Source: Bacillus weihaiensis
GTDB taxonomy: Bacteria > Bacillota > Bacilli > Bacillales > Bacillaceae
Reading direction: 5' to 3'
Length of the DNA stretch: 64,000 bases
Assembly (NCBI RefSeq): GCF_001889165.1
Contig: NZ_CP016020.1
Coordinates: 1,586,501-1,650,500 of the forward strand
The notes beneath the pieces are model-generated. The model saw nothing but the letters and a program-made list of their open reading frames with translations. It was not told the DNA's origin and made no database searches. The position numbers were made by a program, and so were the translations under genes. Every line of letters begins with the position of its first letter. Position 1 is the first letter of the stretch. Of the stretch, positions 1-64,000 are shown in pieces.

Positions 1-50
1 CGCAAATTCCCACAAATATAAGCTATACTATTACATATTCGGGAACATAA

Positions 51-872
<822 letters not shown>

Positions 873-1198
873 TCCGTTTAGAAGAACAAGTTAAAAAAGA
901 TTTTGATTTACCATCTTGTATGGTGTTCAAGATACCACTTTTAAAAACAAGACTCCTTCATTCTGAGAGCAGGTGAGTACAAGTCTCCCTCAAGGAGGAA
1001 TGAAGTTATTTTTGCATTGTTTTGCTTTACGTTTTTATAGTACAAAACTAAAGAGCGATAAAGGGTAAGGAAAAGGGTAGAAAAACCGAAAAAAACTCGT
1101 ATTGTTTTATAAAGTTGAAATAATTCTATTTTTTTTATACAACTTATGATATATTATTCTTACTTAAAAGCGTTAGTGCGTTGAAGGGAGAGAGTGAA
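873..1198. other. Intergenic region cheR-aroC
   Basis: 326 nt without a convincing gene. It contains an imperfect inverted repeat with arms near 955-962 and 999-1006 (CTTCATTC / GAATGAAG) and no clear T-run. The 3' half is AT-rich and has TTGAAA at 1115-1120 and TATACA at 1136-1141, but the 15-nt spacing is short for a sigma-A promoter. A promoter for aroC is expected here by context; I cannot place it with confidence. Confidence 0.4.
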
Positions 1199-2371
1199 AT
1201 GAGGTATTTAACTGCTGGAGAATCACATGGACCTCAATTAACAGCTATAGTTGAAGGTGTACCGTCAGGCTTAAATATAACGGCAGAGATGATTAATAAG
1301 GATTTAGCCAGAAGACAAAAAGGACATGGTCGCGGTAGAAGAATGCAAATTGAAAAGGATCAGGTTCAGTTATTAGGTGGCGTTCGTCATGGGAAAGCAT
1401 TAGGTTCACCAATCTCATTAGTTGTAGAGAATAATGACTGGAAGCATTGGACTAAAATTATGGGTGTTGAACCGATTTCTAATGAAGAAGAACAAGAAGT
1501 TAAACGACAAATATCCAGACCGCGCCCAGGACATGCTGACTTAGTTGGAGCTATTAAATATGGGCATCGTGATATGAGAAATGTATTAGAGCGTTCTTCT
1601 GCACGGGAAACAACTGTTCGAGTGGCAGTAGGGTCATTAGCTAAACAAATTTTAGCAGAGCTTGGTATAAAAGTAGTTGGACATGTCCTAGAGATTGGCG
1701 GTATTAGAGCTGAAAATACAAACTATAAAGATATAGAGGATCTTTTGAACGTAACAGAGGAATCACCAGTTAGATGTTACGACAAAGAAACAGAACAAAA
1801 AATGATGGACGCTATTGATCAAGCAAAGGCCAATGGTGACTCAATCGGAGGTATAGTTGAGGTTGTAGTGGAAGGGTTGCCAGCTGGTATTGGAAGCTAT
1901 GTACATTACGATCGAAAGCTTGATAGTAAAATTGCCGGTGCAATTGTAAGTATTAATGCGTTTAAGGGCGTTGAATTTGGCATCGGATTTGAAGCTGCAC
2001 GTAAGTTTGGTAGTCAAGTACATGATGAAATTCAATGGTCAGAGGATGATGGCTATACACGTCGTACAAATCGTCTAGGAGGATTTGAGGGGGGCATGAC
2101 TACTGGGATGCCCGTTATTGTAAGAGGTGTGATGAAACCAATCCCTACATTATACAAACCTTTACAAAGTGTAGATATTGATAGTAAGGAGCCTTTTAGT
2201 GCAAGTATTGAACGCTCAGATAGCTGTGCGGTTCCAGCAGCCAGTGTTGTTGCTGAATCTGTTGTAGCTTGGGAAATTGCTAATGCGATTGTTGAACAGT
2301 TTGGACTTGATCGAATGGATTTAATAAAAGAGAATGTGAATAAAATGAGAGAATATTCGAGGGGATTTTAA
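1199..2371 (+). CDS. aroC: Chorismate synthase
   Basis: Last step of the shikimate pathway: converts 5-enolpyruvylshikimate 3-phosphate to chorismate using reduced FMN. The 390-aa length is usual. Family signatures are visible: [14 protein letters not shown] near residue 8, RPRPGHADL near 110, [14 protein letters not shown] near 135, and the C-terminal [14 protein letters not shown]. Start ATG 1199 follows AAGGGAGAG; an upstream in-frame start at 1181 has no better support. The stop overlaps the aroB ATG by one base (TAATG), indicating translational coupling. Called aroF in B. subtilis. Confidence 0.97.
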
Positions 2372-3465
2372 TGCAATCAGTTCAAGTAAAAACAACTGAT
2401 TCTATATATCCCATTATCGTCGGTGAGAATATTCTCCACGAACTTACAACGATTTTGGCGACTTTAGAGCCTTCAAAGGTGTTACTTGTTACGGACGACC
2501 GTGTAGATCAGCTTTACGGTGATAAGCTCTTAGACCTCTTGAAAAAGAATTGGTCGACATGTAAGTATGTAATTGAGAACGGTGAGGCTTCAAAATCTTT
2601 CCCGGTTTTTTATAACATACAAACCTACGCTTTAAAAGAGAAACTAGATCGAAACTCTGTCATTATTGCTTTCGGTGGAGGAGTTGTGGGCGATTTAGCA
2701 GGATTTGTTGCTGCTACATTCATGAGAGGTATACCATATATACAAGTCCCAACAACACTATTAGCCCATGATAGTGCTGTAGGAGGAAAAGTAGCCATTA
2801 ATCATCCAGAGGGTAAAAATATGATTGGTGCTTTTTATCAACCGAAAGCTGTACTATATGATAGCTCATTTTTGAAAAGCTTACCGAAGGATGAACTGCG
2901 TTCAGGCTTTGCAGAAGTCATTAAGCACTCATTAATACGAAATGAAACCTTTTATCATTTTTTGAACTCAACTATTAAAGATTTATCCGACCTTACTTCA
3001 GAACGATTGAGTGATATGATTCTTGAAGGAATTAAAATTAAAGCTGATGTTGTTTCTAAAGATGAAAAGGAATTGGGGCTACGGGAAATTTTAAATTTTG
3101 GGCACACATTAGGGCATGCTATAGAATCACAAGCAGGCTATGGGAAAATTTCACATGGTGATTGTGTGGCGATCGGAATGACATTTGCAGTTTGGTTAAG
3201 TCAAAAGACCTATCATCATCATTTAAATTACGATGAAATTGTAAAATGGTTTAACCAAATTGGATTTCCAACCAGAATTCCAACATCGTTCTCTTCAGAG
3301 GATTTATTGAATAAAATGTTGTCAGACAAGAAGACAAGATCAAATCAGATCAAAATGATCTTACTAGAAAAAATTGGAGTAACAACGTCTAAAGTATTTA
3401 CTAAGGAAGAACTCCTTACATTACTTGAACAATGGAGAGAAATGGAAGAGGAGGAGATTGTTTGA
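2371..3465 (+). CDS. aroB: 3-dehydroquinate synthase
   Basis: Second step of the shikimate pathway: NAD- and metal-dependent cyclisation of DAHP to 3-dehydroquinate. The 364-aa protein shows the NAD-binding segment GGGVVGDLAGF (about residues 102-112), then GGKVAINHPEGKNMIG, GFAEVIKH, and the metal-ligand stretch NFGHTLGHAIE with SHGDCVAIGM. Coupled to aroC upstream; its TGA stop overlaps the TTG start of aroH. Second gene of the aroC-aroB-aroH unit. Confidence 0.97.
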   Translation: MQSVQVKTTDSIYPIIVGENILHELTTILATLEPSKVLLVTDDRVDQLYGDKLLDLLKKNWSTCKYVIENGEASKSFPVFYNIQTYALKEKLDRNSVIIAFGGGVVGDLAGFVAATFMRGIPYIQVPTTLLAHDSAVGGKVAINHPEGKNMIGAFYQPKAVLYDSSFLKSLPKDELRSGFAEVIKHSLIRNETFYHFLNSTIKDLSDLTSERLSDMILEGIKIKADVVSKDEKELGLREILNFGHTLGHAIESQAGYGKISHGDCVAIGMTFAVWLSQKTYHHHLNYDEIVKWFNQIGFPTRIPTSFSSEDLLNKMLSDKKTRSNQIKMILLEKIGVTTSKVFTKEELLTLLEQWREMEEEEIV

Positions 3466-3827
3466 TTAGGGGAATTAGAGGAGCCATTACAGCTTTTGAT
3501 AATGATGTGAATGAGATCATTGATGCTACTGGAGAACTTTTGCAGCAAATGGTTGAGAAAAATAAGATCGAACCAGAAAATGTAGCGCAAGTAATCATGA
3601 CAGTTACAGAAGATTTAACCGCTACTTTTCCTGCAAAAGCATTAAGAGATATGAGTGGCTGGACGTTTGTTCCAGTAATGTGTATGAAGGAAATTCCTGT
3701 TCCGGGGAGTCTGGAAAAATGTATTAGAATTATGATGACAGTTGAGACGGGTGTAGATCAAAAAGATATACAACATATCTATTTGCGAGACGCAATTGTA
3801 CTTAGACCAGATTTATCCACAAAATAA
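3462..3827 (+). CDS. aroH: Chorismate mutase, AroH class
   Basis: Monofunctional chorismate mutase converting chorismate to prephenate for Phe and Tyr synthesis. The 121-aa protein aligns with B. subtilis AroH from MIRGIRGA; the catalytic-type residues Arg6, Cys74, Glu77, Arg89 and Tyr107 are in place. I choose TTG 3462, which overlaps the aroB TGA and lies behind GAGGAGG. The longer frame from ATG 3432 would add ten residues absent from the family. It competes with the trp branch whose leader follows directly. Confidence 0.94.
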   Translation: MIRGIRGAITAFDNDVNEIIDATGELLQQMVEKNKIEPENVAQVIMTVTEDLTATFPAKALRDMSGWTFVPVMCMKEIPVPGSLEKCIRIMMTVETGVDQKDIQHIYLRDAIVLRPDLSTK

Positions 3828-3843
3828 TGTAAGATTTCTATTC

Positions 3844-3873
3844 TTGACATTATTTAGTTAATTGTATTAGGAT
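3844..3873 (+). promoter_or_regulatory. Predicted sigma-A promoter of the trp operon
   Basis: TTGACA at 3844-3849 and TAGGAT at 3868-3873 with an 18-nt spacer, just upstream of the TRAP-binding leader. A perfect -35 and a 4/6 -10. This would give the trp genes their own start inside the aromatic supraoperon, as in B. subtilis. Inference from motif and position. Confidence 0.6.
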
Positions 3874-3877
3874 TAAG

Positions 3878-3951
3878 TAGAAGATTAGAAAGTTAGTAGA
3901 TGAGATAAGATAAGAGTATAGGGTAGCAGAGAATGAGTTAGTTTAGCTGAG
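3878..3951 (+). promoter_or_regulatory. TRAP-binding (G/U)AG repeats of the trp leader
   Basis: A run of TAG/GAG triplets, most at a strict 5-nt period: 3897, 3902, (AAG 3907), 3914, 3919, 3924, 3929, 3935, 3939, 3944 and 3949, with further TAGs at 3878, 3886 and 3894. Triplets separated by about two bases are the binding pattern of the 11-mer tryptophan-activated RNA-binding protein TRAP (MtrB). The core GGGTAGCAGAGAATGAG closely resembles the B. subtilis trp leader. Tryptophan-bound TRAP would wrap this RNA and block the antiterminator. Confidence 0.92.
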
Positions 3952-4010
3952 GAACTTTTATGAACGGCACAAGTCTACCCAAAAACATACGGTGTTTTTG
4001 GGTTTTATTT
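3921..4010 (+). terminator. trp attenuator (antiterminator and intrinsic terminator)
   Basis: GGGTAG at 3921-3926 can pair with CTACCC at 3975-3980 to form the antiterminator. CTACCC overlaps the 5' arm of an intrinsic terminator, CCCAAAAACA (3978-3987) with TGTTTTTGGG (3993-4002), followed by a T-rich tract. The two structures exclude each other. The layout is that of TRAP-controlled attenuation: TRAP bound gives the terminator, TRAP free gives read-through into trpE. Confidence 0.9.
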
Positions 4011-4199
4011 TATTAAGAGCAACATTAAATATGGTCAATGAGTGGTGGGTACTACTAGGAACGGGGAGAGATGACTCTCTCTTATGCAACTAGGTTGAGA
4101 AATCACTTGTTAAGAATACCGCGATAGTACCTTCTCCATATGAAATGAGAATTGCTTAAATAAATATGTGCAAATCTTCAAATCCATATATCCTCCTAA

Positions 4200-4231
4200 A
4201 TCTCATTCTCCAAAAATTTTGGAGGAGTGAG
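4200..4231 (+). promoter_or_regulatory. Hairpin sequestering the trpE Shine-Dalgarno
   Basis: CTCATTCTCCAAAA (4202-4215) is complementary, with about two mismatches, to TTTTGGAGGAGTGAG (4217-4231), which contains the trpE SD. The stem would hide GGAGGAG six bases before the TTG start. In B. subtilis TRAP also represses trpE translation by promoting an SD-blocking hairpin; this element fits that role. The complementarity is direct; the regulatory role is inferred. Confidence 0.65.
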
Positions 4232-4236
4232 CTATA

Positions 4237-5778
4237 TTGAATTTTTCTTCTTTTTCAACTTTCTGTGAAGAAAGTAAACATTATCGAACAATCCCCATTG
4301 TGAAAAATTATATTGTTGACACATTAACGCCCATTCAATTATTTCAATTATTTAAAGATGAAGCCGTTTATTTATTAGAAAGTAAGGACGCTGAATCGTC
4401 ATGGTCTCGTTATTCATTTATAGGATTAAATCCTTTCTTATTTATTGAAGAAAGTCATGGTGAATTTGCGATTCTAAATGAACAAAGAAAAACAGTATCA
4501 AAATCAAATTCAATAACAAGTACATTTAAAGATTTACAATCTAGGCTGCAGATTAAACTTCCTGACCTTGATATCCCCTTTGTAGGTGGTGCTGTTGGCT
4601 ACATTGGCTATGATTCAGTGTCACTTTTTGAGAAGGTAGAGAAACATTCTAGAGATGATTTAAATCAACAAAATTGTATGTTCTTTGTTTGTGAAACAGT
4701 CATTGCCTTCGATCATCAGGATAAACAGCTGTATTTTATTCATTACGCAAGAGTGAAGGGGAACGAGCAAGAAGCTCAATTGAAAGCCACATACGAATTA
4801 GCTGAAGCTAAATTAAATAAGTATGTAAGTATGCTTAAACAAGAAGGGAAGCCAGAGCAGCTACCATTAAATAGTTCCGATTTTACAGGTGTAGATTTTA
4901 GCGGGATAAAATCCAATTATAAGAAGGAGAAATTCCTCTCTGATGTTGAGAAAGTGAAGGAATATATACGAGCAGGTGATATTTTTCAAGGTGTATTATC
5001 CCAAAGATTTGAAATTCCTATTTCTACAGACGGGTTTTCCCTTTATAGAATATTAAGAATCGTTAACCCTTCCCCATACTTATTTTATATCCGTATAAAT
5101 GACACTGAATTAGTAGGAAGTTCACCTGAGAGGTTAGTATATATTCAAAATAAACATTTAGAAATCCATCCTATAGCAGGAACTAGAAGAAGAGGTAAGA
5201 CAACAGAAGAAGACCTTTTCTTTGAAAAGGAATTACTAAATGATGAAAAGGAAAAAGCTGAGCATTACATGCTTGTGGACCTTGCTAGAAATGATTTAGG
5301 AAGAGTTGCAGAGTATGGTTCAGTTCAGACACCTACTTTAATGGAAGTTGGACGATTCTCCCATGTAATGCATCTTATCTCAAAAGTAACAGCCAGTTTA
5401 AGAGATGACATCCACCCAATGGATGCGTTATTGTCCTCATTCCCAGCAGGAACGGTATCAGGTGCTCCAAAAATAAGAGCCATGCAAATTATTCAGGAAT
5501 TAGAACCGACTGCAAGAGGAAGCTATGCTGGTTGTGTAGCTTATGTCGGCTTTGATGGGAATATAGATTCTTGTATTACAATTCGAACAATTACAGTGAA
5601 AAACAATACGGCATATGTCCAAGCGGGGGCAGGTATCGTTGTTGATAGCGTACCAGAATTAGAATGGAAGGAAACATGTAATAAAGCGAGTGCTATGTTA
5701 AAGGCAATTCAATTAGCTGAAAAAGTATTTTCTAAGGAGGATATTCATAATGAAACAACTGCTAGCACATTGTATTGA
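4237..5778 (+). CDS. trpE: Anthranilate synthase component I
   Basis: Chorismate plus an amino donor to anthranilate, the first committed step of Trp synthesis; works with a glutamine amidotransferase encoded elsewhere (no trpG here, as in B. subtilis where pabA serves both). 513 aa. The N-terminal LLES motif of the Trp feedback site is present (about residues 47-50), and catalytic-domain signatures GSSPERLV, GTRRRGKT, DLARNDLGR and GAPKIRAMQII are intact. Start is TTG 4237 after GGAGGAG. Overlaps trpD by 29 nt. Confidence 0.96.
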   Translation: MNFSSFSTFCEESKHYRTIPIVKNYIVDTLTPIQLFQLFKDEAVYLLESKDAESSWSRYSFIGLNPFLFIEESHGEFAILNEQRKTVSKSNSITSTFKDLQSRLQIKLPDLDIPFVGGAVGYIGYDSVSLFEKVEKHSRDDLNQQNCMFFVCETVIAFDHQDKQLYFIHYARVKGNEQEAQLKATYELAEAKLNKYVSMLKQEGKPEQLPLNSSDFTGVDFSGIKSNYKKEKFLSDVEKVKEYIRAGDIFQGVLSQRFEIPISTDGFSLYRILRIVNPSPYLFYIRINDTELVGSSPERLVYIQNKHLEIHPIAGTRRRGKTTEEDLFFEKELLNDEKEKAEHYMLVDLARNDLGRVAEYGSVQTPTLMEVGRFSHVMHLISKVTASLRDDIHPMDALLSSFPAGTVSGAPKIRAMQIIQELEPTARGSYAGCVAYVGFDGNIDSCITIRTITVKNNTAYVQAGAGIVVDSVPELEWKETCNKASAMLKAIQLAEKVFSKEDIHNETTASTLY

Positions 5779-6769
5779 AGGAAATACATTATCTGAAGGG
5801 CAGGCTGAGCAAGTAATGAATGAGATAATGAGTGGTCACGCTACTCCAAGTCAAATTGCTAGCCTTGTTTCCATTATGAGACTTAGAGGAGAAACAGTTG
5901 ATGAATTAGTTGGCTTTGCAAGATCTATGAAGAAACATATGGTATCAATTGAGTATCCTCATAGTGTTGTAGATACCTGTGGTACAGGTGGTGATGGAGC
6001 TTCTACTTTTAATATTTCAACAGCAGCTGCTATTGTCACATCTTCTTTAGGTGTAAAAGTAGCAAAACATGGGAATCGTGCGGTTTCCTCTAGTAGTGGA
6101 AGCGCAGATGTTCTTGAAAAGCTAGGATTATCTATTCAGATATCACAAGAAGAAGCAATAAAAAGCTTAAACGAACAAAATATGAGTTTTTTATTCGCAC
6201 CTATGTTCCATTCTTCAATGAAACATGCTGTGAATCCAAGAAAAGAGATTGGATTTAGGACGGTATTCAACCTTTTAGGTCCATTATCAAATCCTGCTAA
6301 TGCAAAAAGACAAGTTATTGGTGTTTTTTCAACAGATTATGCTGAAAAAATGGCAGAGGCTTTAAAACGTTTGGGTTCCGAACATGTTTTACTTGTTACG
6401 GGAAAGGATGGATTGGATGAAATCTCGATATCGACAGAAACAGATATAGTAGAACTAAAAAATGGGGAGATTTCACGATATATTCTTCATCCTAAAGATG
6501 TTGGACTTTTTACTAGCAATCAAGAAGGGTTACTTGTGAAAAACGCAGAGGAAAGTGCTAAATTAATTGAAGAGATTTTTAATGGGAAAGGCCCTGAAAG
6601 TGCAGAAAACATCGTTGCCATAAATGCAGGAGCAGCACTTTATGTAGCTAATTATGTTCAAACAATAGAAATGGGGGTCTTACTTGCTAAGGAAACAATC
6701 CAAAATGGTAAGGCTCTTCAACAATTAAAAGACTTAAGAAGCTATCAGCGGGAGGAAAATTATGCTTGA
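5750..6769 (+). CDS. trpD: Anthranilate phosphoribosyltransferase
   Basis: Joins anthranilate and PRPP to phosphoribosylanthranilate. 339 aa, normal family length. The PRPP/Mg-binding loop reads [17 protein letters not shown] (about residues 78-94), followed by [18 protein letters not shown] and [17 protein letters not shown]. Start ATG 5750 follows TAAGGAGGAT inside the end of trpE, and the stop overlaps trpC by 8 nt: a tightly coupled operon. Confidence 0.97.
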
Positions 6770-7517
6770 TACTATTATCCAAAGAAAAAAAGAGGAACTT
6801 AAAAGCCTGGTATTACCGGAACTGAGACCAGTAGACAAAAGATCTTTTCTTCATGCGTTGACGACTCCAAACAGAGTGGTTGGTCTAATTGCTGAAGTGA
6901 AGAAAGCCTCACCATCAAAGGGAATAATTAAGGAGAACTTTCACCCGGTTGAAATTGCTCGTGCATATGAAAAAGGTATGGCAGATTGTTTGTCTGTATT
7001 AACGGATGTTTCATTTTTTCAAGGGCATCGCGATTATTTATATGAAATAAAACAACACGTGGATCTACCTGTATTAAGAAAGGATTTTATTATTGATTCC
7101 ATTCAGATAGAAGAATCAACACGAATTGGTGCTGATGCTATTCTGTTAATAGGAGAGGCTTTGGAGCCATCTCACTTGAAAGAGCTTTATCAACATGCAA
7201 TGGAAGTAGGTTTAGATGTTTTAGTAGAGGTTCATGATCAAGATACACTTGAGAAGGTTCTCTCAGTTATTACTCCTAGAATACTAGGGGTAAACAACCG
7301 TAATTTAAAAACATTCGAAACAAATTTACACCAACTAGAAAAGATGGCTTCCATCATTTCACCTGATACTCTTCTGGTGGGTGAGAGTGGCATCCATACA
7401 AATGAGGACTTAAAAACAGTTCAACGATACGGAGCAAAGGCCATATTAGTAGGGGAATCGCTTATGAGAAAAGAAAATCATACTCTTGCAATCAGTGAAC
7501 TCTATGGAGAACGGTAA
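6762..7517 (+). CDS. trpC: Indole-3-glycerol-phosphate synthase
   Basis: Ring closure and decarboxylation of CdRP to indole-3-glycerol phosphate. The 251-aa TIM barrel has the N-terminal [12 protein letters not shown] motif, [30 protein letters not shown] and VGESGI. Monofunctional, separate from trpF, as usual for Bacillaceae. Overlaps trpD; followed by trpF after 2 nt. Confidence 0.97.
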
Positions 7518-7519
7518 GC

Positions 7520-8173
7520 ATGGTTCTACCAAAGTTAAAGTATTGCGGAATTAGAAATGAATGTGACTTAAAGCTTGTATCACACTCATTAAATCAGTAT
7601 GTCGGATTTATCTTTGCAGAAAGTAAACGAAAAGTTTCACCTTTAGATGTACGAAAATGGCTTGAACAAGTTAAAATGTCTAATAAAAAATTAGTAGCGG
7701 TCTTTGTTAATCCAAGCTTGGATGAAATAAAGGAAGCTTTTAAAGAAGTTCACTTTGATGTAATTCAATTTCATGGAAATGAATCAGTAGATTTTATTAA
7801 GAAAGTAAAAGCTTTATATAGCACGGAGGTTTGGAAAGCTCTTCATCATCACAGTCAAACTTTAAATGAGATGGATGTCTATAAAGAGATAGTAGATGGA
7901 TACGTAATTGATTCTAGGACAAAAAATGAGTGGGGAGGTACAGGTAAATCGTTTGATTGGAACGCTGTACCTGCTTATATAGAGTTTTCTACTAGTCATC
8001 AAAAAGCTTGTTTTATTGCTGGTGGCGTTAATAAAGATAATATTTTAAGATTAATAGATTTAAAGCCGGATGGCATTGATTTATCAAGTGGTATTGAAGA
8101 AAACGAACAGAAAGCTGCTCATAAAATTGAAGAGCTTGAAGAAAGGGTGTTACAACATGTCAAGTTATCCTGA
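7520..8173 (+). CDS. trpF: Phosphoribosylanthranilate isomerase
   Basis: Amadori rearrangement of phosphoribosylanthranilate to CdRP. The 217-aa TIM barrel carries [10 protein letters not shown] (catalytic-type Cys near residue 9), [26 protein letters not shown], and the phosphate-binding [10 protein letters not shown] and DLSSGIE. Ends 17 nt inside trpB. Less conserved than its neighbours, as usual for this family. Confidence 0.95.
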
Positions 8174-9365
8174 TAAAAGAGGAAGATATGGAGAATTTGG
8201 TGGACGATTTGTTCCGGAAACATTAATGAGTCCATTAGCAGAAATTGAATTAGCGCATAACGAGGCAATGCAGGATGCTTCCTTTTTAGCGGAATACCAC
8301 CGATTACTTAAAGAATACTCTGGAAGGCCTACAACCATTACGTACTCTGATCATTTAACTGAAGAATTAGGCGGCGCTAAAATTTACTTAAAGCGTGAGG
8401 ATCTAAATCACACAGGTGCCCATAAAATTAATAATGCGATTGGCCAAGTTCTTTTAGCAAAACGCATGGGAAAAACAAAGGTGATCGCTGAAACAGGTGC
8501 TGGTCAGCATGGGGTAGCTACAGCGACAGTTGCAGCGAAATTTGGTATGGAATGTAAGGTGTTTATGGGTGAAGAAGATGTCAAGCGTCAACAACTAAAT
8601 GTATTCCGTATGCAATTACTAGGAGCTGAGGTCATACCCGTCACCAGCGGTAATAAGACTTTGAAGGATGCTACGAACGAAGCGATGAGGTACTGGGTCC
8701 AGCACTGTGAAGATCATTTCTACATTATTGGATCTGTGGTAGGTCCTCATCCTTATCCGTATATTGTGAGAGAGTTTCAACGTGTGATAGGTGATGAAGC
8801 TAAAGAACAATTTACAGAGATTGAAGGTTCGTTACCAACAAAAGTAATCGCTTGTGTGGGTGGTGGAAGTAACGCAATTGGAATGTTTGCAGCGTTTTTA
8901 CAGGATGATGTTGAGCTAATCGCAGTTGAAGCGGCTGGTAAAGGTGTTGAAACAAATCATCACGCGGCTACAATAACAAAGGGGACAAGAGGAGTTCTTC
9001 ACGGTTCATTAACCTATCTTCTCCAAGATGAATACGGACAAGTTACAGAACCATATTCCATTTCTGCTGGTCTAGATTATCCAGGTATTGGTCCAGAACA
9101 TGCGCATTTAGCAACAACAGGCCGAGTGATATATGAAAGTGTTACAGATAAGCAAGCTTTAGATGCTTTGGAATTATTAGCAAAAAAGGAAGGGATTTTA
9201 GCTGCAATTGAATCTGCTCATGCCCTTTCATCGGCGTTTGAACATGCAAAGCAGATGAATAAGTCAGAAACGATTCTAGTATGTTTATCAGGCCGTGGAG
9301 ATAAGGATGTTCATACATTAATGTCTTATTATGAGGAGGGGAAAATGAATGAAGGCACTATTTGA
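8157..9365 (+). CDS. trpB: Tryptophan synthase beta subunit
   Basis: PLP enzyme condensing indole with serine. 402 aa starting at ATG 8157 (GAAAGGGTG upstream); an in-frame extension back to 8070 lies inside trpF and is not used. The PLP lysine lies in HTGAHKINN (about residue 90), with [16 protein letters not shown], the phosphate-binding [10 protein letters not shown] and [18 protein letters not shown]. Overlaps trpA by 17 nt, consistent with assembly of the alpha2-beta2 complex. Confidence 0.98.
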
Positions 9366-10140
9366 GCCCCAGAAACAGAGTAAACTTTTTATCCCTTTTA
9401 TTACAGCGGGTGACCCTAGCCCTCATGCAACAATAGATCTAGCACTTTCTCTACAAGCTGCTGGAGCAGATGCAATAGAGTTAGGCATTCCATATTCAGA
9501 CCCAGTAGCAGATGGACCAGTTATCCAAAGGGCTTCTAGCCGTGCGTTAAAAGATGGGATGAATATTATTAGAGCAATAAAACTTGTCCCTGAAATGAGA
9601 AAAAAAGGTCTTGAAATTCCCATTATATTATTTACGTATTTTAATCCTGTGTTACAATTAGAGCAAGAATACTTTTTCGCTTTACTGCAGGAAAACACAA
9701 TAGAAGCTATACTTATCCCTGATATTCCATTTGAAGAAAGTGAAGAGTTAAGAAGGAAGTGTAAGGAACATTCTATATCATTTATTTCGCTAATTGCACC
9801 AACTTCTTCAAAAAGAATTCAAATGATTGCTGATCAAGCAGAAGGATTTATTTATTGTGTATCATCGCTAGGAGTGACTGGAGAAAGGAAAACCTTTGAC
9901 CACACTATTGAGCAATTCTTAACTGAAGTTCAAAAATATAGTAAAGTCCCCGTAGTTGTTGGCTTTGGAATCTCATCAAGAGAGCAAGTTGAACAGCTTT
10001 CACCATTTTGTGATGGAGTAGTTGTGGGAAGTGCATTGGTAAGAGAAATCGAACAACTAGGTACCTCCCTTATAAACGATGATCGACGTGAGAATGCAGT
10101 AGCAAAATTCGAAGAGTTCGCTAAGTTGTTTGTTATTTAA
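9349..10140 (+). CDS. trpA: Tryptophan synthase alpha subunit
   Basis: Cleaves indole-3-glycerol phosphate to indole, which is channelled to TrpB. The 263-aa TIM barrel has the catalytic Glu in [17 protein letters not shown] (about residue 46) and the catalytic Asp in [10 protein letters not shown], plus [12 protein letters not shown] and [11 protein letters not shown]. Last gene of the contiguous trp block; 373 nt of apparently non-coding DNA follow before hisC. Confidence 0.97.
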
Positions 10141-10513
10141 GTGGAGAAGAAAGTAGATAATTAGTATCTTTTCTTTTAAAAGCGAGCTTTAGCATCTACT
10201 TAGAAGATAGATCTTCTTTCCCCTCCTTATGGGTATATAAGCACTTGAATGGTGGACGGTACTTTGTCTATTATTCGAGTGTTGCCAATGGGGAAGAAGA
10301 ATTCACAATATTCCTTCGTTCTCTTCCAACACTATCTATTACTACGAGCATTCTTCTTAAGAAGATCGCAACAGATTATCAAAAACTCCCTAAAAGAAAT
10401 GATGATAAAAAGAAGAATATTGCAGGATGGTTTTAAAAAGATTAAGATAAAACAATACATATCATATTATTAGTAGAAATGACCTGACCAGGAAATAGGA
10501 GAGGTGTATAAAG
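10141..10513. other. Intergenic region trpA-hisC
   Basis: 373 nt with no recognisable gene. Two short overlapping open frames (about 10245-10473) lack ribosome-binding sites and resemble no family, so I treat them as chance. No terminator with a T-run is evident, so trp transcripts may continue into hisC. Confidence 0.5.
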
Positions 10514-11593
10514 TTGGATGTAAAAAAGCAATTATTAAACCTAAAACCTTACCAACCGGGTAAACCGATTGAAGAGGTTAAAAAAGAATATAACTTATCT
10601 AAAGTTGTAAAATTAGCATCAAATGAAAATCCTTATGGGTGCTCTGCAGAGGCGAAGCAAGCCATTCAAGATGAACTAAACTTACTAGCGATATATCCAG
10701 ATGGATATAGTGCAGCGTTACGTACGAACGTAGCTAAACACCTTGGAGTTCAAGAAGAAGAGTTGATCTTTGGAAACGGATCAGATGAAGTTGTACAAAT
10801 TATTTGTCGTGCGTTATTAGATAGTAGCAAGAATACTGTTATGGCTACACCAACCTTCCCTCAGTATAAGCATAATGCAATTATCGAGGGGGCTGAAATT
10901 CGGGAAGTGCCTTTAGTTGATGGAGATCATAATCTAGAGGCGATGTTACAACAAATTGACGGTAAGACAACAGTCGTTTGGGTTTGTACCCCAAATAATC
11001 CAACTGGTACATATGTGAAAAAGGATACGCTTCTAGAGTTCTTAAGTAAGGTTCCTAAAGAAGTTCTAGTTGTAGTTGATGAAGCCTATTATGAATATGT
11101 TGTTGCAGAGGATTACCCTCAGACAGTCGGCTTAATAGAAGAATTTCCTAATTTAATGATTTTACGTACTTTCTCAAAAGCATATGGATTAGCGTCTTTA
11201 AGAATCGGATATGGCATTGCAAATGCAGAGTTAATTCGAAAGATAGAACCAGCAAGAGAGCCTTTTAACACGAGTAGATTAGCTCAAGTAGCAGCCATTG
11301 GAGCACTAAATGATCAAGAATTTGTGGCTGAATGTAGAGAAAAGAACAAAAAAGGTTTGCAACAATATTACCATTTCTGTTCGGAAAAGGGCCTACATTT
11401 TTATCCATCTGAAGGAAACTTTGTTCTAATAGATTTCCAACGTGATTCAGACGAAGTATTTAATGCTTTGTTGGAAAAAGGATATATCGTTCGATCTGGT
11501 CGAGCACTAGGATTTCCTACTAGCTTAAGGATTACTGTTGGTACCGAAAAAGAAAATGCCGAAATCATTGAGATTTTAAAGGACTTTATATAA
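10514..11593 (+). CDS. hisC: Histidinol-phosphate aminotransferase
   Basis: PLP aminotransferase of His synthesis; in B. subtilis the same enzyme also transaminates aromatic precursors, which explains its place beside tyrA. 359 aa. Motifs: [12 protein letters not shown] near residue 35, [19 protein letters not shown], and the PLP-lysine segment [17 protein letters not shown]. Start is TTG 10514 behind AGGAGAGGTG. A terminator follows at 11647. Confidence 0.95.
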
Positions 11594-11646
11594 AGGTTTT
11601 GATGTAGTAATTAGGTCTATGTTACTAACAATGTATTTTTACGTCT

Positions 11647-11678
11647 AAGAAGGGGAACTGAGTACCCTTCTTGTTTTA
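11647..11678 (+). terminator. Terminator after hisC
   Basis: AAGAAGGG (11647-11654) pairs with CCCTTCTT (11665-11672), followed by GTTTTATC. An eight-pair stem with a moderate T-run. It would end trp-hisC transcripts and uncouple tyrA, unlike B. subtilis where hisC-tyrA-aroE are contiguous. Confidence 0.6.
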
Positions 11679-12252
11679 TCTTATTTATCATATTCATTCA
11701 ATTATAATCTGAAAATCCAGAATATTAAAAATAGGCAAATGGATATATAAAAAAATTCTATCTATCTGATCTGAATTAATTTCATAGATTGATTCCTTTC
11801 TTCTCTGTAGTGATGAAAAAAATCATCATCCACATGACCTGTATAGCACAAACATGCTACTATGATTTATTCATTGGCTACTAGAATGATTGAACGGAAT
11901 TCAACCAGACCGGTCACTTAATAAATAGCCAAAATGTAAAAGGTATCTAAATTCTGTAGATCTGTGTTTCTTTAAAATAGGCATGTATGAAATTAAATCA
12001 TCTATCTATTAGACTAGATAATAACTTAAAATTTCTTGTTCAGTGATTATAGCCCTCTAAATGACAACCACTACCTATTAGGCTAGCACTCTAAAAGTAA
12101 CTGTATAAGTTCATTGAAGTGAAGGTAGCTCTCAAATTTAAAGGAAAACAAACGACTTTCTTTAAAAAATAAATAAATGCTTGATTCAGAGACTGCAACA
12201 ATTTAATTAAAGTATCTAGCTTTAATCAAAGAAGATATATAAAAGGTGATGA
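11673..12252. other. Intergenic region hisC-tyrA carrying a dispersed repeat
   Basis: About 580 nt of AT-rich DNA with no supported open frame. It includes one copy of a repeat (11897-11997) also present near 28045. SD AAAAGGTG before tyrA is at 12241-12248. The spacer is absent from the compact B. subtilis arrangement. Confidence 0.55.
11897..11997. repeat. Dispersed intergenic repeat, copy 1
   Basis: About 100 nt shared with 28045-28146. Both copies contain ATTCAACCAGACCGG, then CACTT, a variable stretch, and the near-identical block AATTCTGTAGATCTGTGTTT followed by CTTTAAAATA and TATGAAATT. No open frame or terminal inverted repeats are obvious. Could be a MITE-like remnant or a Bacillaceae intergenic repeat. 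Confidence 0.8.
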
Positions 12253-12255
12253 ATG

Positions 12256-13362
12256 ATGCCAAAACGAATTTATCTAATAGGACTAGGGCTCATTGGAGGA
12301 TCAATAGCTCTATCAATAAAACAAAAAGATCCTTCCATATATATTACAGGGTATGACATAAACAAAGATCAAGCGATAATGGCCAAAAAAATCGGTGCAA
12401 TTGATGAAATCGCTGATACTTGTTTTCCAAATCAGCTAGAATTCATGGATATCATTTTTGTTTCAACTCCAGTCGAGCAAACAGTTAGTCTAATAAAAGA
12501 GCTTTCGGCACAGAGTCTAAAGAACGGTGTGATTATAACCGATGTTGGTAGCACTAAAGTGAAGATTGTAGATTGTGCTAATAATTACTTAAGTGAACAA
12601 ATTAAGTTTATAGGTGGACATCCAATGGCTGGTTCGCATAAATCTGGAATTATGGCCGCGAAGCCTCATCTTTTCGAAAATGCCTTCTATATCTTAACAC
12701 CATCTAAACATGCAACTAAAGATGATATTGAAATGTTAAAAATGCTTTTAAATGCTACTAAAGCTAACTTTATTGAAATGTCTGCTAAAGAACACGACAA
12801 AGTAACGGGTGTTATCAGTCATTTTCCTCATATAGTTGCAGCTAGCTTAGTTTATCAAGCAAAAACATATGAAGAGCAATCACCATTAGTTAAGAGACTT
12901 GCTGCTGGTGGTTTCCGAGATATTACGAGAATCGCATCAAGTAACCCTTTTATGTGGAGAGATATTCTTCTTCATAATAAAAAGCCTCTTTTAAAGCTCT
13001 TTGATGAATGGATAGTAGAAATGCAACGTGTAAAAGGGTTTGTTGAGAATGAAGATGCTCTAAACTTATTCGACTATTTCGAACATGCGAAAAATTATCG
13101 AGATGAGTTACCAGAAAAACAAAAAGGAGCTATCCCTTCTTTTTACGATTTATATGTTGATGTTCCTGATTATCCAGGGATCATATCTGAAGTGACAGGA
13201 TATTTAGCTAATGAAAAAATAAGCTTAACGAACATTCGCATCATTGAAACAAGAGAAGAAATAAATGGAGTTTTAAGGCTAAGCTTTCAAACGGAAGATG
13301 ATCGAGAGCGTGCAATTCATTGTATAGCGAATTACTCTTCATATGGAACGTATATTATTTAA
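12256..13362 (+). CDS. tyrA: Prephenate dehydrogenase with ACT domain
   Basis: NAD-dependent oxidative decarboxylation of prephenate to 4-hydroxyphenylpyruvate (Tyr synthesis). 368 aa. N-terminal Rossmann motif GLGLIGGSIA, substrate-site motif GGHPMAGSHKSG (about residues 121-132), helical dimerisation region, then a C-terminal ACT domain from about residue 295 (YDLYVDVPDYPGIISEV) for allosteric control. ATG 12256 is 7 nt from AAAAGGTG; ATG 12253 is the alternative. Confidence 0.95.
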   Translation: MPKRIYLIGLGLIGGSIALSIKQKDPSIYITGYDINKDQAIMAKKIGAIDEIADTCFPNQLEFMDIIFVSTPVEQTVSLIKELSAQSLKNGVIITDVGSTKVKIVDCANNYLSEQIKFIGGHPMAGSHKSGIMAAKPHLFENAFYILTPSKHATKDDIEMLKMLLNATKANFIEMSAKEHDKVTGVISHFPHIVAASLVYQAKTYEEQSPLVKRLAAGGFRDITRIASSNPFMWRDILLHNKKPLLKLFDEWIVEMQRVKGFVENEDALNLFDYFEHAKNYRDELPEKQKGAIPSFYDLYVDVPDYPGIISEVTGYLANEKISLTNIRIIETREEINGVLRLSFQTEDDRERAIHCIANYSSYGTYII

Positions 13363-13528
13363 CCAGTAATTTATTTCGTAAGCATGTTGGTAGATTGGGA
13401 AAGTCTTATATGATTGTCTCCTGACTTGAAAGCTTAAATTCTGTGCTTTAAATGAGTATCTCCTCAATTAAGAAAGTCAGATTTTAATAATCATGGATAA
13501 AAAGTTTAAGTAAAAAGAGGTGTCGAAG

Positions 13529-14824
13529 GTGTTAAATAAGAAAGTTTTATCAAAAGTAAATAAGCTAGAGGGTACAATTGAAATACCGGGTGATAAATCT
13601 ATCTCTCACCGAGCAGTCATGTTCGGTTCCATCGCAAAAGGTAAGACGGAAATACGAAATTTTCTTATGGGTGCAGATTGTTTAAGCACGGTATCTTGCT
13701 TTAAAAAAATGGGAGTTGAGATAGAAGTTTCAAAGGAAGTTGTGACCGTAAAAGGAAATGGATATGAAGGGCTAAAAGAACCTAAGGACATATTAGATGT
13801 TGGGAATTCAGGTACAACTACTCGTCTAATGATGGGGATAGTAGCAGGAGCTCCATTTCATTCATGTATAATTGGAGATGAATCCATTGCTAAACGACCG
13901 ATGTCAAGAGTAACAAATCCTTTACGAATGATGGGTGCTACTATTGATGGACGAGACAATGGTGAATACACACCTTTATCCATTAGAGGTGGACAATTAA
14001 CAAGTATTGAGTATCATTCACCTGTTGCGAGTGCACAAGTAAAATCCGCTATTTTGCTTGCTGGATTGCGTACAGCAAATGAAGAAACTAGGGTTATAGA
14101 ACCTCACAAATCGAGAGACCATACGGAAAGAATGCTTAGAGCTTTTGGGGTGGAGGTAAATGAAGATGAACTCTCCGCTTCAGTTGTTGGAGGCCAATCA
14201 CTTAAGGCAACGAATATATTTGTCCCAGGTGATATATCTTCTGCTGCATTCTTTCTAGTTGCAGGAGCAATTGTCCCAAACAGTAGGATTATTCTAAAAA
14301 ATGTTGGGATTAACCCGACTAGAACGGGAATTCTTGATGTACTAAATAAGATGGGAGCTTCAATAGAAATTGATCAACATGAAGAAAGTGAGTTTGAGCC
14401 ACTCGCAGATATTACGATTCAAACGTCTGAATTAAAAGGGATAACGATCGAAGGTGATTTAATTCCAAAATTAATAGATGAGATTCCTATTATTGCTTTA
14501 CTAGCTACTCAAGCAGAAGGGGAAACAATTATAAAAGATGCGAGTGAGCTTAAAGTTAAAGAAACGAATAGAATTGATACGGTTGTTAGTGAACTATCCA
14601 AACTTGGGGCTACTATAAAAGGTACAGATGATGGAATGGTAATCACTGGAAAAACAAAACTAACAGGAAATGCTTCAGTTTCTAGTTTCGGGGACCATCG
14701 TATAGGTATGATGTTAGCAATTGCAGCTTGTTTAACAGATGAGTCCATTGAACTTCAGGATGCATCAGCGATTGATGTTTCTTATCCAAATTTCTTTGAA
14801 CATTTAAGCCTGCTTTCAAAATAA
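13529..14824 (+). CDS. aroA: 3-phosphoshikimate 1-carboxyvinyltransferase (EPSP synthase)
   Basis: Sixth shikimate step: transfers enolpyruvyl from PEP to shikimate 3-phosphate. 431 aa. Motifs: [59 protein letters not shown] and FGDHRIGMM, all intact. Start GTG 13529 is placed 6 nt after GAGGTG; the upstream GTG 13520 is part of that SD. Called aroE in B. subtilis. A strong terminator follows. Confidence 0.96.
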
Positions 14825-14852
14825 TCGAAGAAGGTTTTCTATAAAGTGATAC

Positions 14853-14899
14853 AGTAAAAAGACTCAATTTAAATGGTTTTCTTGTTGAGTCTTTTTACT
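14853..14899 (+). terminator. Terminator after aroA
   Basis: A perfect 15-bp inverted repeat, AGTAAAAAGACTCAA (14853-14867) and TTGAGTCTTTTTACT (14885-14899). T-rich arm on either strand, so it could act in both directions. It closes the aromatic gene block. Confidence 0.85.
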
Positions 14900-15485
14900 C
14901 ATGTACTTTTAGTTAAGTTGCATGGTTGGTAATTAACAGGGTTCTATACGGACGAGATTTTATTCATCTTACGTTTACTATGACGTTCTGTTACTTTAGC
15001 TTAAAAAATATATTGGTAAACAAGTGCTTTGATATCTAGCTCATCATTCTGACTTTCTGTAAAAAAATCAGATGCCTAGCCCTTCGAGGTTATAAGGCAA
15101 ATAGGAATTGAAGGCAATGAATATGCTTTCCATTCCTATTTGCCTTATTTTTTTGTGTCACTAGGTGTATTCCTTACGCTTTTATAGATCATTTGCGATG
15201 AAGGAATAGATGTCCATAAAGAGTGATTAGCGAATAAGCTTCCTAATACTTATATGAATATAACCCTATTCTTCATCATAGCTTGTCTTAAGAAGAGGCT
15301 CTTTTTGTAAATATCGTTACCAACGGACCTACTAATTAATTTGAGCATTTTTTTATCAAATAGAAGGGTTCGAGTGTAAGAAGGAAAGATACTACTAAAC
15401 TTCATACAAGGTATTTTCATCAGTTTACTTAGAGCAATAAAAGCATACGAAAACAACCTAAGCAAAAGAAGAAGGAGGAGGAATT
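14900..15485. other. Intergenic region with a second, unassigned terminator
   Basis: About 590 nt between aroA and the next gene with no supported open frame on the + strand; a 71-codon frame on the minus strand (15250-15465) has no recognisable family. It holds a strong terminator at 15092-15156 with no gene between it and the aroA terminator. An unannotated small RNA or a degraded gene could account for that. Confidence 0.5.
15092..15156 (+). terminator. Orphan strong terminator
   Basis: ATAAGGCAAATAGGAAT (15092-15108) is perfectly complementary to ATTCCTATTTGCCTTAT (15132-15148), followed by TTTTTTTG. A 17-bp stem with a 23-nt loop. No gene lies upstream within 190 nt except the already terminated aroA. 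Confidence 0.8.
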
Positions 15486-16409
15486 ATGTGTTATATCATT
15501 GATCAAGCTTCGCTTTTAAAATCAAATGGTACTATAAAAAAAACATCTCTATTGATAAAAAAAAATAAAATTGAGTTTATGAAAACCTCTCTAGATAACT
15601 ATCGATTTATGCGTATGGATATGAGTTCATATTTACTAACACCTGGTCATGTCATGGTAGACTTTTTCCTTCAATTTATCCAAACTTATCATGAATTTAA
15701 ACAATTGATGATTGAAAAGTACTTAAAAAAAGGGTGTACTGCATTAATTACCTCTGTGGAGATAAACAATGAAAAAGAATTAGCGATGAAACTAAAGCAA
15801 AGAAGACATTTAATGATAAATTCTCCGATTGATTACTATGTGGGTGTTAAGATTCCATTTAAGTTACTTACTCCTTCTTTTTTAAGAAAGTGCAGGCAAG
15901 AACAGCTCTCTGTTGTGTTTATAGATATAACAGAAGAAGATAACCTCTTTGAAAAATCATGGGGGTGGATCAGAGATGCCATGTTCTCTAATCCAATAAC
16001 TCTTATTCCTTATTTAAAAGTAGAAACAATGCCATTGGCTAAGCAAAAAAAAATACTTGAAAATTGGGAAAGACTGATGGAGGAACATCGTTTATCTTCG
16101 GTTGTCCATACTCTGCAAGTAGATTCTCCTTTATCAATTAGTACGTTAATGAAATTAGGGGTATATCCAAGGAAAGGTGATATACGGATTGGTGGACAAG
16201 TTAATTATAATTTGTATTTACTAGATGATATAAGGTATCATACCGATGGTAGACCAAAGCTCGATTATAAAATACATCTTCCGATTGTCACTGCTCACCA
16301 AGGAGAAATTCTCAATATTAATAGACAAATAACATTTAAACCAGGAGTTGGGGAGGAGTGTTTTATCCCGATTTCGGGTCGTTTTATGCCACATTCGGCA
16401 TCCTTTTAA
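15486..16409 (+). CDS. Unrecognised 307-aa protein, amidohydrolase-like N terminus
   Basis: No firm family recognised. ATG 15486 follows GGAGGAGGAATT, so it is probably translated. The N terminus (LLIKKNKIEFMK, then YLLTPGHVMVDFF at about residues 51-63) looks like the beta-sandwich/barrel entry of amidohydrolases, which normally read PGxxDxHxH; the HxH metal pair is missing. Later parts (LQVDSPLSISTLMKLGVYPRKGDIRIG, read in two halves around residues 220-245, and a C-terminal GRFMPHS) also fit a decayed amidohydrolase fold. No signal peptide. Lies before ypiA; the spacer of 117 nt leaves operon membership open. Fold assignment is inference. Confidence 0.6.
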   Translation: MCYIIDQASLLKSNGTIKKTSLLIKKNKIEFMKTSLDNYRFMRMDMSSYLLTPGHVMVDFFLQFIQTYHEFKQLMIEKYLKKGCTALITSVEINNEKELAMKLKQRRHLMINSPIDYYVGVKIPFKLLTPSFLRKCRQEQLSVVFIDITEEDNLFEKSWGWIRDAMFSNPITLIPYLKVETMPLAKQKKILENWERLMEEHRLSSVVHTLQVDSPLSISTLMKLGVYPRKGDIRIGGQVNYNLYLLDDIRYHTDGRPKLDYKIHLPIVTAHQGEILNINRQITFKPGVGEECFIPISGRFMPHSASF

Positions 16410-16526
16410 GGTATGATTGTTTTAAGCAATATAATGGAATATAGAGGTAGCTTTATGTACTCTATATCATAGTAAATACAGTTAATTCTAAACAGACTAG
16501 TTTAGATAAAGAAAGGACGCATTGTT

Positions 16527-17795
16527 ATGTTTAACTCAGTAATGGACGAAGCAATTAATCTTGTAAATAAAGGTGAAACAGAAGCAGGATTAAATCTGTT
16601 AGAAAATATTGTTCCTACATTGCACGATGAAGAAAAACTTCAACTTGCAGATCAATTTTACCAGTGGGGAATAGTGGATAAGGCCTATGAATTAATTGAA
16701 GAGTTGCACTTCCTTTATCCTGAAGAAACACAAATTACATTGTTCTTAGCCGAACTAAATTTAGATTTAGAGAAAGAAGAGGAAGCTATTGACCTCTTAA
16801 ATACGATTTCAAAGGATGATGATTCGTACCCGCAAGCCCTGCTTCTTTTAGCTGACTTATATCAAATGCAAGGTTTACTAGAAGTAAGCGAACAGAAATT
16901 AAATGAAGCAAAACAACTTTTACCTGAAGAATTAATCATTGACTTTGCTTTAGCTGAATTTTATTTTCATCAAGGGAAATATAAGCATGCCATTCCATTT
17001 TATCAAAAAGTTGCTACACAGCACGAATCTGTATCAGGAGTGTTTATTCATCACAGGCTTGCGGAGAGTTACAGTGCTTCAGGAGAATTTGAAGAATCTC
17101 TTACTTATTATAAAGAAGCCATTACTCAACATGAAGATGCCCATAGTCTTTTTGGATATGGTTTTACTGCCTATCAAGGTGGATTTTATAAAACGGCCAT
17201 ACAACAATTAGAAAACTTAAAGGAAGCAGACCCTCATTATTCTTCCATGTATTTATACTTAGCAAAAGCATATGAACAAGAGGAATTGATAGAAGAGGCA
17301 TTAAATACAGTTGAGTCGGGAATAAAAGTGGATGAGTTTAATAAAGATTTATATTTATATGGGGGAAAGATTGCTATTAAGCTCGGGAAAATGACCAGAG
17401 CTGAAGAGTTGCTTAGGGAATCTTTAGCTATTGATCCAGGTCATATCGAAGCTGCTGTAACCCTAACACATATATTCCTTCAGGAAGAACGTTTTGATGA
17501 TGTGATTGATTTAATAAACGAAAGTAAGCGTTATGGGGAAGAGGATCCGCAGTTTGATTGGAACTTAGCCCGAGCTTATCACCAAAAAGAAGACTATACA
17601 CAGGCATTAAATCATTACCAGGCTGCATATAATTTCTTTAAGGAACAACAAGAATTTTTACATGAATATGGGTATTTCCTGTTAGAGGAAGGAAGAAGAA
17701 AAGAAGCGAAGGAAATATTCACTAAAATCTTAGAGAATGATCCTTCGAATGTCGAAATCGGTGATATTTTGCTACAATTAGAAGATGAGTTCTAA
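16527..17795 (+). CDS. ypiA: TPR-repeat protein YpiA
   Basis: 422 aa composed almost entirely of tetratricopeptide repeats (for example HHRLAESYSASGEFEESLTYY, about residues 173-193, and later copies near LAKAYEQEELIEEALN and LARAYHQKEDYTQALNHY). No signal peptide or membrane segment, so a cytoplasmic scaffold is likely. Position between aroA and ypiB matches B. subtilis ypiA. Molecular function is not established. SD AAAGGA lies before ATG 16527. Confidence 0.88.
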   Translation: MFNSVMDEAINLVNKGETEAGLNLLENIVPTLHDEEKLQLADQFYQWGIVDKAYELIEELHFLYPEETQITLFLAELNLDLEKEEEAIDLLNTISKDDDSYPQALLLLADLYQMQGLLEVSEQKLNEAKQLLPEELIIDFALAEFYFHQGKYKHAIPFYQKVATQHESVSGVFIHHRLAESYSASGEFEESLTYYKEAITQHEDAHSLFGYGFTAYQGGFYKTAIQQLENLKEADPHYSSMYLYLAKAYEQEELIEEALNTVESGIKVDEFNKDLYLYGGKIAIKLGKMTRAEELLRESLAIDPGHIEAAVTLTHIFLQEERFDDVIDLINESKRYGEEDPQFDWNLARAYHQKEDYTQALNHYQAAYNFFKEQQEFLHEYGYFLLEEGRRKEAKEIFTKILENDPSNVEIGDILLQLEDEF

Positions 17796-17872
17796 GAGCA
17801 GAAAGCAGGATTTTATTTTTAAATGTTGAATTTATTATGTAAGAAATAATGACCTGCAGAGGAGGGAAAAGT

Positions 17873-18433
17873 ATGGTGGCCCCTGTATCTGTTCATGAAA
17901 AGAAAGATTTTATCAGGTGGTTTTTAAATCATTATCAATTAAAGCGAAGAGAATGTGTTTGGATACTTAATTATCTTATGAGTCATGATACCTTGATGGA
18001 GAAAGTCCATTTTGTAGAACAGGCACAATATTGTCCAAGAGGGATTATTATGTCCACACATTGTGTAGAAGAGGTTCCATTCCGTTTTTATAAAGAAAAT
18101 GTAATGACAACAGATGCAGAAAAATCGTTTCATGACATCCGATTAAATAAGGAAGAGGAGCTCTTTATACAGCTGAATTTTAGATCATCATACCAATCAC
18201 CAAATTATGCGGCAGTACTTGAATCAAATCCTTTTATGCCAGAGCATCTAAATGAAAATGAGAAGGATCGAGAGGTTGCAGAGGAATTACTAAACCACTC
18301 TATCCAAAGTTTTCAAAAGGAGAAGCTCCTTCAATTAATTGATGAAGCACTTGATAAACAAGATAGAGATGCTTTTGAACAACTCACAAAACAGTTAATT
18401 CATCTGCAGGATGATAAAAGATTTAATCACTAA
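17873..18433 (+). CDS. ypiB: YpiB family protein (UPF0302 plus IDEAL domain)
   Basis: 186 aa. The N-terminal about 130 residues form the conserved YpiB domain ([20 protein letters not shown] near residue 15; LVKVHFVEQ-type region following). The C terminus has an IDEAL-type motif, [17 protein letters not shown] (about 155-171). ATG 17873 is used because GGAGGG precedes it; an upstream start at 17849 lies before that SD. Same order ypiA-ypiB-ypiF-qcrABC as in B. subtilis. Function unknown. Confidence 0.88.
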
Positions 18434-18461
18434 TGAAAGTAGAAACAAGTTATAAATTTAT

Positions 18462-18502
18462 CAATAAGGCTTACTCCTTCATTGGAGGTAGGCCTTATTT
18501 TT
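18462..18502 (+). terminator. Terminator after ypiB
   Basis: AATAAGGC-TTACTCC pairs with GGAGGTA-GGCCTTATT, closing on a TTCATT loop, followed by TTTTT. Stem of about 15 pairs with one bulge. It separates ypiB from ypiF. Confidence 0.8.
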
Positions 18503-18563
18503 CATTGCTTTATTGACAAAGGTTAATGTAGTACACACTCTTTGTTTAAAGGAGGAAAAAGCC

Positions 18564-18584
18564 ATGTGTGAAGTCAAGCGGTAG
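18564..18584 (+). other. Six-codon ORF behind a strong SD upstream of ypiF
   Basis: AAAGGAGGAAAAAGCC places a near-ideal SD 7 nt before ATG 18564, but the frame stops after six codons (MCEVKR). An overlapping GTG at 18568 opens a frame running into ypiF with 61 extra residues of no recognisable kind. Either a leader peptide, a remnant of a lost gene, or a misplaced start. TTGACA at 18513-18518 lies upstream without a good -10. Confidence 0.35.
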
Positions 18585-18750
18585 CTTTCTTCTTAGACTC
18601 GAACCATTTATGCAATTTAGCAAGAATTCTTTAGAGAAGAGCATTCAAACAAGTCAATGTTTCATAATCTTAAGGTACAAATGTTATTATGGATTAACAA
18701 TTATAGGTACAAGCTTTATAATAAGAGTATTACGTAAGGAGTTGAACAAA

Positions 18751-19209
18751 ATGAAGTGGACTGTAAAAGATTATGACACCTATAGCCAATCAAAAGATTA
18801 TGTGGATACTGCAATTGTTCCATTGATTCCCATTAGTATGGGAAGTGACGCAAAAACACTGATTTCTAAAGGTGAATTTCTTCACTTAATAAGTCATGAA
18901 GTAGAAAGACAACTAAAAGGAAGAGTGTATTTATTACCAGATTTTTCTTATCTTCATCATCAAAAAGAAACAACAATGAAACATATAGAAGATGTAAAAA
19001 GAGAATTACATAATGAATTTAAACACGTCATGTTTTTAACGTGTGATGATACACTAAAACATTCTGAATTTGTTCTTTCTAAAGACAATTTAATCTATTT
19101 ACCGCCAGTACCATTTGAACATATGGATGATCAACTAAAAAGAAAGCTCTTACAAGATCAAGTCGAACAAATTTTGAACATTTTATTACAATCTTGGAAT
19201 AAATCATAA
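18751..19209 (+). CDS. ypiF: DUF2487 family protein YpiF
   Basis: 152 aa, cytoplasmic, function unknown. Begins MKWTVKDYDTYSQSKDYVDT, matching the YpiF family (about 148 aa in B. subtilis). ATG 18751 has AAGGAG 9 nt upstream and gives the expected length; the in-frame extension to GTG 18568 is rejected. Conserved neighbour of qcrABC in bacilli, but no role in the bc complex can be read from sequence. Confidence 0.85.
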   Translation: MKWTVKDYDTYSQSKDYVDTAIVPLIPISMGSDAKTLISKGEFLHLISHEVERQLKGRVYLLPDFSYLHHQKETTMKHIEDVKRELHNEFKHVMFLTCDDTLKHSEFVLSKDNLIYLPPVPFEHMDDQLKRKLLQDQVEQILNILLQSWNKS

Positions 19210-19247
19210 AAACCTTTTCATTTCCAGCGATAGAAATTAGGAATTTA

Positions 19248-19276
19248 TTGACCTCACCCCGAGATTGAAGTATCAT
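19248..19276 (+). promoter_or_regulatory. Predicted sigma-A promoter of qcrABC
   Basis: TTGACC (19248-19253), exactly 17 nt, TATCAT (19271-19276). Five of six at -35 and at -10, about 70 nt before the qcrA start. Gives the cytochrome bc genes their own promoter, as known for B. subtilis qcrABC. Confidence 0.65.
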
Positions 19277-19347
19277 GAGTATGTCCTAGTTTTATATATC
19301 ATTTCCGTATGTCCTTAACGGACTGAGCTTAAGATAGAGGGGGGAAA

Positions 19348-19857
19348 ATGATGAGCGAGAAAAAACATCGAGTTTCTAGACGTCAATTCTTAAACTACAC
19401 GCTTACAGGTGTAGGCGGTTTCATGGCTGCAGGTATGCTTATGCCTATGGTTCGCTTCGCACTTGACCCTGTGCTCCGACCAGCAGATGAACAGGATTTA
19501 GTTCAAGTTGTTAACGTAGACGAATTAACTGAAGAACCTCAACGCTTTGACTTCAAAATTCAACAAAAAGATGCTTGGTATGAATCAGAAGAAACAAGAT
19601 CAGCATGGGTTTTTAAAAGTGGAGACAAAATCACTGCGTTATCACCAGTCTGTAAACATCTTGGATGTACAGTAGGCTGGAATAATGACCCGGCTAACCC
19701 AAACCAATTTTTCTGTCCGTGTCACTATGGAAGATATGAAAAAGATGGTACGAATGTCAAAGGAACACCTCCAATTGCTCCGCTTGATGTTTATCAACAC
19801 GAAGTAAGGGACGGCTATTTATTCTTAGGTAAAGCAAAACCACGAGGGGAGGCGTAA
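19348..19857 (+). CDS. qcrA: Menaquinol:cytochrome c reductase, Rieske iron-sulfur subunit
   Basis: Carries the [2Fe-2S] centre that takes electrons from menaquinol. 169 aa. N-terminal twin-arginine signal-anchor (SRRQFLNYTLTG, then a hydrophobic stretch to about residue 40), consistent with Tat export of the folded cluster. Rieske ligands CKHLGC (about residues 108-113) and CPCHYG (about 129-134) give the C-x-H...C-x-x-H pattern. First of three coupled genes. Confidence 0.96.
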   Translation: MMSEKKHRVSRRQFLNYTLTGVGGFMAAGMLMPMVRFALDPVLRPADEQDLVQVVNVDELTEEPQRFDFKIQQKDAWYESEETRSAWVFKSGDKITALSPVCKHLGCTVGWNNDPANPNQFFCPCHYGRYEKDGTNVKGTPPIAPLDVYQHEVRDGYLFLGKAKPRGEA

Positions 19858-19861
19858 TCTA

Positions 19862-20536
19862 TTGCTTAACAAAATTTATGATTGGGTTGACGAACGTTTA
19901 GATATTACGCCGATGTGGCGAGATATTGCTGACCATGAGGTTCCTGAACACGTTAATCCAGCACACCATTTTTCTGCCTTTGTCTATTGTTTTGGCGGAC
20001 TAACTTTCTTTGTAACTGTTATTCAAGTACTTTCAGGCATGTTTTTGACGATGTACTACGTACCAGATATTAAGAATGCATGGGAATCTGTTTTCTATTT
20101 ACAAAATGAAGTAGCATTTGGTCAAATTGTACGTGGGATGCATCACTGGGGAGCAAGTTTAGTTATTGTTATGATGTTTCTACATACATTACGAGTATTT
20201 TTCCAAGGTGCATACAAAAAACCACGTGAATTAAACTGGGTTGTTGGTGTACTTATATTCTTCGTTATGCTTGGACTTGGGTTAACAGGCTATTTATTGC
20301 CTTGGGATATGAAAGCGTTATTTGCGACGAAAGTTACATTGCAAATTGCTGAATCTGTTCCACTCATTGGACCAACTGTTAAGACTTTATTATCTGGACA
20401 TCCAGAAATCGTAGGAGCACAGACACTGACTCGATTCTTTGCAATCCATGTCTTTTTCCTACCAGCTGCTTTATTTGGTTTAATGGCAGCTCACTTTGTT
20501 ATGATCCGTAAACAAGGTATTTCAGGTCCACTTTAA
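19862..20536 (+). CDS. qcrB: Menaquinol:cytochrome c reductase, cytochrome b subunit
   Basis: 224-aa b6-type subunit with four predicted membrane helices; His residues in MHHWGASLVI and FLHTLRVF and others (AIHVFF) fit the b-heme ligand pattern, with GLTGYLLPWD between. The short, b6f-like split (QcrB plus the N-terminal part of QcrC) is typical of bacilli. Start is TTG 19862 after GGGGAGG. Confidence 0.96.
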   Translation: MLNKIYDWVDERLDITPMWRDIADHEVPEHVNPAHHFSAFVYCFGGLTFFVTVIQVLSGMFLTMYYVPDIKNAWESVFYLQNEVAFGQIVRGMHHWGASLVIVMMFLHTLRVFFQGAYKKPRELNWVVGVLIFFVMLGLGLTGYLLPWDMKALFATKVTLQIAESVPLIGPTVKTLLSGHPEIVGAQTLTRFFAIHVFFLPAALFGLMAAHFVMIRKQGISGPL

Positions 20537-20611
20537 AAGTTTGAGTATTACTAAAAATGTTTTGTTTATAGATCGTTGTATCGTAAACCACCTTAGTAAG
20601 GAGGGGAAATC

Positions 20612-21379
20612 ATGCATCGCGGAAAAGGTATGAAATTTGTTGGTGACTCTCGTGTTCCTGCTGAGAGGAAACCCAACATCCCAAAAGATTATTCGGAGTT
20701 TCCAGGGAAGACAGAAGCTTTCTGGCCGAACTTCCTGCTTAAGGAATGGTTAGTAGGTGCTGTTTTCTTAATTGGATTCTTATGTTTAACAGTAGCTCAT
20801 CCATCACCTTTAGAGCGTGTTGCAGATCCTACTGATTCTGGATATATTCCATTACCAGACTGGTATTTCTTATTTTTATATCAATTGTTAAAGTATGAAT
20901 TTGCAGCAGGTTCATTCACAGTTGTTGGTGCAATTGTTATTCCTGGTTTAGCTTTTGGTGCTTTAATGTTAGCTCCATTCTTGGATCGTGGTCCTGAGCG
21001 TAGACCAGCTAAACGACCAATCGCTGTTGGAATGATGATTTTAGGTGTTGCAGCTGTCTTTTATTTAACTTGGGAATCAGTTGTAACACATGATTGGGAA
21101 CAGGCTGCTGAGCAAGGTAAAATTCAAGCAGAAGTTGAAATTGATAAAGAATCAGACGGATATGCAATTTATCAAGAACAAGGATGTATCTCATGTCATG
21201 GCGACAACCTTCAAGGCGGAGCGGCAGGTAAAGCGCTCGTTGATAATGGGTTAGAGCCGGATGCTATTGCAGACATTGCGATAAATGGTCAAGGTAGCAT
21301 GCCTGCAGGAGTGTTTAAAGGTACAGATGAAGAATTAAAAGTATTATCAGAATTTATTTCTGGTGTTACGTCAAAATAA
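20612..21379 (+). CDS. qcrC: Menaquinol:cytochrome c reductase, fused subunit IV / cytochrome c
   Basis: 255 aa. The N-terminal part has three membrane helices resembling subunit IV of b6f (PLPDWYFLFLYQLLKYE near residue 90). From about residue 180 a cytochrome c domain with one heme motif CISCH and axial-Met candidates in GSMPAG. Fusion of subunit IV and cytochrome c is the known bacillar arrangement. SD AAGGAGGGG before ATG 20612. Followed by a terminator. Confidence 0.96.
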   Translation: MHRGKGMKFVGDSRVPAERKPNIPKDYSEFPGKTEAFWPNFLLKEWLVGAVFLIGFLCLTVAHPSPLERVADPTDSGYIPLPDWYFLFLYQLLKYEFAAGSFTVVGAIVIPGLAFGALMLAPFLDRGPERRPAKRPIAVGMMILGVAAVFYLTWESVVTHDWEQAAEQGKIQAEVEIDKESDGYAIYQEQGCISCHGDNLQGGAAGKALVDNGLEPDAIADIAINGQGSMPAGVFKGTDEELKVLSEFISGVTSK

Positions 21380-21380
21380 A

Positions 21381-21407
21381 AGCTGACTTTTGTCAGCTTT
21401 TTTTTGT
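21381..21407 (+). terminator. Terminator after qcrC
   Basis: AAGCTGAC pairs with GTCAGCTT around a short TTTT loop, followed by a run of seven T. Short and strong, immediately after the qcrC stop. Confidence 0.9.
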
Positions 21408-21512
21408 AAGGTAAAAGTGACTATTATAATAGTGTTATAAATTTAATACGAAAAGTAAGTAATGAGCGAATAACATACTGTAAGAAGACAAGCACTATAA
21501 AACTTAAAAAGT

Positions 21513-22121
21513 ATGGTGAAAGAAATGAAGTTTATTCAATACATATTAGGGCTAAAGCCTATCTTACTAATCATGTTTATCATCAATTTTTTTGGAACAG
21601 TTTATGGGTATTACTGGTATCAAAGTCAGTTATCTCAAACACCACTTCACTTTTATCTATTTGTTCCTGACAGTCCAACAGCCAGTTTATTTTTCGTCAT
21701 TGTTTTATTGGGGTTTCTCCTTAAAAGAAATTTTCCACTTATGGAGGCATTAGCTATTGTAACGTTATTTAAATACGGTATATGGGCAGTAATTATGAAC
21801 CTATTAGTATTAAAAGTGAATGGGACCTTACCATGGGAAGGGTATATGCTAATTGCATCTCACTTAGGAATGGCGATTCAAGGGTTACTATATGCCCCTT
21901 ATTACCGATTTAAACCGATTCATTTAATTGTTGTGGGTATATGGACACTTCATAATGATGTAATAGATTACGTTTTTGAAATGATGCCTAGATATAGCTA
22001 CTTAATGTCATATTTAAATGAAATTGGTTATATGACCTTTTGGTTAAGTATGATTTCTCTCCTGATTGCGTATGTAATGGGTATTAGGAATAAAGAAAAT
22101 AAAATGGATTTACCATCTTAG
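21513..22121 (+). CDS. ypjA: DUF1405 membrane protein YpjA
   Basis: 202-aa integral membrane protein with about six hydrophobic segments (for example YILGLKPILLIMFIINFFG at the N terminus and WLSMISLLIAYVMGI at the C terminus). Position after qcrC and sequence style match B. subtilis YpjA. Function unknown. An alternative start, MKF at 21525, is possible. Confidence 0.85.
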   Translation: MVKEMKFIQYILGLKPILLIMFIINFFGTVYGYYWYQSQLSQTPLHFYLFVPDSPTASLFFVIVLLGFLLKRNFPLMEALAIVTLFKYGIWAVIMNLLVLKVNGTLPWEGYMLIASHLGMAIQGLLYAPYYRFKPIHLIVVGIWTLHNDVIDYVFEMMPRYSYLMSYLNEIGYMTFWLSMISLLIAYVMGIRNKENKMDLPS

Positions 22122-22377
22122 TTTAGTTACTTTATGATGTAAGTAGATTGCAAATTTAAATCATTAACTAAAATAATGAAGTTCCGCCTCTATTTTGAGA
22201 ATAAAATGATATGTAGGTAGTTTTAGTGTCAAATTCAGGCTCTTAACACTTAGGGATATTTCAGTAAGAAAACTAGATAAGAACAGCTAGAATATAAGAG
22301 CGGAGGAAGGAAGAATTAGCTAAAAGCACAGAGATAGTTACGTTGTTTTTTCATACTTTTTATTAAAAATTGGTCTA
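22122..22377. other. Intergenic region ypjA-ypjB
   Basis: 256 nt with no supported gene and no clear terminator after ypjA. It leads into a hairpin (22378-22429) covering the ypjB translation start. Confidence 0.45.
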
Positions 22378-22429
22378 TCCTTGTCCACTTCTTCATATTT
22401 TTTAAAAGAAGCACTAGGGGGGACAAGGA
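22378..22429 (+). promoter_or_regulatory. Hairpin over the ypjB translation start
   Basis: TCCTTGTCC (22378-22386) is perfectly complementary to GGACAAGGA (22421-22429), whose last A is the first base of the ypjB ATG. Inside, CTTCTT (22388-22393) pairs with AAGAAG (22406-22411). The SD (AGGGGGG) lies in the bulge between the two stems. Such a fold would limit ribosome access. Pairing is direct; function is inferred. Confidence 0.5.
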
Positions 22430-23220
22430 TGAAGAAAATAATAATCTCACTCATATTATTAAGCAGTATTTTTTTCACGATAAAACCAACTCATGCACAA
22501 GAAGTCTATGATTGGGAGTCATTAAATAGAATTTCGGATACAGCGTTACAGTTAGCAAAGCAAGAGCGATTTAAAGAATCTGCAGATTTGCTTACATATT
22601 TTTCTGTGAAATTTGAGGAGCTGCCGATTGATCAAGAAACTATTTCTTTAGATCATTATCGGACAATAACTAGGACTCATGAGAATGCTCTTGATGTTAT
22701 TTTAAATAATGAAATAAGTAAAGAGGAAAAGATCCGCTCTCTTACAAAGTTTAGATTAGTAGTGGATGCAATGGTTTCTGAGCATCAGCCTTTATGGGGA
22801 TCTATGGAAACATCCATAATGACGACCTTCTCTCAAATGAAAGTAGATATAGAGGACGGAAACAAACAATCATTTCAGCATGATTTTAACGAGTTTTTAT
22901 CTCTTTACGAGGTCATTTATCCAAGTATCCAAGTAGATCTAGACTTACAACAAATAAAAAAAATGGATGCACATATTTCTGTTGTTGAAGATCGTTTATT
23001 TCAGGATATTCCTGCTTCAAGCCGTGTTAAGCAGCTAACAATGATGGAGGAGGATTTAAAAGCGATCTTTGAACGTGTGAAAGAAGATGAGGCTGACCCT
23101 TCTTTGTTGTGGGTGATGATCTCTACAGGAAGTTTTATCTTTTTGGCTTTATCCTATGTAGGTTGGAAGAAATATAGAGGTGAAAAACAGAAGCAAGTGA
23201 GAAGAGAACGTGAGAAGTAA
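22429..23220 (+). CDS. ypjB: Sporulation protein YpjB
   Basis: 263 aa. Signal peptide (MKKIIISLILLSSIFF, cleavage probably after THA at about residue 23), an extracytoplasmic helical domain, one C-terminal membrane segment (LLWVMISTGSFIFLALSYVG) and a short basic tail. Matches the YpjB family found in endospore formers. ATG 22429 is chosen because it gives a normal signal peptide and follows AGGGGGG; the longer frame from 22381 does not. Confidence 0.87.
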   Translation: MKKIIISLILLSSIFFTIKPTHAQEVYDWESLNRISDTALQLAKQERFKESADLLTYFSVKFEELPIDQETISLDHYRTITRTHENALDVILNNEISKEEKIRSLTKFRLVVDAMVSEHQPLWGSMETSIMTTFSQMKVDIEDGNKQSFQHDFNEFLSLYEVIYPSIQVDLDLQQIKKMDAHISVVEDRLFQDIPASSRVKQLTMMEEDLKAIFERVKEDEADPSLLWVMISTGSFIFLALSYVGWKKYRGEKQKQVRREREK

Positions 23221-23328
23221 AAATAATACTCTAAGAATCAAGGTATCATTGTGAATGACTGATTCAGGGGATAATATTTTTTCCTTGTATAGTCATATTA
23301 AACTGGACAATGACCATGTGTAATAAGA

Positions 23329-23359
23329 AAAAACGGACTGATTCTTTTAGTCCGTTTTT
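23329..23359. terminator. Bidirectional terminator between ypjB and the yitT-family gene
   Basis: AAAAACGGACT (23329-23339) and AGTCCGTTTTT (23349-23359), a perfect 11-bp stem. T-rich arms serve both convergent genes; the right arm overlaps the stop codon of the minus-strand gene. Confidence 0.85.
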
Positions 23360-24230
23360 ATCTTTGTAATGGTTTTTTGTTTTCATCTAATGTAAAGCCT
23401 TCACCTAATACATCGTGAACATCGCTTACAGCAACAAAGGCGTGAGGGTCTACAGAGGTAATAACATTTTTGAGCCTTACGATCTCATTTTTTCCTACAA
23501 CACAATATAAGACATTTTGGTCTTGCTTTGTAAAGGATCCTTGACCTTTTAAAATAGTGACACCACGGTCCATCTCTTTCAAAATCTTACTTGAAATTTC
23601 TTCAGATTTTGGAGATATAATGGTAGCTCCTTTCGCTGCATATGCTCCTTCTTGCATAAAATCAATAACACGAGCACCAACAAAAACAGCAACGAGAGTG
23701 TACATTGCTTCTTTATAAGTAAGATATGTAAGCCACGAAAGGGAAATAACACAGAGGTCGAATAGAAACATGGTTTTTCCCATACTCCATCCTAAATACC
23801 GATGTGCTAGTCGGGCAATTATATCAACTCCGCCTGTGGTTCCACCAAAACGAAAGATAATTCCTAATCCTATTCCAATTGATACACCAGCAAATAAAGC
23901 GGCTAGAGTTAAATCATCTTTTAGAGGCATGTTCAGTTGATACTTTTGAAAAAGCCATAAGTAAAAAGATAAACCAACTGTACCAATCATTGTATAGATA
24001 AATGAGGTACGTCCTAATACTCGCCATCCGATAAAAAAAAGCGGGATATTTAAGACTAAATTGGAAATGGAAGGATCAATACTAAATAGGAAATAAAGCA
24101 TAAGGGTAATACCTGTAAATCCACCTTCTGCTAAGTTGTTTTGAATATTAAAATGAACAAGTCCAAAACCAAATATTCCAGATCCTATGATAATGAAAAG
24201 AATGTTTTTTAATCGAACATCTCCAAACAT
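23358..24230 (-). CDS. ypjC: YitT family membrane protein (YpjC)
   Basis: 290 aa, five to six predicted membrane helices in the first about 200 residues (GSGIFGFGLVHFNIQNNLAEGG near the N terminus; FGGTTGGVDIIARL near residue 128), then a soluble C-terminal DUF2179 domain (about 205-285). YitT proteins are widespread in Firmicutes with unclear function. Opposite orientation to its neighbours, as in B. subtilis. SD GGAGGTGTC before ATG 24230. Confidence 0.88.
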   Translation of the reverse strand: MFGDVRLKNILFIIIGSGIFGFGLVHFNIQNNLAEGGFTGITLMLYFLFSIDPSISNLVLNIPLFFIGWRVLGRTSFIYTMIGTVGLSFYLWLFQKYQLNMPLKDDLTLAALFAGVSIGIGLGIIFRFGGTTGGVDIIARLAHRYLGWSMGKTMFLFDLCVISLSWLTYLTYKEAMYTLVAVFVGARVIDFMQEGAYAAKGATIISPKSEEISSKILKEMDRGVTILKGQGSFTKQDQNVLYCVVGKNEIVRLKNVITSVDPHAFVAVSDVHDVLGEGFTLDENKKPLQR

Positions 24231-24415
24231 TTGACACCTCCGTAACAGTTTGTAGGCTCCAATATTATAGTTGATAAAATGTCAATATGCAAATTTTGAT
24301 AAAATGGCAACGAAATAATTGTAAAATGAGCTTTTATTAGCTAACATTAAATAAAAAAGGTAGACGACTTTTTAACAAAGTTTTTACTATATTCGAGATG
24401 AAAGAGGTGATAACT

Positions 24416-24754
24416 TTGAATCAAAAAACGATGAATGACCTACAAAAAGAAGTTGATGAGTATATTGGACAATTCAAAGAAGGATATTTCTCACCACTAG
24501 CTATGATGGCTAGAATTACGGAAGAAGTGGGAGAGTTAGCCCGTGAAATAAATCATACATATGGTGAAAAGCCTAAAAAAGCATCTGAAGGGGAAAAAAA
24601 ACTCGAAGAAGAGCTAGGCGATGTCTTATTTGTGATCATTTGTTTAGCTAATTCTTTAAATATAGATTTAGAACAGGCTCATAATCTTGTTATGAACAAG
24701 TTTAATACGAGAGATAAAGATCGATGGACTAGAATTGAGACAGAAAAGGAGTAA
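24416..24754 (+). CDS. ypjD: MazG-type nucleotide pyrophosphohydrolase
   Basis: 112 aa, single MazG domain: ARITEEVGELAREINH (about residues 33-48) and EEELGDVLFVIICLAN (about 70-85) carry the paired ExxE/ExxD metal ligands. Expected to hydrolyse (d)NTPs to monophosphates; preferred substrate unknown. Start TTG 24416 is behind GAGGTGATAACT and matches the YpjD N terminus; ATG 24398 overlaps that SD. First gene of a run with dapB, mgsA, bshB1 and bshA. Confidence 0.9.
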   Translation: MNQKTMNDLQKEVDEYIGQFKEGYFSPLAMMARITEEVGELAREINHTYGEKPKKASEGEKKLEEELGDVLFVIICLANSLNIDLEQAHNLVMNKFNTRDKDRWTRIETEKE

Positions 24755-24760
24755 TGCATA

Positions 24761-25558
24761 ATGGATAAAATAAAAATCGTCATAGCTGGTGCAAGAGGTA
24801 GAATGGGAAGAGAAGCAGTAAACCTTGTGAACACTACACCTGAATATTCACTCTTAGCAGTAGTGGATTATAAGTATGAGGGAATGAGTTTAAAGGATTT
24901 AGATGGATTTGATCTAGACATTCCAATATATACAGATATTGATAAATGTTTTTTTGAGACAAACCCAGATGTATTAATTGATTTAACTACACCAGAGATA
25001 GGTAAAGTACATACGAAGAAAGCTTTATTAAATGGAGTTCGTCCTGTTGTAGGTACGACGGGTTTTTCTGAGGAAGATTTAAAGGAATTACAAGAACTTA
25101 CAAGTGAAAAGGGAATTGGAGCAATTATTGCACCAAATTTCGCAATAGGGGCCATTCTCATGATGAAGTTTTCTCAAATGGCGGCAAAATATTTAAGTGA
25201 TGTTGAAATTATTGAACAGCATCATGATCAAAAGCTAGATGCACCTTCAGGCACTGGTTTAAAAACAGCGGAAATGATAGCAGCAGTACGAGAAGAAAAA
25301 CAACAAGGTCATCCAGATGAGAAAGAACTATTAGATGGTGCCCGTGGTGCAAATTATAAAGGGATTCGATTACATAGTGTCCGACTTCCAGGATTAATTG
25401 CTCATCAAGAAGTGTTGTTTGGAGGGGATGGACAAACCCTGAAAATCCGTCATGATTCTTATAATCGAGCATCCTTTATGTCAGGTGTAAAACTAGCTGT
25501 AGATAGTGTGATGAAAATTGATCTTTTAGTTTATGGGTTAGAGAATTTAATGGAATAA
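24761..25558 (+). CDS. dapB: 4-hydroxy-tetrahydrodipicolinate reductase
   Basis: Lysine/diaminopimelate pathway, also supplying the precursor of spore dipicolinate. 265 aa. N-terminal nucleotide-binding [13 protein letters not shown] (about residues 7-19), [11 protein letters not shown], catalytic [20 protein letters not shown] and [11 protein letters not shown] loop. Six nt after the MazG gene; operon. Confidence 0.96.
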
Positions 25559-25583
25559 AACTTGAACATAAGGAGAACGAAAA

Positions 25584-25991
25584 ATGAAAATAGCTTTAAT
25601 TGCTCATGATAAAAAGAAAGTAGATATTGTTCAATTTGTTGAAGCGTATCAACCTATCTTTAAAGACCATGAATTATTTGCTACTGGAACAACCGGTTTA
25701 AGAATCCAAGAAGCTACTGGATTAAGTGTTCATCGGTTTCAATCAGGTCCTCTAGGAGGAGACCAGGAAATTGGAGCAATGATAGCTAAAAATGAAATGG
25801 ATATGGTTATTTTCTTTCGGGATCCTTTAACTGCACAACCACATGAGCCTGATATTGCGGCCTTGATTCGCTTGTGTGATGTTTATTCAATCCCATTAGC
25901 AACAAATATGGGGACCGCTGAAGTGTTAGTTAGAGGATTAGACCGCGGAGATTTTCATTGGAGAACCATAATTCATAAGCAAGAACGTTAA
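25584..25991 (+). CDS. mgsA: Methylglyoxal synthase
   Basis: Converts dihydroxyacetone phosphate to methylglyoxal plus phosphate. 135 aa. Signatures: [24 protein letters not shown], the catalytic [13 protein letters not shown] (about residues 56-68) and [32 protein letters not shown] before ATG. In bacilli methylglyoxal is detoxified partly via bacillithiol, made by the next two genes. Confidence 0.96.
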
Positions 25992-26058
25992 AAACTATAC
26001 ATAGGATAAATGAAGAAACTAATTTTTTTCTTCATTTTCTTTATTTTAGGAGATAAAT

Positions 26059-26772
26059 ATGAATAAAAAACTTGATATTTTATCAATTGGGGCACATCCC
26101 GATGATGTTGAAATTGGCATGGGAGGAACTATTGCTAAATATTCAAAACTGGGTTACAAAATTGGAATTTGTGCACTAACGAAAGCTGAATTATCCTCTA
26201 ATGGGTCAATAGAGACTCGTCAACAAGAAGCAGACGAAGCTGCTAAAATTTTAGGTGTTGACGAAAGAATACAACTTTCCTTACCTGATAGGGGCTTATT
26301 TATGCACGAACATTTCATTATGGAAATAGTTACGCTTATAAGAAATGTAAAACCAGAAGCAGTTTTTATTCCATATCATGAAGACCGACATCCAGACCAT
26401 GGACATTGTGCCAAGTTAGTCGAAGAAGCTGTATTTTCCGCTGGGATAAAACATTATTCAGATAATGAAAATCAAGGACCTCATAAAGTAAAGAAGATTT
26501 TCTATTACATGATAAATGGCTTTCATAAACCAGATTTTGTTATTGATGTGTCAGATACAATGGAAAAGAAAATAGAAGCTTTAACAGCATATAAGAGTCA
26601 GTTTTTACTTACGCCAGGGTCCACTTCAACACCGCTTACGAATGGGTATATAGAAACTGTTGAAAGTAGAGAAAGATTATTTGGAAAAGAGGTAGGAGTG
26701 TCTTTTGCAGAAGGGTTTAAAGCAAAAGGAACACTGCTTCTTTCACATGATTTGATGGGTGATCAAATATGA
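26059..26772 (+). CDS. bshB1: Bacillithiol biosynthesis deacetylase BshB1
   Basis: LmbE-family metal-dependent deacetylase that removes acetyl from GlcNAc-malate. 237 aa. Metal-binding motif [13 protein letters not shown] (about residues 12-24) and [12 protein letters not shown] (about 112-123). Its stop overlaps the bshA start (ATGA), so the two are coupled. Confidence 0.95.
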
Positions 26773-27905
26773 ATAAAAAGTTAAAGATAGGTATTACCTG
26801 TTATCCCTCGGTTGGCGGATCAGGTGTAGTAGCAACAGAGTTAGGAAAATTATTAGCTGAGCGTGGTCATGATATACACTTTATCACATCAAGCATCCCT
26901 TTTCGATTAAACAAAGTTTACTGTAATATTACATTTCATGAAGTAGAGGTTAACCAATATTCTGTTTTTAAATACCCTCCATATGACTTAGCCTTAGCAA
27001 GTAAAATGGCAGAGGTTGCGAAGCGGGAAGAGCTAGATTTATTACACGTCCACTATGCAATTCCACATGCAATTTGTGCTATTCTTGCCAAACAAATGGT
27101 AGGAGATCACTTAAAAATTGTGACGACCCTACATGGGACAGATATAACTGTTCTAGGATACGACCAATCTTTACAAGATATGATTCGTTATGGAATTGAA
27201 GCATCGGATCGAGTAACAGCGGTTTCTAATGCACTCGTGCAACAAACATATGACTTGATACAACCTAAACAGGATATTCAAACGGTATATAACTTTATCG
27301 ATGATCGTGTTTATGAGAAAAAGAATGCGAACCATTTGAAAAAAGAATATGGGATAAAAGAAGATGAGAAAGTCCTGATTCATGTCTCGAATTTTCGAAA
27401 AGTAAAGCGAGTTCAGGATGTTGTCTATGCTTTCCAAAAAGTAAAAAGAAAAATGCCAGCTAAATTATTATTGGTTGGTGACGGACCTGAAATGACGTTT
27501 GTATGTAAATTAGTCCGTGAATTAGGACTTACAAATGAAGTGCTGTTTTTGGGAAAACAAGATAATCTTGAAGAACTTTATTCAATTAGTGATTTAATGT
27601 TACTTCTTTCAGAGAAGGAGAGCTTTGGATTGGTGCTGTTAGAAGCAATGGCTTGTGGAGTCCCATGTATAGGAACCAATGCAGGGGGGATACCTGAAGT
27701 TATTATTGAAGGGGAAACAGGATTTATATGTGAGGTAGGGGACCTAGAGTCAATCGCACATCGTTCCATTACCATTCTTTCAGATAGTCAACTACATAAT
27801 AACATGTCAAGAAACAGTGTCGAACTAGCTAAAAAAACGTTTCATGCTGAGCGAATTGTCACTGAATATGAGCAACTATATTATAATGTCCTATCACCAA
27901 TGTAG
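26769..27905 (+). CDS. bshA: L-malate glycosyltransferase BshA (bacillithiol synthesis)
   Basis: GT4-family transferase making GlcNAc-malate from UDP-GlcNAc and malate. 378 aa. N-terminal [20 protein letters not shown] (about residues 18-37); the C-terminal domain has VGDGPEM and [19 protein letters not shown] typical of the nucleotide-sugar site. Coupled to bshB1. The third bacillithiol gene (bshC) is not in this window. Confidence 0.95.
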
Positions 27906-28235
27906 GATTATTATGTACGAAAGTTTAGCTCTTCCCGAACTCTTATCAAAGAGATTGTTACCTTATAAATGGGGTCTTTAAACGAAAACTACTTAAGGTT
28001 TAATGGAGGCTCACCGCCTCCCCGCGAAAAAGCAGCAAATGGAGTGAAATTCAACCAGACCGGACACTTGATATATAGATACAGTTTAAAAGATATTTAA
28101 ATTCTGTAGATCTGTGTTTCTTTAAAATAAGCATTTATGAAATTGATTATCTTGAATATACACACCATTTAATAATGATTTTAATGAGTAGTCATGAATA
28201 CCTACTATAATAAGTGCAAAATAAAAGGAGATTTT
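27906..28235. other. Intergenic region bshA-cca
   Basis: 330 nt without a gene. It carries the second copy of the dispersed repeat, preceded at about 28001-28030 by GGAGGCTCACCGCC and CCCCGCGAAA, which I recognise as the style of a common Bacillaceae intergenic repeat. SD AAAAGGAG for cca is at 28223-28230. Confidence 0.55.
28045..28146. repeat. Dispersed intergenic repeat, copy 2
   Basis: Matches 11897-11997: ATTCAACCAGACCGG, CACTT, then AATTCTGTAGATCTGTGTTT, CTTTAAAATA and TATGAAATT with a few substitutions. The 5' flank of this copy extends into a GC-richer segment that is missing or decayed in copy 1, suggesting copy 1 is truncated. Confidence 0.8.
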
Positions 28236-29438
28236 ATGAATACACCATTTCTTGAAGCGATGCCAATAATTGAATTACTTCATTCAGCAGGATATGAAGC
28301 CTATTTTGTTGGTGGGGCTGTACGTGATGTCTTGTTAGGTAGAGAAATAGGTGATATTGATATTGCTACATCAGCAAAGCCAGAGGAAATTCAGGATCTG
28401 TTTTCTAAAACAATAGATGTTGGAGCAGAACATGGAACGATCATTGTACTTCATGAAGGTAACTCATTTGAAGTGACAACATTTCGTTCAGAATCTGAAT
28501 ATGATGATTTTCGGAGACCTAGACAAGTGGATTTCATCTCCTCCCTAGAAGAAGATTTAAAGAGAAGAGACTTTACGATTAACGCGATGGCTATGGATGT
28601 GAAAGGGCAGATTATAGATTATTTTCATGGTCAGAGCGACTTAGCTGAAAGAGTAATTCGCACAGTGGGTATTCCTGCAGAACGCTTTCATGAAGATGCT
28701 CTTAGAATGCTCCGTGCAGTTCGCTTTGTAAGTCAACTCCAGTTTCAATTAACTGATGAAACAAAGGAGGCAATTCGCTCAAATGCACATCTACTAAACA
28801 AAATTTCTATAGAACGAAAAGTTGTGGAAGTAGAAAAACTCCTTGTTGGTAATGGCTTTAAAGAAGCATTATATTCTCTTATTAATTTAGATATCCATTC
28901 TTATTTACCTGGCTTCCATCAGTCGTATGATCAGATAAGTCAATTAGCCGAGCTACCATTACATAAAATAACGCGAAGAGATCAACTTTGGACTATCTTG
29001 GCCTATATAGTAAAACCGATAGAGGTAGAATCCTTTTTGAGACAATGGAAATTACCTAACAAATTGATCAGAGCAGTTCATAAAAACCTTCATTTTCTTC
29101 ATAAGAGGCTGGATCATATAGAGTGGACAGAAATCCTTATTTATGAAGCAGGAGAAGAAACGGCTAAAACCGTTGAATTACTTGTTTCGGTTTTACATCC
29201 TCTTCGAGAAGCAAACGAAATGTATCAAATAATTGAAGCCATTGTGAAAGAATTGCCCATTCTTACTAAAAAGGAATTAGATATAACGGGAAAAGAAGTC
29301 TTAGATTGGTTGAATAAGGAACCAGGGCCGTGGGTTTCTAAAACAATTAGTCAGATTGAATGTGCAGTAGTGAAAAAAGAAATTCCTAATCAAGCAGCAG
29401 CTATAAAGGAGTGGGTATTGAATTGCAATCAGAAATAA
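28236..29438 (+). CDS. cca: CCA-adding tRNA nucleotidyltransferase
   Basis: Adds or repairs the 3' CCA of tRNAs. 400 aa, class II. GGAVRDVLLGREIGDIDIAT (about residues 24-43) includes the GxxVRD and DxD metal site; then RRDFTINAMAMD and FHEDALRMLRAVRF. ATG 28236 follows AAAAGGAG; the longer frame from 28194 is rejected. Ends 16 nt inside birA. Confidence 0.96.
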   Translation: MNTPFLEAMPIIELLHSAGYEAYFVGGAVRDVLLGREIGDIDIATSAKPEEIQDLFSKTIDVGAEHGTIIVLHEGNSFEVTTFRSESEYDDFRRPRQVDFISSLEEDLKRRDFTINAMAMDVKGQIIDYFHGQSDLAERVIRTVGIPAERFHEDALRMLRAVRFVSQLQFQLTDETKEAIRSNAHLLNKISIERKVVEVEKLLVGNGFKEALYSLINLDIHSYLPGFHQSYDQISQLAELPLHKITRRDQLWTILAYIVKPIEVESFLRQWKLPNKLIRAVHKNLHFLHKRLDHIEWTEILIYEAGEETAKTVELLVSVLHPLREANEMYQIIEAIVKELPILTKKELDITGKEVLDWLNKEPGPWVSKTISQIECAVVKKEIPNQAAAIKEWVLNCNQK

Positions 29439-30406
29439 GAACGAAATTATTAGAGGCATTTTCAAATGCAAATGGTGAATTTATTTCAGGTCAAAAAATA
29501 AGTGAAACAATTGGTGTTTCTAGAACGGCTGTTTGGAAGCATATGGAGGAGCTTAGAAAGGAAGGGTATGAGCTTGAAGCTGTCAGACGTCTTGGCTACA
29601 GAATTACAAAAAAACCGGATAAGATTAGTGCCAACGAAATTCGATTAGGCTTACAAACAAAAGTTATTGGTCGTACCATACATTTTGAAGATCAAGTAAC
29701 ATCAACTCAGAAAATAGCACAGGGACTGGCTTCCGAAGGTACACCTGAAGGAACAATTGTTGTAGCAGATCAACAGACGAGTGGGCGAGGGAGAATGGCA
29801 AGAGCATGGTATTCACCTAGTGGAACTGGAATTTGGATGAGTCTCATTATTCGTCCAAACATACCTGTAAGTTCAACTCCACAATTAACGCTTTTAACAG
29901 CAGTTGCCATTGTACAAGCAATTGAGGAAGTCACTCCTTTAAAACCAGATATTAAATGGCCCAACGATTTATTAATAAACGGTAAAAAAGTAGTAGGGAT
30001 ACTGACTGAATTACAGGCAGAAGCTGATCAAGTTCATTCTGTTATTATTGGAACAGGGATCAATGTGAATCAGCAAGAATCAGATTTTCCTGATGAATTA
30101 AAGCCTATTGCAACTTCACTTTTTCAAGAATCCAATAAGAAGGTAGAAAGATCTCAACTCATCCAATCGATTCTCTTAAAATTTGAAAATTTATATCATT
30201 TATACCTAGAAAATGGCTTTAGACCAATAAAGCTATTATGGGAAAGCTATGCTATTAGCTTAAATAGGGAAATCACCGCACGTACTTTAAATGGGACTGT
30301 TAAAGGCAAAGCTTTAGGGATAAATGACAAGGGAGCTCTGCTTATTGAATCAGAGGAGGGAGACATGATAGAGATATATTCTGCAGACATTAATCTATCT
30401 GAATAG
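29423..30406 (+). CDS. birA: Biotin protein ligase / biotin repressor BirA
   Basis: Charges biotin to biotinyl-AMP, transfers it to carboxylases and represses biotin genes. 327 aa: N-terminal winged helix (KISETIGVSRTAVWKHMEEL, about residues 23-42), central ligase with GRGRMARAWYSPSGTGIW (about 118-135) and KWPNDLLINGKKVVGILTE, C-terminal SH3-like domain. Start is uncertain: TTG 29423 is 11 nt after AAAGGAG, while GTG 29411 overlaps that SD. Confidence 0.94.
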   Translation: MQSEIRTKLLEAFSNANGEFISGQKISETIGVSRTAVWKHMEELRKEGYELEAVRRLGYRITKKPDKISANEIRLGLQTKVIGRTIHFEDQVTSTQKIAQGLASEGTPEGTIVVADQQTSGRGRMARAWYSPSGTGIWMSLIIRPNIPVSSTPQLTLLTAVAIVQAIEEVTPLKPDIKWPNDLLINGKKVVGILTELQAEADQVHSVIIGTGINVNQQESDFPDELKPIATSLFQESNKKVERSQLIQSILLKFENLYHLYLENGFRPIKLLWESYAISLNREITARTLNGTVKGKALGINDKGALLIESEEGDMIEIYSADINLSE

Positions 30407-30600
30407 GATATATCCTTACTTAGTTACTAATTGTAATGACGTATTTACTGTGGAGATAAGACGAATGGTTAAGCCTTGATGAAGATTAAAGTGTGGTTGC
30501 AGCCTATTCCAAAAAGGATTAAACATAGCTTGTAATGTATAGGAAAACACCCATATTCTATAAAATAGCTACAATACAGTCAAATTGAATAGAATATGGA

Positions 30601-30629
30601 TGGAAAACAGAAAAAATTTCTGCTATACT
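30601..30629 (+). promoter_or_regulatory. Predicted extended -10 promoter upstream of panB
   Basis: TGCTATACT at 30621-30629 (TGnTATACT, extended -10) with a weak TGGAAA at 30601-30606, spacer 17 nt. Start of transcription expected near 30636. Confidence 0.5.
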
Positions 30630-30635
30630 TCCCTT

Positions 30636-30832
30636 GGGTAGTATCTTTATGAACTACACCACAGAAGGAGTTATTTTATTACATTTGTTAACACACTAGG
30701 TTCGTCTATGTGTGTTATAACTTAACTTTATGATCTGCCTTGATCCAAGAAGGACTAGGACAGAGGGATGAATTACTACTAGTCGATATATTCAAATCCT
30801 TCTACCTTTGTCATACGTAGAAGGATTTTTTA
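30636..30832 (+). ncRNA. Candidate small RNA or leader RNA upstream of panB
   Basis: About 200 nt between an extended -10 promoter and an intrinsic terminator. It contains a hairpin TAACACAC (30689-30696) / GTGTGTTA (30710-30717) and a possible 16-codon ORF at 30649-30699 reading MNYTTEGVILLHLLTH whose stop falls in the loop side of that hairpin; no good SD precedes the ORF. I do not recognise a known RNA family. It may be a free small RNA or an attenuator for panBC. Confidence 0.45.
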
Positions 30833-30834
30833 TT
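30794..30834 (+). terminator. Intrinsic terminator upstream of panB
   Basis: AAATCCTTCTAC (30794-30805) pairs perfectly with GTAGAAGGATTT (30817-30828), followed by more T. A 12-bp stem, strong. No conventional gene lies between it and birA. Confidence 0.85.
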
Positions 30835-31007
30835 TGTCGTATTTATTTCATCTCCTCTCCTACAGCAAATTTTTCACAAGAAAGTCTGCTAGACACCTTA
30901 CGTTTAGCTATCTTCAAATGCAAAGGCGAATTTTCAGTAAACAAATTTGTCTTTTAGTTGTGATAGCGAAACAAAATATGACGAGATCCTATTAGGAGGG
31001 GTTATAA

Positions 31008-31847
31008 ATGAAAACAAGATTAGACTTTACGAGAATGAAAAATGAACTTGAACCAATCACTATGATAACTGCTTATGATTATCCGACTGCAAAACAAGCA
31101 GAAGAAGCTGGGGTAGATATGATCTTAGTTGGGGATTCATTAGGAATGGTTGTATTAGGCTATGATTCTACAGTGCCTGTAACAGTTAACGATATGATTC
31201 ATCATACGAAAGCTGTCAAGCGTGGTGCTAAAAATACGTATATTGTAACAGATATGCCTTTCATGTCATACCACCTTTCTAGAGAAGAAACATTGAAAAA
31301 TGCCGCGAAAATCATTCAAGAAGGTGGAGCGGATGCAGTAAAGGTTGAAGGTGCAGAAGGTGTTACTACAATAATTGAAGCGCTTACTTTAGCAGGAATT
31401 CCTGTTGTTGCTCATTTAGGATTAACACCGCAATCTGTAGGAGTTCTAGGGGGATACAAGGTTCAAGGGAAAGATGCAGAGGCTGCAAGAAAACTAATGG
31501 AAGATGCAAAGAAATGCGAAGAAGCAGGTGCTATTGCTCTTGTGTTAGAGTGTGTACCACAACAATTGGCTAAGGAGTTAACACAGATTTTAGCAATACC
31601 TACTATAGGCATCGGTGCCGGCAAGCAAACGGACGGTCAAGTACTTGTTTACCATGATTTGGTTGGTTATGGAAGTGGGTATACGCCAAAGTTTGTAAAA
31701 CAGTATTCTTCCATAGCAGACACAGCTACAAAAGCAATTGGTGAGTATATAAATGAAGTGAAAAAAAGGGAGTTTCCAGAAGAGAAACACTCATTTAATA
31801 TGAAAGAGGAAGAGCTCCTTTCATTGTATGGAGGAATTCTAAAGTGA
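31008..31847 (+). CDS. panB: 3-methyl-2-oxobutanoate hydroxymethyltransferase
   Basis: First step of pantothenate synthesis: ketoisovalerate to ketopantoate with methylene-THF. 279 aa. Motifs [33 protein letters not shown] (about residues 41-56), and [21 protein letters not shown] (about 196-216). SD AGGAGGGG. The stop overlaps the panC GTG start. Confidence 0.97.
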
Positions 31848-32689
31848 AACAGCTTACGTCTATAAATGAGTTAAATACTGAAATTCATCAATATAAGCAT
31901 TTAGGAAACACAATTGGGTATGTTCCTACTATGGGTTATCTCCATGAAGGACACCTCAATTTAATTGAAGCAGCAAGAAAAGAGAATGATATTGTCATTT
32001 TAAGTATTTTTGTTAATCCTCTTCAGTTTGGTCCAAATGAAGATTTCGATTCGTATCCTAGAGATATAAAAAGAGATTTGGAACTTGCAGCAAAATGTGG
32101 AGTCGATTTAGTCTTTAGTCCGGATGTAGCTGAAATGTATCCAAGTGAACCTTCCTATACTGTAATCGTCAAAAATCGTGTGAATGTGCTCTGTGGCAGA
32201 TCGAGAGTTGGGCATTTCGATGGGGTAGCAACAGTTTTAACGAAGTTATTTAATATCGTACAACCGAATAGGGCTTATTTTGGTATGAAAGATGCTCAAC
32301 AAGTTGCTGTTGTAGAAGGTTTATTGAAGGAGTTCCATTTCCCAATTGAATTGAGAGCTATTGAGACGATTCGTGAACAAGATGGTCTTGCTAAAAGCTC
32401 TAGAAATGTAAAATTATCAGAACAGGAAAGAAAAGAAGCACCTGCAATATACCGGAGCCTTACCATTGCGGAAACTGCCATAAAAAATGGAGAAAAGAGT
32501 AAGGACATTATTATTGAACAGATGATGAAATCTATTGAACAAAATACTTCAGGAACAATTGATTATATCGAAGTTCTAGCGTATCCGGAGCTCCAGGACA
32601 TAGAGGTAATAAAAGGGAAAGTGATTATAGCAGTAGCTGTTAAGTTTACAAATGCTAGGCTAATTGATAATATTACGTTGGACGTTTAA
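31844..32689 (+). CDS. panC: Pantothenate synthetase
   Basis: ATP-dependent ligation of pantoate and beta-alanine. 281 aa. Nucleotidyl-transferase motifs [14 protein letters not shown] (about residues 28-41), [29 protein letters not shown] and [13 protein letters not shown] start at 31844 overlaps the panB TGA. panD, which supplies beta-alanine, lies downstream after a 265-nt spacer. Confidence 0.97.
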
Positions 32690-32745
32690 GTCTAGTAAGG
32701 ATTCAAGCAATCTTGTAAAACTATTAGGGGTAATAATCTTTCTAA

Positions 32746-32857
32746 TTGACAATTTTTAATTAACATATTAATAATAAGATCTTAGACTATGGCTTCCTGG
32801 TACAAGATTGTTTCTCTCTGAATAGGGAGAGGAACACTTTTCTTCTTATTTACCAGG
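32746..32857 (+). promoter_or_regulatory. Predicted panD promoter and structured leader
   Basis: TTGACA (32746-32751), 17 nt, TAATAA (32769-32774) gives a plausible promoter between panC and panD. The leader contains nested stems: CCTGGTA (32796-32802) with TACCAGG (32851-32857), and TTTCTCTC (32811-32818) with GGGAGAGGAA (32825-32834). No T-run follows, so it is not a simple terminator. Possible control or stability element. Confidence 0.45.
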
Positions 32858-32954
32858 ATATTTCAATTTGAATACAATATTTTAAACTTCATATTGAATT
32901 GTAACAAAGTGTAAGAAAAGAGCCAAGCTTAACCATGAATTGGGGGAGAATAGT

Positions 32955-33338
32955 GTGTTTAAAACAATGCTAAATGCTAAAATTCATCGCGCACGTGTAA
33001 CAGAAGCAAACTTAAATTATGTAGGCAGTGTGACAATCGATGAAGATATTATAGATGCTGTAGGAATGGTACCAAATGAAAAGGTGCAAATCGTAAATAA
33101 TAATAATGGTGCACGTTTAGAAACTTATATTATACCAGGTGAACGTGGTAGTGGAGTTGTATGCTTAAATGGAGCAGCAGCTAGACTAGTACAAGAGGGG
33201 GACGTCGTGATTATCCTCACTTATGCACTAATTGAAGACTCAAAATTAGCTGATCACAAACCAAAAATTGCAATTATGGATGAGAACAATAACATTGTTG
33301 AGATGCTTGGTCAAGAGCCTGCTGCAACGATTATGTAA
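32955..33338 (+). CDS. panD: Aspartate 1-decarboxylase proenzyme
   Basis: Makes beta-alanine from aspartate; self-cleaves at Gly24-Ser25 to form the pyruvoyl group. 127 aa with the cleavage site in [10 protein letters not shown] and the conserved [20 protein letters not shown] (about residues 50-69). GTG 32955, 6 nt after GGGGGAG, gives the family N terminus [13 protein letters not shown]; the frame from 32940 is too long. Confidence 0.96.
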
Positions 33339-33370
33339 TAATATCATTTCATACAGATAACATACAGTAA

Positions 33371-33438
33371 GAGGTCTGACTCGTCATTTTCTATTTTATC
33401 GATGTAAGATAAAAGGAAAGTGAGTCAGTCCTTTTTCT
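33371..33438 (+). terminator. Terminator after panD
   Basis: Long imperfect stem: AGGTCTGACTC...ATTTTATC pairs with GATAAAA...GAGTCAGTCCT across a GATGTA loop, followed by TTTTTC. Closes the pantothenate genes. Confidence 0.8.
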
Positions 33439-33645
33439 ATGTTAAGGAATGTAACTAGAATTATTCCCTAGACTGAATGTACTAAATAAGGTCCTCTCGC
33501 TATTCTTATAGACAATAAGAGTCTTTCTTTTCATCATATGGTATAGTATATGTGGAAAGTAGTCATATTTATCATTGATAAGTTAATGATAAAATATGTA
33601 TATAATCAATGATCGTAAGGTTTTATTATAATAGAGGTGTCATGA

Positions 33646-36465
33646 ATGAGCGAACAACGTTTTGTTGTCGTCGACATAGAGACAACAGGAAATGCTCCTA
33701 AAAAAGGAGATAAAATAATACAAATTGCTGCAGTTGTCATTGAAAATGGACTAATTGTTGATAGGTATATGAGCTTTGTTAATCCGTTACAATCTATTCC
33801 ATTATTCATTGAACAGTTAACAGGTATTACCAATGATATGGTAATGAACGCACCAACCTTTGAAGAAGTCGCACATGAAATATTTACATTAATAGATGGC
33901 TCTTATTTTGTTGCTCATAATGTTTATTTTGACCTTTCTTTTCTACAAGAAGAATTTAAACATTGTGAGTTACAGTTCACGGGGCCTATTTTAGATACAG
34001 TTGAGTTAACTAGAATGACGTTTCCGACTGAAGCTAGCTACAAGCTTTCTGATTTAAGTGAAAAATTTAATATGTTACATGAAAATCCTCATAGAGCGGA
34101 TAGTGATGCGGAAGCAACTGCATTATTATTAGTAACGATTTTCCAAAAAATTAAAAGCTTACCTTTAGGAACATTACAACACTTACTAAAACTTTCGTCT
34201 TCATTTATAAGTGATCTAGATGAAGTAATGGAAGAAATTATTTCAGAGCGTTTATTAAAGGCGGAAGATGTCCGTGAAAAAGAATTTGAGACTGTACGTT
34301 CGTTAACAATCAGAAAAAGAAAGCAAATAACTGATGAAAATTCAAAAAATCAAGAAGTAATAAATTTGGATGAGATATTGGATACGTTTAAAAATCAAGT
34401 AGAAAATATCGAAGAAGTTATACCTAAGTATCATGTGCGAAATGAGCAAATAAAGATGATGAAAGACGTATATACCTCCTTACAAAATCATCAGCATTCT
34501 CTAATGGAAGCACCTACAGGATTTGGGAAAACGATAGCCTATGTACTCCCGGCTATTATTTATTCAAAAAAAGAAAATAAAACGTTACTTATCAGTACAT
34601 ATACGAATAATCTCCAGAATCAAATTGTTGAGAAAGAAATGGATGTATTAAAACAACTTCTCCCATTTCATTTTTCAGCGGCAATATTAAAAGGGCAGAA
34701 TCATTACCTATGCCTCCAAAAGTTCGAGCAGTCTTTATATGAGCTGGATGATAATTATGACTATACACTTAGTAAGGCTCAAATATTAATTTGGCTGACA
34801 GAGACAACTACAGGTGACCTTGATGAGCTAAATTTACCATCAGGGGGTAAAGTATTATGGGATCAACTTCACGTTGATCGAACCTCCTTTAAAGATAATC
34901 CTTTTTCAGCGTATTGTTATTATCAGTCTGCGCGAACAAAAGCTTTGTCGTCATCTATTATTATTACGACTCATGCTATGTTGTTAATGGATATGCAAAA
35001 GGAAATTCCAACATTACCCCCCTATGATGAAGTCATTATTGATGAAGCTCATCGTTTTGAGAGGGTTGCTAGTGAACAATTAGGTCTGCGTGTTAGTTAT
35101 TTACACATTCATCATGTTCTCTCAAGATTAGGACTATCGAAGATGAATGGGATCCTCTCTAAGGAACTAAAACTATTAGAGGATTCTAGTTTAGCTGACG
35201 CAATAGGAAAAAAATGTGATGAGATACATTCACAATTACAGGAAGAAACACATCAATTCTTCTCTGCTCTCCATGCATATGTATTGAAGAGAAAAAAGAA
35301 TCCTACAGCGAATCGTTCTTCCTATTCTTTTTATACTGAAACAGAAAATAATGCCGTATGGAATGCACAATTGGAAATCTCTGGAAGGATACAATTCTTA
35401 CTAAAAGATTATTTAAATCTTTTATACTCTATATTAAGGCAAATGGAAGATTCGACTACCATTCAACGTTCAATTAAAGAAAAACTTAATCACGATGAGT
35501 TCATTCAACAATACGAAATGCTTACGCAATTTAAGGAGAATATCCAATACCTCTTCTTTGAAAATGATAAAGAAGTAGTAAAATGGATTGAAATTGACAC
35601 AAAAGGTGCTAAGAATGCTGTCTCAATATATGCTCAGCCGATTCAGGTAACAGAATATTTAGCAGATGAATTTTTTGCAAAAAAGCAAAGTGTTATTCTT
35701 ACATCCGCAACATTAACTGTTAAGGGATCTTTTAGTTATATTATTCATGCGCTAGGTTTAGGTGATTTTTACCCAGAGACAATAAATTATCAGTCCCCAT
35801 TTCAGTTTGAAAAACAAGTGAAATTATTTGTACCTAGTGATGTGCCTGCAGTAAATGAAGTGACTCTAGACGAGTACTCGGAAGTAATAGCATTGAATAT
35901 AGGCAGTGTAGCTAATATTACAAATGGTAAACTTCTTGTGCTTTTTACATCATATGAAATGTTGAAAAAAACATATCAATTGTTAAAAGAAGACCCTACA
36001 CTTGAGGACTTTATTATAATGGGACAAGGAACAGGTAATGGAAGTACAACCAGATTAACTAAGAACTTTAAACAATATGAACAAGCAATATTATTAGGAA
36101 CGAATAGTTTTTGGGAGGGCGTTGATTTTATCGGTGAGAATCTAAAAGCCTTAGTCATCGTTAGACTTCCATTTGTCTCTCCAGAAGAACCGCTCGTAAA
36201 GGCTAGAAGTAAAAAAATTGAAGATGAAGGAAGAAGTTCGTTCTATGATTATTCGCTTCCAGAAGCAATCTTAAGATTTAGGCAGGGATTCGGACGTCTT
36301 ATTAGAAATGAAAATGATAGAGGCTTTTTATTCGTACTAGATAATAGGATTATTCAATCGAATTACGGGAAAGATTTTGTATCTTCAATTCCAGCTATTG
36401 AGGTTGAACATAAACCGATGCAATATCTTACACATTCAATAGAAAATTGGATAACAGAAGAGTAA
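33646..36465 (+). CDS. dinG: DinG-family exonuclease-helicase
   Basis: 939 aa. N-terminal DEDDh 3'-5' exonuclease (VVDIETTGNAPKKGDKIIQIA at about residues 7-27; HNVYFDLSFL near 91), then an XPD/DinG-like helicase with Walker A APTGFGKT (about 289), IIDEAHRFE box (about 466), and C-terminal NSFWEGVDFIGE and FRQGFGRLIRN motifs. No clear four-cysteine Fe-S cluster, as in Firmicute DinG, which in some species acts as a nuclease rather than a helicase. Confidence 0.95.
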   Translation: MSEQRFVVVDIETTGNAPKKGDKIIQIAAVVIENGLIVDRYMSFVNPLQSIPLFIEQLTGITNDMVMNAPTFEEVAHEIFTLIDGSYFVAHNVYFDLSFLQEEFKHCELQFTGPILDTVELTRMTFPTEASYKLSDLSEKFNMLHENPHRADSDAEATALLLVTIFQKIKSLPLGTLQHLLKLSSSFISDLDEVMEEIISERLLKAEDVREKEFETVRSLTIRKRKQITDENSKNQEVINLDEILDTFKNQVENIEEVIPKYHVRNEQIKMMKDVYTSLQNHQHSLMEAPTGFGKTIAYVLPAIIYSKKENKTLLISTYTNNLQNQIVEKEMDVLKQLLPFHFSAAILKGQNHYLCLQKFEQSLYELDDNYDYTLSKAQILIWLTETTTGDLDELNLPSGGKVLWDQLHVDRTSFKDNPFSAYCYYQSARTKALSSSIIITTHAMLLMDMQKEIPTLPPYDEVIIDEAHRFERVASEQLGLRVSYLHIHHVLSRLGLSKMNGILSKELKLLEDSSLADAIGKKCDEIHSQLQEETHQFFSALHAYVLKRKKNPTANRSSYSFYTETENNAVWNAQLEISGRIQFLLKDYLNLLYSILRQMEDSTTIQRSIKEKLNHDEFIQQYEMLTQFKENIQYLFFENDKEVVKWIEIDTKGAKNAVSIYAQPIQVTEYLADEFFAKKQSVILTSATLTVKGSFSYIIHALGLGDFYPETINYQSPFQFEKQVKLFVPSDVPAVNEVTLDEYSEVIALNIGSVANITNGKLLVLFTSYEMLKKTYQLLKEDPTLEDFIIMGQGTGNGSTTRLTKNFKQYEQAILLGTNSFWEGVDFIGENLKALVIVRLPFVSPEEPLVKARSKKIEDEGRSSFYDYSLPEAILRFRQGFGRLIRNENDRGFLFVLDNRIIQSNYGKDFVSSIPAIEVEHKPMQYLTHSIENWITEE

Positions 36466-36471
36466 AAAATT

Positions 36472-36500
36472 GGCTGATTCAACCTAATAAATCAGCCGTT
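36472..36500 (+). terminator. Hairpin after dinG
   Basis: GGCTGATT (36472-36479) pairs with AATCAGCC (36490-36497). No T-run follows, so termination is uncertain; it may only stabilise the 3' end. Confidence 0.4.
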
Positions 36501-36658
36501 AAATGGTGGGGGTAGGAGTAAATTTTTTCGCCGCTAAAGTGTTCACCTGGTATAATGAACTAGAACAACAAAATGTATAATGTTGTTGTACTTTTAGTCT
36601 ATCCAGAGGGTAGTGACATATAAGTAACAATATTTGTGTGATGTAGGAGGAAATTGTA

Positions 36659-36829
36659 ATGGAAAGTAAAATAGAAATCGTATCAACAGTTACAGTTGAT
36701 CATTCTGATGATTTATATAAAGTAGTTGATGTATTAAACCGAACTCTAAAAAGAGAAAATTTAATGTTTGGACTTGCACTTGACCAAGAGGATCAATCAA
36801 AAGCAGTCTTTACCATTTATCGTACTTAA
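36659..36829 (+). CDS. ypmA: DUF4264 family protein YpmA
   Basis: 56-aa protein beginning MESKIEIVSTVTVDHSDDLY and ending KAVFTIYRT, nearly the same as B. subtilis YpmA. SD TAGGAGG lies 9 nt before ATG 36659. Cytoplasmic, function unknown. Sits between dinG and ypmB as expected. Confidence 0.92.
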   Translation: MESKIEIVSTVTVDHSDDLYKVVDVLNRTLKRENLMFGLALDQEDQSKAVFTIYRT

Positions 36830-36842
36830 GGAAGTGTAATAA

Positions 36843-37355
36843 ATGGGAAAAAAAACGCTTATCTTAGCTTCCATTCTAATCCTTGTTATGATTGCAGTTA
36901 TTTGGATTTACGGCTCAACATACCATTCTGCAAGAAAGCAATATAATGAAGGACATTCAGCTTCAGAGGAAATAGCAAAAAATGAAGGGAATTTAACAGT
37001 TATTGATGATGTGGCAACCTATAATGCCGATCAACAATATCATATTATTTCAGGCAGAACAAACAGCAATGATAAGATCTATGTATGGGTTCCACAAACT
37101 ACTGAAGAGAAGAATAAGAAGATTATCGTAAAAAAACAAGAAGATGGTATCACGTCATCACAGGCCTTAAAATATGTACAAAGCAAATACGAAGTAACAA
37201 AATTAATCTCCGTGAAAATAGGGATGGATAACAACATACCTATTTGGGAAGTTAAATATAGAGATGAATTAAATCGATATACATTTGATTATGTACAGTT
37301 TAGTACAGGAGAAATTATTAAGCACATGGCCTTGAAAAACCTTACAAGCGAGTAA
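36843..37355 (+). CDS. ypmB: YpmB, exported PepSY-type protein
   Basis: 170 aa. N-terminal uncleaved anchor (LILASILILVMIAVIWIYGS, about residues 5-24) and an extracytoplasmic region with a PepSY-like repeat (SSQALKYVQSKYEVTKLISVKI region, about 110-130). Starts 13 nt after ypmA, so probably co-transcribed. Function unknown. In B. subtilis aspB follows; here asnS follows directly. Confidence 0.88.
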   Translation: MGKKTLILASILILVMIAVIWIYGSTYHSARKQYNEGHSASEEIAKNEGNLTVIDDVATYNADQQYHIISGRTNSNDKIYVWVPQTTEEKNKKIIVKKQEDGITSSQALKYVQSKYEVTKLISVKIGMDNNIPIWEVKYRDELNRYTFDYVQFSTGEIIKHMALKNLTSE

Positions 37356-37434
37356 AGTAATGTTTTTAAAGCGACTTTTTTATACTATTTTTCATTATCA
37401 TTAGAAGAATGTAAATACTGTCAACTGAACGTGA

Positions 37435-37463
37435 TTGCTACAATCCATTAAAAAAAGTATAAT
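37435..37463 (+). promoter_or_regulatory. Predicted sigma-A promoter of asnS
   Basis: TTGCTA (37435-37440), exactly 17 nt, TATAAT (37458-37463). A perfect -10 and 4/6 -35, about 60 nt before the asnS start. No T-box features are seen in the short leader. Confidence 0.65.
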
Positions 37464-37522
37464 AAGAAAATGTAAGTGTACATAAAAAGTTAACATCGTA
37501 GCTTTATGGAGGGAATAAATAC

Positions 37523-38815
37523 GTGAAAACAACGATTGCAGAAGTAGGAAAATTTGTAGGAAAAGAAGTCACCATTGGTGCATGGTTAGCTAACAAACGC
37601 TCTAGTGGTAAAATTGCATTCTTACAATTAAGAGATGGGACAGGCTTTATACAAGGAGTAGTTGTTAAAGCAGAAGTGGAAGAAGAGATCTTTCAAAAAG
37701 CGAAGTCCATTACACAAGAAACTTCATTATATGTATCAGGAATTGTTCGTGAAGATGAACGTTCTCCTTTTGGATATGAATTAGGTATTACGAGTATTGA
37801 GGTTATTTCGGAATCTGAGGATTACCCAATTACACCGAAAGAACATGGTACAGAGTTTTTAATGGATCATCGTCATTTATGGCTACGCTCAAAACGCCAG
37901 CATGCAGTGATGAAAATAAGAAATGAGATCATTCGTTCCACGTATGAATTCTTTAATAATGAAGGTTTTGTGAAGGTAGATCCTCCAATTTTAACTGGAA
38001 GTGCTCCTGAAGGTACATCTGAATTATTTCATACGAAGTATTTTGACGAAGATGCCTACCTTTCACAAAGTGGACAGCTATATATGGAAGCCGCTGCTAT
38101 GGCACTTGGAAAAGTCTTTTCATTTGGTCCGACTTTTAGAGCTGAAAAATCAAAAACAAGACGTCACTTAATTGAATTTTGGATGATTGAACCAGAAATG
38201 GCTTTTTATGAATTCGAAGACAACCTGAAGGTTCAAGAAACATATGTTTCTTATGTAATCCAAAGCGTACTGAAAAATTGTCAATTAGAACTTCATACTC
38301 TAGGTAGAGATACGTCAAAATTAGAAAAAATTCAGGCACCATTTCCTCGTATTACGTATGATGATGCGATTAAATTCTTACATGAAAAAGGGTTTACTGA
38401 AATCCAATGGGGAGATGACTTTGGTGCCCCTCATGAAACAGCAATTGCTGAGAGTTTTGATAAACCTGTATTCATTACCCATTACCCGACAAGCTTAAAG
38501 CCATTCTATATGCAACCTGATCCTAACCGAGATGATGTTGTTTTATGTGCCGATTTAATTGCTCCGGAAGGTTATGGAGAAATTATTGGTGGTTCGGAAC
38601 GTATTCATAATGCTGAATTACTTAAACAACGTATCGGTGAGCATCACTTAGATGAAGAAGCATATGAGTGGTATTTACAGTTAAGAAAATATGGTTCTGT
38701 CCCACATTCTGGGTTTGGACTTGGTCTTGAAAGAACAGTTGCTTGGATAAGTGGTGTGGAACATGTGCGTGAAACTATTCCTTTCCCAAGACTATTAAAT
38801 CGTTTATATCCGTAA
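37523..38815 (+). CDS. asnS: Asparaginyl-tRNA synthetase
   Basis: Class IIb synthetase, 430 aa. N-terminal OB-fold anticodon-binding domain (about residues 15-100), class II motif 2 [19 protein letters not shown] (about 209-227) and motif 3 [13 protein letters not shown] (about 403-415). GTG start at 37523 after GGAGGG. In B. subtilis it is preceded by aspB, absent here. Confidence 0.97.
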
Positions 38816-38822
38816 GGTTGAA

Positions 38823-38856
38823 GCTGACTCTTAAGTGTTTAAGAGTCGGTTTTTTT
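38823..38856 (+). terminator. Terminator after asnS
   Basis: GACTCTTAA (38826-38834) pairs with TTAAGAGTC (38839-38847) around a tight loop, followed by GG and seven T. Strong. Confidence 0.9.
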
Positions 38857-39007
38857 CTTATCTTTCAGGTTTTTTTTATCAGAGCTAGAGGAGATGGCTC
38901 CTTTCTAATCTGTACCCATGACAATAATCGAACTGGGAAAAACATCCGAGTATACAGATGTACAAAGTATAACCATGTCATGGTATACTTAACAACGAGG
39001 TGTGTTT

Positions 39008-39715
39008 ATGAACAGAGAACAATTTATTTATATACAGGAAACAGGTCATGTTACAATACCCGTTATCTTGTTTGACTACTATAGTAAATTAGGTTTAACA
39101 GAAGAAGAATTTATGGTTATTCTTCAAGTGAAAAAGTTTAAACATCTAGGAAATTCCTTTCCAACCCCTTCTGAACTTGCTGAATATATGTCGATATCAG
39201 TTACTACATGTACGTCCATATTAAGAAGTTTAATTCAAAAAGGTTTCCTAATGATAGAAGAAAGTGAAGAAAACATGATACTTTGTGAATATTATTCACT
39301 TAAGCCATTATGGGATAAATTATATACGTATTTAGAGAGTGAATCGAAGGTAAAAGAACAAGAACAACAATCAAAAGAGGATTTAAGCCTATATACTATT
39401 TTTGAAGAGGAATTTGGACGACCATTATCCCCCTTTGAATGTGAATCATTAGCCATCTGGATTGATCAAGATGAATATGATCCCGTTATTATTAAAGCTG
39501 CGCTAAGGGAAGCTGTTATGTCAGGTAAATTAAATTTCAGATACATTGATCGTATCTTATTTGAATGGAAAAAGAACGGTATTCGAACAATTGATCAAGC
39601 AAGAAATCATTCGAAGAAATTTCGTCAGCATCAAGCAAATTCTACGACAAGCAACCAAACTAATAATGAAGAGTATCAGAGAAAGGTACCTTTTTATAAT
39701 TGGCTAGAGAGCTAA
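39008..39715 (+). CDS. dnaD: DNA replication initiation protein DnaD
   Basis: Primosomal protein acting with DnaB and DnaI to load the helicase at oriC and at restart forks. 235 aa: N-terminal winged-helix oligomerisation domain (about 1-100) and C-terminal DnaD domain (LSPFECESLAIWIDQDEYDP near 147) ending in the conserved VPFYNWLES. ATG 39008 fits the GAGGTG SD; GTG 39002 overlaps it. Confidence 0.95.
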   Translation: MNREQFIYIQETGHVTIPVILFDYYSKLGLTEEEFMVILQVKKFKHLGNSFPTPSELAEYMSISVTTCTSILRSLIQKGFLMIEESEENMILCEYYSLKPLWDKLYTYLESESKVKEQEQQSKEDLSLYTIFEEEFGRPLSPFECESLAIWIDQDEYDPVIIKAALREAVMSGKLNFRYIDRILFEWKKNGIRTIDQARNHSKKFRQHQANSTTSNQTNNEEYQRKVPFYNWLES

Positions 39716-39732
39716 AGAGATAGCTCTTTTTT
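39708..39732 (+). terminator. Terminator after dnaD
   Basis: AGAGCTA (39708-39714) pairs with TAGCTCT (39721-39727), followed by TTTTT. It overlaps the dnaD stop codon. Confidence 0.75.
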
Positions 39733-40224
39733 AAATGGTTTCTTTTTAAAGACAATTCATAAATTGAATCCTAAGGGCCTCAAGGCTTTTCAAGAAGCAG
39801 AAAGAGACTAACTCCCAAAAAGTCGACATAAGTAAGCACAACACAAACTTCAGACTGGAGGAAAATTCCCTGTGCTTATTCTAAGACAAGGAAGTTTGCT
39901 TGAGCTACAAGAAGAATAAGTTTAGTCCTACCCGAAGATTAGAAACTACTTTTCCATCTATAAAAACATAGTTAGTGATTAAAATATCGTATTCCTTCTT
40001 GATTATGGCTTTTGGGTAGATCGGATCAATGCCATGCTAAATCAGTAACAAACTTCTTAAGAGTTAAACTCAAGCTCTTTTCTAAGAGAATGTTTTTTTA
40101 AAAAGAAGGATTTATGAAATTGATTCACTTTCTAACGTTATTTGTTACTTATAAGTAAGATGAAATAAATAGTTTTAGGATAAACAACTTTAATTACATG
40201 TGAATGTTATGAGGTGTTCAATGA
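39733..40224. other. Intergenic region dnaD-nth
   Basis: About 490 nt without a supported open frame. The stretch 39775-39925 is richer in GC and non-coding-like (contains GTCGACATAAGTAAGCACAA and CTGGAGGAAAATTCC), in the style of a decayed intergenic repeat; I cannot prove other copies from this window. dnaD and nth are adjacent in B. subtilis, so this is an insertion or loss scar. Confidence 0.45.
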
Positions 40225-40881
40225 ATGTTAACTAAAATACAAATTCGTGAATGTTTAGATACTATGACTGAAATGTTCCCAGATGCACATTGTGAGCTTA
40301 TCCATGACAACCCATTTGAACTGGTTATTGCTGTCGCGCTATCTGCTCAATGTACAGACGCTTTAGTCAATAAAGTAACAAAAACTCTTTTTCAAAAATA
40401 TAAAAAGCCGGAGGATTACTTAGCAGTTACTCTTGAAGAATTGCAAAATGATATAAAATCCATTGGCTTATATCGGAACAAAGCTAAAAATATTCGCAAA
40501 TTGTGTGAAACACTTTTAGAGGATTATAATGGAATTGTTCCAAATGATCATACTGAATTAACAAAGCTAGCAGGAGTTGGAAGAAAGACAGCCAATGTAG
40601 TGATGTCTGTAGCCTTTGGAGTGCCAGCTATTGCAGTTGACACACATGTTGAGAGAGTTAGTAAGCGTTTAGGCATATGCAGATGGAAAGACTCAGTTTT
40701 AGAAGTTGAAAAAACTCTTATGAAAAAAATTCCTAGAGAGGAATGGTCAGATACACATCATAGATTAATTTTCTTTGGAAGATATCATTGTAAAGCACAG
40801 TCTCCTCAATGTGAAGTTTGTCCGCTAGTACATCTCTGTAGAGAAGGACAAAAACGAATAAAAAAGGCAGCGTTGAAGTAA
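40225..40881 (+). CDS. nth: Endonuclease III
   Basis: Bifunctional DNA glycosylase/AP lyase removing oxidised pyrimidines. 218 aa. HhH-GPD core with ALSAQCTDALVNKVT, LAGVGRKTANVVMSVAF (about residues 111-127, catalytic-type Lys) and AVDTHVERVSKRLGI (Asp). C-terminal 4Fe-4S ligands C-x6-C-x2-C-x5-C in the segment starting CKAQSPQCEVC. SD GAGGTG, ATG 40225. The stop overlaps the ypoC ATG. Confidence 0.96.
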   Translation: MLTKIQIRECLDTMTEMFPDAHCELIHDNPFELVIAVALSAQCTDALVNKVTKTLFQKYKKPEDYLAVTLEELQNDIKSIGLYRNKAKNIRKLCETLLEDYNGIVPNDHTELTKLAGVGRKTANVVMSVAFGVPAIAVDTHVERVSKRLGICRWKDSVLEVEKTLMKKIPREEWSDTHHRLIFFGRYHCKAQSPQCEVCPLVHLCREGQKRIKKAALK

Positions 40882-41408
40882 TGAAGCAATCGGATAATGA
40901 TATAATTATTCCCTCCTCATTTAATCTCTATAAAGACAAGGAGCAACGTAAACTCTATCCTACCACAGAGTCTGATTTTCTTGAGGTCATTAGGGAAGAA
41001 CCATTTTACTTCGATATTTTTTATGCACTAGAGTGGAAGAGAACAATGAGACCCTGGGAAAATCCTAAGGAATATCTTCCAATTATTTTTGAAGAACGGC
41101 AGGAGCAAACGGAAATAATTGAGGATTTCTATAAAAAGAGGGGAAAGGGAAATATTACGGATAGGATGCATTATTATCTATCCTTATTTCTACTAACTCT
41201 TTTTTATCTTAATTATAAACCTGTAAAAAGTGTTATTCCTCAGAGTATGAACTTATATGAACTAAAACGAAAACCTATGAATTGTGAGGAACGTCTAGAA
41301 TATATTATGAGGAAACCATCCCAGTATCATGCATATATACAGCTTGATCAGTTATTTATTGAACTTGAGAAGATATATTATAAGGCTGTAGCCATGAAAG
41401 AACTATAA
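40881..41408 (+). CDS. ypoC: YpoC family protein
   Basis: 175-aa, predicted cytoplasmic protein of unknown function, coupled to nth by a one-base overlap (TAATG). Recognised by position between nth and convergent ponA and by general sequence character (FDIFYALEWKRTMRPWENP near residue 50). A bidirectional terminator follows. Confidence 0.85.
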   Translation: MKQSDNDIIIPSSFNLYKDKEQRKLYPTTESDFLEVIREEPFYFDIFYALEWKRTMRPWENPKEYLPIIFEERQEQTEIIEDFYKKRGKGNITDRMHYYLSLFLLTLFYLNYKPVKSVIPQSMNLYELKRKPMNCEERLEYIMRKPSQYHAYIQLDQLFIELEKIYYKAVAMKEL

Positions 41409-41409
41409 A

Positions 41410-41445
41410 AGCCACCAGCAATTTAGCTGGTGGCTTTAATTTAGC
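41410..41445. terminator. Bidirectional terminator between ypoC and ponA
   Basis: AAAGCCACCAGC pairs with GCTGGTGGCTTT around AATTTA, with A-rich and T-rich flanks on both sides. Serves both convergent genes. Confidence 0.88.
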
Positions 41446-41447
41446 TA

Positions 41448-44072
41448 TTATTCTTCACTTTCATTTGTTTCTTTTTCATTTTTCTTCTTATTGTTGTTGT
41501 TACCTGGTGTCGGTGTTGTAGCTTCTACTGCAGGTTCTTGTTGTTGATCATTTTGTTCCTGATCTTGTTCTTCTTCTTGCTCGTTTTCTTCTTCAGAGTC
41601 TTGTTCATTATCGGAATTCTGTTCATCTTCCTCTATTTCTGATTCAGTATCTTCCTCTGAATCTGCTTCATCATCATTGGTTTCTTCACCAGGTAATTCC
41701 GGTACATCAACTTCAGGCTCAGGTACTTGAACTTTGGTGACAGCAGCATCACTTTTATTGCTTTCATCATCATCACTAATGGCAACAACCTGGAAGGAAT
41801 AGATGGCACCAGGTATAACATCAGCGATCTCATATTTCATACCTTTTGATTTATTTACAACTTGGTAGGGTCCTTCATCAATGGATTGACTCACCTCAAA
41901 GGATACATTCTCCAATTGACTTTCATTGTAGTTCCAATTAATGCTAATTGAGTTTGTTACTTGATCATAATTTATTTGTAAGCCCGAAGGTTTGTCGAGC
42001 TTTTCAAATTTCTTAGAAACCTGTGTAGGCTCAGTGCCTTTAACGAAATATTCATATGTTATCCGATTGGATGGTGTGTAATCACTTGCTAATACAGCAT
42101 CTTTTGAGCCTTTTTCAATTGCTTTTTTAATGACACTGTTTGGTTGCTCAAAATCGGAGGTATCGCCCGATGCCACTTCTTCAAAAACAGCTTTAAACAT
42201 TGCTTGAGCTAATTTTTGTTCTTTCCCTTCTAAATAAACTTTTTCACTATCTTTAGTGATGTTATATCCAGTCCAAACGGCAGCGGTGTAATTAGGATTA
42301 TACCCAACAAACCAAGCATCTTTAGCAGCTCCGTTTGGAACATTATATTTGGCTTTATCTTCTTCACTAAAATTGGTTGTGCCTGTTTTACCAGCGATAT
42401 TAACAGAAGAAAGGGATACGGCAGTACCAGTACCATAACGTACAACAGATTTCATCATGTCAGTTATCATAAATGCTGTATAATCACTCATTGCCGGTTT
42501 TGGTTCTGGTTCCAGATTAATTTCAGTTCCATCGCTTAATACAACCTTTTTAACAGCATGTGGTTCAATGTAAATACCATTATGACCGAAAGCACTAAAA
42601 GCTCCAGCCATTTGAAGAGGAGATACACCATTAGTGAATCCACCAATTGAATAAGACTCAACCATGTTATCAATTGGTATACCTATTCCTTCTGCAAATT
42701 CCTCTGCTTTATCTAATCCAACTGCTTGTAAAGCTTTTAAAGCTGGAATATTTCTTGAATAAGCAAGAGCATCACGCATTGACATTTGACCTTTATAACT
42801 GGTGTCCCAATTGTTTATTGGTGTTCCATTGCTATATGTGTATGGTTCATCTGTAATTTGTTCGTAGGTAGACCATTTTAAATGTTCAATTGCAGGACCA
42901 TAGTCAAGAACTGGTTTAATTGTTGACCCTGGCTGTCTTCGCGTATCTGTTGCATAGTTATATCCACCTACTGGTTGGTTACGACCACCACCAATTGCTC
43001 GAATTTCACCTGTTTGTGTGTCAATTAGGGAAATACCTGCTTGAAGTTCCTCATCAGGGAAATTAATAGAATCTCCATTTAGGACATTCTCGACAGTTTT
43101 TTGGGCATCTGGATCTAGTGTTGTATAAATTTGAAGACCTGCAGTTCCAGCATCAATATCAGTTTTTTCCTTCACTTCTTCTATGACTTCTTCTACAAAT
43201 GCATGATAAGGATTTGCTTTTTCTGTAGCTTCTACAACAGTTGATTGTACAGGGATAGCTTTAGCTTCATCGGCTTCTGCTTCCGTAATATACCCATGCT
43301 TAGCCATTAGTGTTAACACAATGTTTCTGCGTTTTTCCGCACTTTCGGGGTTCGTTCTCGGATTATAATTATTTGGACTTTGCGGTATTCCGGCAATCAT
43401 TGCAGCCTCATGTAGCTCTAATTCTTGGAGCGGCTTACCATAGAACGACTCAGCTGCTTGTGCAACTCCATATATGTTTCCAGGGAAGTAAATCTTATTT
43501 AAATACATTTCTAAGATTTGTTGCTTTGAATAGTTTTGTTCTAATTGAAAGGCTAGCCAAAGCTCTTGTACTTTACGTGTAATGGTTTTTTCATGAGACA
43601 AAATTGAATTCTTGATGACCTGCTGTGTAATCGTACTACCACCTTCAGCACCAAAGCCTTCTTGTACATTTGCAACAAATGCTCCACCAATTCGAATAAA
43701 ATCTACTCCATTATGCTCATAAAAGCGAGCGTCCTCAGTAGCAAGAACTGCCTCTTCAAGAACTTTAGGGATTTCATCATATGGAACATAAGTCCTTTTC
43801 ACTTGTCCGAATTCGGATATTTCATCACCATTCATATCATATAATTTTGACGAGAAAGAATCTCTTAATTTTTTCTCATCCAAAGGAGGGGCATTTGATA
43901 CGATAACCGCGAAGGTAATACCTCCAGCAATCATACCGATAATTCCAATGGCAAATAAACTTAAGATTACTTTTTTCCATAATCCAGTTTTCTTTTTATT
44001 CTTTTTCTTTTTACTATTCTGTTGAGTTTGTCGTTTTTTTCGTTCCTCACGACTTTTATATTGTTCACTCAT
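41448..44072 (-). CDS. ponA: Class A penicillin-binding protein PBP1
   Basis: Bifunctional peptidoglycan synthase. 874 aa: basic cytoplasmic tail (Lys-rich, about 20-33), membrane anchor (about 34-58), GT51 glycosyltransferase with ATEDARFYEHNGVD (about 111-124) and EGGSTITQQVIKN, transpeptidase with the SxxK serine in PGSTIKP, SxN in YSRNIPA and KTGTT. Then a fibronectin-III-like domain and a long acidic Glu/Gln/Asp-rich, probably disordered, tail of about 100 residues. Same order with recU as in B. subtilis. Confidence 0.96.
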   Translation of the reverse strand: MSEQYKSREERKKRQTQQNSKKKKNKKKTGLWKKVILSLFAIGIIGMIAGGITFAVIVSNAPPLDEKKLRDSFSSKLYDMNGDEISEFGQVKRTYVPYDEIPKVLEEAVLATEDARFYEHNGVDFIRIGGAFVANVQEGFGAEGGSTITQQVIKNSILSHEKTITRKVQELWLAFQLEQNYSKQQILEMYLNKIYFPGNIYGVAQAAESFYGKPLQELELHEAAMIAGIPQSPNNYNPRTNPESAEKRRNIVLTLMAKHGYITEAEADEAKAIPVQSTVVEATEKANPYHAFVEEVIEEVKEKTDIDAGTAGLQIYTTLDPDAQKTVENVLNGDSINFPDEELQAGISLIDTQTGEIRAIGGGRNQPVGGYNYATDTRRQPGSTIKPVLDYGPAIEHLKWSTYEQITDEPYTYSNGTPINNWDTSYKGQMSMRDALAYSRNIPALKALQAVGLDKAEEFAEGIGIPIDNMVESYSIGGFTNGVSPLQMAGAFSAFGHNGIYIEPHAVKKVVLSDGTEINLEPEPKPAMSDYTAFMITDMMKSVVRYGTGTAVSLSSVNIAGKTGTTNFSEEDKAKYNVPNGAAKDAWFVGYNPNYTAAVWTGYNITKDSEKVYLEGKEQKLAQAMFKAVFEEVASGDTSDFEQPNSVIKKAIEKGSKDAVLASDYTPSNRITYEYFVKGTEPTQVSKKFEKLDKPSGLQINYDQVTNSISINWNYNESQLENVSFEVSQSIDEGPYQVVNKSKGMKYEIADVIPGAIYSFQVVAISDDDESNKSDAAVTKVQVPEPEVDVPELPGEETNDDEADSEEDTESEIEEDEQNSDNEQDSEEENEQEEEQDQEQNDQQQEPAVEATTPTPGNNNNKKKNEKETNESEE

Positions 44073-44368
44073 GTGTTTCCAACCTTTCTTTTATGCTTTC
44101 AATAGGCTTCATTAAATCTGCTGCAAAACTCCGTTAACAGTTATAAATTCCTGTATTATTCAACTTTTCTAGTAGAATGTAATTGATTCCTACTAGCTGA
44201 ACCTTTCTCATTGTTTACGATACAGTTTATAACATAGAAAAAAAAGCAACCAAACATACAAATTCAGCCAATTTAAAAGCTAACACTGTAGAAAATATCT
44301 TATTCCTTATAAGATATAACGAAATTATCGCATTTTTCTACTAAAAACTGTTACTTTTTAAACTATCT

Positions 44369-44974
44369 TTAAAAATATAGTTTATCGATAATTTTAAGAT
44401 AGTCAATCCTTGCTTGATATCCTTGAGGTATAACATGCGCATATTTGTTGATTTCATCACTTGATATAGATTTGCGGCCACCGTTTTCTTTACGATCCCA
44501 AAATGTAAAGAGGGGCTCTGCTTCTAAAAAATAAAATTGTTGAAAAGCAGAAAGGATAACGAAACATATCCCACCTTGACGGATGACACTTTTCATATGG
44601 TCAATTTGATGGTTGTGGAAATTTTGAAGCGGAAAAGATGTTTTGTTCTTCGTTTCTTTAGCTTCAAAATCAATGTACTTTCCTTTATAAATTCCATTGT
44701 AATCAGTTGTTGAGCTTTGTTTAAAGTAAGCCTCCCGAATTACAGCTGCACTCCTTCTAGGATAATCGACATTGACTATTTGGACGGGTGTAGGCTTCTT
44801 ATGTATCACTGCTATTTGATGAGCTAAATAATATTGATTAGTCTCATTAAGATCATCCTCTAGAGACATTCCTCGGTTACTATATGTGAAAGAAGGGTGC
44901 TGTTGCTGTCGCTTTTTTTTTACTTCTTGTTCTTTTGGTTGATACACCTTTCCGTTAGGATAACGAAAAATCAT
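44369..44974 (-). CDS. recU: Holliday junction resolvase RecU
   Basis: 201 aa. Nuclease core signatures: [17 protein letters not shown] (about residues 35-51), [20 protein letters not shown] (about 94-113, with catalytic Asp/Glu/Lys) and [28 protein letters not shown] before ATG 44974. Lies 296 nt upstream of ponA on the same strand; that spacer has no gene. Also needed for chromosome segregation in B. subtilis. Confidence 0.95.
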
Positions 44975-45104
44975 ACATAACCTCCTCTTTAAAACTACTA
45001 CCTATCATACCAAAAATAATGTAAAAGGAATGATAAAAAAGTATCAATTTTGTTAATGTGTATAAACTATCTATTTAGGAAACGCTATTTTGCGAGGTGG
45101 ATAC

Positions 45105-46085
45105 ATGTATAAGCCGAAAATAGACGAATTCATCAATGAAAAAGAAATCCTGTCTTATATAGGTATTACGACAAAAAGAAAAAATTATGACAACATTTCG
45201 CGTACATTAGCTTACCAAAAGTATTATTTTCAACATAGGGAAATAAAATGGGCATATTTAGCAAGTATGGTATCTAGAAACGCTGGATGGAGTATGACAG
45301 ATTTACAAGGAAAATGGTTTCGTAAATCACTTACGGAAGAGCAAAGACATCTCTTATTTTTAACTTATGAACGTGCTAATTGGATGATTTTTCAGGATGC
45401 TTTTCCACAACTACTTATTTATTCGTTTTCTAAGAAGTTTAATCGCCCTTTGTTTCATTTACTTCCTCATTTACAAGTTTCACGTTTTATGGAAGAAGAG
45501 TGGTTATCCTTTTGGAAAGAGCCTGACTTAGACCGTTTAATGAAGGCACTCATTATAAATGAACAAAATGTCATACAAAAACCTATTTTGGAAAAAGAAC
45601 CATATAAAAGTCATGTGTTTAAATCAATACCATATAAATTCCAAGATCTTTTTCATTTTAGCACTGTTTTATTTCCAACATTGGAAGGAAGTCTTTTTGG
45701 TTTTTCAGTATACGATTTTAGTGAAATTACTAATCGTATTGATCTTGGAAAAAAATTAGCTTGGCTGCTTTTTGAATCAGGTTTATATGAAAAGTTTGTA
45801 GTTTTCTCACAATCAGTAAGTCATACAGGCTCTAGATATGATTATGAATTTCTTTTTCCCGACAAGCGCAAAAGAGAAACACCTTTACTGCGTACAACGT
45901 ATCCAATCATTTCACATTCTTTAGACGAAGGAAAAGAAGATTGGTTTCATGGTCAAAATACAAAAAAGTGGTTTAAGGAGATCAAGATACCGAAAAAATA
46001 TGAGCTAACTTTCTGGTTTAAACATAAACAAGATCAACTGCATATGTTAACCCTTTTACAAGAATATTGGAAACAGAGAAAATGA
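45105..46085 (+). CDS. yppC: DUF2515 family protein YppC
   Basis: 326-aa protein, predicted soluble, of unknown function; divergent from recU as in B. subtilis. Contains WAYLASMVSRNAGWSMTDLQ (about residues 46-65) typical of the family. ATG 45105 follows GCGAGGTGG; the frame from 45090 includes the SD and is rejected. Confidence 0.87.
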   Translation: MYKPKIDEFINEKEILSYIGITTKRKNYDNISRTLAYQKYYFQHREIKWAYLASMVSRNAGWSMTDLQGKWFRKSLTEEQRHLLFLTYERANWMIFQDAFPQLLIYSFSKKFNRPLFHLLPHLQVSRFMEEEWLSFWKEPDLDRLMKALIINEQNVIQKPILEKEPYKSHVFKSIPYKFQDLFHFSTVLFPTLEGSLFGFSVYDFSEITNRIDLGKKLAWLLFESGLYEKFVVFSQSVSHTGSRYDYEFLFPDKRKRETPLLRTTYPIISHSLDEGKEDWFHGQNTKKWFKEIKIPKKYELTFWFKHKQDQLHMLTLLQEYWKQRK

Positions 46086-46087
46086 AA

Positions 46088-46118
46088 AAAAGCAAGGAGT
46101 AACCTTGCTTTTTTTTCA
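46088..46118 (+). terminator. Terminator after yppC
   Basis: AAAGCAAGG pairs with CCTTGCTTT around AGTAA, with a T8 run on the + side and an A-run on the other. Probably bidirectional, also serving the small minus-strand gene. Confidence 0.9.
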
Positions 46119-46121
46119 TCT

Positions 46122-46220
46122 TTAGGTAGAAGGACGGTTTGGTCCGTCTAATTTCTTATCTGTCGGAATATTTGTTCTTTCTTCTGCTTTTTGTTGCTTA
46201 TCTTTTGGTTTTTTTGCCAT
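46122..46220 (-). CDS. sspM: Minor small acid-soluble spore protein, SspM-like
   Basis: 32-aa Lys-rich peptide starting MAKKPKDKQQKAEERTN and ending DKKLDGPNRPST. The C terminus closely matches the ending of B. subtilis SspM (KKLGGPNRPST). SD AGGAGGTGC lies 8 nt before ATG. In B. subtilis sspM lies in the same yppC-yppE neighbourhood. Expected forespore-expressed. Confidence 0.72.
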   Translation of the reverse strand: MAKKPKDKQQKAEERTNIPTDKKLDGPNRPST

Positions 46221-46393
46221 ATTTAGCACCTCCTACAATTTATTTTGACCGAATGAATCCTTTTCCATTCATCTATCCTGCTGTCGAACAATGTATGATA
46301 GTACTTTCTTTGACGAATAAAAACTAGTTTTGTCACGTGGGAAGGGAGAAGGAAATTAGTCTCGAATAAGTGATGTAAAGAGGAGGGAGAAGG

Positions 46394-46636
46394 ATGAGTA
46401 TATATCTTGATAAGAGCCAAATTGAATCAAAATTAGTGGAATTAGAAGAAGAACTGGAAGCGTTAGAAAAACAATTAAATACTAGAGCACAAAGGGTGAA
46501 AGCAAAAGAAAGTCAATTGTTAGCTGATACTGAAAAGTTAAATGATCAATTAACACATGTCATTTCTTCCATGTCAACACCTAAAGCTTCTGAACAATAT
46601 TTTAGAACCCAGACTCAAACTTCTTGTTACGTCTAA
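46394..46636 (+). CDS. Small coiled-coil protein, unrecognised
   Basis: 80 aa, dominated by a charged heptad-like segment (LVELEEELEALEKQLNTRAQ, about residues 14-33, continuing to about 60) that should form a coiled coil; no membrane segment. ATG 46394 is preceded by GAGGAGGGAGAAGG. Position corresponds to the yppD region of B. subtilis but I cannot confirm homology. Confidence 0.7.
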   Translation: MSIYLDKSQIESKLVELEEELEALEKQLNTRAQRVKAKESQLLADTEKLNDQLTHVISSMSTPKASEQYFRTQTQTSCYV

Positions 46637-46717
46637 ACCGTTGTATAGTTATTTAGAAACTGATTATGTGTCCTTCTAACGAATCATTTGATATGATTAG
46701 GTAGAGGTGATTCATCA

Positions 46718-47080
46718 ATGGAATTAATTACATCATCTAAAGAGCTTCTCACTCTTTTAGAAGAATGTATGGAGAGGTTTAATAAGCATGAGGTAAAACC
46801 TGAGAAAACAGAGGAATATTTTTTCAACCAAGTTAAGCCCTCTTTCGAACGTGCAACTACATCCATTCAAATTTGGAAACCGTTAGCAAACGATTGGATC
46901 ATAAAGAATAAACCTAAATATATTCATGTAACACAATTAGACTCTACGATTGAACATATTGAACAAGTAGTATTGCAATCCTTTTATAGAGATATAAACA
47001 GACAACGATTTTATAATTTGCATCATTCAGTAGAATACGTAGTAGAAAGTATATTGGATGAAATGGAAAGCGAAGACTAG
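46718..47080 (+). CDS. yppE: DUF1798 family protein YppE
   Basis: 120-aa helical protein. Motif pattern KPKYIHVTQLDSTIEHIEQV followed by VLQSFYRDINRQRFYNL matches YppE (RPKYVH...VLQSY...KKRF). SD TAGAGGTGATTCATC before ATG 46718. Function unknown. Confidence 0.85.
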   Translation: MELITSSKELLTLLEECMERFNKHEVKPEKTEEYFFNQVKPSFERATTSIQIWKPLANDWIIKNKPKYIHVTQLDSTIEHIEQVVLQSFYRDINRQRFYNLHHSVEYVVESILDEMESED

Positions 47081-47185
47081 CTCCTATAGGGTTGGTCTTT
47101 TTATTTTCAATCTATTGATGGGGGATGTTGGTGAGAAAGTAAAATTAGTGATAGCTACCATAACCTTTCATGATGAAGTAATACA

Positions 47186-47225
47186 TAAAAATAGGAGGTA
47201 GCTTCTATTTATAGCTGCCTCCTAT
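47186..47225 (-). terminator. Terminator of the MFS gene
   Basis: ATAGGAGGTAGCT (47191-47203) pairs with AGCTGCCTCCTAT (47213-47225). On the minus strand the stem is followed by TTTTT, so it ends the MFS transcript. Confidence 0.8.
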
Positions 47226-47259
47226 ACAATTCGGTATAAATAGAGGGTCTCATCAACAA

Positions 47260-48471
47260 TTAGTGCGACTCGCTCCAATCTAATGACGAGGAATGTCCAT
47301 TCGTTTGACCTTGAACCCATCTATACACAAATGTAACCACAATGATAAAGATAGCTGATAACAAATAGAGAGTGGAATATCCAAAGTGGCTAGCAATAAT
47401 TCCTAATAGGAAGGAGCCTGCAGCTATTCCTGTGTCAAAAAAGGTGAAAAACGTCGCTGTAGCATGTCCACTTCGATGTCGATCTGTTGATTGAATTGCT
47501 AAGGTTTGTAAACATGGAACAATTGTGCCGTACCCTAAACCAATAAAAGCGCCTGAGAATAGAAACATTAAGGTAGTCTCTGTCATACTTAATAATAATA
47601 AACCGATCATAAAGAAACCGAGTGCAGGATAGATAACAATATTTGGTCCCTTTGAATCAAATAATCGACCACTAAAAGGTCTCGAGATAATCATAGTAAC
47701 AGCAAATACAGCAAAGAATAAACTTGCAGCATTTAGTAAATTCAGTTCATTCGCATAAGTAGAAATGAAAGAAATAACACTTGAATAGGTAAAGGCTATT
47801 AGTGTTCCTACGATAGCAATTGGAAGGGCCTTACTATCAAATAAATCACTAAGCTTAAGATGCCCTTTATCTTTTGAATCAGGTTTACTTAAAGTAGGAT
47901 TATTTGGTTTACTAATAGCGGTAATAAAAACACCTAGAGTACTTAAACTACCTAAGATAAGAAAAAGTACTAGAAAAGATGTCGTTTGTATTAGTGTTAA
48001 TGCAATAAAAGGTCCAGATACAACCGCTAAGTTCATAGACATTGCAAAATATCCAAGTCCTTCTCCTCGTCTTTTAAGCGGAACGATATCAGCAGCAATG
48101 GCTCCAGTAGCTGTTGTCGCAATACTAAACCAGATACCATGAAAGAAGCGTAAAACGAGTAAAATAGTGAAATGTTGAATCCATAGGTACATAAAAGATG
48201 ATAAGGTAAAGAAAATCATACTAATAACTAGAACTCTTTTTTTTCCAAAGTCCTCTAATAACTTCCCTGAAAACGGACGAATGATAATAGCTGATAAAAG
48301 AAAAATGGTGACAATTAGACCAGCATCTGCTGTAGATCCGTTAAGCTTATTAACAACATAAATTGGTAAGGAAGTAAGTAATCCGTAAAACGCTAAGAAA
48401 ATGAAAAAGTTGCTGATGAAGATACTGATAAAGGCTTTCGTCCAAATAGGTTCTTTTTGTTTATACGTCAA
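47260..48471 (-). CDS. Major facilitator superfamily transporter
   Basis: 403-aa membrane protein with about 12 hydrophobic segments, drug-efflux style. The loop after helix 2 reads GKLLEDFGKKRVLV (motif A-like), and the second half repeats it as GRLFDSKGPNIV, the usual internal duplication. Substrate unknown. Starts 6 nt downstream of a MarR-family gene, so it is probably induced when that regulator binds a ligand. Not part of the B. subtilis backbone here; likely acquired. Confidence 0.9.
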   Translation of the reverse strand: MTYKQKEPIWTKAFISIFISNFFIFLAFYGLLTSLPIYVVNKLNGSTADAGLIVTIFLLSAIIIRPFSGKLLEDFGKKRVLVISMIFFTLSSFMYLWIQHFTILLVLRFFHGIWFSIATTATGAIAADIVPLKRRGEGLGYFAMSMNLAVVSGPFIALTLIQTTSFLVLFLILGSLSTLGVFITAISKPNNPTLSKPDSKDKGHLKLSDLFDSKALPIAIVGTLIAFTYSSVISFISTYANELNLLNAASLFFAVFAVTMIISRPFSGRLFDSKGPNIVIYPALGFFMIGLLLLSMTETTLMFLFSGAFIGLGYGTIVPCLQTLAIQSTDRHRSGHATATFFTFFDTGIAAGSFLLGIIASHFGYSTLYLLSAIFIIVVTFVYRWVQGQTNGHSSSLDWSESH

Positions 48472-48477
48472 GCTGGT

Positions 48478-48900
48478 TCACTCCATATCGGATTTTTCTC
48501 CTAATTTACTTAGTAGGTAATATAATTGATTCTGTTCCTCACTTGTTAAATTTGAAATCATTACCTTTTCGAATGTTTTAACATCATCTTCCACGAAGGG
48601 TAGCTGTTTATATGCTTTTTCCGTTAAAGAGACAAGTCGTTCACGTTTATCCTGACCTGATGAACGTTGAATCCAACCAAATTCTTCAAGCTTTATTAAT
48701 GTTCGTGTTACAGTTGGAGCTTCGACACCAAGATAACGCCATATCTCACTTTGAGTCATTGATCCCTTAGTCATTAGGCAATAAAGGATAGACCATTGCG
48801 AGCTAAACAATTCATGTTTTTGTAATGATCCATTAAGTTCTTTTGTCATGTGTCTCGTTTTTTGATACAACAAGTGAAATAATTGGTTCGTATTATCCAT
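48478..48900 (-). CDS. MarR-family transcriptional regulator
   Basis: 140 aa. Winged-helix region MTQSEIWRYLGVEAPTVTRT (about residues 50-69) with the wing SSGQDKRERLVSLTEKA, typical of MarR. ATG 48900 follows AAGGTG; the GTG at 48912 is in that SD. Palindromic sites lie directly upstream, so autorepression together with the MFS gene is likely. Confidence 0.92.
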   Translation of the reverse strand: MDNTNQLFHLLYQKTRHMTKELNGSLQKHELFSSQWSILYCLMTKGSMTQSEIWRYLGVEAPTVTRTLIKLEEFGWIQRSSGQDKRERLVSLTEKAYKQLPFVEDDVKTFEKVMISNLTSEEQNQLYYLLSKLGEKSDME

Positions 48901-48919
48901 ATTTATCCACACCTTATTT

Positions 48920-48965
48920 ATTTACCTAAGTAAGTATTTTTAGATATTTACCTAGGTAAATATCT
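48920..48965 (-). promoter_or_regulatory. Palindromic MarR operator sites
   Basis: A perfect 24-bp palindrome at 48942-48965 centred on TTTACCTAGGTAAA, and a second, imperfect site TTTACCTAAGTAAGT at about 48921-48935. Both share TTACCT(A)xGTAA and lie 20-65 bp before the marR start, where a repressor would act. Confidence 0.8.
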
Positions 48966-49144
48966 ACTCTGACTAGCATAACGAGTAAGTAGAAGATTGT
49001 AAAGGAAAAGACTCATATGGTGATAAATGAAGGGAAAAGAATAGGGGAATAGTGATCGAGTAATTAATAGATGTAATTGGAGAGAAATCTGCTTTTTATT
49101 AAAGAAATCTGCTTATTTGGTTCTGCGAGAAAAAAAGAAAGAGT
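48966..49144. other. Intergenic region upstream of the marR operator
   Basis: About 180 nt without a gene. It has a 12-bp direct repeat, AAATCTGCTT with flanks, at about 49084 and 49105. Nothing else recognised. Confidence 0.35.
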
Positions 49145-49180
49145 GCTCAAAAGGTCGTTATTTAACAACCTTTTGAGTCA
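49143..49180 (-). terminator. Terminator of a small minus-strand gene
   Basis: CTCAAAAGGT pairs with ACCTTTTGAG; on the minus strand the stem is followed by a pyrimidine tract with TTTCTTTTTTT. It lies just past the 54-aa gene. Confidence 0.75.
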
Positions 49181-49201
49181 CCCTCTGTAACATATATTTG
49201 C

Positions 49202-49366
49202 TTAATCCTCTACTTTAATGGAAACAGGTCTGTCCCCTTCAGAAGCAACAGGTTCAATTGCGTACCCAACTTTTTCTGTTTCTTTACCCATTACTGGTTG
49301 TGCTTGTTTTGAAAGTGTAGGCGTATGTCCTTTTTCTTTATGATTAAAGTGTTGACCTCTACCCAT
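49202..49366 (-). CDS. Small hypothetical protein, 54 aa
   Basis: MGRGQHFNHKEKGHTPTLSK at the N terminus, then a hydrophilic region ending VSIKVED. GGGAGGG lies 7 nt before ATG and a terminator follows, so it is likely a real gene. No family recognised. The composition (Gly/His/Lys/Thr-rich, no Cys) and the neighbourhood suggest a sporulation-associated small protein, but this is only context. Confidence 0.6.
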   Translation of the reverse strand: MGRGQHFNHKEKGHTPTLSKQAQPVMGKETEKVGYAIEPVASEGDRPVSIKVED

Positions 49367-49379
49367 TCAGAATCCCTCC

Positions 49380-49690
49380 CTCATTATGGTTCTTTTCTAA
49401 TATGAACATTTTATAGGGGAATCATGTATTCAAATAATGGATGTCGTTAAGTAGGTAACGTTTCCGGTTTTTAGCTTGTGTTCTTATAGACAGGTGACCT
49501 AACCAAATCCTTTATTCCAACCTAATAAAGTAGGGAAAACTTCTCCCTATTTGGATTATTAACAGTCAAAAGGAAGGTGTAAAAGAAAGAGCTAAAAAGA
49601 GGATAAATATGAACTAAATAGTTTTTCACAAACTAGGCGAATGATTCATATAGTATAGTAAGTAAAATGTTCGTAAGGAGGGAATTAATC
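49380..49690. other. Intergenic region before yppG
   Basis: About 310 nt with no supported gene. It ends with a good SD, AAGGAGGG, at 49676-49683 for the next gene. No clear promoter assigned. Confidence 0.4.
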
Positions 49691-50119
49691 TTGTACCAGC
49701 AACAATATCCTTATTTTGAAAGAAGGACTCGAAGACAACAAACTCAGTATTCACCTTATCTGTCGTATGGAAATTATCAACCTTACCTAGATCAAAGTCA
49801 AGGAGTTCAACAGAACCCATATTATTTTCAACATCCTTATCAGGAACAACAAAATCAAGTGTTTCACCATCAACCTTATGTACCCTTTAACAGTCCCACA
49901 AAAAATTATATGGCGCAACCATTTCCAACGCCTTATCCAAAGCCAACACCATATATGAAACAGCAACCGTCTGGGTTTCAAACAGTCATATCTCAATTCA
50001 AGAAATCTGATGGGCAATTAGACTTTGATAAGATGATGAATACTGCTGGGCAAATGATGAATGCGGTAAATCAAATGGGAGGATTATTTAAAGGTGTCAC
50101 TTCCATGTTTAAAGTGTAA
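49691..50119 (+). CDS. yppG: YppG-like spore protein
   Basis: 142 aa. The first 100 residues are rich in Gln, Tyr, Pro and His (QQQYPYFERR, YFQHPYQEQQNQ), a coat-protein-like composition. The conserved end QLDFDKMMNTAGQMMNAVNQ (about residues 107-126) followed by GGLFKGVTSMFKV is typical of YppG-like proteins. Start TTG 49691 lies 8 nt after AAGGAGGG. An inverted repeat TAGGAGGC/GCCTCCTA follows the stop. Confidence 0.78.
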   Translation: MYQQQYPYFERRTRRQQTQYSPYLSYGNYQPYLDQSQGVQQNPYYFQHPYQEQQNQVFHHQPYVPFNSPTKNYMAQPFPTPYPKPTPYMKQQPSGFQTVISQFKKSDGQLDFDKMMNTAGQMMNAVNQMGGLFKGVTSMFKV

Positions 50120-50146
50120 ATAGGAGGCTATTGGCCTCCTATGAAC

Positions 50147-50284
50147 TCAAATATTTTGGTTTTGTTTTAAAAAATATTCTTCGGCTAGTCTTTTTTTTAC
50201 TTCTGTATAGGATAAGCCTGACTGTGCATTTAGCTTTTTAACTTCTTCTATATTTGTGTTAGAAAATTGTCTAGTACTTGTCAT
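50147..50284 (-). CDS. 45-aa peptide with gamma-SASP-like motif
   Basis: Starts MTSTRQFSNTNIEEVKKLNA, then QSGLSYTEVKKRLAEEYF. The FSxTNxxxVKKxNxQSG core resembles the repeat of gamma-type small acid-soluble spore proteins (SspE: FSKTNAQQVRKQNQQS). Only one copy of the motif is present. Start is uncertain: an in-frame ATG at 50290 would add two residues and no strong SD is seen for either. Identity as a SASP relative is inference. Confidence 0.5.
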   Translation of the reverse strand: MTSTRQFSNTNIEEVKKLNAQSGLSYTEVKKRLAEEYFLKQNQNI

Positions 50285-50297
50285 TTTCATGGTGTCA

Positions 50298-50537
50298 TTA
50301 TGTTCTTTCCTTATTTTCAAGTCTTTCTTTTCTCACTCGTAATGCATAGTTAGCGGTTTCTAAATTTGAAATAGCAATTGAATTTTCAGCACATGCAAAT
50401 TCACCATTCTGATGTGATTTTAGTTTCTCCACTAACACGCTAATAACATCTTCCACTTGACAGCCATTAACGCCTTCATGGTCAATAGCTCCTGCTTGAA
50501 ATTTAATATTTATATAATGGTTACTGTTTCGATTCAT
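50298..50537 (-). CDS. Acb2/Tad1-hook-like small protein (phage-type)
   Basis: 79 aa with a strong SD (GGAGGAAAAAG) before ATG 50537. Pattern: INIKFQAGAIDHEGVNGCQ (about residues 10-28), then a helix ending KSHQNGEFACAENSIAISNL (about 40-59) and LETANYALRVRKERLENK. From memory this matches a widespread phage family (FQ-G-I-E-GVNG ... FQ-G-FAC-ENA-A-TKLEEA-xWL-xR) whose members include anti-CBASS Acb2 and relate to anti-Thoeris Tad1, which sequester cyclic-nucleotide signals. Third in a minus-strand run with a CsgA-like spore gene. Family call moderately sure; function here unknown. Confidence 0.62.
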   Translation of the reverse strand: MNRNSNHYINIKFQAGAIDHEGVNGCQVEDVISVLVEKLKSHQNGEFACAENSIAISNLETANYALRVRKERLENKERT

Positions 50538-50562
50538 CTTTTTCCTCCATTTAACGATGAAT

Positions 50563-50811
50563 TTAAATTAATTGTTCGTATACCTCGTTTAACTGATTAC
50601 CTCTTATAAAGTCCTGCTCGTCAAACGCGTATTTTATTTCATCAGGGAGGATGTTATTTAAAAATTGTATTTCATCCTCATCTAAAATTCTTACAAATTC
50701 AACTTCGCTTGTAAAAGATTGCTCCCCTAATTTTCCTACAATTCGTTCGCAAACTGAGCTACGTTCATAATTTGATAAAGCTTCTCTTAAATATCCTAAG
50801 GTGAAATCCAT
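50563..50811 (-). CDS. csgA: CsgA-like sporulation protein
   Basis: 82 aa. N terminus MDFTLGYLREALSNYERSSV and end LNEVYEQLI, with FVRILDEDEIQFLNNILPDE between, match the pattern of B. subtilis CsgA, a sigma-G-dependent sporulation-specific SASP-type protein. AAGGA lies 9 nt before ATG, right at the end of the upstream gene. In B. subtilis csgA is at a different locus, so this is a moved or second copy. Confidence 0.72.
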   Translation of the reverse strand: MDFTLGYLREALSNYERSSVCERIVGKLGEQSFTSEVEFVRILDEDEIQFLNNILPDEIKYAFDEQDFIRGNQLNEVYEQLI

Positions 50812-50816
50812 GTTAA

Positions 50817-51002
50817 TCAGTCCTTAAAGAAATTTTTAAAGTTTCTCGTTGCTTCTTTTTCCTCATTTAGATACGGATTTTCTTTTTCTACATTAGGTGT
50901 ATCTAAGTTTGTTTTAATAACTAGAGTTGGTGAAGTAGTAGCTTCTGCAATAATTCGATCGTTTAAATCATTAAATTTTGGCATCTTAGAATTTGATTTC
51001 AA
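50817..51002 (-). CDS. Small hypothetical protein upstream of csgA-like gene
   Basis: 61 aa from TTG 51002, 6 nt behind GGAGGTG (the longer frame from GTG 51017 covers the SD). Hydrophilic; middle segment IIAEATTSPTLVIKTNLDTP. No family recognised with confidence; the partner of csgA in B. subtilis (ybxH) is of similar size but I cannot confirm homology. Five nt before the CsgA-like gene, so the two are probably one transcript. Confidence 0.55.
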   Translation of the reverse strand: MKSNSKMPKFNDLNDRIIAEATTSPTLVIKTNLDTPNVEKENPYLNEEKEATRNFKNFFKD

Positions 51003-51169
51003 TTTATCCACCTCCACTCATAGTGTTTGATCGTTTTAATATTTATTGCTAGTCAATTACTGGGTTTTAAAAAGGCAAAAGAATATAACTTAAAAAAGTT
51101 CAAAGACTAATCGAGATAACCTGATTCATTTATAGTCATGTTTTTACTTAGTGAAAGTGAGGTGATGGT

Positions 51170-51292
51170 ATGATGAGCAAAAGAAATTCAAGTAATAAGG
51201 ATGATAAAACATTTTCTGCAAACGATTTAAAAAAGGACAATACACCAGAGGAAAATCCAAAATACGGGAGTAAATCTCATAAAAATAGTTAA
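51170..51292 (+). CDS. Small hydrophilic protein, 40 aa
   Basis: Starts MMSKRNSSNKDDKTFSANDL and continues as a Lys/Asp/Asn/Ser-rich chain ending SHKNS. SD GTGAGGTGATGGT directly before ATG 51170. No family recognised. Highly charged, probably disordered, in a run of small sporulation-type genes. Confidence 0.55.
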   Translation: MMSKRNSSNKDDKTFSANDLKKDNTPEENPKYGSKSHKNS

Positions 51293-51605
51293 CTTTGTTA
51301 CCTTTGTTTATTTAAGTTGTGCGAAAATTAATAAAGGCTAAATTTACTTGTTTGAGGTAAGTTATTTCCCCCTTGCTTTTGACATGAGGCACGTATTGTC
51401 AGCATCGGGCTTATTACTGAGGGAAATAGGCATTGTTGGAGCTAGTCAAGATCAAGGGAGAAGCGTGTCAAAAGGAGACCTCACTTCGGTGACGATGGGA
51501 GGCTCCTTGACCGCTCTTGGAAGCGAATACCTGTAATTAAAATGAACAACCGAATTTATGAGGACTGAAATGAACAATGAATATTACCTTTGGTGCGAGT
51601 TGATT
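51293..51605. repeat. Non-coding stretch with a decayed Bacillaceae intergenic repeat
   Basis: 313 nt. The part 51386-51560 contains phrases I associate with a repeat frequent between genes in Bacillaceae: AGGAGACCTCACTTCGG, GATGGGAGGCTCCTTGACCG, GGAAGCGAATACCTGTAA and AAATGAACAAC. A 62-codon frame at 51348 lies over it and is not credible as a gene. Confidence 0.45.
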
Positions 51606-52085
51606 TTAAGCATCATGGCTTTCAATTTCTATTGTTCTTACTTTTTTCGGAATTGTTACAAGTAGAGTACCGTCTTGAAAAGTTGTTTTTATTTCATGTT
51701 CTTTAACGGGATAAGGTAGAAGAATGGTTTTAGAGACTCGATCTAACGAAGAAAAGCTTCTATAAGTTGCGTGGTTTTCATTATACTCTTGAATTTCTTC
51801 TTTATTGGTAATTTGTATTGTTAAATATTGTTCATAAAGTTCAAGTCGAATTTGATCTTTCTTTACTGGTGGTATTTTTAGTGTAATGATACAATTTTCA
51901 TCCGTTTCGTAAGTATCAGCTGTAATGGGCTGATGAGGGAATGATTGATCCAAAATAGCATCGAATTCCCCGATAAACTGTTTAATTGGCTCAGAACGAA
52001 AAAATTGATCAACAATTTGAAAGAAATCTAGACTTCCCATTGTTTTACCATTATTTTGGTTTACCAAATCAGCTTTTTTCTTCAT
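51606..52085 (-). CDS. Hsp20 / alpha-crystallin family protein
   Basis: 159 aa. A divergent alpha-crystallin domain from about residue 55 (YETDENCIITLKIPPVKKDQ) to the C terminus, with the expected DGTLLVTIPKK strand near 140-150. N terminus MGSLDFFQIVDQFFRSEP amphipathic. SD AAGGAGGAAATGAC before ATG. Spore-coat-associated Hsp20s exist in bacilli; whether this is one is unknown. Divergent from the EIIA gene, sharing a 139-bp upstream region. Confidence 0.85.
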   Translation of the reverse strand: MKKKADLVNQNNGKTMGSLDFFQIVDQFFRSEPIKQFIGEFDAILDQSFPHQPITADTYETDENCIITLKIPPVKKDQIRLELYEQYLTIQITNKEEIQEYNENHATYRSFSSLDRVSKTILLPYPVKEHEIKTTFQDGTLLVTIPKKVRTIEIESHDA

Positions 52086-52218
52086 GTCATTTCCTCCTTA
52101 CCTGCATTGTAAATATAAGTCAAATTATTATATGTACTAAAAGGGGGAAGTGTTATTCTTACATACATACTGTTTCAACTTGTGGATGGAGGGTAAATTA
52201 AAACATAAGTATAGTAAA

Positions 52219-52224
52219 GGAGTA
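52219..52224 (+). promoter_or_regulatory. ypqE Shine-Dalgarno at the 5' exon edge
   Basis: GGAGTA, the end of AAAGGAGTA (52216-52224), is the last exon sequence before the intron. Joined to the 3' exon (GGTATTATG from 54862) it gives AAAGGAG, 8 nt, ATG: a normal RBS. In the unspliced DNA the SD is 2.6 kb away from its start codon. Confidence 0.75.
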
Positions 52225-54861
52225 GCGCGACAAGTTTTGTCATAAGCGCTTATGTGTGAAAAGACAAGGGATTTCTACGGAAATCCTAACTTCATAACCG
52301 AGGATAGGAATGATAAAACCACGTATTTTGAAACTATCCCATTAATATTCCTGCATGCGTCATAATTGACAGATTATGGGGTCTGGAGCTCAGGTGAAGT
52401 CGGCAGAACAAAGGCTGAAGCCATTCCGTGTGGAAAGGGTATGCCAATGGATATGCCGGATGGCTGAAAAACTAAATATGGTGAGAATTATCTTGTGGAA
52501 AAGAACAGACGAACTTCCGAATGTACGGGTCTAGAGTTACGAGCAATAGGAAACTATTGTCCCATCGTACGATGGGGTGAGTGACGTAGAGTAAAAATTG
52601 CTCCTCTGAAACACGTTATATCGAACTATGGCGATATCCAGCTCACAGGCTTACAGGAAGCACCTAAGTTTAGAATGGATAGCTAGGTTATAAGGTACTT
52701 GGAAAGTAAGGGACGTTGATTCAAGGGCTGTCACCCAAAACGGTTGCTATAAGTTTATGACGAAATGCATTTGTCCTTATGAGGGTAGGGGTACGACTGG
52801 TGAAGCCTTTGTAATGAAGGTGGAGGAACAGCCCCAAGTCTAGCGATAGTTTTAATTATTTTTCAAATGTGCATTGCACCGGTCGGGTAAGAACGTGGGA
52901 ACATCACTTCATAAAGGAATGATGCCACAGTGCAAGCTCTACGATACTGGGATTATTATGATATGACTGACACCTTTACAGACTTACATCAACGGGCAAA
53001 AAATAAAGAAACGTTCCATTATCTATACGACATTATCACGTCGAGGAATAATATTTTATTAGCTTATCGAACAATTAAGTCAAATAAAGGGTCGAAGACT
53101 CCCGGTACAGATGGGAAAACCATATTAGATATCGAGAAACGAACCGAGAATGAATTAATAGAAGAAGTACAGAGACAGCTCAAGAATTATCGTCCAAAGA
53201 AAGTAAGACGGAAACTGATAGAAAAAGATAATGGCAAAATGCGACCATTAGGCATTCCATGCATCCTCGATAGAATTATTCAACAGTGTTTTAAACAAGT
53301 GCTAGAGCCAATCGCGGAAGCTCACTTTTACAACCACAGTTACGGATTTAGACCTCTACGGTCTACCCACCATGCAATGGCAAGAATACAATTTTTAGTT
53401 AATCATTCAAAACTTCATTACGTTGTAGACATTGATATTAAGGGATTCTTTGACAATATCAATCACACACTACTAATTAAACAACTATGGAGTATAGGCA
53501 TTCGAGACAGACAAGTCCTCGCATGTATTGCTAAAATGTTAAAAGCCGAGATTGATGGCGAGGGTATCCCTACTAAAGGCTCTCCGCAAGGTGGGTTGTT
53601 ATCGCCGCTGCTATCGAACATTGTTTTAAATGAGCTAGACCAATGGGTGGCGAATCAATGGGAACTATTCCCCCTTCATAAATCATTCAAGTCTAGGGAA
53701 GGTGAACTTCTCGCGAAAAAGCGCACTCATCTAAAAGAAGGTTATCTGGTACGTTACGCAGATGACTTCAAAATACTTTGTCGAGATTGGAAAACAGCTG
53801 AAAAATGGTATCATGCAGTAAAGCTATTCCTAAAAGAACGTCTAAAACTTGATATATCACCAGAAAAATCGAAGATTATTAATCTACGTAAGCATGCATC
53901 TGCTTTTCTTGGATTTACCATACTCGCAAATCGTAAAGGTAAAAAAAGAGTGGCTCACACTTTTGTTCGAGCCGAGAAAGTACAGAAGATAAAAGCTGAA
54001 ACAAAGAAACGGATTGAAATACTTCGCTCTTCACCAACAGCTGAAAATGCTTTGCGTTTTAATAGTTTTGTCTTAGGGTTACATAATTACTTCTGCAGAG
54101 CTACACACGTTAATTTAGCGTTCTCGCGTCTTGCTTATGAAATAGGTGCAATGATGTACAATCGTCTTAAGCCTATCGGGAAATATTCACATCCAACGAA
54201 TGCACCACCAACTTATAAGAAATTTTATAGTTTGGGGTTCAAGACATTTGAAATTGCTGGTATTCACCTTTTCCCACTCGCCAATGTTCAGACAAAAAAC
54301 GTTATTAGCTTCACACAAAGTCGAACACCATTCACGATGGAGGGACGAGAGCAGATTATTAAAAATTTGCAAAAGAATATTAAGCATGAAATAGCTTTAT
54401 TACTGGAATCGAAAATCCCGACACGGAGTGTCGAATATATGGACAACCGAATTAGTCGATACAGTATGAAAAAAGGAATCTGTGAAATCACGGGATTATT
54501 CCTCCAAGCACAAGATGTGCACTGTCATCACTATATTCCTATACATCTGGAAGGAAGTGACAAGTTTCATAACTTACGCATCCTTCACAAAGATGTACAT
54601 AAACTTATCCATATGAAAGATTCAGCTAAGATAGATTTACTCAAGAAAATTCTGGGCATCACAGAACCGATGCTTAAGAAAATCAATAAATATCGGGAAA
54701 AATGTGAGTTAGAAATTATATAATCCAGAACCAAGAGTAACTTGAAACTTATAATTAATATAACTTCGTTAGATGGAACGCGGAATGCTAGGAAACTGGC
54801 ACGTTCCGTGTGGAGCAGGGGAAAAGCCGGAGATAATCTCAAACGCTTACCTATTGCTAAC
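52225..54861 (+). mobile_element. Full-length group II intron
   Basis: 2,637-nt retroelement. The 5' end GCGCGAC follows exon AGGAGTA; TGCTCCT at 52599-52605 can pair with that exon (candidate EBS1). Domain V is a canonical 34-mer at 54778-54811: ACGCGGAA/TTCCGTGT, a CG bulge, and TGCTAG-GAAA-CTGGCA. Domain VI follows with a bulged A near 54853, eight nt before the 3' end AC (54861). The encoded protein is intact, so the intron is probably mobile and splicing. Boundaries are inferred from pairing and structure. Confidence 0.92.
52930..54723 (+). CDS. ltrA: Group II intron reverse transcriptase / maturase / HNH endonuclease
   Basis: 597 aa. RT domain: GKMRPLGIPCILDRIIQQCF, SYGFRPLRSTHHAMARIQF, VVDIDIKGFFDNI, TKGSPQGGLLSPLLSNIVL and the catalytic YADD in VRYADDFKIL (about residues 277-286). 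Then a maturase (X) domain and a C-terminal HNH module (CEITGLFLQ, HCHHYIPIHLEGSDKFHNL, KDVHKLIH). GTG 52930 starts the family-typical RYWDYYDMT sequence. Drives splicing and retrohoming. Confidence 0.95.
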   Translation: MQALRYWDYYDMTDTFTDLHQRAKNKETFHYLYDIITSRNNILLAYRTIKSNKGSKTPGTDGKTILDIEKRTENELIEEVQRQLKNYRPKKVRRKLIEKDNGKMRPLGIPCILDRIIQQCFKQVLEPIAEAHFYNHSYGFRPLRSTHHAMARIQFLVNHSKLHYVVDIDIKGFFDNINHTLLIKQLWSIGIRDRQVLACIAKMLKAEIDGEGIPTKGSPQGGLLSPLLSNIVLNELDQWVANQWELFPLHKSFKSREGELLAKKRTHLKEGYLVRYADDFKILCRDWKTAEKWYHAVKLFLKERLKLDISPEKSKIINLRKHASAFLGFTILANRKGKKRVAHTFVRAEKVQKIKAETKKRIEILRSSPTAENALRFNSFVLGLHNYFCRATHVNLAFSRLAYEIGAMMYNRLKPIGKYSHPTNAPPTYKKFYSLGFKTFEIAGIHLFPLANVQTKNVISFTQSRTPFTMEGREQIIKNLQKNIKHEIALLLESKIPTRSVEYMDNRISRYSMKKGICEITGLFLQAQDVHCHHYIPIHLEGSDKFHNLRILHKDVHKLIHMKDSAKIDLLKKILGITEPMLKKINKYREKCELEII

Positions 54862-54867
54862 GGTATT

Positions 54868-55368
54868 ATGCTGAAGTCACTTTTTGGAAAAAAGGAGAAA
54901 AAAACAGAAGAAACATTGTATTCGCCTCTAACAGGAGAAGTTTTGAAGCTTGAAGATGTCCCAGATCCAGTTTTTTCTCAAAAGTTAATGGGGGAAGGTT
55001 TTGCGGTTGAACCAAGTGACGGCTCAGTTGTATCACCGATAAATGGACAAGTTATTCAAGTATTTCATACGAAACATGCAATTGGTTTACGTTCTGAAAC
55101 AGGGGTAGAGATCCTTATTCATATCGGTTTAGAAACTGTAAGCTTGGATGGAGATGGGTTTGAAGTCCATGTTAAAGAAGGTCAAAAAGTGAAAGTGGGA
55201 GATTTACTGATATCTGCTCATTTATCATTAATTAGTGAGAAAGCAGAAAGTATTATTACACCTATTGTTATGACCAATTCAGATGTTATTGAAGAGGTAA
55301 GTGAAATGATTACTGGAAGTGCTACTAAAGGTACTACAAAGGTATGTACAGTTAGAGTAAAAAGATAG
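54868..55368 (+). CDS. ypqE: PTS glucose-type EIIA component (YpqE)
   Basis: 166-aa single-domain EIIA of the glucose family: PVFSQKLMGEGFAVEP (about residues 30-45), phospho-site region IGLRSETGVEILIHIGLETV (about 78-97, His in ILIHIG) and DGFEVHVKEGQKV. No EIIB/EIIC partner is present here. True start is ATG 54868; an in-frame extension from 54742 is intron domain V/VI sequence. Its SD is supplied by the 5' exon across the intron. Confidence 0.93.
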   Translation: MLKSLFGKKEKKTEETLYSPLTGEVLKLEDVPDPVFSQKLMGEGFAVEPSDGSVVSPINGQVIQVFHTKHAIGLRSETGVEILIHIGLETVSLDGDGFEVHVKEGQKVKVGDLLISAHLSLISEKAESIITPIVMTNSDVIEEVSEMITGSATKGTTKVCTVRVKR

Positions 55369-55378
55369 AAAAAAATAC

Positions 55379-55410
55379 AGCTGTCCCACAGATTTGGGCC
55401 AGCTTTTTTT
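55379..55410 (+). terminator. Terminator after ypqE
   Basis: AGCTGTCCC pairs with GGGCCAGCT (one mismatch) around ACAGATTT, followed by seven T. Strong. Confidence 0.85.
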
Positions 55411-55565
55411 GTTAGATCAGAGCTAAAGTTAAGGTCAACAGCTAAGGTGCTGCATATTTAGCAAAGTTTTCTTAGAAATTAGATTTACTCCTTTATTTAC
55501 GAACGTTTATTCGCTAAAATGAAAGAGACTACTTTTGCTAGGTAGCAGGTAAAGAGGGTGGGAAA

Positions 55566-57857
55566 ATGGAATTTAAACAAACATTATCTACATTATTAAA
55601 AACATTACAATCTGACAGCCAATTTTCAAATCAAATTGTACATTGGCAAACAATACCATCAAGGGAAGCGGTATTTTCAGAAATTCCCCTTGATCTAGAT
55701 AGTCGTCTAAAAGAAGCATTAAATCGACGTGGAATTAATCAATTATACTCACACCAAAATGAAGCCTATGAATTTGCCAAGAAAGGGCAACATTTCGTCG
55801 CTGTAACACCGACTGCCTCCGGAAAAACACTTTGCTATAACTTACCCGTCTTGCAAAAAATCTTAGAAGATGAGAACAGTAGAGCTTTGTATTTGTTTCC
55901 AACAAAAGCTCTAGCACAAGATCAAAAATCAGAAATGAACGAATTAATAAGTGAAATGGGGGTGAACATTAACTCCTATACCTATGATGGAGACACGTCA
56001 CCTGCCATTCGTCAAAAAGTAAGGAAAGCTGGTCATATTGTTATTACCAACCCTGATATGTTGCATTCGGCAATCTTACCGCACCATACAAAGTGGGTCT
56101 CTTTATTTGAAAATCTTAAATATATTGTTATTGATGAGTTACATATTTATAGAGGGATTTTTGGAAGCCACGTATCAAATGTGATTAGAAGATTAAAACG
56201 TATTTGTCGATTTTACGGTAGTAATCCTCAATTTATTTGTACGTCAGCAACAATAGCTAATCCAAAAGAACTAGCTGAAACTCTGACAGGAACAAATATG
56301 AGATTGATTAATAAAAGTGGTGCACCTGTTAGTAAGAAACACTTTATTTTTTATAATCCACCAATTGTTAATAAACCTTTGAATATTAGAAGAAGTGCTA
56401 CATTGGAGGTAAGAAGATTAGCAGGTCATTTTTTGAAGAATAAAATCCAGACGATTGTTTTTGCAAGAAGCAGAGTAAGGGTAGAAATTATCTTAACGTA
56501 TTTACATGAATTGGTTAGAAATGAGCTTGTGAAAAAGTCGATAAGAGGTTATCGTGGTGGATACTTGCCTAAACAGAGAAGAGAGATTGAACAAGGGCTA
56601 AGAAATGGAGAAATTCTTGGAGTTGTCAGTACAAATGCGTTGGAATTAGGAGTTGATATAGGGAGTTTACAAGTGTGTATTATGACAGGTTACCCTGGTA
56701 CTATTGCAAGTGCATGGCAACAAGCTGGACGAGCTGGTAGAAGAAATGGGGAAGCTGTAATCCTTATGGTAGCTAGCTCCAGTCCGTTGGATCAGTACAT
56801 TATTCAAAATCCTCAATACTTTTTTGAGCAAAATCCCGAAACAGCCATCATTAATCCGGATAATTTAGTTGTATTAGTTGACCATCTAAAATGCGCTGCT
56901 TTTGAACTTCCTTTTAAACAAGGTGATACTTTCGACGGTGTAGAATTAGAAGACATTTTACAATTCCTTGCTGAAGAGAGGGTCCTTCATTTTAACGATG
57001 ACACATACCATTGGATGAATGATTCCTTCCCAGCGCATAACATTAGCTTAAGATCTGCTTCGCAGGAAAATGTTATCATCATTGATCAATCAGATCGAGG
57101 AAATGTTAAAGTAATTGGTGAAATGGACCGATTTAGTGCGATGACATTGTTACACGATGAAGCAATTTATCTTCACCAAGGTGTTCAATTTCAAGTCGAG
57201 AAGCTTGATTGGGAAGAGAAAAAAGCATTCGTTAGAGAAGTAGATGTAGATTACTTTACAGACGCAAATCTCGCCGTGCAATTAAAGGTTCTCGAAGAAG
57301 ATATGCTGAAAGAAAAAAATGGCAGCCAAATAGGATTTGGAGATGTAACGGTTCAAGCCATGGCTACAATTTTCAAGAAAATAAAATTCGATACACATGA
57401 AAATATTGGCTCTGGTCCTATCTATCTTCCGGAAGAGGAACTTCATACAACTTCATCTTGGGTTAGCCTTGGGGAAGAAATAGTATCGAAATATACGGAA
57501 AAAAGAATGGAAGAGGCATTAGTAGGTGCAGCACATGTACTACAACATGTTTCTCCCTTAAAGGTCATGTGTGATCCTTCTGATTTACACGTTATTTCAC
57601 AGGTTAAAGCCATTCACAACAACAAGCCAACAATTTTCATGTATGACCGATACCCAGGTGGAGTTGGACTATCAAAAAGACTGTACGAAAATATGCATGA
57701 GGTTATTGAAGAATCGATATCCTTATTAACAAATTGCCCATGTCACACAGGTTGTCCATCGTGTATTGGGGCAGAAGCATTTTCAGAATCGGTAAAGCAG
57801 GATACGTATCATTTATTGCAACATTTAAAGGACGAGGTATATGTCATTAATCAATAA
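55566..57857 (+). CDS. mrfA: DNA repair helicase MrfA (YprA)
   Basis: 763-aa superfamily 2 helicase. Walker A TPTASGKTLCYNLP (about residues 81-94), DExH box IDELHIYRG (about 198), helicase C-terminal domain with QAGRAGRRNGE (about 389-399), and a DUF1998-type C terminus with four cysteines in CPCHTGCPSC (zinc-binding type). In B. subtilis YprA/MrfA works with YprB/MrfB in repair of mitomycin C adducts. Overlaps mrfB by 17 nt. Confidence 0.94.
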   Translation: MEFKQTLSTLLKTLQSDSQFSNQIVHWQTIPSREAVFSEIPLDLDSRLKEALNRRGINQLYSHQNEAYEFAKKGQHFVAVTPTASGKTLCYNLPVLQKILEDENSRALYLFPTKALAQDQKSEMNELISEMGVNINSYTYDGDTSPAIRQKVRKAGHIVITNPDMLHSAILPHHTKWVSLFENLKYIVIDELHIYRGIFGSHVSNVIRRLKRICRFYGSNPQFICTSATIANPKELAETLTGTNMRLINKSGAPVSKKHFIFYNPPIVNKPLNIRRSATLEVRRLAGHFLKNKIQTIVFARSRVRVEIILTYLHELVRNELVKKSIRGYRGGYLPKQRREIEQGLRNGEILGVVSTNALELGVDIGSLQVCIMTGYPGTIASAWQQAGRAGRRNGEAVILMVASSSPLDQYIIQNPQYFFEQNPETAIINPDNLVVLVDHLKCAAFELPFKQGDTFDGVELEDILQFLAEERVLHFNDDTYHWMNDSFPAHNISLRSASQENVIIIDQSDRGNVKVIGEMDRFSAMTLLHDEAIYLHQGVQFQVEKLDWEEKKAFVREVDVDYFTDANLAVQLKVLEEDMLKEKNGSQIGFGDVTVQAMATIFKKIKFDTHENIGSGPIYLPEEELHTTSSWVSLGEEIVSKYTEKRMEEALVGAAHVLQHVSPLKVMCDPSDLHVISQVKAIHNNKPTIFMYDRYPGGVGLSKRLYENMHEVIEESISLLTNCPCHTGCPSCIGAEAFSESVKQDTYHLLQHLKDEVYVINQ

Positions 57858-59124
57858 ACTTAATCGAATGAAAAAGAACATTATAAGAGAAGAGCAGCAA
57901 ATTGAAGGTCGTTCTCCTACTGAGTCAGCTGAAAACTCGATTTGGGCAGAACACGGAATGACTGTTTTCACATATGAAAATCAATCTTGTTTAATAAAAG
58001 AGGTCGAATATCCGTTAGATTACAAACATGGTCATTATAGCCTAGGTGAATTTCATAAAGTAGTTCGTTTATGGAATCAGAGTCATTCTACACATCCACT
58101 TTCTTCGAAGGGACATGAATCTCATGAGTTGTTCTTTTTCGATACGGAAACAACTGGACTCGGTGGAGGAGTAGGGAACACAATCTTTCTATTAGGTCAA
58201 GCACAAGTACTGGAAGATAAAGTAGTCGTAAGACAATATCTTTTACCACAACCAGGAAATGAAGTAGCCTTATATTCTAGTTTTTTGGAGAAGGTAAACA
58301 GTAAAACGTTAGTAACATATAATGGTAAAGCCTTTGATTGGCCACAAGTGAAAACGAGGCACACTTTAATAAAAGAAAGAGTACCCAAGCTTCCTCCTTT
58401 TGGGCATTTTGACTTGTTTCATGCAGCAAGAAGGTTATGGAAAAATGACTTAGACTCTGTTAGATTAGCAAATGTTGAATCTGAAATTTTAGGTATTAAA
58501 AGGGAAGATGATGTACCTGGATTTTTAGCTCCAATGATTTATTTTCAGTTTGTTAAACAACAAAGGCCTGAGATCATCTTAGGAGTGTTAAAGCATAATG
58601 AGATTGATGTTCTGTCTTTAATAACTTTATATACCCATTTATCCCTAAAGTTACTAAATACTAACCTAGAGGCAACTGAAAATGAACACTATGAGATTGC
58701 AAGGTGGTTAGATTATGTAGGTGACGATGAAACAGCAATTGATGCATATGAAGCATTACTTAATAAAGGTAAACAGAACGAGGATAAAACATACTTAGCT
58801 TTAGGTGCTAAATATAAAAAACGAAAAGATTATCATAAAGCAACTGTGGCTTGGGAAAAAGTAGCAAAGTTTAATATTCCACAAACATCATCTATTGCTG
58901 CGATTGAGCTTGCAAAATATTATGAGCACAAAGAAAAAAATGTTGAAAAAGCAATACACTTTACTCAATTAGTGCTTAATTATATTAGAGAAAACAGAGA
59001 TATCCCATTTAATAAAGAAGATATCGAGAGAAGAATGGACAGATTAGAAAAAAAGAGTAATAGAAATATTGCCCGGGCAAGCGCAGGAACTGAGGAATTT
59101 CGTCAAAAACAAGCAAAATCTTAA
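57841..59124 (+). CDS. mrfB: DNA repair exonuclease MrfB (YprB)
   Basis: 427 aa. RNase H-like DEDD exonuclease: FFDTETTGLGGGVGNTIFLL (about residues 99-118), VTYNGKAFDWPQV (about 158), FGHFDLFHAARRLW and HNEIDVLSLITLY with the later acidic residues. C-terminal helical, TPR-like region (about 290-400). Partner of MrfA in mitomycin C repair in B. subtilis. ATG 57841 lies inside the mrfA end. Confidence 0.93.
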   Translation: MSLINKLNRMKKNIIREEQQIEGRSPTESAENSIWAEHGMTVFTYENQSCLIKEVEYPLDYKHGHYSLGEFHKVVRLWNQSHSTHPLSSKGHESHELFFFDTETTGLGGGVGNTIFLLGQAQVLEDKVVVRQYLLPQPGNEVALYSSFLEKVNSKTLVTYNGKAFDWPQVKTRHTLIKERVPKLPPFGHFDLFHAARRLWKNDLDSVRLANVESEILGIKREDDVPGFLAPMIYFQFVKQQRPEIILGVLKHNEIDVLSLITLYTHLSLKLLNTNLEATENEHYEIARWLDYVGDDETAIDAYEALLNKGKQNEDKTYLALGAKYKKRKDYHKATVAWEKVAKFNIPQTSSIAAIELAKYYEHKEKNVEKAIHFTQLVLNYIRENRDIPFNKEDIERRMDRLEKKSNRNIARASAGTEEFRQKQAKS

Positions 59125-59218
59125 GAAAATATGAATATTTCTATTTCTGATTGTAGACTTTTGAAGAACATTGTAAAATAGATATTTGTACAGACCATTT
59201 AAAAGGGAGTAGAGAATT

Positions 59219-59314
59219 GTGTACAAAGGGATTTTATATTTGTTTTTCTTTGTAGTGGTTTTAACAGTCTTTATTTTTACAAATTTCAAAGAAAGCTTTT
59301 ATGCTTTTCTATAA
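59219..59314 (+). CDS. Candidate 31-aa single-span membrane peptide
   Basis: GTG 59219 opens MYKGILYLFFFVVVLTVFIF followed by a short TNFKESFYAFL tail: one membrane helix and a short hydrophilic end. AAAAGGGAG lies 9 nt upstream. No family recognised and no independent support, so a chance frame in T-rich DNA is possible. Confidence 0.4.
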   Translation: MYKGILYLFFFVVVLTVFIFTNFKESFYAFL

Positions 59315-59403
59315 AAATTAGGTTTTTGCATTAGTACATGTTAGTACCTTTCATCATAGGCTAAGAGTGTAAGCTAGATAAATGATTGAAAGGAGAATGC
59401 AAG

Positions 59404-59682
59404 ATGCATTGTAAACCAAAAGTAATGGCGCCAATTGTTCACCCTACAAAATGTTGTGTTCAAAATAACTATTCGGAAACGATCGTACCACATATTCACC
59501 CACAACACACGACAACAGTAAATCATGATTTTTATAAACACCAACATTATTTCCCGCAAACACAATCTGTTGAGAATGAAGTAACTCATCAGCATTTTAA
59601 TGTGTATGGTCCAACTCCAGGGTTTGGCCAAGGAGCACCAGGACCTCGTCCAGGATTCGGGCCAGGACCATTTTTCGGGTAA
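59404..59682 (+). CDS. cotD: Inner spore coat protein CotD
   Basis: 92 aa. Begins MHCKPKVMAPIVHPTKCCVQ and is rich in His, Pro and Gln; VPHIHPQHTTTVNHD (about residues 28-42) is characteristic of CotD. The C terminus is Gly/Pro-rich. ATG 59404 has GAAAGGAG 8 nt upstream; a start at 59386 would overlap it. Same position after yprB as in B. subtilis. Expected mother-cell expression. Confidence 0.92.
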   Translation: MHCKPKVMAPIVHPTKCCVQNNYSETIVPHIHPQHTTTVNHDFYKHQHYFPQTQSVENEVTHQHFNVYGPTPGFGQGAPGPRPGFGPGPFFG

Positions 59683-59846
59683 CAAAATTAGGAGGAAAGG
59701 GCTGTTAAAGCAGCTCCTTTCCTTTTTTAAGATTATATAGTACCTTATTAAGATAATATTTACTAAAGCTTGGCTAAAAGCCAGGCTTTTCTAATAATTT
59801 GTGAATAAGTACAAAAACTGCTCGTATAATGATAAGGTGATTGGAC

Positions 59847-60407
59847 ATGAAGGTATTAACGGTTTCTGGATACAAATCATTTGAATTAGGTATTTTTAAG
59901 AATGACGATCAGGCAGTAACCTTTATAAAAAAAGCAATTGAAAAAATTCTTAAGAATTATTTAGAGAATGGTTTAGAATGGGTTATTATCAGTGGACAAA
60001 TGGGTGTCGAACTATGGACTGCTGAAGTGGTGTTTGATTTACAACATGACTACACGAATTTAAAGTTAGCCATTTTAACACCGTTTTTAAACCAAGAGAG
60101 TAAGTGGAATGAGACGAATAAGGAATTTTATGAGTTTATCGTTTCCCAAGCTGATTATGTCGATAGTATTACTAAGAGAGAATATGATAGTCCAGTGCAA
60201 TTTCGTCAAAAAAATGAATTTTTAATAACGAAAAGTGATGGATTATTATTGGTTTATGATGAAGAAAAACAAGGGTCACCTAAATTTCTGTTAGATAGTG
60301 CAAAAAGAAAGCAGGAAAATGCCGATTTTCTAATTGAACTTATTACCTTTCAGGATCTACAAGATGTTGTTGAAGAAGAGAACATGAAGAACAGTGAGTC
60401 TTGGTGA
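59847..60407 (+). CDS. ypsA: SLOG-family protein YpsA
   Basis: 186 aa, Rossmann-like SLOG (DUF1273) protein: [15 protein letters not shown] at the N terminus, [17 protein letters not shown] (about residues 45-61), and a later [17 protein letters not shown]. Fold suggests nucleotide-derived ligand binding; in B. subtilis and S. aureus YpsA affects cell division. ATG 59847 is 7 nt after AAGGTG. Upstream of gpsB, which also acts in division. Confidence 0.92.
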
Positions 60408-60532
60408 GTGTTTTATCCTATTATTTAGCTTATTTAGGAAAGAAATTAACACATTTTAAAAGAGAAATTGACTTTTTGTCATATTTCTGAAAAAATAAAG
60501 AATGATGAATTCGCTATAATGAGGTGAACAGT

Positions 60533-60832
60533 ATGCTTTCGGATAAAGTAAAATTAACTGCGAAAGAAATATTGGAAAAAGAATTTAAATCAGGTGTAAG
60601 AGGATATAAACAAGAAGAAGTAGATAAATATTTGGATCTCATCATAAAAGATTATGAAACGTTTCATCAGGAGATTGAAGACCTACAACAGGAAAATATG
60701 CGTTTAAAAAAACAGCTAGATGATACATACAAGAAACAAACGCCTGTTCAAACGAATACAACGAACTTTGATATTTTAAAACGACTTTCAAATTTAGAAA
60801 AGCATGTCTTTGGAAGTAAATTATACGACTGA
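60533..60832 (+). CDS. gpsB: Cell division protein GpsB
   Basis: 99-aa DivIVA-like adaptor that links penicillin-binding proteins (including PBP1, encoded by ponA in this window) to division. N-terminal membrane/PBP-binding domain with [18 protein letters not shown] (about residues 18-35), coiled coil (about 36-65), and C-terminal [18 protein letters not shown] trimerisation segment. ATG 60533 follows GAGGTG. Confidence 0.96.
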
Positions 60833-60854
60833 TCTCAGTACCTTTTATTTCCAC

Positions 60855-60883
60855 TTGTAATATTGTTAAGGATTGGGTATACT
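60855..60883 (+). promoter_or_regulatory. Predicted rnpB promoter
   Basis: TTGTAA (60855-60860), 17 nt, TATACT (60878-60883), about 15 nt before the mature RNA start. Confidence 0.65.
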
Positions 60884-60898
60884 TAGTTTTGTCGTTTT

Positions 60899-61312
60899 GT
60901 TAATAACGTTCAGGTAATCGCTGCAGTCTATAGGACTGTAGAGGAAAGTCCATGCTCGCACGGTGCTGAGATGCCCGTAGTGTTTGTGCCTAGCGAAATC
61001 ATAAGCTAGGGCAGCCAGGTTTTTCTTGGCTGACGGCAGGGAAAAAGCCTAAGTCCTTAGGATATGGCTTGACTACCTTGAAAGTGCCACAGTGACGGAG
61101 TCTTGCGAGAAATCGTAAGAGTGGAACGAGGTAAACCCCATGAGCGAGAAACCCAAATTATGGTAGGGGCACCTTCTTGGAGGAATTGAACGAAGAGAAG
61201 GACAAAAGGGTATTCCTTTTTGTAGATAGATGATTACCACCTGAGTACGAGGCCCATAGCCGCTTGGAGTACGATGGAACAAAACATGGCTTATCGAACG
61301 TTATTATCAGTG
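60899..61312 (+). ncRNA. rnpB: RNase P RNA (B-type)
   Basis: Catalytic RNA of RNase P. Aligns along its length with B. subtilis rnpB: GAGGAAAGTCCATGCTCGCA near 60950, GAAAGTGCCACAGTGACG near 61080, GTAAACCCC, GAGAAACCCAAATT, AAGGACA and GATGATT then ACAAAACATGGCTTA near 61280. The ends GTTAATAACGTT and GAACGTTATTA pair to form P1. Ends estimated to within a few nt. Confidence 0.97.
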
Positions 61313-61332
61313 ACCAAACAAAGAATAGTAAC

Positions 61333-61361
61333 GAGGAGCTGAATATTTCAGCTCCTTTTTG
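61333..61361 (+). terminator. rnpB terminator
   Basis: GGAGCTGAA pairs with TTCAGCTCC around TAT, followed by TTTTT. Confidence 0.9.
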
Positions 61362-61598
61362 TATTGTATTGCCTTTTATATTATGATATCTATAGGGAGA
61401 CAAGAAAACGAATAGATTCCCTCTATTGTAATTTTGTATACTTTACTGTTATTTACATATCTTTAATTAAAACATGCTGCATTTCTACTATTAGAAATCC
61501 TATGTATAAGATCAAAAAATCATCTAATTGATTTAGAAGGTTTAGTAAAACATAATTAGAAACATACAATTTAGATATAGATGAGGTTGTGATTTGAA

Positions 61599-62738
61599 AT
61601 GAAGAAGTTATCTTTAATTGCTACATCAGCAATGGGGCTTGAAGCAATCGTAGGTAAAGAAGTGAAGGATTTAGGGTATGATTGTCAAATTGAGAATGGA
61701 AAAGTATCATTTGAAGCGGATGAATTAGCGATATGTCGCTCAAATTTATGGTTACGAACAGCGGATCGAATTAAAATCAAAGTCGGTGAGTTTAAGGCGA
61801 GAACGTTTGATGAACTTTTTGAGAACACTAAAGCATTAAACTGGGGAGATTATTTACCGGTTAATGCTGAATTTCCTGTAATCGGGAAGTCGGTTAAATC
61901 AACTTTAGCAAGTGTTCCAGATTGTCAAGCTATTGTAAAAAAGGCAGTAGTTGATAAATTAAAGAAACATTATAATCAAGAGGGTTGGTTAAGTGAAGAT
62001 GGCCCGTTTTTTAGAATTGAAGTTGCATTACTTAAAGATGTTGCAACCATTACAATTGATGCTAGTGGAGTTGGATTACATAAAAGAGGATTTCGAACAG
62101 ATCAAGGTGGTGCCCCTATTAAAGAGACACTTGCTGCGGCATTAGTGTTATTGACAAGATGGAATCCAGATCGTCCTTTTGTGGATCCATTTTGTGGTTC
62201 AGGTACTATTCCAATTGAAGCAGCCTTGATTGGTCAAAATATCGCACCAGGTTTTAATAGAGATTTTGTGTCTGAACAGTGGGATTGGATTGGAAAAGAT
62301 AAATGGAATCTTGCTAGACAAGAAGTAGAGGATAAAGCTAACTATGATCAACCATTAGATATTCAAGCATCTGACATTGACCATAGAATGGTTCAAATAG
62401 CAAAAGCGAATGCCGATGAAGCTGGATTAGCAGAATCTATACAATTCAAACAAATGCAAGTAAAGGATTTTACAACGTCTAAGGAGTTTGGTGTAATAGT
62501 TGGTAATCCACCATATGGTGAACGTTTAGGTGAAAAGAGAGAAGTTGAACAGATGTATAAAGAAATGGGAAAAGTCTTCTCTTCCTTAGATACTTGGAGT
62601 GTCTATATGCTAACATCTCACGAGGGCTTTGAAGAACTTTATGGAAAACCTGCAACAAAAAAACGTAAATTATTTAATGGTTTTATTAAGACAGATTTCT
62701 ATCAATATTGGTCAGATGTGAGACCGCCACGTAGGTAA
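61599..62738 (+). CDS. ypsC: THUMP-domain RNA methyltransferase (YpsC, RlmL-like)
   Basis: 379 aa. N-terminal THUMP RNA-binding domain (about residues 10-160), then a class I SAM methyltransferase: FVDPFCGSGTIPIEAALI (about 199-216) and the amino-methyltransferase motif GNPPYGERLG (about 305-314). Probable 23S rRNA guanine-N2 methyltransferase by similarity to RlmL; the target nucleotide is not shown by sequence. Same place after rnpB as B. subtilis ypsC. Confidence 0.93.
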   Translation: MKKLSLIATSAMGLEAIVGKEVKDLGYDCQIENGKVSFEADELAICRSNLWLRTADRIKIKVGEFKARTFDELFENTKALNWGDYLPVNAEFPVIGKSVKSTLASVPDCQAIVKKAVVDKLKKHYNQEGWLSEDGPFFRIEVALLKDVATITIDASGVGLHKRGFRTDQGGAPIKETLAAALVLLTRWNPDRPFVDPFCGSGTIPIEAALIGQNIAPGFNRDFVSEQWDWIGKDKWNLARQEVEDKANYDQPLDIQASDIDHRMVQIAKANADEAGLAESIQFKQMQVKDFTTSKEFGVIVGNPPYGERLGEKREVEQMYKEMGKVFSSLDTWSVYMLTSHEGFEELYGKPATKKRKLFNGFIKTDFYQYWSDVRPPRR

Positions 62739-62765
62739 TCTTTTTTGGACAAGGAGATGAAATAT

Positions 62766-62948
62766 ATGTCTACTATTAAGTTGTTAGGAACAAAGTATTT
62801 TTCACTCGATTCAGCTATCATTGACGCTAGCCCATCGGAAGTTATCGTATCAAAAGATGGTGAGGAAGCATATTACATTATTACTCCTGATTTGTTAACA
62901 GAAGAACTTATACAATTAGGCTATAAAGTGGTGAAAACTGAAGGGTAA
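62766..62948 (+). CDS. Small hypothetical protein, 60 aa
   Basis: MSTIKLLGTKYFSLDSAIID at the N terminus, ending LGYKVVKTEG. ATG 62766 lies 9 nt behind AAGGAG; the frame from 62745 covers that SD. A terminator follows immediately, and it begins 27 nt after ypsC, so it may share its transcript. No family recognised. Confidence 0.65.
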   Translation: MSTIKLLGTKYFSLDSAIIDASPSEVIVSKDGEEAYYIITPDLLTEELIQLGYKVVKTEG

Positions 62949-62966
62949 AACTCTTCAGTTTTTTAT
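62934..62966 (+). terminator. Terminator after the 60-aa gene
   Basis: AAAACTGAAG pairs with CTTCAGTTTT around GGTAAAACT, followed by further T. Overlaps the stop region of the preceding gene. Confidence 0.88.
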
Positions 62967-63437
62967 TCTTTTTACTCTTTCTTTTTTATAAAAATGTTTT
63001 TTACAGGTTAAGCTACGTGACTCTAGTGAAAACTGTGGAACAGGAGAGACCTTACAGGCTTAAATGTAGAGGAAGTCTCCGCATTCACCTAGAAATGAAC
63101 TACTTTTTCCTTTTCGGACCTTAACAACCTGTATGCTCAAAAGGAGGAAATTATCGAAAAACAACCCCCTAAAAAATATTGATTGTGGATTAGTGCTTCT
63201 ACACACAGTAAGCGGCTTTTTTGGTTAAACATTTGGTATAGTAAGTTTTTATTTTATCGCTTTTATTCATGTAAAGATATTTTTTATTGTATGTAATTCA
63301 TAAAGAAAGTCTAAACTAGAATAGGTCAATACTTCACTGTCCATTTTTTAAAAAAATGGATACGTAGATCATTTCTTAAGTTTGTTTTTTTAATAAAATA
63401 AGATTGAGGATATGAATTATTAGCTGGGGGTGTTTTT
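62967..63437. other. Intergenic region with decayed repeat
   Basis: About 470 nt without a supported gene. 63010-63115 contains GAACAGGAGAGACCTTACAGG and GTCTCCGCATTCACCTAG, then AAATGAACTAC, resembling the Bacillaceae intergenic repeat also seen near 51.4 kb. An SD-like GGGGGTG lies just before the next gene. Confidence 0.4.
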
Positions 63438-63632
63438 TTGAACCATTTAGAAGAGTTTAATCTGATCGTCAAGGCTCTAAATTCCACAAAAAAAACAATT
63501 GAGCAAGATTTAGTAGGGAACCCAACTGCGATCAATCAACTATCTCAAGCGAAGGAAGAGATGATAAAGGCATTGTCATATGCTTCATCGGTTGATCATC
63601 ATTTGATTATTGATACAATGTTCGATGAATAA
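63438..63632 (+). CDS. Small hypothetical protein, 64 aa
   Basis: MNHLEEFNLIVKALNSTKKT at the N terminus; helical, with a middle segment QLSQAKEEMIKALSYASS. TTG 63438 is behind GGGGGTG. A terminator follows. No family recognised. Confidence 0.6.
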   Translation: MNHLEEFNLIVKALNSTKKTIEQDLVGNPTAINQLSQAKEEMIKALSYASSVDHHLIIDTMFDE

Positions 63633-63645
63633 GAAATCAGTAGGC

Positions 63646-63668
63646 GGTCAATTGACTGACCTTTTTTT
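63646..63668 (+). terminator. Terminator after the 64-aa gene
   Basis: GGTCA (63646-63650) pairs with TGACC (63657-63661) around ATTGAC, followed by a T7 run. Short but with a good T-tract. Confidence 0.7.
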
Positions 63669-64000
63669 ATTTAAAGCTTCTTTATATAATACTTGTTTCT
63701 CGTATAATTTCTTAATTTTACATAGGGTTAGTTACTAGTATCTATTTAGATAAAAAGCTGTTGTTAAAAAATAATGCCACTTTAATGGGAGTGGAATTCA
63801 TAAGACGCCTACTTAGCGATGCAAAAGTGTGTCAATTGGAGAACTGTATCAGTGAAGGAAGAACCGGGACCATTGTAGAAGATTAAATACCTGTATCGTA
63901 AATTAACCACGATTAATAGAGCACTATAACAAAATTCTTATCTAGTTGCTCTATTATTAAAATAGATTGACTTTTCACCAAATAAACTAGATAATTAAAA
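63669..64000. other. Right end of window, no gene seen
   Basis: 332 nt, AT-rich, no frame with a credible SD and length. The part 63770-63880 is GC-richer (ACGCCTACTTAGCG, GGAAGAACCGGGACC) and may be another decayed intergenic element; not proven. Confidence 0.35.

Follow-up and report, generated by a model that had tools for sequence, protein, structure and literature searches.

A group II intron between the Shine-Dalgarno sequence and the start codon of ypqE in Bacillus weihaiensis, and the palindromic sites of its relatives

A complete group II intron of 2637 nt was identified on the forward strand at positions 52225-54861 of the window (the whole stretch of 64,000 nucleotides analyzed here, from Bacillus weihaiensis). 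It separates AAAGGAGTA, the end of the 5' exon, from GGTATTATG of ypqE/ptsA, and hence lies between the Shine-Dalgarno (SD) sequence and the ATG of this gene. The arrangement is very likely the result of a recent off-target retrotransposition, which would have made ypqE translation dependent on splicing as a by-product of the landing site, with no evolved switch. As a natural example it is a clean one: ribozyme splicing should give a bacterial gene back its ribosome-binding site. A literature search covering mostly papers outside subscription access returned no account of an SD parted from its ATG by a group II intron. The unusual part is the target of the intron family and its account of the landing.

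Intron structure and translation of ypqE

A sequence-only reading of the window had placed the intron between the SD and the ypqE ATG with all of its parts apparently functional, and the placement and the intact parts hold up. The intron begins with GCGCG and ends with CTAAC (termini GCGCGACAAG at 52225 and CTATTGCTAAC at 54861). These ends are fixed by the three copies that the genome (4.36 Mb, two contigs) contains, whose flanks are unrelated. A one-base ambiguity remains at the 3' boundary because all three 3' exons start with G, and the 5' boundary is independently supported by the EBS1-IBS1 register over 52 introns. Rfam matches above the gathering score were obtained for D1 (RF02004, 102.5 bits) and for D5/D6 (RF00029, 54776-54860, 52.8 bits). 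The bulged candidate branch A lies 8 nt upstream of the intron 3' end, and we take the D5 triad and the D6 branch A to have their customary roles. The EBS1-IBS1 pairing expected of a group II intron is present, and the 3' end AC follows the 3' AY rule, subject to the one-base ambiguity. The 5' end departs from the GUGYG consensus; as the GCGCG start is common to 23 of the 58 junctions of relatives, it is regarded as a lineage variant, the consensus itself not being obligatory.

The intron-encoded protein (IEP) matched TIGR04416 (group II RT/maturase) with 342 bits, where the cut-off is 300. Its YADD motif, at residue 276 counted from the GTG at 52930, is intact and conserved in relatives. The HNH block is likewise unbroken through CHH...NLRILH and kept in relatives, with a Pfam HNH match below threshold (E 0.012, 16.2 bits vs 21.4). 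Coordinates of all features are given in Table 1.

Table 1. Features of the intron and the ypqE locus, in positions of the window
Feature	Positions	Strand	Remarks
Hsp20-like gene, divergent, conserved ypqE neighbor	51606..52085	-	name by sequence reading
Candidate sigma-B-like promoter GTTTCA-N13-GGGTAA	52172..52196	+	upstream of intron
9-bp hairpin, exons joined only	52208..52216 (left arm AGTATAGTA); 54864-54872 (right arm)	+	predicted, -5.3 kcal/mol
5' exon end AAAGGAGTA	52216..52224	+	SD GGAG 52219-52222; IBS1 GGAGTA 52219-52224
Domain I part	52285..52470	+	RF02004
EBS1 TGCTCC	52599..52604	+	complementary to IBS1, 5 Watson-Crick + 1 G.U
IEP: RT (YADD), maturase, HNH block	52930..54723	+	start GTG 52930 or ATG 52966
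HNH block CEITG..CHHYIP..NLRILH	54478..54600	+	Pfam sub-threshold; conserved in relatives
Domain V, 34 nt	54778..54811	+	CGC at triad position
Domain VI and 3' end	54812..54861	+	candidate branch A 54853
3' exon start GGTATT	54862..54867	+	
ypqE/ptsA, cytoplasmic EIIA-Glc	54868..55368	+	
yprA-like helicase gene, conserved, downstream	55566..57857	+	

When joined, the exons read AAAGGAG, 8 nt, ATG, and the SD is restored at the 8-nt spacing that had been proposed. The predicted SD:anti-SD pairing over the 20 nt preceding the ypqE start codon, calculated with what we take to be the 16S anti-SD tail, was -9.0 kcal/mol for spliced and -3.0 for unspliced RNA. The latter compares with an average of -2.76 kcal/mol for 500 random 20-mers, in agreement with the earlier claim that unspliced RNA carries no SD beside this ATG, while the leaders of nine congeners ranged from -7.4 to -9.3. 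Normal initiation at ypqE is therefore likely to need splicing, a dependence well predicted from this pairing contrast and from the intron-free, SD-bearing leaders of congeners. In unspliced RNA the frame is open back to 54724 in phase with ypqE and includes a TTG at 54742, whose SD pairing is weak (-2.7); some ypqE translation from this codon without splicing is conceivable in principle. Read through D5/D6 into ypqE (window 54742-54867), this frame would yield a possible N-terminally extended EIIA. The GCGCG 5' end and the one G.U in IBS1-EBS1 could also lower splicing at ypqE.

The ypqE frame is open over 166 codons, with an EIIA match over its full length, and a second EIIA-Glc-type domain is encoded in the same genome within a 705-aa frame. 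The downstream helicase gene is presumably yprA. Upstream of the intron, the sigma-B-like site, identified by what we take to be the sigma-B consensus, was seen in just one of the 12 congener leaders scanned and is hence a weak candidate. No sigma-70 promoter was found on the forward strand upstream of the intron, and promoter matches in the region showed no excess (9 vs 10.2 in shuffles). Elsewhere in the window, an RNase P class B RNA (60906-61298) and a pan motif (30635-30767) were both ordinary.

Age of the insertion and target sites of the family

The ypqE copy and one other copy in the genome (L002) are identical across 2637 nt, and the third (L003) differs at two positions, from which the insertion is judged to be recent. 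The two other copies occupy intergenic sites. Among 80 genomes of the family searched at the DNA level, a full-length intron was found only in Bacillus weihaiensis. Any match at all occurred in 19 of the 80, consisting of a 73% copy missing the first 104 nt in one congener and of shorter pieces in the others, and a plasmid search returned a single 54-base piece.

All 13 of the congener ypqE loci examined carry an SD adjoining the ATG without the intron, and none of them encodes the IEP. The hsp20 neighbor is kept in 12 of the 13 (in L085 at just 34% identity; L080 lacks it) and yprA in 11. The sequence-only reading had expected the empty site in relatives, and this stands as to the SD and the missing intron; the spacers differ from AAAGGAGTAGGTATTATG, as is expected at 51-71% YpqE protein identity. 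Coming from different species, these loci would represent the ancestral arrangement rather than the exact pre-insertion sequence.

One protein search yielded 68 related loci in Bacillales, mostly from Paenibacillus and Bacillaceae-type genera. From these, 58 five-prime junctions were read at 54 loci and combined with the three of the B. weihaiensis genome, for a set of 61, of which 39 had a readable 3' exon (36 of the 58 from relatives and all three of its own). The left arm of a palindrome, TTNAACTAACGG, was matched at 8 or more of its 11 positions by 44 of the 61 junctions, as compared with 274 of 20000 random sequences, and the 17 junctions failing this match included ypqE with 7. The complementary arm was present at many of the readable 3' exons (for example, TTGAACTAACGG...CGATAGTTCAATAAAG) and missing at several. 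In the usual sites of the relatives, the palindrome loop is IBS1. Diverged relatives occupy other kinds of site; one of them (L042, 4237) seems to interrupt a dnaX-like coding sequence, judged from its flanks.

The pairing of guide and target was further examined by covariation in 52 introns (one more was left out for an alignment gap), taking the best of two registers. A mean of 5.73 of 6 IBS1-EBS1 pairs was observed, with at least five pairs in 50 of the 52, while 2000 partner shuffles averaged 3.84 pairs and peaked at 4.19, none reaching the observed value. The EBS1 sequence itself varies widely among relatives. EBS1 TGCTCC forms six Watson-Crick pairs with GGAGCA at the genome's own site 3, five pairs and a G.U with GGAGTA at ypqE, and 5/6 pairs with GGTGCA at its own site 2.

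A palindrome matrix, whose 92 training sites average 36.6 and score no lower than 14.5, gave scores of 38.9 for own site 2 and 39.3 for own site 3. The ypqE site scored -2.9, which is under the lowest training site and still within the top 0.017% of 241,766 positions, with help from IBS1. In the joined exons, IBS1 sits in the loop of the predicted 9-bp hairpin. Among 97 scored GGAGYA sites, two reached the ypqE matrix score and three had the cut enclosed by a stem of 9 or more bp, ypqE included in both counts. A role of the hairpin as an insertion factor, noticed after the fact, is suggestive only.

Own site 3 is flanked by two weaker palindromes (L132), and no further palindrome was found near own site 2 (L133). 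A strict palindrome with a 3-base loop spacer had no match in the own genome, and matches were obtained with the corrected spacing. Introns of the family were also seen abutting or nested at L010 (858-3501-4345), L022 (1-98), and L036 (3822 and 4128). At L022 the guide and the end of the upstream intron are mismatched, with 2-3 of 6 pairs, and recombination between intron copies is possible there.

A crude screen for a GGAG-like exon with a nearby start triplet flagged two junctions besides ypqE. Own site 3 was rejected as an SD insertion for its TTG followed by an immediate stop, and L041 for having no convincing gene start. SD insertion was accordingly discarded as a trait of the family.

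Origin of the insertion

The intron family, mobile and endonuclease-bearing, would usually reverse-splice into the loop of a palindrome, between TTNAACTAACGGNGCA and GNTTAGTTNAA. Since the natural target loop is CGGNGCA, the guide must read a G-rich sequence, and the guide TTGCTCCTCT contains CTCCT, a core that also reads SDs. EBS1 TGCTCC would read either GGAGCA or GGAGTA, and the ypqE SD would have supplied the latter, in the loop of a chance hairpin, to an intron that recently retrotransposed to this off-target site. Given the resemblance of a CTCC-bearing EBS1 to an anti-SD, the ypqE SD was probably a decoy for the intron guide, which would explain the landing site mechanistically. The mRNA spliced in vivo would then regain AAAGGAG-8-ATG, and YpqE would be made mainly from it. 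SDs in general may be chemically natural decoys for such guides; landings on them are rare, ypqE being the single convincing case among 61 junctions.

The sequence-only reading had instead regarded the intron as a potential switch of ypqE expression and not as a passive parasite, and this part is not supported. In a domesticated switch, regulated splicing (by maturase level, temperature, or metabolites) would tune the EIIA supply. The strong predicted SD contrast between spliced and unspliced RNA suits such a design, and the C. difficile c-di-GMP group I system offers a precedent for splicing that creates a ribosome-binding site (PMC3984707, in the text available). However, the insertion is recent and near-identical to two intergenic copies, it is absent from the 13 congener loci, and Rfam, which covers described families, found no aptamer or riboswitch in or beside the intron. 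The gene is also redundant in B. subtilis, where the available portion of PMC6148471 presents YpqE (PtsA) as one of three EIIAs, each able to support growth on several sugars, and ypqE expression as independent of PTS sugars. A switch is therefore considered very improbable. The EIIA redundancy, the second EIIA-Glc-type domain, and the recent, uniform copies favor a tolerated passenger.

The same second domain would also accommodate a knock-down, in which poor splicing silences ypqE and the loss is tolerated as another EIIA covers for it. The growth of single ypqE mutants of B. subtilis (PMC6148471, available portion), the G.U in IBS1-EBS1, and the non-canonical 5' end agree with this possibility, but the ribozyme and IEP are intact, IBS1-EBS1 has 6/6 pairs counting the G.U, and the ypqE frame is still open with its full-length EIIA match (though decay would not yet be expected after a recent insertion). 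We regard a knock-down as unlikely, if somewhat less so than a switch. Hardly credible is an intron lineage evolved to target SD sequences: EBS1 holds the anti-SD-like CTCCT and GGAG is part of IBS1, but ypqE is the one convincing SD case among the junctions, and a widely varying EBS1 argues against such a specialization.

Small-gene arrays and known systems

The palindrome pattern TTNAACTAACGGNGCAGNTTAGTTNAA, with at most three mismatches, was found in 20 of 21 congeners at up to 28 per genome, and a reversed-pattern control gave one match overall (G015). With at most two mismatches, 106 out of 299 genomes from the order contained it, the control having none among the rows listed. A matrix scan of 27 array stretches (484 kb), chosen for having palindrome matches, identified 198 sites and none in the control. 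The sites had a single orientation in 26 of the 27 stretches, the exception being L193 with one of each. The units between sites numbered 171 (median 1032 nt), of which 125 measured 150-2500 nt; 111 of these contained an ORF of at least 180 nt, the longest ORF being on the strand of the site in 95. Tandem single-gene units with same-orientation sites, as in integrons, were thus observed in loci chosen for having sites.

End-to-end matches were found for five pairs of units, one of them cross-species. Examples, each at 98% and with differing neighbors, are a 323-nt match linking two G009 arrays and a match of 446/447 nt in G002. Of the testable neighbor sides of matched units, 6/7 differ, and the cross-species pair shares its one testable neighbor. 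Of 193 ends of cross-species alignments, 16.1% lay no more than 60 nt from a site, as compared with 5.4% at random. The arrays have the look of gene cassettes bounded by short sites for recombination. No IntI (TIGR02249) exceeded the cut-off in any of the 21 congeners, and sub-threshold matches also occurred in all 14 control genomes. Rfam returned nothing at the palindromes of six array loci, and no report of these Bacillales arrays was found in the literature covered, mostly papers outside subscription access.

In the available text of PMC4424553, mobile endonuclease-plus Firmicutes introns combine a IIB RNA with a class B IEP. The present intron resembles them in D1, D5, D6, the Firmicutes host, a D4-encoded IEP that has RT and an HNH block, and EBS1-guided insertion. 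It differs from them in GCGCG instead of GUGYG, in the palindromic repeats that house most relatives, and in the ypqE copy splitting an SD from its ATG. Hairpin-forming sites and small-gene arrays are shared with the group IIC-attC and halophile integron IIB introns of PMC7923331 (in the part available), among which UHB.I2 likewise has a non-canonical boundary. Unlike group IIC-attC introns, whose IEP lacks an endonuclease domain, the present lineage conserves the HNH block and enters the palindrome loop rather than a position after attC; and unlike the integrons of that paper, the arrays are in Bacillaceae, with IntI not detected. As in the C. difficile riboswitch/group I intron (PMC3984707, available text), splicing would put a ribosome-binding site beside a start codon, but that system includes an aptamer and splices in two competing ways, and no aptamer was found here. 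Thermosynechococcus TeI3, which has start codons of one IEP gene on either side, is also inserted at a translation-start region; it is an ORF-less intron-in-intron, and the accessible portion of PMC2882425 describes no host gene whose SD and ATG are separated.

A broader reading, offered tentatively and at somewhat less than even confidence, is that the endonuclease-bearing lineage is specialized for the loops of undescribed, IntI-less cassette palindromes of Bacillales, and that its EBS1, being close to the anti-SD, makes SDs natural off-targets where host translation would become conditional on splicing; SD landings could then be one way for splice-dependent genes to come about. Such a tie between an intron lineage and integron-like cassette arrays in Gram-positives would turn the nature of the arrays and their recombinase into a testable question.

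Further features were observed in the arrays. In L135-L141 and L176-L195, which come from congeners, a single palindrome, CTTNTTNAACTAACGGNGCAGGTTAGTTNAANAAG, always in the same orientation, stands between one small gene and the next. At L138 (1451-3357), a cassette-like array houses a group II intron distinct from the present one (RF02005, RF00029). By eye, many sites (for example, in the L111 and L139 region) include a second upstream unit, AACTAACGGGTGCGATAC-TTCAATAAAG-GTATCGC-TTTTT, which resembles a terminator-like hairpin between two palindromes. In pC194 (L196), the chloramphenicol acetyltransferase gene (1260-1907, forward strand) is located between two palindromes on the minus strand, at 1950-1984 and about 1077-1105. 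One of them is top-scoring (matrix 38.7) and the second scores below 8, and their orientation is opposite to that of the gene, unlike in most array units.
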